Positions 1 to 14,621 of a stretch of 14,621 nucleotides of DNA are shown here, in pieces. Within the stretch, counting starts at the first letter, position 1. Each line of letters begins with the position of its first letter. The DNA comes from Candidatus Schekmanbacteria bacterium. Lineage in GTDB: Bacteria > Schekmanbacteria > GWA2-38-11 > J061. The notes under the pieces were generated by a model. The model did no database searches and was not told the DNA's origin. It worked only from the letters and a program-made list of their open reading frames with translations. The translations under genes were made by a program, and so were the position numbers. The DNA is taken from the NCBI GenBank assembly GCA_016219965.1, contig JACRJM010000008.1:1-14621 (forward strand), given 5' to 3'.

Positions 1-512
1 ATCATATCGTGGGCAACACCTGTGAAAAGCCCTATGGCGTCTGCATTCGGAATCCCCTTAACCATTACGAAAGTTTCGGTAAGGATTATCCTTGCGATCT
101 TTCCAAACTGATAAACCCTTGTCTCAACATTGATTGCATACCACTGCCTGTTAGGACCTTTGTAATCATACATCCAGAAGAACATCTGTGTATTTGGTCT
201 GTCAAAAGAGTAGCGATAGAAAAATGTGCCGCTGTCTATCTCAGGATGAAGAGTCATTTCTATCTTTGCATGCTCTTCAGTCTTTTCATGCACTATAATT
301 TTGTTAATAACGCTTGATGTGGACTGCATAAGTTCAAAATCTGTGATGGCATCGAAAGCCTCTTCTGCTGTTCCTTCAAAATCAGCTATAACCTGATAGG
401 TGTCGCCGCCCTTTGCGCAGGGAGGCATCCTGTAAACCTGCACACCCTCTTTTTCCGGAACAATATACTGATAAATATACTGACCTTCTAAATTCTGTAC
501 TGTCCTTGTCAT
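1..512 (-). CDS. SRPBCC-fold protein (START/polyketide-cyclase-like), C-terminus cut by window edge
   Basis: The reading frame runs from an ATG at 512-510 to the left edge of the window without a stop, giving about 170 residues, so the C-terminus is missing. A strong ribosome-binding site (AAGGAGG) lies 7 bases before the ATG. The segment around residues 40-65 (DFEGTAEEAFDAITDFEL) resembles the first beta-strand and helix of SRPBCC/START-like proteins, which bind hydrophobic ligands or act as cyclases. The rest alternates beta-strand-like stretches (IEMTLHPE, GTFFYRYSFDRP, RVYQFGKIARIIL), which suits that fold. No signal peptide is visible, so it is probably cytoplasmic. It is divergent from the thiolase-mutase operon and may share its control. 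The family assignment rests on pattern only, and ligand and function are unknown. Confidence 0.55.
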   Translation of the reverse strand, partial: MTRTVQNLEGQYIYQYIVPEKEGVQVYRMPPCAKGGDTYQVIADFEGTAEEAFDAITDFELMQSTSSVINKIIVHEKTEEHAKIEMTLHPEIDSGTFFYRYSFDRPNTQMFFWMYDYKGPNRQWYAINVETRVYQFGKIARIILTETFVMVKGIPNADAIGLFTGVAHDM

Positions 513-571
513 AATACTTCCTCCTTCATTTCATCTTAATTAAATAGTTATCAACCTAAACTGCTGGGCGC

Positions 572-599
572 AGCATACTTAAATAATATTATTAGTCAA
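572..599 (-). promoter_or_regulatory. Candidate sigma-70-type promoter for the SRPBCC-like gene
   Basis: On the minus strand, TTGACT (599-594) and TATGCT (577-572) are separated by 16 bases. The predicted transcript starts near 565 and leaves a leader of about 52 bases before the ATG at 512. This is a visual match only. Confidence 0.45.
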
Positions 600-603
600 G
601 CAG

Positions 604-629
604 AAAATCGAGTGACTACTCGGTTTTTT
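604..629. other. Hairpin with T-tract in the divergent intergenic region (terminator-like or operator)
   Basis: AAAATCGAGT (604-613) pairs with ACTCGGTTTT (618-627) around a four-base loop, giving 10 pairs including one G-T. A run of six T follows on the plus strand (624-629), so it has the form of an intrinsic terminator in the plus direction. No plus-strand gene precedes it in the window. On the minus strand it sits about five bases upstream of the -35 box of the SRPBCC gene. It could end an unannotated transcript, insulate the divergent promoters, or be a protein-binding palindrome. Confidence 0.4.
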
Positions 630-815
630 ATTGGAAGAGATTTGAAAGGTGTAGTATGTATAGATATGAAGAATAATATCAACCAATTGAGGCTTTACAA
701 AGTATCTCTATTTTGCTAAGTATAGCGCCGTTTTAGACGTGTCATAAATCTCCGCGGAAACTTGGCAGAAAATTCGCAATATAATGACCTTTTAAATACT
801 GGAGAGGAGCTTATC

Positions 816-2003
816 ATGGAGAAAGTTGTAATAGTAAGTGCAGTAAGAACTCCATTTGGAAACTTTGGGGGTATACTTAAAGATTTTACACCCGCTCAGC
901 TTGGCGGAATTGCAATAAAAGAAGCTATGAACCGTATAAAGCTTGACCCTGCAAAGGTTGAAGAGGTTGCGTTAGGAGTAAACCTTCCGGGCTCAGACAG
1001 GTCTATTGCAAGGCAGGCAGAGCTAAATGCAGGAATCCCTGACTCCGTTCCGGCTTACACATTAGACAGGGCATGCTGTTCAAGTCTCACAGCAATAGGG
1101 CTTGAATCTCAAAACATAATGCTCGGCCAGATTGCTGTTGCTGTTGCAGGTGGCGCGGAAAACATGAGCCAGGTCCCATATTTCATCCATGAAGCGAGAT
1201 GGGGGCAAAAGATCGGGGACATAACACTTAAGGACCAGCTTGTAATCAAGTGTCCATATTCAGGCGTTCCACGTGCCCTGCAGGCAGGAATAGAATCAGT
1301 TGAATTTGGCATTTCAAGAGAAGACCAGGACCGATGGGCACTGCGCAGCCAGCAGGCATGGGCAAAAGCATTCGAAAGCGGGAAATTCGGCGATGAGATA
1401 GTGCCCGTACCCATTCCGCAGAGGAAGGGAGATCCTGTAATGTTCAGCAAGGACGAACCTCCGCGCCCCGAAACAACAATAGAACAGCTCGCAAAACTGA
1501 AAACTGTTTATGACAGCCCCACAGTAACACCCGGAAATGCGCCGGGACTCAACACAGGAGCAAGTGCAGTAGTCCTTATGAGCGAGACTAAAGCTAAAGA
1601 ATTAGGACTTAAACCGATTGCAACTATTGTTTCTCATGTAAGAAATGCGGGCCATCCTCAGAGGATTGGTTCTATCCCCGGTTACACCGCACAAATAGCT
1701 TTAAAGAAAGCTGGGCTCACCATTGATGATATAAGCCTGATAGAAATTAACGAGGCATTTGCCGCAATGCCTCTCATATCAACGAAGATTCTCGGAAACA
1801 ACGATGATGCTAAAATCGCTGCCATAAGGGAAAAAACAAATGTAAACGGGGGAGCCATCGCCATAGGTCATCCCACAGGCGCAACAGGCGCAAGACTTGT
1901 TATGACCCTTGCCTATGAGCTTAAGAGACGTGGAGGTGGCTATGCGCTTGCAACAATTTGCGGAGGCATAGGCGAAGGGGAAGCATGCATAATCAAGGTT
2001 TGA
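816..2003 (+). CDS. Thiolase family protein (acetyl-CoA C-acyltransferase)
   Basis: This 395-residue protein has the standard thiolase length. Thiolases cleave 3-ketoacyl-CoA with CoA or run the condensation in reverse. The nucleophilic Cys is C87 in RACCSSL. The C-terminal half has NEAFA (N312-E313), H352 in GGAIAIGHPTGATGAR and C382 in CGGIGEG, so the Cys-His-Cys set is intact. GGAENMS (112-118) and the GISREDQDRWALRSQQ helix (165-180) are also typical. The N-x-x-C before the nucleophile is D-x-x-C, and the usual MGxTAE loop is degenerate, so substrate range may differ from common thiolases. I chose the ATG at 816 because GGAGAGGAG lies just before it; the frame extends up to a TTG at 762 without a good ribosome-binding site. 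It is the first gene of a four-gene operon and lies 36 bp ahead of the mutase gene. Confidence 0.9.
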   Translation: MEKVVIVSAVRTPFGNFGGILKDFTPAQLGGIAIKEAMNRIKLDPAKVEEVALGVNLPGSDRSIARQAELNAGIPDSVPAYTLDRACCSSLTAIGLESQNIMLGQIAVAVAGGAENMSQVPYFIHEARWGQKIGDITLKDQLVIKCPYSGVPRALQAGIESVEFGISREDQDRWALRSQQAWAKAFESGKFGDEIVPVPIPQRKGDPVMFSKDEPPRPETTIEQLAKLKTVYDSPTVTPGNAPGLNTGASAVVLMSETKAKELGLKPIATIVSHVRNAGHPQRIGSIPGYTAQIALKKAGLTIDDISLIEINEAFAAMPLISTKILGNNDDAKIAAIREKTNVNGGAIAIGHPTGATGARLVMTLAYELKRRGGGYALATICGGIGEGEACIIKV

Positions 2004-2039
2004 GATACTGTTAGAAATAAAATCGGAGAGGCAACTTTA

Positions 2040-3722
2040 ATGGACAAGAACGAACTAAAGAAAATTGAGCAGCAGAAGCTGGAATGGGAAAAAAATGAAC
2101 TTGCTGATTATTTAAAAACAGCACCTGAACGGGCTAAACAATTTGAGACAAACTCAGAAATCCCTGTTGAAAGGGTCTATACGCCAATTGAACTTGATAA
2201 AGAGGGATTTGATTTTGAAAAAGACCTGGGATTTCCCGGACAGTTTCCTTATACCCGGGGCATAACTCCATCCATGTTCAGAAGCCAGCTATGGACAATG
2301 GGTCAATACTCCGGGTTCGGCAGTGCCGAAGATACAAACAAAAGATATAAGTATCTTCTTGCGCAGGGACAGAAGGGAAACAGCGTAGCTTTCGATCTTC
2401 CTACGCAGTTGGGTTACGACTCCGACCATCCGGTTGCAAGCGGCGAAGTCGGAAAAGTTGGCGCGGCTGTTGATACCCTTCGCGATTTTGAGATACTCTT
2501 TGACGGTATTTCCATAGGTGAAATACGCCAGTCTATGACTATCAATGCAACGGCTACAATAATACTTTCCATGTATATTGCAATCGCTGAAAAACAGGGA
2601 ATACCCAAAAGCGATATCGAAGTATTCATGCAGAATGATATCCTAAAAGAATACGTTGCCCGCGGAGCTTACATATTTCCGGTAAAGCCATCAATAAAAC
2701 TCGTTACAGATATTTATGAATATTGTTCTAAATATATGCCAAAATCATCACCTCAGCGGATTTGCGGCTACCATATGCGCGAAGCAGGCTCAAATGCCGT
2801 ACAGGAGCTGGCATTTACGCTTGCCAATGCCATAAGCTACCTGACTGCCGCAAAGGAAAGAGGTTTGAACATCGACGACTTTGCACATGGGCTTCTTATA
2901 TTCCTCTCAGGCGATGGTGAGTTTTTCGAAGAGATAGCAAAGTTCAGGGCATGCCGCAGGATGTGGGCAAAGATGATGAGGGAAAGGTTCGGAGCCAAAG
3001 ACCCCCGTTCGATGCAGGTAAGGTTTTTCGGCTACACGGCCGGTTCAACAATGACAGCCCAGCAGCCTTTGAATAATATAATAAGAGCAACCATTGAATC
3101 AATGGCAATGCTTTTGGGCGGTGGAAATATCATATTTGTATCGTCGTATGATGAATCTCTGGCGCTCCCCTCGGAAGAGTCGGTCACAATAGCTCTGAGA
3201 ACGCAGCAGATAATAGCTGAAGAATCCGGAATTGCAAAAACCGTTGATCCTATCGGCGGCTCATATTATGTAGAAACTCTTACAAACAGGCTTGAAAAAG
3301 AAGCTCTCAAATATATCCAGAAAATAGATGAAATGGGAGGCTCCGTAATAGCAATAGAAAAAGGATATATCCAGGAAGAGATAGCGAGAGAATCGTACAA
3401 GATGCAGAAGAAAATTGAGAAGGGGGAAAAGGCGATCGTAGGTGTCAATAAATACAGAGACAATAAACAGCAGAAGACTGCGATACTCAAGGTCGACCCT
3501 GATGTAGAGAGAAATCAGAAAGAACGCTTAAGGCAGGTTAAAAGAGACAGAGACAACGAAAAGGTAAAACAAATACTCTCAAAAATAAAAGAAGTGGCTG
3601 TGACAAAAGAGAATATCATGCCAACAATGATAGAAGCTGTAAAATGCTATGCAAGCATTGGTGAAATAAGCGATGCACTTCGCGAGGTATATGGGAAATA
3701 CGAAGGGAAAGTCTATTTATAG
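2040..3722 (+). CDS. Coenzyme-B12-dependent acyl-CoA mutase, large (substrate-binding) subunit, divergent
   Basis: These 560 residues cover the TIM-barrel catalytic domain of the methylmalonyl-CoA mutase family and stop before any B12-binding domain (no DxHxxG), so it is the large subunit of a two-subunit enzyme. Family hallmarks are FPYTRGI (69-75), QKGNSVAFDLPTQLGYDSDHP (111-131), QNDILKEY (198-205), GYHMREAG (243-250) and TVDPIGGSYYVE. By alignment to Propionibacterium MCM, with numbering from memory, Tyr89, Gln197, Arg207, His244 and Glu370 are kept as Y90, Q198, R208, H245 and E372. Many substrate-pocket and CoA contacts are changed: T76, Q83, G88, F196, G284, L286, F330, Y332, N363 and S368 replace Tyr75, Arg82, Arg87, Thr195, Arg283, Ser285, His328, Gln330, Gln361 and Asn366. 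The kept Tyr/Arg pair argues against isobutyryl- or 2-hydroxyisobutyryl-CoA mutase and for a carboxylated substrate. GGAGAGG precedes the ATG. The small subunit must be encoded elsewhere. Confidence 0.88.
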   Translation: MDKNELKKIEQQKLEWEKNELADYLKTAPERAKQFETNSEIPVERVYTPIELDKEGFDFEKDLGFPGQFPYTRGITPSMFRSQLWTMGQYSGFGSAEDTNKRYKYLLAQGQKGNSVAFDLPTQLGYDSDHPVASGEVGKVGAAVDTLRDFEILFDGISIGEIRQSMTINATATIILSMYIAIAEKQGIPKSDIEVFMQNDILKEYVARGAYIFPVKPSIKLVTDIYEYCSKYMPKSSPQRICGYHMREAGSNAVQELAFTLANAISYLTAAKERGLNIDDFAHGLLIFLSGDGEFFEEIAKFRACRRMWAKMMRERFGAKDPRSMQVRFFGYTAGSTMTAQQPLNNIIRATIESMAMLLGGGNIIFVSSYDESLALPSEESVTIALRTQQIIAEESGIAKTVDPIGGSYYVETLTNRLEKEALKYIQKIDEMGGSVIAIEKGYIQEEIARESYKMQKKIEKGEKAIVGVNKYRDNKQQKTAILKVDPDVERNQKERLRQVKRDRDNEKVKQILSKIKEVAVTKENIMPTMIEAVKCYASIGEISDALREVYGKYEGKVYL

Positions 3723-3752
3723 AAATAAACGCGTTAAAAAGGAGGATAAATC

Positions 3753-4970
3753 ATGAGCAATCCGAGACGCCCCCTTGACGGCATAAGGGTTCTGGGCGTG
3801 GAAAACCAGGTAGCAGGACCATATTGTACGATGATGCTGGCTGCACAGGGCGCAGAAGTAATAAAGATAGAATCTCCGGGCACAGGGGACTCAGCAAGAG
3901 AAATGGGTCCCATAATAAAAAATGCTAAGGGAGAAAAATTCAGCGGCTATTTCCTCCGTTTCAACAGAAACAAGAAGGGAATTACCCTTGATATCAACAG
4001 CGAGCGTGGAAAAGAGATTTTCAAAGAACTTGTCAAAGAAAGCGACGTAATTGTTGAGAATTTCAGGCCTGGATTCATGGATAAAAATGGTCTCGGCTAC
4101 AGCGTTCTGCGTGAGATAAATCCAAGAATAATATATGCCGCCATAAGCGGTTTCGGACAGATGAAGGGATTCGAAGGGCCATTTCAGAAAAGAACTGCTT
4201 TTGACATGGTTGTACAGTCAATGGGCGGACTGATGCACAATGTGGGAGAAGAGGACGGCCCTCCGAACTGGCTGGGTATTGCTCTGGGTGATATATACTC
4301 AGGGGTAATGGCTGCTTACGGAATACTTCTTGCATTAATGGTGCGCGAGAAGACCGGAGAGGGACAGTTCATAGACAGCTCTATGTACGACAACATGATA
4401 TCCCTTAATGAAAGAGCCCTAACTGCATACTCCCTTACAGGCAATATCATGGGACGCGGTAAGGAGTCTCTTGTATACCCAATCGGACCATACAAGGTTA
4501 AGGACGGATATGTAGCAATGATTATTCCCATTGAATCTATCTGGGGAAAGCTTTGTCAGACCATAGGCAGGGAAGATCTTGCAAAAGACGAAAGATTTAA
4601 CTCCGGCCCCAATAGGGCAAAGAATGCAGGCATATTGAAGCCAATCATAGACGAATGGATGAAGGACAAAACAAAGAAGGAGGCAACAGATCTTCTCCTT
4701 CAGGGTGGAGTCCCCGTAGGACCAGTACAGGACTCAAAAGATATCTTCGAGTGCCCCCATGCAAATGCAAGGCAGATGTTCCCTGAAATCGAACAGACTC
4801 CAATAGGAAAAGTAAAGATCGTTGACCTGCCACTTAAGATGTCAGGTGTTGACAAGGTAAAGCCAGGACCTGCCCCGCTCCTCGGCCAGAATACGGACGA
4901 AGTGCTTTCCAATATACTTAATTTAAGTGCTGACCAGATAGCAAAACTCAGGGCCGAAAAGATAGTGTGA
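3753..4970 (+). CDS. Family III (CaiB/BaiF) CoA-transferase
   Basis: At 405 residues it matches the usual length of formyl-CoA transferase-type enzymes, which move CoA between carboxylic acids through an aspartyl-CoA thioester. The N-terminus PLDGIRVLGVENQVAGPYCTM, then GAEVIKIESPGTGDSAR (33-49), the NRNKKGITLD stretch (71-80) and VENFRPGFMDKNGLGY (101-116) are classic for the family. D180 in WLGIALGD is the expected catalytic Asp. The C-terminal part (VPVGPVQDSKDIFECPHANARQM) is also typical. It has a strong ribosome-binding site (AAGGAGG) and lies 30 bp after the mutase gene. In this setting it probably activates the pathway acid, as the related BbsEF activates benzylsuccinate, but the acid cannot be read from sequence. 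Confidence 0.92.
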   Translation: MSNPRRPLDGIRVLGVENQVAGPYCTMMLAAQGAEVIKIESPGTGDSAREMGPIIKNAKGEKFSGYFLRFNRNKKGITLDINSERGKEIFKELVKESDVIVENFRPGFMDKNGLGYSVLREINPRIIYAAISGFGQMKGFEGPFQKRTAFDMVVQSMGGLMHNVGEEDGPPNWLGIALGDIYSGVMAAYGILLALMVREKTGEGQFIDSSMYDNMISLNERALTAYSLTGNIMGRGKESLVYPIGPYKVKDGYVAMIIPIESIWGKLCQTIGREDLAKDERFNSGPNRAKNAGILKPIIDEWMKDKTKKEATDLLLQGGVPVGPVQDSKDIFECPHANARQMFPEIEQTPIGKVKIVDLPLKMSGVDKVKPGPAPLLGQNTDEVLSNILNLSADQIAKLRAEKIV

Positions 4971-4998
4971 CAATAAAAAATAAGACGGAGGATATCCA

Positions 4999-5481
4999 AT
5001 GCCAAAGGTTAAAGATGTTCATAGACTTGGAGTGATCGTAAAAGATTTAGAGAAAGCAGTAGATTTTTTTGTGAACAATTTTGGCGCAAAAAAAGGGATC
5101 GTATACAGAAAAGATGAAACTGAAAATTTTCCGATCGTATATGATGAAATAGAACCTGAAGGACTAAAGTCATGTTATGTCACTCTGGGACAGGATTTCC
5201 AGATTGAGCTTATGTCACCTTCAAAGCCTGACGGCAATATAGCAAAGCTCCTTGAGAAGCGTGGGGAAGGAATCCTTACCGTATGCTTTCAGGTTGACAG
5301 CGTAGATGAAGCTATCAAAGAACTCGAATCAAAAGGAGTAAGAATCGTAGGTAAAGAACAACTTAACTGGATAACAAAAATAAAGATGGCAGATGGGAGC
5401 ATAAAGGAAGTACCTACACCTTATGTTTTTGTTCATCCGAAAGATGCATTCGGGCTTATGATAGAGATTGGGCTCAGATAA
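4999..5481 (+). CDS. VOC-superfamily protein related to methylmalonyl-CoA epimerase
   Basis: The 160-residue protein has two beta-alpha-beta-beta-beta modules of the vicinal oxygen chelate fold: VHRLGVIVKDLEKAVDFF (7-24) with FQIELMSP (67-74), then ILTVCFQVDSVDEAIKELESKG (92-113) with FGLMIEI (151-157). Placed against methylmalonyl-CoA epimerase, metal ligands H8, E70 and E156 are in place, but the His of the family's GLHHxA motif is replaced (GILTVCF, L93/T94). A full mutase-type epimerase metal site is therefore not present. Position after the mutase and CoA-transferase genes, 28 bp downstream, suggests it acts on the mutase substrate or product. It is the last gene before a terminator. It could instead be a non-epimerase VOC enzyme. 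Confidence 0.75.
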   Translation: MPKVKDVHRLGVIVKDLEKAVDFFVNNFGAKKGIVYRKDETENFPIVYDEIEPEGLKSCYVTLGQDFQIELMSPSKPDGNIAKLLEKRGEGILTVCFQVDSVDEAIKELESKGVRIVGKEQLNWITKIKMADGSIKEVPTPYVFVHPKDAFGLMIEIGLR

Positions 5482-5505
5482 AAAGCACAACCGGATAAAA
5501 AATAT

Positions 5506-5547
5506 AAAGAGGAACTATTTAATCTGATAATAGTTCCTCTTTTTTTG
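5506..5547 (+). terminator. Intrinsic terminator of the thiolase-mutase operon
   Basis: A perfect 14-bp stem (5506-5519 with 5529-5542), a nine-base loop and a T-run through 5547 lie 25 bases after the VOC stop codon. The A-run before the stem would also let it work from the other side, but no minus-strand gene ends here. Confidence 0.88.
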
Positions 5548-5588
5548 CTTGAATATCTCAAATAGTACTCCTAAAGTACAAACTTGGA

Positions 5589-6245
5589 ATGACTAATATG
5601 GCAAAAAAAGAGTCTCAAGAAAGAGTCAATGAGATTTTGGCTATTGTGGAGAAAACCTATTCTGATGCGACAATCGCACTTGAATGTAAAAACCCATTCC
5701 AGCTTCTTGTTGCAACAATTCTTTCAGCGCAATGCACAGATAAAAGGGTAAATATTGTTACAAAGGATCTTTTCAAAAAATATCCGACCGTACAATCAGT
5801 AGCTGAAGCTGTTCCTTCTGAATTCGAAAATGATATTAGATCAACAGGGTTTTTCAGGAACAAGGCAAAAAACATTATAGCAACATCTAATATTCTTGTT
5901 GAGAAATACGGCGGGAAAATCCCTAAGACAATGGAAGAACTTACAGCGCTTCCCGGTATTGCCAGGAAGACGGCAAACATAATCCTCACATTCGGGTTTG
6001 GGATAATAGACGGCATTGCGGTTGACACTCATGTAAGCAGAGTCTCAAAACGGCTTGGACTCACTGATTCAGACAATCCTGAAAAAATTGAACAACATCT
6101 GATGGCAATAATCCCAAAATCTGAATGGGGCAATTTCAACTCCCGCATTATACGGCACGGCAGGGAGGTTTGCTTTGCCAGAAAGCCTGCATGCGGTATT
6201 TGTCCATTGAACAAAGTCTGCCCGTCTGCCGGCAAAATCAAATAA
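5589..6245 (+). CDS. nth: Endonuclease III (DNA glycosylase/AP lyase)
   Basis: This removes oxidised pyrimidines and cleaves the abasic site by beta-elimination in base-excision repair. The 218 residues match the family length. LSAQCTDKRVN (45-55) is the conserved N-terminal motif, LPGIARKTAN (121-130) is the helix-hairpin-helix with catalytic K127, and D146 in AVDTHVSR is the catalytic Asp. The C-terminal C195-x6-C202-x2-C205-x5-C211 pattern binds the [4Fe-4S] cluster. The start is uncertain: ATG 5589 or ATG 5598; TTGGA at 5584-5588 is spaced better for the second. It begins about 40 bp after the terminator, so it has its own promoter, which I could not place. The 3'-phosphoesterase gene follows after 20 bp. 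Confidence 0.95.
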   Translation: MTNMAKKESQERVNEILAIVEKTYSDATIALECKNPFQLLVATILSAQCTDKRVNIVTKDLFKKYPTVQSVAEAVPSEFENDIRSTGFFRNKAKNIIATSNILVEKYGGKIPKTMEELTALPGIARKTANIILTFGFGIIDGIAVDTHVSRVSKRLGLTDSDNPEKIEQHLMAIIPKSEWGNFNSRIIRHGREVCFARKPACGICPLNKVCPSAGKIK

Positions 6246-6265
6246 ATGTAAAAGGTTCTTTTGTT

Positions 6266-6751
6266 ATGCCTCTTGAACAATACAGGAAGAAGAGGAATTT
6301 TAAAAAAACCACTGAACCTTCGGGCGAAGATTTCCCCCCCAGAGGTGAAAATCTTATCTACACAATTCAGGAGCACCATGCATCGCACCTCCATTATGAT
6401 TTAAGACTTGAGATTGAAGGAGTACTAAAGTCCTGGGCGATCCCTAAAGAACCTGATCTTTCCGGCATTGCAAAACGCCTTGCAGTTCAGACTGAAGACC
6501 ATCCGATCGGCTATGAAAACTTTGAGGGGGAAATTCCGGAAGGTGAATATGGTGCAGGAGATGTAAAAATATGGGATAAGGGAACATGGGCTCCACTTGA
6601 AATTAAAGACGACAGGATAATTGCTGAAATTTGCGGGGAAAAAATTATAGGCGTGTGGTGCCTGATCAAACTGAAAAAAGATAAATTCTCTAAAAAGGAT
6701 GCTTCAAGCCAGAACTGGTTGTTTTTCAAAAAAAAGGAGAAGAAGAAATAA
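6266..6751 (+). CDS. Stand-alone LigD-type DNA 3'-phosphoesterase
   Basis: The 161-residue protein is the phosphoesterase domain found at the N-terminus of many bacterial ligase D proteins, here without polymerase or ligase domains. The domain trims 3'-phosphate and 3'-ribonucleotide ends to give 3'-OH. The motif QEHHASHLHYDLRLE (35-49) supplies H37, H43, D45 and R47, and H79 in TEDHPIGY matches the remaining active-site His (by comparison with Pseudomonas LigD, from memory). VKIWDKGTW (100-108) and the closing NWLFFK are also typical. The ATG at 6266 has AAAGG upstream; a longer reading into the nth gene would lack the usual start. The Lys-rich tail (KKKEKKK) may bind DNA. It follows nth by 20 bp, so both probably act on damaged 3' ends. 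Confidence 0.9.
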   Translation: MPLEQYRKKRNFKKTTEPSGEDFPPRGENLIYTIQEHHASHLHYDLRLEIEGVLKSWAIPKEPDLSGIAKRLAVQTEDHPIGYENFEGEIPEGEYGAGDVKIWDKGTWAPLEIKDDRIIAEICGEKIIGVWCLIKLKKDKFSKKDASSQNWLFFKKKEKKK

Positions 6752-9087
6752 TCAATAAAAGCAGTCCCTTCAGAAATATTGGCATCCCTGTATGTCTGGT
6801 CATTATATATGTTCTTGCCCGCCTCTGGGTTCTATCCTCCGGAACATTCATGTGGAATGATGAAGAGTTATACAATGGCAACATTGCTAGAGATCTTATA
6901 AAAGGGTTGAGCCTTCCTTTTTTTGATTACATGTTCACACCATATCACGGGGGATCGCTTGTCATTGGTATTCTCGCAGTCCCTTTTTTCCTTATTTTCG
7001 GTGAAACTTATTTTGCCCTCAAACTTGTTGGACTCACGATATCAGCGCTGGGATTGATATTTTTTTTTCTTACCATCAGACGCCATATAGGTGAACGTGC
7101 TGCCCTGCTGTCTTCCCTGATTTATATATTCTCCCCGTCTCTTTTCACAGAATCTACTCTTGTATCATGGGGAAACCACACTGAATCTATCTGTCTTGTG
7201 TGGATAATATATTTTCTGCTTCTTGAATTTATAGAAAATGAACATAACAGTGATAAAATCTTATATACTTTGTTATTGGGTGCGGTTTCCGGGTTTTCAC
7301 TTTTTTTCGCATATATCTCTCTTTATGCGATAGCTTACAGCCTGCTCATTTTTTTAATGTTAAACAGAGGAAAATTGTTTTGGAAAAAAACATCTCTATA
7401 TTGTGCATCTTTCACAGCAGGATTTTCACCATGGATATACTATAACTTAACGCACCATTTTGAAGGTCTTTCAATTGTCAAACGTTATTCAATTGGTGAG
7501 AAGGGAAGCTCAGCTCTCACTTTTATTGGCAAAGTATTAAAATATTTTACCTTTGATATCCCCGGCCTTTTTGATTTTTATAACCCCAGCAGCATTTCCT
7601 TTTCTCCTGTGCAGTTTGTGTTCTATCTTATTTTCATTGGAGGATTTATTCTGCTAATCATTGAAAACAGAAAAGCCCTTTTTTCTATTTTTCAAAAAAC
7701 AAATCCAGAGTCAGAGAAAAGTAAACCTTTAAATCGTGAAACAAAGGAAATCATTCTGCTTGGAGGATTCATTGCTTTTACCTTGTTCTTTCTTTTAAGC
7801 AAAGTTTTCACAGGGGATAAACTTGATGATAGACTTTATGGATTAAGATACATAACACATATTTACCCCTATGCATTTCTTACGCTTGGACTTTTGACAG
7901 AACGGTTTCTTTCTTCAAAAGGAAGAGTATGGAAATCATCGGGAATAATTCTACTGGCATTTTTTCTCATCATAGGATTGCTTGCTAACAGATGGATACC
8001 TGACAGATCAGACCCTCTCAAATATTCCATGATGGACGGATTCTCATTTATGAGATTCGGATGGTCTATTCCTAAAAAATACGAGTTAGATTTCAACAAG
8101 TATATTTCGATCGGTGAAGGAATAGACGCTGCCTACCGTCATGAATATTATTCCGGTATAGGGATGTACATCGCAGGCAAAGGACTAATATGGAAAAAAC
8201 ACTTTGAACAATATGAACCACTCTATCCCCTTATTGATGCAAACCTTCCATACGATCTCGAAACTTACTTCTACGAAGGGAATGGGAAGGAAATTGGGGC
8301 TAATTCCATATTTAATCTTTATAAGAATTCCATTAATAACATTAAGAAATTCCCTGAAAAGTTTCAGCGTTTCGGATTTATTGGAATGGCAAGAGCAGTG
8401 GATGAAAGCACCGTCCCAGAAACAGATATAAAAAATATCATCAGAGATGTACCCGAGGAATATAGAATATTTTTTCTAAAATCCCTGGGTGAAAGGCTTT
8501 TGACTGAGGAAGGGAATCTTAAAGCAACTGTGACAAGGGTTGAAAAATTGTCTTACAGCAGGCTGGAAAAAAGCGCAGTTTATAGCGGAATAGGGAGAAG
8601 TCTTATAAAACAGTTGCATGGAAATATTAAGTTTGCCGTTGATATGACGCAAGATAACAGTATCCCTTTTTTCGCAAGGGCTGAACTGCTTGAATCACTG
8701 GGAGAACAATTTTTTACTCTTTATAAACAACATTTAAACCTGTTGCCTGAGACAATAGAGCTTCTGAGTAAAGAAGAAAAAGAATTTATATTTAGAGGAA
8801 TAGGATTAAGTATGGCAGATAAATATGGTTTTTACATTCCTTTCATTATAAGAGAGATTGAAATCCCTTTAGGAGTCACTTCGGCGGAATTCATCATGGA
8901 AGGGATTGGCAAAGCTTTATTTATCAGATACGGTTATAATATAGATATTGCTGAAAATATATTAAGGGGAGCGGAGTTAAACAATTATTATCCGCACCTT
9001 TTTGAAGGATTCAGAAAAGCTGCATCGGAATCCTCTAATTTCACAGCCCAAAAGGAAGATATTAAAGATATTAAATTAGACAGGTAA
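6748..9087 (+). CDS. GT-C membrane glycosyltransferase (GT39/ArnT-like) with C-terminal 35-residue repeats; probable non-standard ATA start
   Basis: The first ATG (6850) would give 745 residues but cuts off an open, in-frame first membrane helix (GIPVCLVIIYVLARLWVLSS). The frame is open from 6694 and holds no ATG, GTG or TTG before 6850. ATA at 6748 overlaps the upstream stop as ATAA and lies 8 bases after AAGGAG, so I place the start there (779 residues). GT-C enzymes carry an acidic motif right after helix 1; here it is WNDEELYNG. About ten more hydrophobic segments follow to residue 380 (745-residue numbering). The C-terminal half looks soluble, and GΦG motifs recur every 34-36 residues from 509 to 722. 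The protein likely moves a sugar from a polyprenyl-phosphate donor at the outer face of the membrane. The GT2 gene follows after 7 bp. Confidence 0.75.
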   Translation: MINKSSPFRNIGIPVCLVIIYVLARLWVLSSGTFMWNDEELYNGNIARDLIKGLSLPFFDYMFTPYHGGSLVIGILAVPFFLIFGETYFALKLVGLTISALGLIFFFLTIRRHIGERAALLSSLIYIFSPSLFTESTLVSWGNHTESICLVWIIYFLLLEFIENEHNSDKILYTLLLGAVSGFSLFFAYISLYAIAYSLLIFLMLNRGKLFWKKTSLYCASFTAGFSPWIYYNLTHHFEGLSIVKRYSIGEKGSSALTFIGKVLKYFTFDIPGLFDFYNPSSISFSPVQFVFYLIFIGGFILLIIENRKALFSIFQKTNPESEKSKPLNRETKEIILLGGFIAFTLFFLLSKVFTGDKLDDRLYGLRYITHIYPYAFLTLGLLTERFLSSKGRVWKSSGIILLAFFLIIGLLANRWIPDRSDPLKYSMMDGFSFMRFGWSIPKKYELDFNKYISIGEGIDAAYRHEYYSGIGMYIAGKGLIWKKHFEQYEPLYPLIDANLPYDLETYFYEGNGKEIGANSIFNLYKNSINNIKKFPEKFQRFGFIGMARAVDESTVPETDIKNIIRDVPEEYRIFFLKSLGERLLTEEGNLKATVTRVEKLSYSRLEKSAVYSGIGRSLIKQLHGNIKFAVDMTQDNSIPFFARAELLESLGEQFFTLYKQHLNLLPETIELLSKEEKEFIFRGIGLSMADKYGFYIPFIIREIEIPLGVTSAEFIMEGIGKALFIRYGYNIDIAENILRGAELNNYYPHLFEGFRKAASESSNFTAQKEDIKDIKLDR

Positions 9088-9094
9088 TGAGCGA

Positions 9095-9817
9095 ATGTCT
9101 GAAAATATAATACTAATTCCGACTTATAACGAGATTGAAAACATAGGTGTCATAGTAAATGAGATCCTATCAACTTACGACCACCAGTTTGACATTCTTA
9201 TTATTGATGACAATTCTACTGACGGAACCAAAGAACTTGTAAATGAACTTGCGCACAAACATGAGGGGCGTGTCATGGTGCTTAACAGAGAGAAAAAGGA
9301 AGGCCTCGGTGTTGCGTACAGAGCAGGAATGAAGATCGCCCTTGCGAAAAATTACAAATACATTTTGCAGATGGATGCTGACCTTTCACATCAGCCTCAA
9401 TATCTGAAAAATTTTCTTGAGGCGGCAAAAGGTGCAGACCTTGTCGTTGGTTCAAGATATCTTAACGGAATAAGCATAGTTAACTGGCCTCTCCGCAGGC
9501 TCATTTTAAGTCTCTGGGCAAACAAATACGTGAGATTTTTTACAGGTCTAAAGCTTACAGATTTTACAAGTGGCTTCAGATGTTTCAGAAGCGAGCTTTT
9601 AAACAAAATCCCTCTGGACCATATGTTCTCCGATGGCTATGCTTTCCTCGTAGAGCTGACATACCGCTCGTTCCATCTGAATGCAAAGATAAGCGAGATA
9701 CCTATAGTCTTCATTGAACGTCGCAACGGGGAATCAAAGATAAACTACACTGTTTGCCTTGAGGCTGCAGTTATCCCTCTGAAGCTGAGATTTAAAAAAC
9801 TTCTGGGAACTTTGTAA
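9095..9817 (+). CDS. Polyprenyl-phosphate sugar synthase (DPM1-like GT2 glycosyltransferase)
   Basis: This 240-residue GT-A fold enzyme resembles dolichol-phosphate mannosyltransferase, which makes a polyprenyl-phosphate hexose from a nucleotide sugar at the cytoplasmic face. The nucleotide- and metal-binding motifs are IIDDNSTDGT (36-45) and MDADLSHQP (93-101). SRYLNG (120-125), FTSGFRCFR (157-165), DGYAFLVEL (180-188) and RRNGESKINY (209-218) are the acceptor-side motifs typical of the DPM1 group. It has no C-terminal membrane helices, as in single-domain DPM1 forms. The spacing of 7 bp after the GT-C gene points to translational coupling and a donor-maker/user pair. The sugar could be mannose or glucose. 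Its stop is only 6 bp from the stop of the convergent AOR gene, and I see no terminator hairpin between them. Confidence 0.9.
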   Translation: MSENIILIPTYNEIENIGVIVNEILSTYDHQFDILIIDDNSTDGTKELVNELAHKHEGRVMVLNREKKEGLGVAYRAGMKIALAKNYKYILQMDADLSHQPQYLKNFLEAAKGADLVVGSRYLNGISIVNWPLRRLILSLWANKYVRFFTGLKLTDFTSGFRCFRSELLNKIPLDHMFSDGYAFLVELTYRSFHLNAKISEIPIVFIERRNGESKINYTVCLEAAVIPLKLRFKKLLGTL

Positions 9818-9823
9818 CTGCCT

Positions 9824-11611
9824 TTAAATCCCGAGTTCTGAAATCTTTTCCTTTGTAGGCACGCCGTTGTTGTCCCAACCGCGCAAAGCATAGTACTCTG
9901 TAAGCATCGGTTCGAAATCAACTGTTTCCCCCTTCGATGGCCCCTCAGACATAGGTTCACTTATGACGCGCGGAGGCAGGGAATCATCTTTTCTTGTAAA
10001 CCCTGCTTTAACATTAAAAAGCCTCTCAACGTTAAATATTCTTTCTCCAGCCTTTATATAATCATCAAGCGTGAAATTGTGTCCAGTTGCTGCACTGATA
10101 AGCTTGGTAAAAGGTTCATGCTGGACAACAACAGTGGCAAAAAGGCAGGCACCTGTCGAATCAATCGCAGCATTAAGGTTCTGAAAATCCCGTGCTAGTT
10201 CAGCTTTCCCCTCTGTTATCTTAGCTTTAACTTTTTTTGGAATACCGAAAAGTTCTGCAAAAACCGTAGCTCCTCTCGTATGGTCTCCACCACGAGGGTT
10301 GGTAGAATATGTAAGCGCCATCCCTTTTGCACCGCGCGGATCGTAAGCTGATATCTCCATTTTTTTCGAAGTCATTGAGAGTTCAGGTCTTCCATATTTT
10401 TCTGCAAGCCTGTAACTGCCAAGTGCAAGGAGATCTCCAAAGCCCTCGCGAAGACCTGTTTTTCTTGTAAGCTCTACCATTGCCTTCGCATCACCAAATT
10501 TAAGAGGCATTCCGACTTCTTTCTCACTTATAAGCCCGAGTTCAAAAAGTTCCATTGCCGTCGCAATAGTTACACCCACAGATATGCTGTCCATACCTAG
10601 CTCATTGCAGATATAATTCGCCTTTGCCACTGCATTTATATTGTCAATCCCGCAGGTAGAACCAAATGCATATATAGTTTCATACTCAGGGCCTTCCCCT
10701 GTTCCTTCGAAACCTTCTTCCTTGACCCTGGTCACGCGCCCACAACCCAGCACACAGCCGTGACAACTTCTTTTCCTTACAAGTATCTTGTCCCTTATTG
10801 CCTGTCCGTTGAGATTCGGAGCACCTGCGAAAACTCCTTCACGGTAGTTGTTGGTAGGGAAAATGCCTACTGCATTGCAGTAATCAACAGCCATTGGAGT
10901 TCCAAAGTAACCATACCCCTTGGCAACATCTCCTTTGAAGAGGTTTGAAATCTCAACATTCACATCCCTGAACCCGTCAGCCACTGCAAAACCCTTTGTA
11001 CCTCTCACAGCGATAGCTTTAACATTTTTTGAACCCATCACTGCACCAACACCTGACCTGGCAGCAGACCTGTTCATGTCATTTATTATTGCTGCCATTA
11101 GAACAAGCTTTTCTCCGGCAGGTCCGATACATGCAACCTTTGCCCTGTGATCTGTCTTTGATTTTAGGGCTTTTGTAGTCTCATGGGTATTCATCCCCCA
11201 AAGCTCAGATGCATCCTTCAATTCAATCTTGTCGTTGTTGATCCAGATATAGATTGGCTTTGGAGACTTTCCTTCAAGGATTATGCCATCGAAACCAGCA
11301 GCCTTTAACTCCGGTCCCCAGTATCCGCCTGAATTGGAACATGCAATTGTCCCGGTCTGTGGAGATTTAGTCACAACCATGAATCTTGCTGCGCAGGGAG
11401 CACCTGTCCCTGTAAGCGGACCGGTCATTATAAACAATTTGTTATCTGGGGAAAGCGGGTCTATAGTTGCATCAATCTCATCCAAGAGCATCTTTGACGC
11501 AATTCCTCTTCCACCTATATATTTTTTTGCAAGGTCCTCGTTTAAAGGCTCAACAGTACACTTGCTTTCCGTAAGATTTATCCTAAGGATTTTTCCAGTC
11601 CATCCTTTCAT
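9824..11611 (-). CDS. Aldehyde:ferredoxin oxidoreductase family tungstopterin enzyme
   Basis: At 595 residues it is close to the length of archaeal AOR, which oxidises aldehydes to acids (or reduces acids) with ferredoxin. The N-terminal domain begins with GWTGKILRINLT and has YIGGRGIASKML and GPLTGTGAPCAARF (64-77). The [4Fe-4S] cluster ligands are C283, C286, C290 (CHGCVLGC) and C489 (STGACLF). The pterin-binding segments are NDMNRSAARSGVGAVMGSKN (177-196) and AYDPRGAKGMALTYSTNPRG (422-441). GPEYETIYAFGS and H444 in GGDHTRG match the catalytic Glu and His regions. The start overlaps the ferredoxin gene by 4 bp (ATGA), so the two are coupled. Class II benzoyl-CoA reductase (BamB) is in the same family, but nothing here supports that use. 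The aldehyde or acid substrate is unknown. Confidence 0.92.
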   Translation of the reverse strand: MKGWTGKILRINLTESKCTVEPLNEDLAKKYIGGRGIASKMLLDEIDATIDPLSPDNKLFIMTGPLTGTGAPCAARFMVVTKSPQTGTIACSNSGGYWGPELKAAGFDGIILEGKSPKPIYIWINNDKIELKDASELWGMNTHETTKALKSKTDHRAKVACIGPAGEKLVLMAAIINDMNRSAARSGVGAVMGSKNVKAIAVRGTKGFAVADGFRDVNVEISNLFKGDVAKGYGYFGTPMAVDYCNAVGIFPTNNYREGVFAGAPNLNGQAIRDKILVRKRSCHGCVLGCGRVTRVKEEGFEGTGEGPEYETIYAFGSTCGIDNINAVAKANYICNELGMDSISVGVTIATAMELFELGLISEKEVGMPLKFGDAKAMVELTRKTGLREGFGDLLALGSYRLAEKYGRPELSMTSKKMEISAYDPRGAKGMALTYSTNPRGGDHTRGATVFAELFGIPKKVKAKITEGKAELARDFQNLNAAIDSTGACLFATVVVQHEPFTKLISAATGHNFTLDDYIKAGERIFNVERLFNVKAGFTRKDDSLPPRVISEPMSEGPSKGETVDFEPMLTEYYALRGWDNNGVPTKEKISELGI

Positions 11612-12093
11612 AGTTCTTTTACCCCCTTAAGTTTTTCCCCAAGATCTGCGAAGAGCTTTTCTCTTTCAGCTTTCTCCTCAGGAGTAATTTCTCTCCACTC
11701 GATAGCTCTGTCCTTACAAAAAATAACGCATTCAGGATTCCCGTTACAAAAATCACATTTAATGGCATGTCCTAAATCATCATAAGGGAAAATATGTTTA
11801 ACCGGACATTCATCAATGCATGCCCCGCACCCTGTACATGTCTCCTCATCTATCCTAACTATACCTGATTCAGGATCTTTAGAGATTGCGTCTACAGGAC
11901 AGACAGATAGACACGGAGGATTGTCACACTGGAAGCAGGTTAGCGGATAATAAAGATGTTCCTCATCAAAAGTCACACATTTGATTTTGGAATAAAAGCT
12001 CGTAAATACATTGAAGTATTTATGCGAGCATGCTGCTTCGCACCTCTTGCAACTTGTACACTTCTTGGGATTGAATTGAATTACATTTGGCAT
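11608..12093 (-). CDS. Four-cluster [4Fe-4S] ferredoxin-like electron-transfer subunit
   Basis: The 161-residue protein has sixteen cysteines in four cluster motifs: C12/15/18/22, C53/56/61/65, C86/89/92/96 and C113/116/122/126. The pattern is that of DmsB/HycB-type subunits that wire a molybdo- or tungstoenzyme to its partner. VRIDEETCTGCGACIDECP is a textbook bacterial ferredoxin motif. The C-terminal 30 residues are charged and helical. No twin-arginine or Sec signal is present, so it should be cytoplasmic. AAGGGGG lies 6 bases before its ATG. Its 4-bp overlap with the AOR gene makes it the likely electron carrier for that enzyme, as AorA is for AorB in Aromatoleum. Confidence 0.92.
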   Translation of the reverse strand: MPNVIQFNPKKCTSCKRCEAACSHKYFNVFTSFYSKIKCVTFDEEHLYYPLTCFQCDNPPCLSVCPVDAISKDPESGIVRIDEETCTGCGACIDECPVKHIFPYDDLGHAIKCDFCNGNPECVIFCKDRAIEWREITPEEKAEREKLFADLGEKLKGVKEL

Positions 12094-12120
12094 CTAAAAA
12101 CCCCCTTCGATTTTTATAAC

Positions 12121-13242
12121 TTAATTTGCCTCTGAGAGAGCAAATTCTATTTCACTTCTTATACTATCTTCCGTCCTTCTGTTCAATGCCGAATTAAGCA
12201 TTTGTCTTGCCATTTCTCCTCCGATCATGCCTGCTGCCCAAGCCGCATATCCTGCAAGTTCTTCATCACTATTATAAAGCAAGCTCTGTAATACCGGAAG
12301 TGCCCTTTCATCGTGGAAATTCCCGAGACCTAGAACTGCATTGCGCTGAAGATACTTCTTGTCCATCAGAAAAAAACCCATAAGCGTCATTGCATATCCA
12401 TTATCCCATTCTTCATCAGTAATCTCTGCTATCTTAAAAAGCGGCGGATAAAGAAGTTCTTTTGGAGTTTCATATCCTTCTACTTTTTTTAGATTCCGGT
12501 TTTTCGGACATGCATCCCTGCATACGGTACACCCTTCTCCAAGCAGATTGCCGCACTTTGCCCGTATTTCATGGGGAATATTTTTTTTGTTATGCCCAAG
12601 ATGAAAATCAATACACTTTGTCATATCGCACCTGTAAGGCACAGATAGTGCGTTAGTAGGACAAGCTCTCATGCAAAGATCACATTTCCCGCAAACATCA
12701 TTCATTGACTGATCGGGCTCCATTTCTGCATCAGTTATAAAAGCTCCCAGTGTTATCCATGACCCGTAATCAGGATGAAGGATGACGGCATTTTTCCCAT
12801 AAACACCTACCCCACACTTAGAAGCCATGAGCTTTATAGGAAATGAACCTCCAGTCATTGAAAAACACTGACAGCCCTTCCCTGTAAAAAAATCAGTAAG
12901 CTTTGAACTCCTCTCTGCATTATTTTGAAGATATTTCACATTCACGTGAGACTGCTCAGCACATCCTAGAAGTTCCCTTCGGCACTCCTCAAAGCTTTGC
13001 ATCCTCCCCAAAAACCCAGGAGTTCCAACTATTACTACAGATTTTGCTTCAGGCAACAAATCTTTAGGCTGAAAAACAGTTTCAATCCCTCCTGAAAGAG
13101 GTGTAGCCTCCGCAAATTTTTTCTGGACGAAAGAGAGCCTTTCCATGTCAGCACCCGAAAAATCATCAGCTGCAACAATTCCTACGAGCGGTATTTTGAG
13201 TTCCCTTTCAGCAAATTCCATAAAGTCAGATTTCAGACTCAT
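12121..13242 (-). CDS. QueG-like double [4Fe-4S] protein with C-terminal HEAT repeats
   Basis: The 373-residue protein has the layout of epoxyqueuosine reductase: an N-terminal domain, GVYGKNAVILHPDYGSWITLGAFI (146-169), a double-cluster ferredoxin domain with C184/187/190/194 and C230/238/241/245 (plus C205 and C210), then two or three HEAT helices from about 296 on (RNAVLGLGNFHDERALPVL; AGYAAWAAGMIGGEMARQML). QueG reduces epoxyqueuosine in tRNA using cobalamin. Its catalytic Asp sits in a DSxP motif; here the site reads TGGSFP (130-135), so the Asp is replaced by Gly. That makes true queuosine synthesis doubtful; a corrinoid- or Fe-S-based redox role is more likely. GAAGGGA precedes the ATG. 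It lies 27 bp ahead of the ferredoxin gene in the AOR operon. Confidence 0.82.
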   Translation of the reverse strand: MSLKSDFMEFAERELKIPLVGIVAADDFSGADMERLSFVQKKFAEATPLSGGIETVFQPKDLLPEAKSVVIVGTPGFLGRMQSFEECRRELLGCAEQSHVNVKYLQNNAERSSKLTDFFTGKGCQCFSMTGGSFPIKLMASKCGVGVYGKNAVILHPDYGSWITLGAFITDAEMEPDQSMNDVCGKCDLCMRACPTNALSVPYRCDMTKCIDFHLGHNKKNIPHEIRAKCGNLLGEGCTVCRDACPKNRNLKKVEGYETPKELLYPPLFKIAEITDEEWDNGYAMTLMGFFLMDKKYLQRNAVLGLGNFHDERALPVLQSLLYNSDEELAGYAAWAAGMIGGEMARQMLNSALNRRTEDSIRSEIEFALSEAN

Positions 13243-13268
13243 TTGTTATCCCTTCAATTTTATTCCTT

Positions 13269-13294
13269 AGTGAATGCAATAAATAGCATTTACT
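13269..13294. repeat. Imperfect inverted repeat between the HemF-like and QueG-like genes
   Basis: AGTGAATGC (13269-13277) and GCATTTACT (13286-13294) pair over nine positions with one mismatch and an eight-base loop. The 67-bp gap between the two genes is almost filled by this hairpin and the next ribosome-binding site. There is no T-run after it in the direction of the operon, so it is not a terminator. It could be an mRNA processing or stabilising hairpin. Confidence 0.4.
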
Positions 13295-13310
13295 CAATCC
13301 TACAGTTTCA

Positions 13311-14102
13311 TCAAGGAAAAAACTTTGCTGTTGGAGGAAGTATCGCCCCGAGCAGAGCTTCTGCCGGTATTCCCTTCTCGATTCCGAATATCGTGCCGCT
13401 ATCCTCAAGAAGAGTCCACTGTACCCACGCGCCGTGCTGTTTAAGCTTGTAGTCAATATCATTCTGCGTAAACTTCTGACCTTTACACTTTTCAACAAGG
13501 TCAAAATAGAGTTTTATAAAGGTGTCAGCCATATCCTTCATAAATGGATAGTCGCTTTCTTCAAGATGGAATGAGTAAATGCCGGCGTGAGCTCCAACCT
13601 TTTTGTTGGTATACTTGGATTTAAAAAAATTTGCCCTTACCTGTCTCAATTCCTCATAGTCCTTGCCATGCCTCTTGCAAAGCTCTTTTATCCCATCAGC
13701 AAAGTATTTTTCATCTTCTTCATTCGAATAATATGATTTTATATCCGTACCACCTGCGAACACAACTTTGTCAGTTATATTTGCTCGAAGCTCAATATAC
13801 GCCTTTGGGATAAAAGGATTTATGGGAAAGAAATGAAGCTCGAGAACCATAGCATCAGCCTTGCTTCCTTTCTGCCCAAGTTTTTCTGCAAGCACCGGAG
13901 GGGTATCAATCTTGAGATCACAGTATATCATGCTCGCTTTATCAAACTGTTCACCGCTTGAAATGCTTACATCCAGCTTTCCCATGGGGATATCCCACGT
14001 TTTTCTTTCAATCTTTGCAGAGGGGTTATACCGAAGACATAACTGCTCATAACGCCTGATGACATCCATTAAAAAATTTACCACTTCGGATTTTTGCATC
14101 AT
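13311..14102 (-). CDS. Divergent HemF-fold protein (O2-dependent coproporphyrinogen III oxidase family) lacking the family's histidines
   Basis: These 263 residues align almost end to end with HemF. Matching landmarks are NPFIPKAYIELR (95-106, HemF NPYVPTSHANVR), FAGGTDIKSYYSNEED (115-130, FGGGFDLTPFYGFEED), NFFKSKYTNKKVGAHAGIY (158-176) and EDSGTIFGIEKGIPAEALL (233-251, DRGTLFGLQTGGRTESIL). HemF oxidises coproporphyrinogen III in haem synthesis with O2. Here the conserved HemF His positions are lost: NFSHVHG reads IYCDLKI (59-65), HPHNP reads FPINP, SHAN reads AYIE, and KHR reads KYT. D234 of the DRGT motif is kept but the Arg is Ser. Ordinary coprogen oxidase activity is unlikely; tetrapyrrole binding or a new reaction is possible. 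GGAGGGG precedes the ATG at 14102. It is the first gene of the AOR operon. Confidence 0.8.
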   Translation of the reverse strand: MMQKSEVVNFLMDVIRRYEQLCLRYNPSAKIERKTWDIPMGKLDVSISSGEQFDKASMIYCDLKIDTPPVLAEKLGQKGSKADAMVLELHFFPINPFIPKAYIELRANITDKVVFAGGTDIKSYYSNEEDEKYFADGIKELCKRHGKDYEELRQVRANFFKSKYTNKKVGAHAGIYSFHLEESDYPFMKDMADTFIKLYFDLVEKCKGQKFTQNDIDYKLKQHGAWVQWTLLEDSGTIFGIEKGIPAEALLGAILPPTAKFFP

Positions 14103-14130
14103 GACTTTCCCCTCCCATGTTTTTGTAAAA

Positions 14131-14159
14131 CAATTAGCAGGTGTATCTATTTATGTCAA
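14131..14159 (-). promoter_or_regulatory. Sigma-70-type promoter for the HemF-like/QueG-like/ferredoxin/AOR operon
   Basis: On the minus strand a perfect TTGACA (14159-14154) is followed after 17 bases by TAATTG (14136-14131). The start point would be near 14124, about 22 bases before the ATG, which leaves room for the GGAGGGG ribosome-binding site. Confidence 0.6.
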
Positions 14160-14339
14160 CTTTGCAGAGCAATAAGTGTTTCCTATTTTTTGTCTTGTTC
14201 GTAAAATGTATATCTGCAAAAAAAACTATAATTACACATTAATATCTGTTCTCAATTCCTTTATAAAAAGAATATATATAAATAAATCAACAAGTTAACA
14301 GGCAAGAATCTTGTTAAATATACCCGCAAAAAGATAGTG

Positions 14340-14366
14340 TAAAGAGTATACAAACCCATCCGACAC
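14340..14366 (+). promoter_or_regulatory. Sigma-28 (FliA)-type promoter for flagellin
   Basis: TAAAGAGT (14340-14347), exactly 11 bases, then TCCGACAC (14359-14366) matches the flagellar sigma factor consensus TAAAGTTT-N11-GCCGATAA at 11 of 16 positions, including TAAAG and CCGA. The transcript would start near 14372 and have a leader of about 140 bases. Confidence 0.7.
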
Positions 14367-14442
14367 AAGAAACTGTAAACTGAAAGAGAAAGGAGGTGGA
14401 ATTATTAACGATTTTAGTTTTTTGATCAGATTTAAACCATTA

Positions 14443-14470
14443 GAGATTAAAGTATGGAAGCTTTAATCTC
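14443..14470 (+). promoter_or_regulatory. Flagellin leader hairpin with GGA loop, candidate CsrA-binding site
   Basis: GAGATTAAAG (14443-14452) pairs perfectly with CTTTAATCTC (14461-14470) around the loop TATGGAAG, which places GGA at 14456-14458 in the loop. CsrA prefers GGA in hairpin loops. A second GGA pair lies in the ribosome-binding site (14501-14506) 45 bases downstream, and more GGA copies lie at 14392-14400. Bacillus subtilis hag mRNA has a similar two-site layout. There is no T-run, so it is not a terminator. Confidence 0.5.
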
Positions 14471-14511
14471 AGCTATTAACCAAATAGCGAAACTTTCAAG
14501 GAGGAATTAGC

Positions 14512-14621
14512 ATGGCATTACGTATTAACACGAACATAGAATCAATCAATGCACAACGCAACCTTACTACATCTACCTCAGCATTAAACAAATCTCTTGA
14601 AAAATTGTCATCTGGTTTGAG
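14512..14621 (+). CDS. fliC: Flagellin, N-terminal fragment cut by window edge
   Basis: The 36 complete codons in the window read as the conserved flagellin D0 segment: an ALRINTNIESINAQRNL start followed by SLEKLSSGLR. This segment forms the inner-core coiled coil of the filament and is exported without a cleaved signal. The ribosome-binding site AAGGAGGAATTAGC sits directly before the ATG. The leader and sigma-28-type promoter upstream are typical of a late flagellar gene. The rest of the gene lies beyond the window, so the length and variable domain are unknown. Confidence 0.95.
   Translation, partial: MALRINTNIESINAQRNLTTSTSALNKSLEKLSSGL

Follow-up and report, generated by a model that had tools for sequence, protein, structure and literature searches.

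The window, the whole stretch of DNA analyzed here, is the entire contig C8 (14,621 bases) of a 3.58-Mb genome (98% complete) of a Candidatus Schekmanbacteria bacterium. It contains an operon encoding, in this order, a thiolase, the large subunit of a B12-dependent mutase, a CaiB-type CoA-transferase and a VOC protein (Table 1), and the operon is conserved in 4/4 Schekmanbacteria genomes. The mutase reading frame is intact, with an ATG at position 2040, a ribosome-binding-like sequence (GGAGAG) upstream and a stop codon that ends at position 3722. Profile searches matched the protein over its full length to PF01642 (674 bits, cut-off 22.1) and TIGR00641 (702 bits, cut-off 303.8). Furthermore, its AlphaFold model (pLDDT 92.5, pTM 0.92) aligned structurally with methylmalonyl-CoA mutase (MCM, 1REQ) over 545 residues (rmsd 2.4 Å, Z 52.3) and with HcmA, the large subunit of 2-hydroxyisobutyryl-CoA mutase (HCM, 4R3U), over 552 residues (rmsd 1.5 Å, Z 53.6). 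HcmA is the closest solved relative, with 44% identity over the aligned residues. Profile and fold both assign the protein to the acyl-CoA mutase large-subunit family, and the similarity to glutamate mutase GlmE (1CB7; 12% identity, Z 21.8) is that of a different family. The MCM equivalog model PRK09426 scored the window mutase at 577 bits, under its cut-off of 876; the normal MCM large subunit of the same genome is likewise under the cut-off (692 bits) because the model expects a fused protein.

Table 1. Operon genes and pocket segments of the mutase in the window (residue numbers as in 1REQ).
Feature	Position	Strand	Basis or remarks
Thiolase	816..2003	+	PF00108/PF02803; catalytic Cys and His present; CPYSGVPRA
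B12-dependent mutase large (substrate-binding) subunit, 560 aa	2040..3722	+	PF01642, TIGR00641; CoA side of pocket rebuilt
Beta-1 segment	2265..2303	+	Tyr75>Thr 2265-2267, Arg82>Gln 2286-2288, Arg87>Gly 2301-2303
Tyr89, kept	2307-2309	+	directly after the beta-1 segment changes
Gly194>Val, Thr195>Phe	2622..2627	+	adjoin kept Gln197; V and F in 4/4 orthologues
Arg207, kept, carboxylate-binding arginine	2661..2663	+	alignment
Beta-5: Ser239>Arg, Ser241>Cys; His244 kept (2772-2774)	2757..2774	+	alignment
Arg283>Gly, Ser285>Leu	2889..2897	+	alignment
His328>Phe, Gln330>Tyr	3027..3035	+	alignment
TQSLHTN replaced by GNIIFVS	3123..3143	+	alignment; orthologues G[NQ][IFM]IF[VL]S
CaiB/Frc-type (family III) CoA-transferase	3753..4970	+	PF02515, 387 bits
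VOC protein, methylmalonyl-CoA epimerase-like	4999..5481	+	TIGR03081, 67 bits (cut-off 115)

The CoA side of the mutase pocket is rebuilt

Residues were numbered as by the authors of 1REQ and aligned against 1REQ, human MCM (2XIJ/2XIQ) and HCM. A first-pass annotation made from the sequence had listed replacements at positions 75, 82, 87, 195, 283, 285, 328 and 330 and the loss of the TQSLHTN motif (Table 1), together with the retention of Tyr89, Gln197, Arg207, His244 and Glu370. All of these appeared in register in the alignment with 1REQ, which has no gap near the motifs, and a structure-based alignment covering 545 residues of 1REQ and 552 of 4R3U left the residues unshifted. A register shift at the pocket is very unlikely because the model superposes on both structures over almost its full length.

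The kept and lost residues fall on opposite sides of the pocket. We take the 13 substrate contacts of MCM, and its CoA contacts other than Arg207 and the CoA channel, to be those of the 1REQ annotation. Seven of the 13, at the acyl end, are kept (Met78, Thr85, Tyr89, Ser114, Gln197, Arg207, His244) and six, on the CoA side, are lost (Tyr75, Arg82, Arg87, Thr195, Arg283, Ser285). Other conserved positions lost are Gly194, which is Gly in 56/56 relatives compared, Phe286, His328, Gln330 and the SLHTN stretch. B12-facing residues are retained (Phe117, Arg207, Gly333, Glu370, Ala373), and the two that changed (139, 206) are as in other two-subunit relatives. The changes at Tyr75 and Arg82 are weak evidence, since ordinary relatives carry Gln, His or Arg at 75 and Lys or Gln at 82; positions 87, 194, 195, 283, 285, 328, 330 and 360-366 carry the diagnostic changes. 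The Schekmanbacteria mutases have also gained basic residues (Arg/Lys) at MCM positions 162 and 239.

This combination differs from the signatures of the mutases compared, as the first-pass annotation had also maintained; the comparison took in MCM, HCM and ICM-type enzymes. The window mutase shares with MCM the fold, the Tyr89/Arg207 pair with Gln197 and His244, and Glu370. Unlike MCM, it has no fused B12 domain, and Arg82, Arg87, Thr195, Arg283, Ser285 and TQSLHTN are changed in 4/4 orthologues. HCM has, like the window mutase, a separate small B12 subunit. However, its pocket is the reverse: HCM has Ile and Gln in place of Tyr89 and Arg207 (Ile90 and Gln208 in its own numbering) and keeps Arg82, Arg87, Thr195, Arg283, His328, Gln330 and SLHTN. 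At the HCM-diagnostic positions 89/90, 116/117 and 207/208 (Ile, Asp, Gln), the window mutase has Tyr, Ala and Arg. ICM-type enzymes (IcmF, 4XC6, and the paralogue C15:456012 in the same genome) belong to the same superfamily and have the same fold, but the paralogue carries the Phe89/Gln207 signature of non-carboxylated substrates with intact CoA residues, whereas the window mutase has Tyr and Arg. To our knowledge, every characterized member of the family that differs in specificity alters a few acyl-end residues and retains the CoA grip. The rebuilt mutases invert this pattern, and do so in two lineages of distant sequence and with a fixed gene set.

The rebuilding extends along the tunnel for the CoA arm, where eight small and polar positions have become bulky and hydrophobic. 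Their summed volume is 1242-1269 Å3 (about 1246 Å3) in the Schekmanbacteria mutases and 1218 Å3 in the mutase of a second phylum described below (G050), compared to 1028±13 Å3 in relatives. Hydropathy shifts in parallel, from -19.5 in relatives to between +12 and +14 in Schekmanbacteria and +7 in G050. In human MMUT, CoA is threaded through this channel, and the same study supports the role of Arg207 (PMC10356863).

Of the 13 substrate residues, 9-13 are lost in MutA-type inactive subunits from five other genomes, as are 6-7 of the 7 B12 residues. Thus, the rebuilt pocket is not simple decay, which in these subunits also removes the acyl-end and B12-facing residues that the window mutase retains. 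HCM and ICM-type relatives with changed acyl specificity, on the other hand, retain Arg87, Thr195, His328, Gln330 and SLHTN. Neither decay nor an ordinary switch of acyl specificity fits the pattern when set against these controls.

Conservation in Schekmanbacteria and in a second phylum

Three Schekmanbacteria orthologues (79, 68 and 68% identity) share the rebuilt pocket, and 81 other relatives have a largely normal one. An orthologous contig (MGDB01000108.1, 17,864 bases) comes from Candidatus Schekmanbacteria bacterium GWA2_38_11, of the same order as the window genome. The first-pass annotation had proposed that a separate clade with conserved substitutions would point to a new substrate class. 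Indeed, in a tree built with the pocket columns left out, the four Schekmanbacteria mutases grouped with 100/100 support, and the substitutions are conserved among them. The 81 relatives have 162 positions that are at least 90% conserved; all four mutases differ at 21 of these, and the changes concentrate in the pocket. They include 10 of the 16 conserved positions on a list of substrate and CoA sites (Fisher p = 7e-7), a value that is only indicative because this list (21 sites) was partly taken from the earlier annotation; the 13 substrate sites alone gave p = 0.07. The operon genes are under strong purifying selection, with dN/dS of 0.04-0.06 where dS was measurable and about 0.04 for the mutase.

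Across 386 sampled genomes, the mutase profile scored at least 1177 bits in the four orthologues, and the next protein, with 831 bits, has an ordinary pocket. The VOC profile dropped from 302 to 70 bits outside the operon set. Apart from the four Schekmanbacteria genomes, the thiolase profile exceeded its threshold only in G050, which is the only genome of its phylum in the searched collection; a second set of 316 genomes, sampled around G050, yielded no further case. These samples span a few hundred bacterial families, and the operon may be more widespread. Plasmid records contained nothing above ~53% (mutase) or ~47% (thiolase) identity.

The G050 cluster encodes a CaiB-type CoA-transferase (59% identity), a thiolase (62%) and a mutase (48%). 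The mutase lost the same six CoA-contact residues and retained Tyr89, Gln197, Arg207 and His244. Its replacements include Arg82>Gln, Arg87>Gly, Gly194>Val, Thr195>Leu, Arg283>Ser, Ser285>Trp, His328>Leu and Gln330>Phe, and 16 of the 21 conserved positions altered in Schekmanbacteria are also altered here. It lacks the new arginines (Gln162, Asn239), and no VOC gene was found adjoining the G050 genes. A single clade of the Schekmanbacteria and G050 mutases was neither shown nor rejected by the tree (AU p = 0.20). The shared gene partners speak for a gene set of common origin.

Operon partners and other mutases

Each of the five rebuilt mutases is accompanied by the same two partners, an unusual thiolase and a CaiB-type CoA-transferase, which are 75-80% and 73-83% identical, respectively, among the Schekmanbacteria. 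In the thiolase, a Pro-Arg motif replaces the His-Met pair of four solved PDB thiolases and is invariant in 5/5 operon thiolases; other conserved CoA-loop residues are kept. The His-Met pair lies near the pantetheine arm. The best NCBIfam match of the transferase is succinyl-CoA:mesaconate CoA-transferase (353 bits, under the cut-off of 700). In one orthologue (G002, L070:10963-12168), the codon for the catalytic Asp is AAT, for Asn (ALGD to ALGN), and the other orthologues have Asp. Compared to 3RMU, the VOC protein has two of the four metal ligands (His, Glu/Gln, His, Glu) replaced in all four genomes (the window, L069, L070 and L071): both Glu are kept and the two His are Arg9 and Thr or Ser 94 (Thr94 in the window). 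This makes a role as a normal metal-dependent epimerase unlikely.

Elsewhere, the genome encodes a stand-alone B12-binding subunit (131 aa) adjoining MeaB, an ICM-type mutase, and an ordinary MCM that has all the CoA residues except Tyr75 and adjoins an epimerase scoring above the TIGR03081 cut-off. A fourth mutase (L074:6980-8575; G000:C15 near 247,000) keeps Tyr89/Arg207, has Arg283>His, His328>Phe, Gln330>Ala and SIHVS, and adjoins a three-subunit molybdenum hydroxylase. G050 has an additional mutase (L048 / L147:7721-9376; G050:C10) with His328>Phe, Gln330>Gly and ALHVC for SLHTN that retains Tyr89/Arg207, Arg87 and Arg283. The mutase query also had 19 matches, some of them fragments, in a 2.5-Mb genome (G035), an unusual paralogue expansion.

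Candidate substrate and reaction

From these sequence comparisons, we read the mutase of the window as belonging to a separate subclass, with a carboxylated substrate that CoA does not carry in the usual way. Judged by the residues it retains, the enzyme should carry out the familiar radical acyl shift on such a substrate; judged by those it has lost, it should not grip CoA in the customary manner. The carbon chain that is rearranged is probably one handled by no known enzyme of the family, because the catalytic end is kept, the CoA grip is replaced, and a thiolase and a CoA-transferase are always alongside. The first-pass annotation had suggested a carboxylated substrate, which the retained Tyr89/Arg207 pair supports, that is either bulky or has its CoA part held differently. 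A substrate without any CoA appears somewhat more likely to us, since the tunnel lining is bulky and hydrophobic and the CoA-side arginines are gone.

Our preferred reading, held at a probability of roughly 0.4, is that the protein is the substrate-binding subunit of a functional AdoB12 mutase of its own subclass that acts on a free acid with a ketone carbonyl. Consistent with it are the recurrence of one pattern of retention and loss in four Schekmanbacteria genomes and, at 48% identity, in G050; B12-facing residues like those of two-subunit mutases, in a protein that, unlike the MutA controls, has not lost both sets; the shift in tunnel volume and hydropathy; the conserved partners and low dN/dS; the small subunit beside MeaB and the ordinary MCM beside its epimerase; and the path of CoA in human MMUT (PMC10356863).

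The partners of the mutase would be the stand-alone B12-binding subunit and, as chaperone, MeaB, both encoded outside the operon. Tyr89/Arg207 would hold the carboxylate and Gln197/His244 the carbonyl of the migrating group. With the tunnel relined by bulky hydrophobic residues and three CoA-side arginines gone, a hydrophobic substrate tail could occupy the path of the pantetheine arm. Acyl migration would convert a 4-oxo acid (in the simplest case levulinate) to a 2-methyl-3-oxo acid, onto which the CaiB-type transferase would put CoA. Thiolysis by the thiolase would then yield propionyl-CoA, which could enter the ordinary MCM/epimerase route, and an acyl-CoA. We infer the tunnel closure, the free-acid substrate and the order of reactions, and a levulinate-like 4-oxo acid is our best specific guess at the substrate. 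That a CoA mutase lineage abandoned CoA altogether, plugging its tunnel and shifting the ketone acyl group of a free acid in a route for levulinate-like acids, is a more doubtful proposal. If true, it would be a new B12 route from such acids to propionyl-CoA and acyl-CoA. The prediction, which can be tested, is that this uncultured phylum has a B12 carbon-skeleton rearrangement and a degradation route that are both new; genes annotated in this group as 'methylmalonyl-CoA mutase' probably have a different function.

GlmE, a B12 mutase barrel that acts on a free acid, is an earlier example of such a barrel with no CoA tunnel. The ketone chemistry is plausible because MCM accepts carba(dethia) ketone analogues. 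However, literature searches on levulinate, cobalamin and mutase and on ketone-type B12 mutases found nothing relevant, including no paper on an enzyme of this type. Other observations also weigh against a free-acid ketone substrate: the transferase and thiolase are CoA enzymes that fit a CoA-ester substrate too, the basic residues at 162 and 239 could form another anion site, possibly for CoA, and the new Arg of the thiolase may indicate an acyl chain with a second charge, which simple levulinate does not have. The Asn codon in the G002 transferase and the missing VOC neighbor in G050 fit it poorly as well.

Nearly as likely as the free-acid substrate is a CoA thioester with a bulky or hydrophobic carboxylated acyl group, its CoA arm held by other residues, for which the Arg at MCM positions 162 and 239 and Lys111 are candidates. 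The retained Tyr89/Arg207, the CoA enzymes encoded by the partner genes and the Arg/Lys gained at 162 and 239 in Schekmanbacteria are all compatible with such a substrate. Furthermore, hexylmalonyl-CoA has been proposed as the substrate of the HCM-subclass mutases ActD/MatB (PMC5719088). Yet G050 has the same losses without the new arginines, the bulky residues are in the CoA tunnel itself, beyond the acyl end, and HCM and ICM-type enzymes changed their substrate while keeping the CoA-side residues and SLHTN.

The loss of CoA contacts could also mark a catalytically dead paralogue whose role as a partner is structural or regulatory, as with MutA of Propionibacterium; heterodimeric MCM does have a non-catalytic homologous subunit. 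We consider this unlikely, as the acyl-end and B12-side residues that MutA controls lose are kept, purifying selection is strong and the pocket changes are themselves conserved. Slightly less likely still is a mutase whose thioester substrate is borne by a thiol other than CoA or by a carrier protein. Changes in both the mutase tunnel and the His-Met pair of the thiolase would fit this, but no carrier-protein gene lies in or beside the operon, other conserved residues of the thiolase CoA loop are kept and the transferase is an ordinary member of family III. An ordinary MCM with a drifted pocket, suggested by the Tyr89/Arg207 pair and the family-level HMM match, is very improbable and was rejected given the genome's own normal MCM beside an epimerase and a changed pocket that 4/4 orthologues share and that is also present in a second phylum.

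Mutase, family III CoA-transferase and thiolase are also combined in pathways of alkane degradation with alkylsuccinyl-CoA mutase and of benzylsuccinate CoA-transferase. Unlike in those pathways, the window operon has no decarboxylase, and a search of the genome for a glycyl-radical enzyme (PF02901) found none; fumarate addition is not favored for this last reason.

Other genes in the window

A QueG-like iron-sulfur protein with C-terminal HEAT repeats, under the QueG cut-off, is encoded at 12121-13242 (-). The region at 13311-14102 (-) codes for a homologue of oxygen-dependent coproporphyrinogen oxidase that scores well under the NCBIfam cut-off, and the genome with this homologue also carries an aldehyde ferredoxin oxidoreductase (9824-11611). 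At 6263-6751 (+), a stand-alone DNA ligase D 3'-phosphoesterase domain (PF13298) adjoins an endonuclease III gene.

Follow-up and report, generated by a model that had tools for sequence, protein, structure and literature searches.

A QueG-like gene conserved beside an AOR-ferredoxin pair in Candidatus Schekmanbacteria

The genes for a QueG-like protein (QueGL), an AorA-type polyferredoxin (Fdx) and an AOR-family enzyme (AOR) form a conserved unit of four genomes from the phylum of Candidatus Schekmanbacteria, in which the gene for a HemF-like protein (HemFL) is a family-level addition. The window, which is the whole stretch of DNA that was analysed, represents the complete 14,621-base contig (G000:C8) of the 3.58-Mb genome G000. 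According to the ORF list, its minus strand carries four genes from 14102 to 9824 in the order HemFL, QueGL, ferredoxin and AOR, and together with a candidate promoter these constitute the following features:

14131..14159, minus strand: candidate promoter (TTGACA-17 nt-TAATTG, second hexamer preceded by TG) within sequence that is shared with the G001 operon
13311..14102, minus strand: HemF-like protein (HemFL), 263 aa, of the coproporphyrinogen oxidase fold family, non-canonical clade
12121..13242, minus strand: QueG-like protein (QueGL), 373 aa, with both [4Fe-4S] motifs and HEAT repeats present
11608..12093, minus strand: AorA-type polyferredoxin (Fdx), 161 aa; its 16 cluster cysteines are invariant and its C-terminal tail is conserved
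9824..11611, minus strand: AOR-family catalytic subunit (AorB-type), 595 aa, with Cys283/286/290/489, Glu311 and His444 conserved

Operon layout and conservation

The genes are closely spaced, with 68 nt between HemFL and QueGL, 27 nt between QueGL and Fdx and a 4-nt overlap of Fdx and AOR, and a purine-rich ribosome site lies ahead of each of the four starts. The four genes and the descriptions given to them in a first-pass annotation of this DNA are borne out by the open reading frames and by profile matches to Coprogen_oxidas, QueG, Fer4 and AFOR. The same annotation placed the genes behind one clear promoter. A scan for consensus promoters performed no better than chance (9 sites, as compared to 11.3 +/- 3.8 in shuffled sequences), but the TTGACA-17-TAATTG site about 28 bases ahead of the HemFL start is kept, inside a longer similar stretch, in G001, which is the only other of the four phylum genomes with the same four genes. 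This conservation between two related genomes is suggestive of a promoter. An Rfam search of the window, operon leader included, found neither a cobalamin riboswitch nor any other Rfam element.

The remainder of the window holds other genes. A large membrane protein and a family-2 glycosyltransferase are encoded at 6850-9817, convergent with AOR, and a relative of this membrane protein is also found 3' of AOR in G003 and G002, but on the same strand there. On the plus strand, an acyl-CoA pathway cluster at 762-5481 comprises thiolase, methylmalonyl-CoA-mutase-type, CoA-transferase III and glyoxalase/epimerase-type genes. At 5589-6751, an endonuclease III-like ORF overlaps with the next ORF, which encodes a LigD 3'-phosphoesterase domain.

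The conservation set consisted of four Schekmanbacteria genomes, G000 and G001 from one family and G002 and G003 from another, with G003 in the same order as G000. QueGL, Fdx and AOR occur in that sequence in all four, and thus in both families. G001 possesses all four genes, arranged as in G000 (HemFL, QueGL, Fdx and AOR being 71, 61, 76 and 82% identical), while the operons of G003 (51, 83 and 87% identity for QueGL, Fdx and AOR) and G002 (50, 76 and 73%) lack HemFL and have unrelated genes upstream of the triplet; the one in G003 was judged by eye to be protein-isoaspartate-methyltransferase-like. QueGL identity is 49-52% between and 60-71% within the families, as compared to 65-87% for Fdx and AOR. 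HemFL is thus an operon member in only two of the four genomes; its G003 orthologue (68%) is located elsewhere amid unrelated genes, and in G002 only a broken remnant is found. The percent identities also hinted at a mosaic operon, with the Fdx-AOR part of G003 derived from the G000 lineage. This idea was dropped, because the trees for Fdx-AOR could not be separated by the AU test (p 0.65/0.49/0.16) and QueGL strongly supports the family split.

Three further genomes (G386, G387 and G388) were reached via QueGL relatives. All three have HemFL orthologues, which stand alone in G386 and G388, and QueGL orthologues at 56-57% identity are found in G386 and G387 without Fdx-AOR neighbours, while the relative in G388 is only 36% identical. 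A close Fdx orthologue was not detected in G386-G388, where the best match reached 84.8 bits as compared to about 330-343 for true orthologues. As the kinship and completeness of these genomes are not given, absence from them is weaker evidence than presence.

These data revise the picture of a four-gene system that had been drawn from the window. The association of the QueG-like gene with the AOR-ferredoxin pair is confirmed in every phylum genome of the set. The four-gene arrangement recurs in G001, but a fixed four-gene system is not supported, as HemFL belongs to only half of the operons; HemFL and QueGL relatives also exist in G386-G388, where the search gave no close Fdx orthologue. Since HemFL is loosely linked and relatives of the extra proteins exist without a close Fdx orthologue, a four-part tetrapyrrole machine is only partly supported. 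The link to the QueG-like protein is stronger, and that to the HemF-like protein weaker, than a reading of the sequence by itself could know, and as the phylum is represented by four genomes, the conservation has few independent points.

The AOR-ferredoxin pair and the QueG-like protein

AOR matches the AFOR_N and AFOR_C profiles over its full length at 290 and 480 bits and resembles solved AORs (9mqx, 1aor and 8c0z) from end to end. The His following its RGGD motif aligns with the catalytic His of P. furiosus AOR. Cys283/286/290/489 and Glu311 align with Cys295/298/302/509 and Glu331 of the Aromatoleum aromaticum enzyme, where the cluster cysteines and the Glu have been named (PMC10413684), and they are invariant in the four genomes. 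By family, the enzyme would be of the tungsten type, with its metal content predicted. Fdx matches Fer4 families, its 16 cysteines in four cluster motifs are invariant, and its C-terminal tail is conserved and charged; its best PDB match is AorA of 8c0z, followed by the Fe-S subunit of 9mqx. AOR and the 16-cysteine Fdx are therefore an ordinary AorB/AorA-type pair, and the pairing proposed earlier is upheld by domain matches, cluster residues and gene adjacency. G000 encodes twelve AOR-family genes altogether, several of which have their own four-cluster ferredoxin.

QueGL is a true full-length relative of the cobalamin-dependent epoxyqueuosine reductase QueG (2.4e-44 to 5d08), with which it shares both [4Fe-4S] motifs and the HEAT repeats (PDB 5d08, 5d6s). 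It matches the QueG model TIGR00276 at 148.1 bits, under the 200-bit equivalog cut-off, as well as Fer4_16 and HEAT_2, and it scores 38 bits with the reductive dehalogenase model TIGR02486, for which the cut-off is 160. The cluster ligands of QueG and the roles of its active-site residues, the DYH motif and an Asp, have been described (PMC4646009). All eight cluster cysteines (C184, 187, 190, 194, 210, 238, 241 and 245) are invariant across the QueGL orthologues, and the corrin domain retains its GKN and YGxW segments. The D100-Y101-H102 motif and D130 of QueG, in contrast, are lost in QueGL: the former reads K-Y-L, N-Y-L or D-F-L, so that Tyr is Phe in several orthologues, and the Asp is Gly, Ala or a gap. 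The earlier statement that key catalytic residues are missing is thus correct with respect to the active-site Asp and His. Confidence in the AF2 model of QueGL is low, with a pLDDT of 56.7 for the whole chain and of about 30 in the cluster domain; a fold search with it places the QueG chains 5d08/5d6s on top.

All four phylum genomes encode QueA as well as QueH, the epoxyqueuosine reductase that works without B12; in G000, G002 and G003 the two genes are no more than about 1.3 kb apart. QueGL is therefore not needed for queuosine, and as the step is covered by QueH, it is most likely repurposed. The best reading of its sequence is that of a repurposed class-III corrinoid-type protein that would exchange electrons with AOR via Fdx. 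A second QueG-like paralogue (34% identical) is found in G002 (L112:6452-8065) and G001 (L113:5550-7794), beside apparently ferritin-like proteins of 160-162 aa.

The HemF-like protein and its paralogues

HemFL matches Coprogen_oxidas (PF01218) over its full length (residues 24-261, 100.9 bits). Its HemF-equivalog score is 107.8 as compared to a cut-off of 297 bits, and it falls outside the canonical HemF clade with 100/100 support in the tree. With respect to the motifs of that clade, the His of SHxNxR is replaced by Tyr102, the Arg of RGxGG is lost, and DRGT and GGR have become DSGT and GIP; Arg106 and Asp130 are kept. HemFL thus lacks the His and most of the Arg motif residues, in line with the previous description of a HemF-like protein without key catalytic residues. 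A canonical HemF role was ruled out on the basis of the sub-cut-off score, the lost residues and the tree position. A structure predicted without an alignment reached a pLDDT of 46.6, and a single-protein scan of the genome contigs with HemFL gave no matches.

HemFL is one of the divergent HemF-like frames of G000, of which six are clear and a seventh is marginal; several are also found in most relatives (L002-L006, L040-L044). In the tree, the canonical HemF clade contains none of the HemF-like sequences of this group. Neighbours of the paralogues include a TonB receptor and UbiD (L040), UbiD (L039) and another AOR (L043). At L037:526-3001 (G001:C23), the neighbours of a HemF-like gene are one for an FDBR/RCCR-like protein (67 bits to PF05996) and one for a siroheme-reductase-like (nitrite/sulfite-reductase-domain) protein, and it is possible that this cluster handles tetrapyrroles. 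A diverged HemF is known from the tolyporphin pathway, where HemF2 acts in one pathway with the iron-sulfur protein TolI (PMC10548856); HemFL belongs to the same family as HemF and HemF2, yet it lies outside the canonical clade and its conserved His and Arg residues are gone. FDBR/RCCR-like sequences from Schekmanbacteria and the alpha/beta fold common to HemF and FDBR have already been published (PMC10151467), but HemFL itself does not match PF05996, the ferredoxin-dependent bilin reductase family, at E <= 1. For the HemF-like expansion, no paper was found in a search of openly licensed articles. Together with the published FDBR/RCCR-like proteins, the several diverged HemF-like proteins suggest an unexplored tetrapyrrole chemistry in Schekmanbacteria. 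By its fold, a tetrapyrrole is a plausible ligand of HemFL, which may be an optional, lineage-specific tetrapyrrole-fold accessory and not a core subunit.

Electron exchange, alternatives and known AOR systems

We tentatively favour, at somewhat short of even chances, a mechanism in which AOR and the four-cluster Fdx exchange low-potential electrons with the repurposed QueGL instead of AorC, the FAD/NAD subunit of AorABC enzymes; the acceptor would be either a corrinoid bound to QueGL or some small substrate. Electrons would pass from an aldehyde to the W cofactor, the AOR cluster and the four Fdx clusters, and from there over the two QueGL clusters to a corrinoid, probably base-off, in the nitroreductase-like domain of QueGL, where either some substrate or the corrinoid itself would be reduced. 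An aldehyde is favoured as donor in view of the very low potential of the electrons that AOR supplies, but a reverse flow toward AOR is possible; the physical complex, the direction of electron flow, corrinoid binding and the substrate are what we infer here. The mechanism is supported by the retention of the triplet order although QueGL diverges fast, and a repurposed redox role of QueGL by the eight cluster cysteines, the GKN and YGxW segments, the matches to the QueG fold and the redundancy with QueH. The QueGL orthologues of G386 and G387, which have neither Fdx-AOR neighbours nor a close Fdx orthologue, count against such a module. Doubtful, in our view, is the more specific proposal of a corrinoid-dependent reductase driven by aldehyde oxidation, in which a W-AOR and its polyferredoxin feed a non-tRNA QueG-family protein, with a HemF-fold tetrapyrrole-handling partner in one family.

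As alternative to electron partners, QueGL, possibly with HemFL, could be maturation, repair or insertion factors for AOR. Putative maturation genes, aorD/aorE among them, are indeed known from AOR operons (PMC6365974), and the fast divergence of QueGL beside a slow AOR fits an accessory role as well as electron transfer. However, the conservation of all eight cluster cysteines argues for a redox function, QueGL is present in G386/G387 where this Fdx was not found, and G000 has eleven further AOR-family genes and one close QueG-like protein, so that we think that this explanation is unlikely. We give still less credit to the idea that the AOR electrons convert a QueGL-held corrinoid from Co(II) into Co(I) and thereby activate or repair B12 enzymes, such as the mutase at 2040-3722. 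QueG does hold base-off cobalamin next to its clusters (PMC4646009), AOR operates at very low potential (PMC9295118), and the window also contains a methylmalonyl-CoA-mutase-type gene; but the mutase cluster is on the opposite strand, the operon lacks a corrinoid carrier protein, and the absence of riboswitches and other Rfam elements near the operon also speaks against this role.

Just as improbable as such a corrinoid reductase appears a chance or loose neighbourhood of independently useful genes under one promoter in one lineage, with HemFL as a passenger from a paralogue-rich family. HemFL standing alone in G003, G386 and G388, QueGL doing so in G386 and G387, and the 6-7 HemF-like paralogues in unrelated contexts would all be expected from it, but the triplet is kept across two families despite about 50% QueGL divergence, and G001 shows the order of all four genes again. 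That QueGL continues to serve these cells as epoxyqueuosine reductase is very improbable. G000 has no other close QueG relative, and QueA is present, but the ubiquity of QueH, its location near QueA in three genomes, the loss of residues that are important in QueG (PMC4646009) and the low TIGR00276 score are all at odds with this function, and a queuosine role was rejected because the genomes have QueA and QueH and the active site is lost.

Interest in AOR enzymes comes from their low-potential acid/aldehyde conversion; as electron partners of these enzymes, ferredoxin and AorC-type flavoproteins are known. If the electron-exchange mechanism is true, the conserved QueG-like partner would point to a new electron acceptor or outlet for AOR; QueGL would also be a QueG-type protein with a non-queuosine role, which would take class-III corrinoid-type proteins into functions other than dehalogenation and queuosine. 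No paper pairing AOR with QueG was found in a search of openly licensed literature. Among 26 AOR loci from genomes outside the phylum, whose flanks of about 1.5 kb were read, none has a QueG-like neighbour within these flanks, while an AorA-type ferredoxin adjoins AOR in eight. Of ten neighbours at such loci checked by Pfam, five are AorC-like Pyr_redox_2 genes that lie downstream on the same strand. Lokiarchaeal QueG-like/AOR neighbours (L152, L154) were rejected as further cases of the triplet, since their QueG-like protein is a different one of 286 aa and a 920-aa flavoprotein/CCG protein is encoded in between. By Pfam, the four operon genes of the window include no Pyr_redox protein and the next gene past AOR is convergent; in G002 and G003, the genes immediately next to the triplet belong to other families or do not have the size of AorC. 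That several AOR loci outside the phylum have AorC-like neighbours, and none a QueG-like one within the flanks read, counts in favour of the electron-exchange mechanism with QueGL instead of AorC.

The AOR with Fe-S subunit of PDB 9mqx is the nearest solved AOR by sequence (1.7e-204) and has the second-nearest ferredoxin, but only its AOR and Fe-S chains were matched, and the searches returned no QueG-like or HemF-like chain from it. The best described relative is AorABC of Aromatoleum aromaticum (PDB 8c0z; PMC6365974, PMC10413684), in which the ferredoxin AorA passes electrons to AorC and builds a filament by its C-terminal helix (PMC10413684). Both systems combine a W-type AOR with a four-cluster AorA ferredoxin from adjacent genes. 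The operon of the window differs in that its four genes include neither the AorC flavoprotein nor aorD/aorE and that a QueG-like gene lies ahead of the pair; QueGL is the third operon member beside AOR and Fdx, and it would be the functional replacement of AorC.
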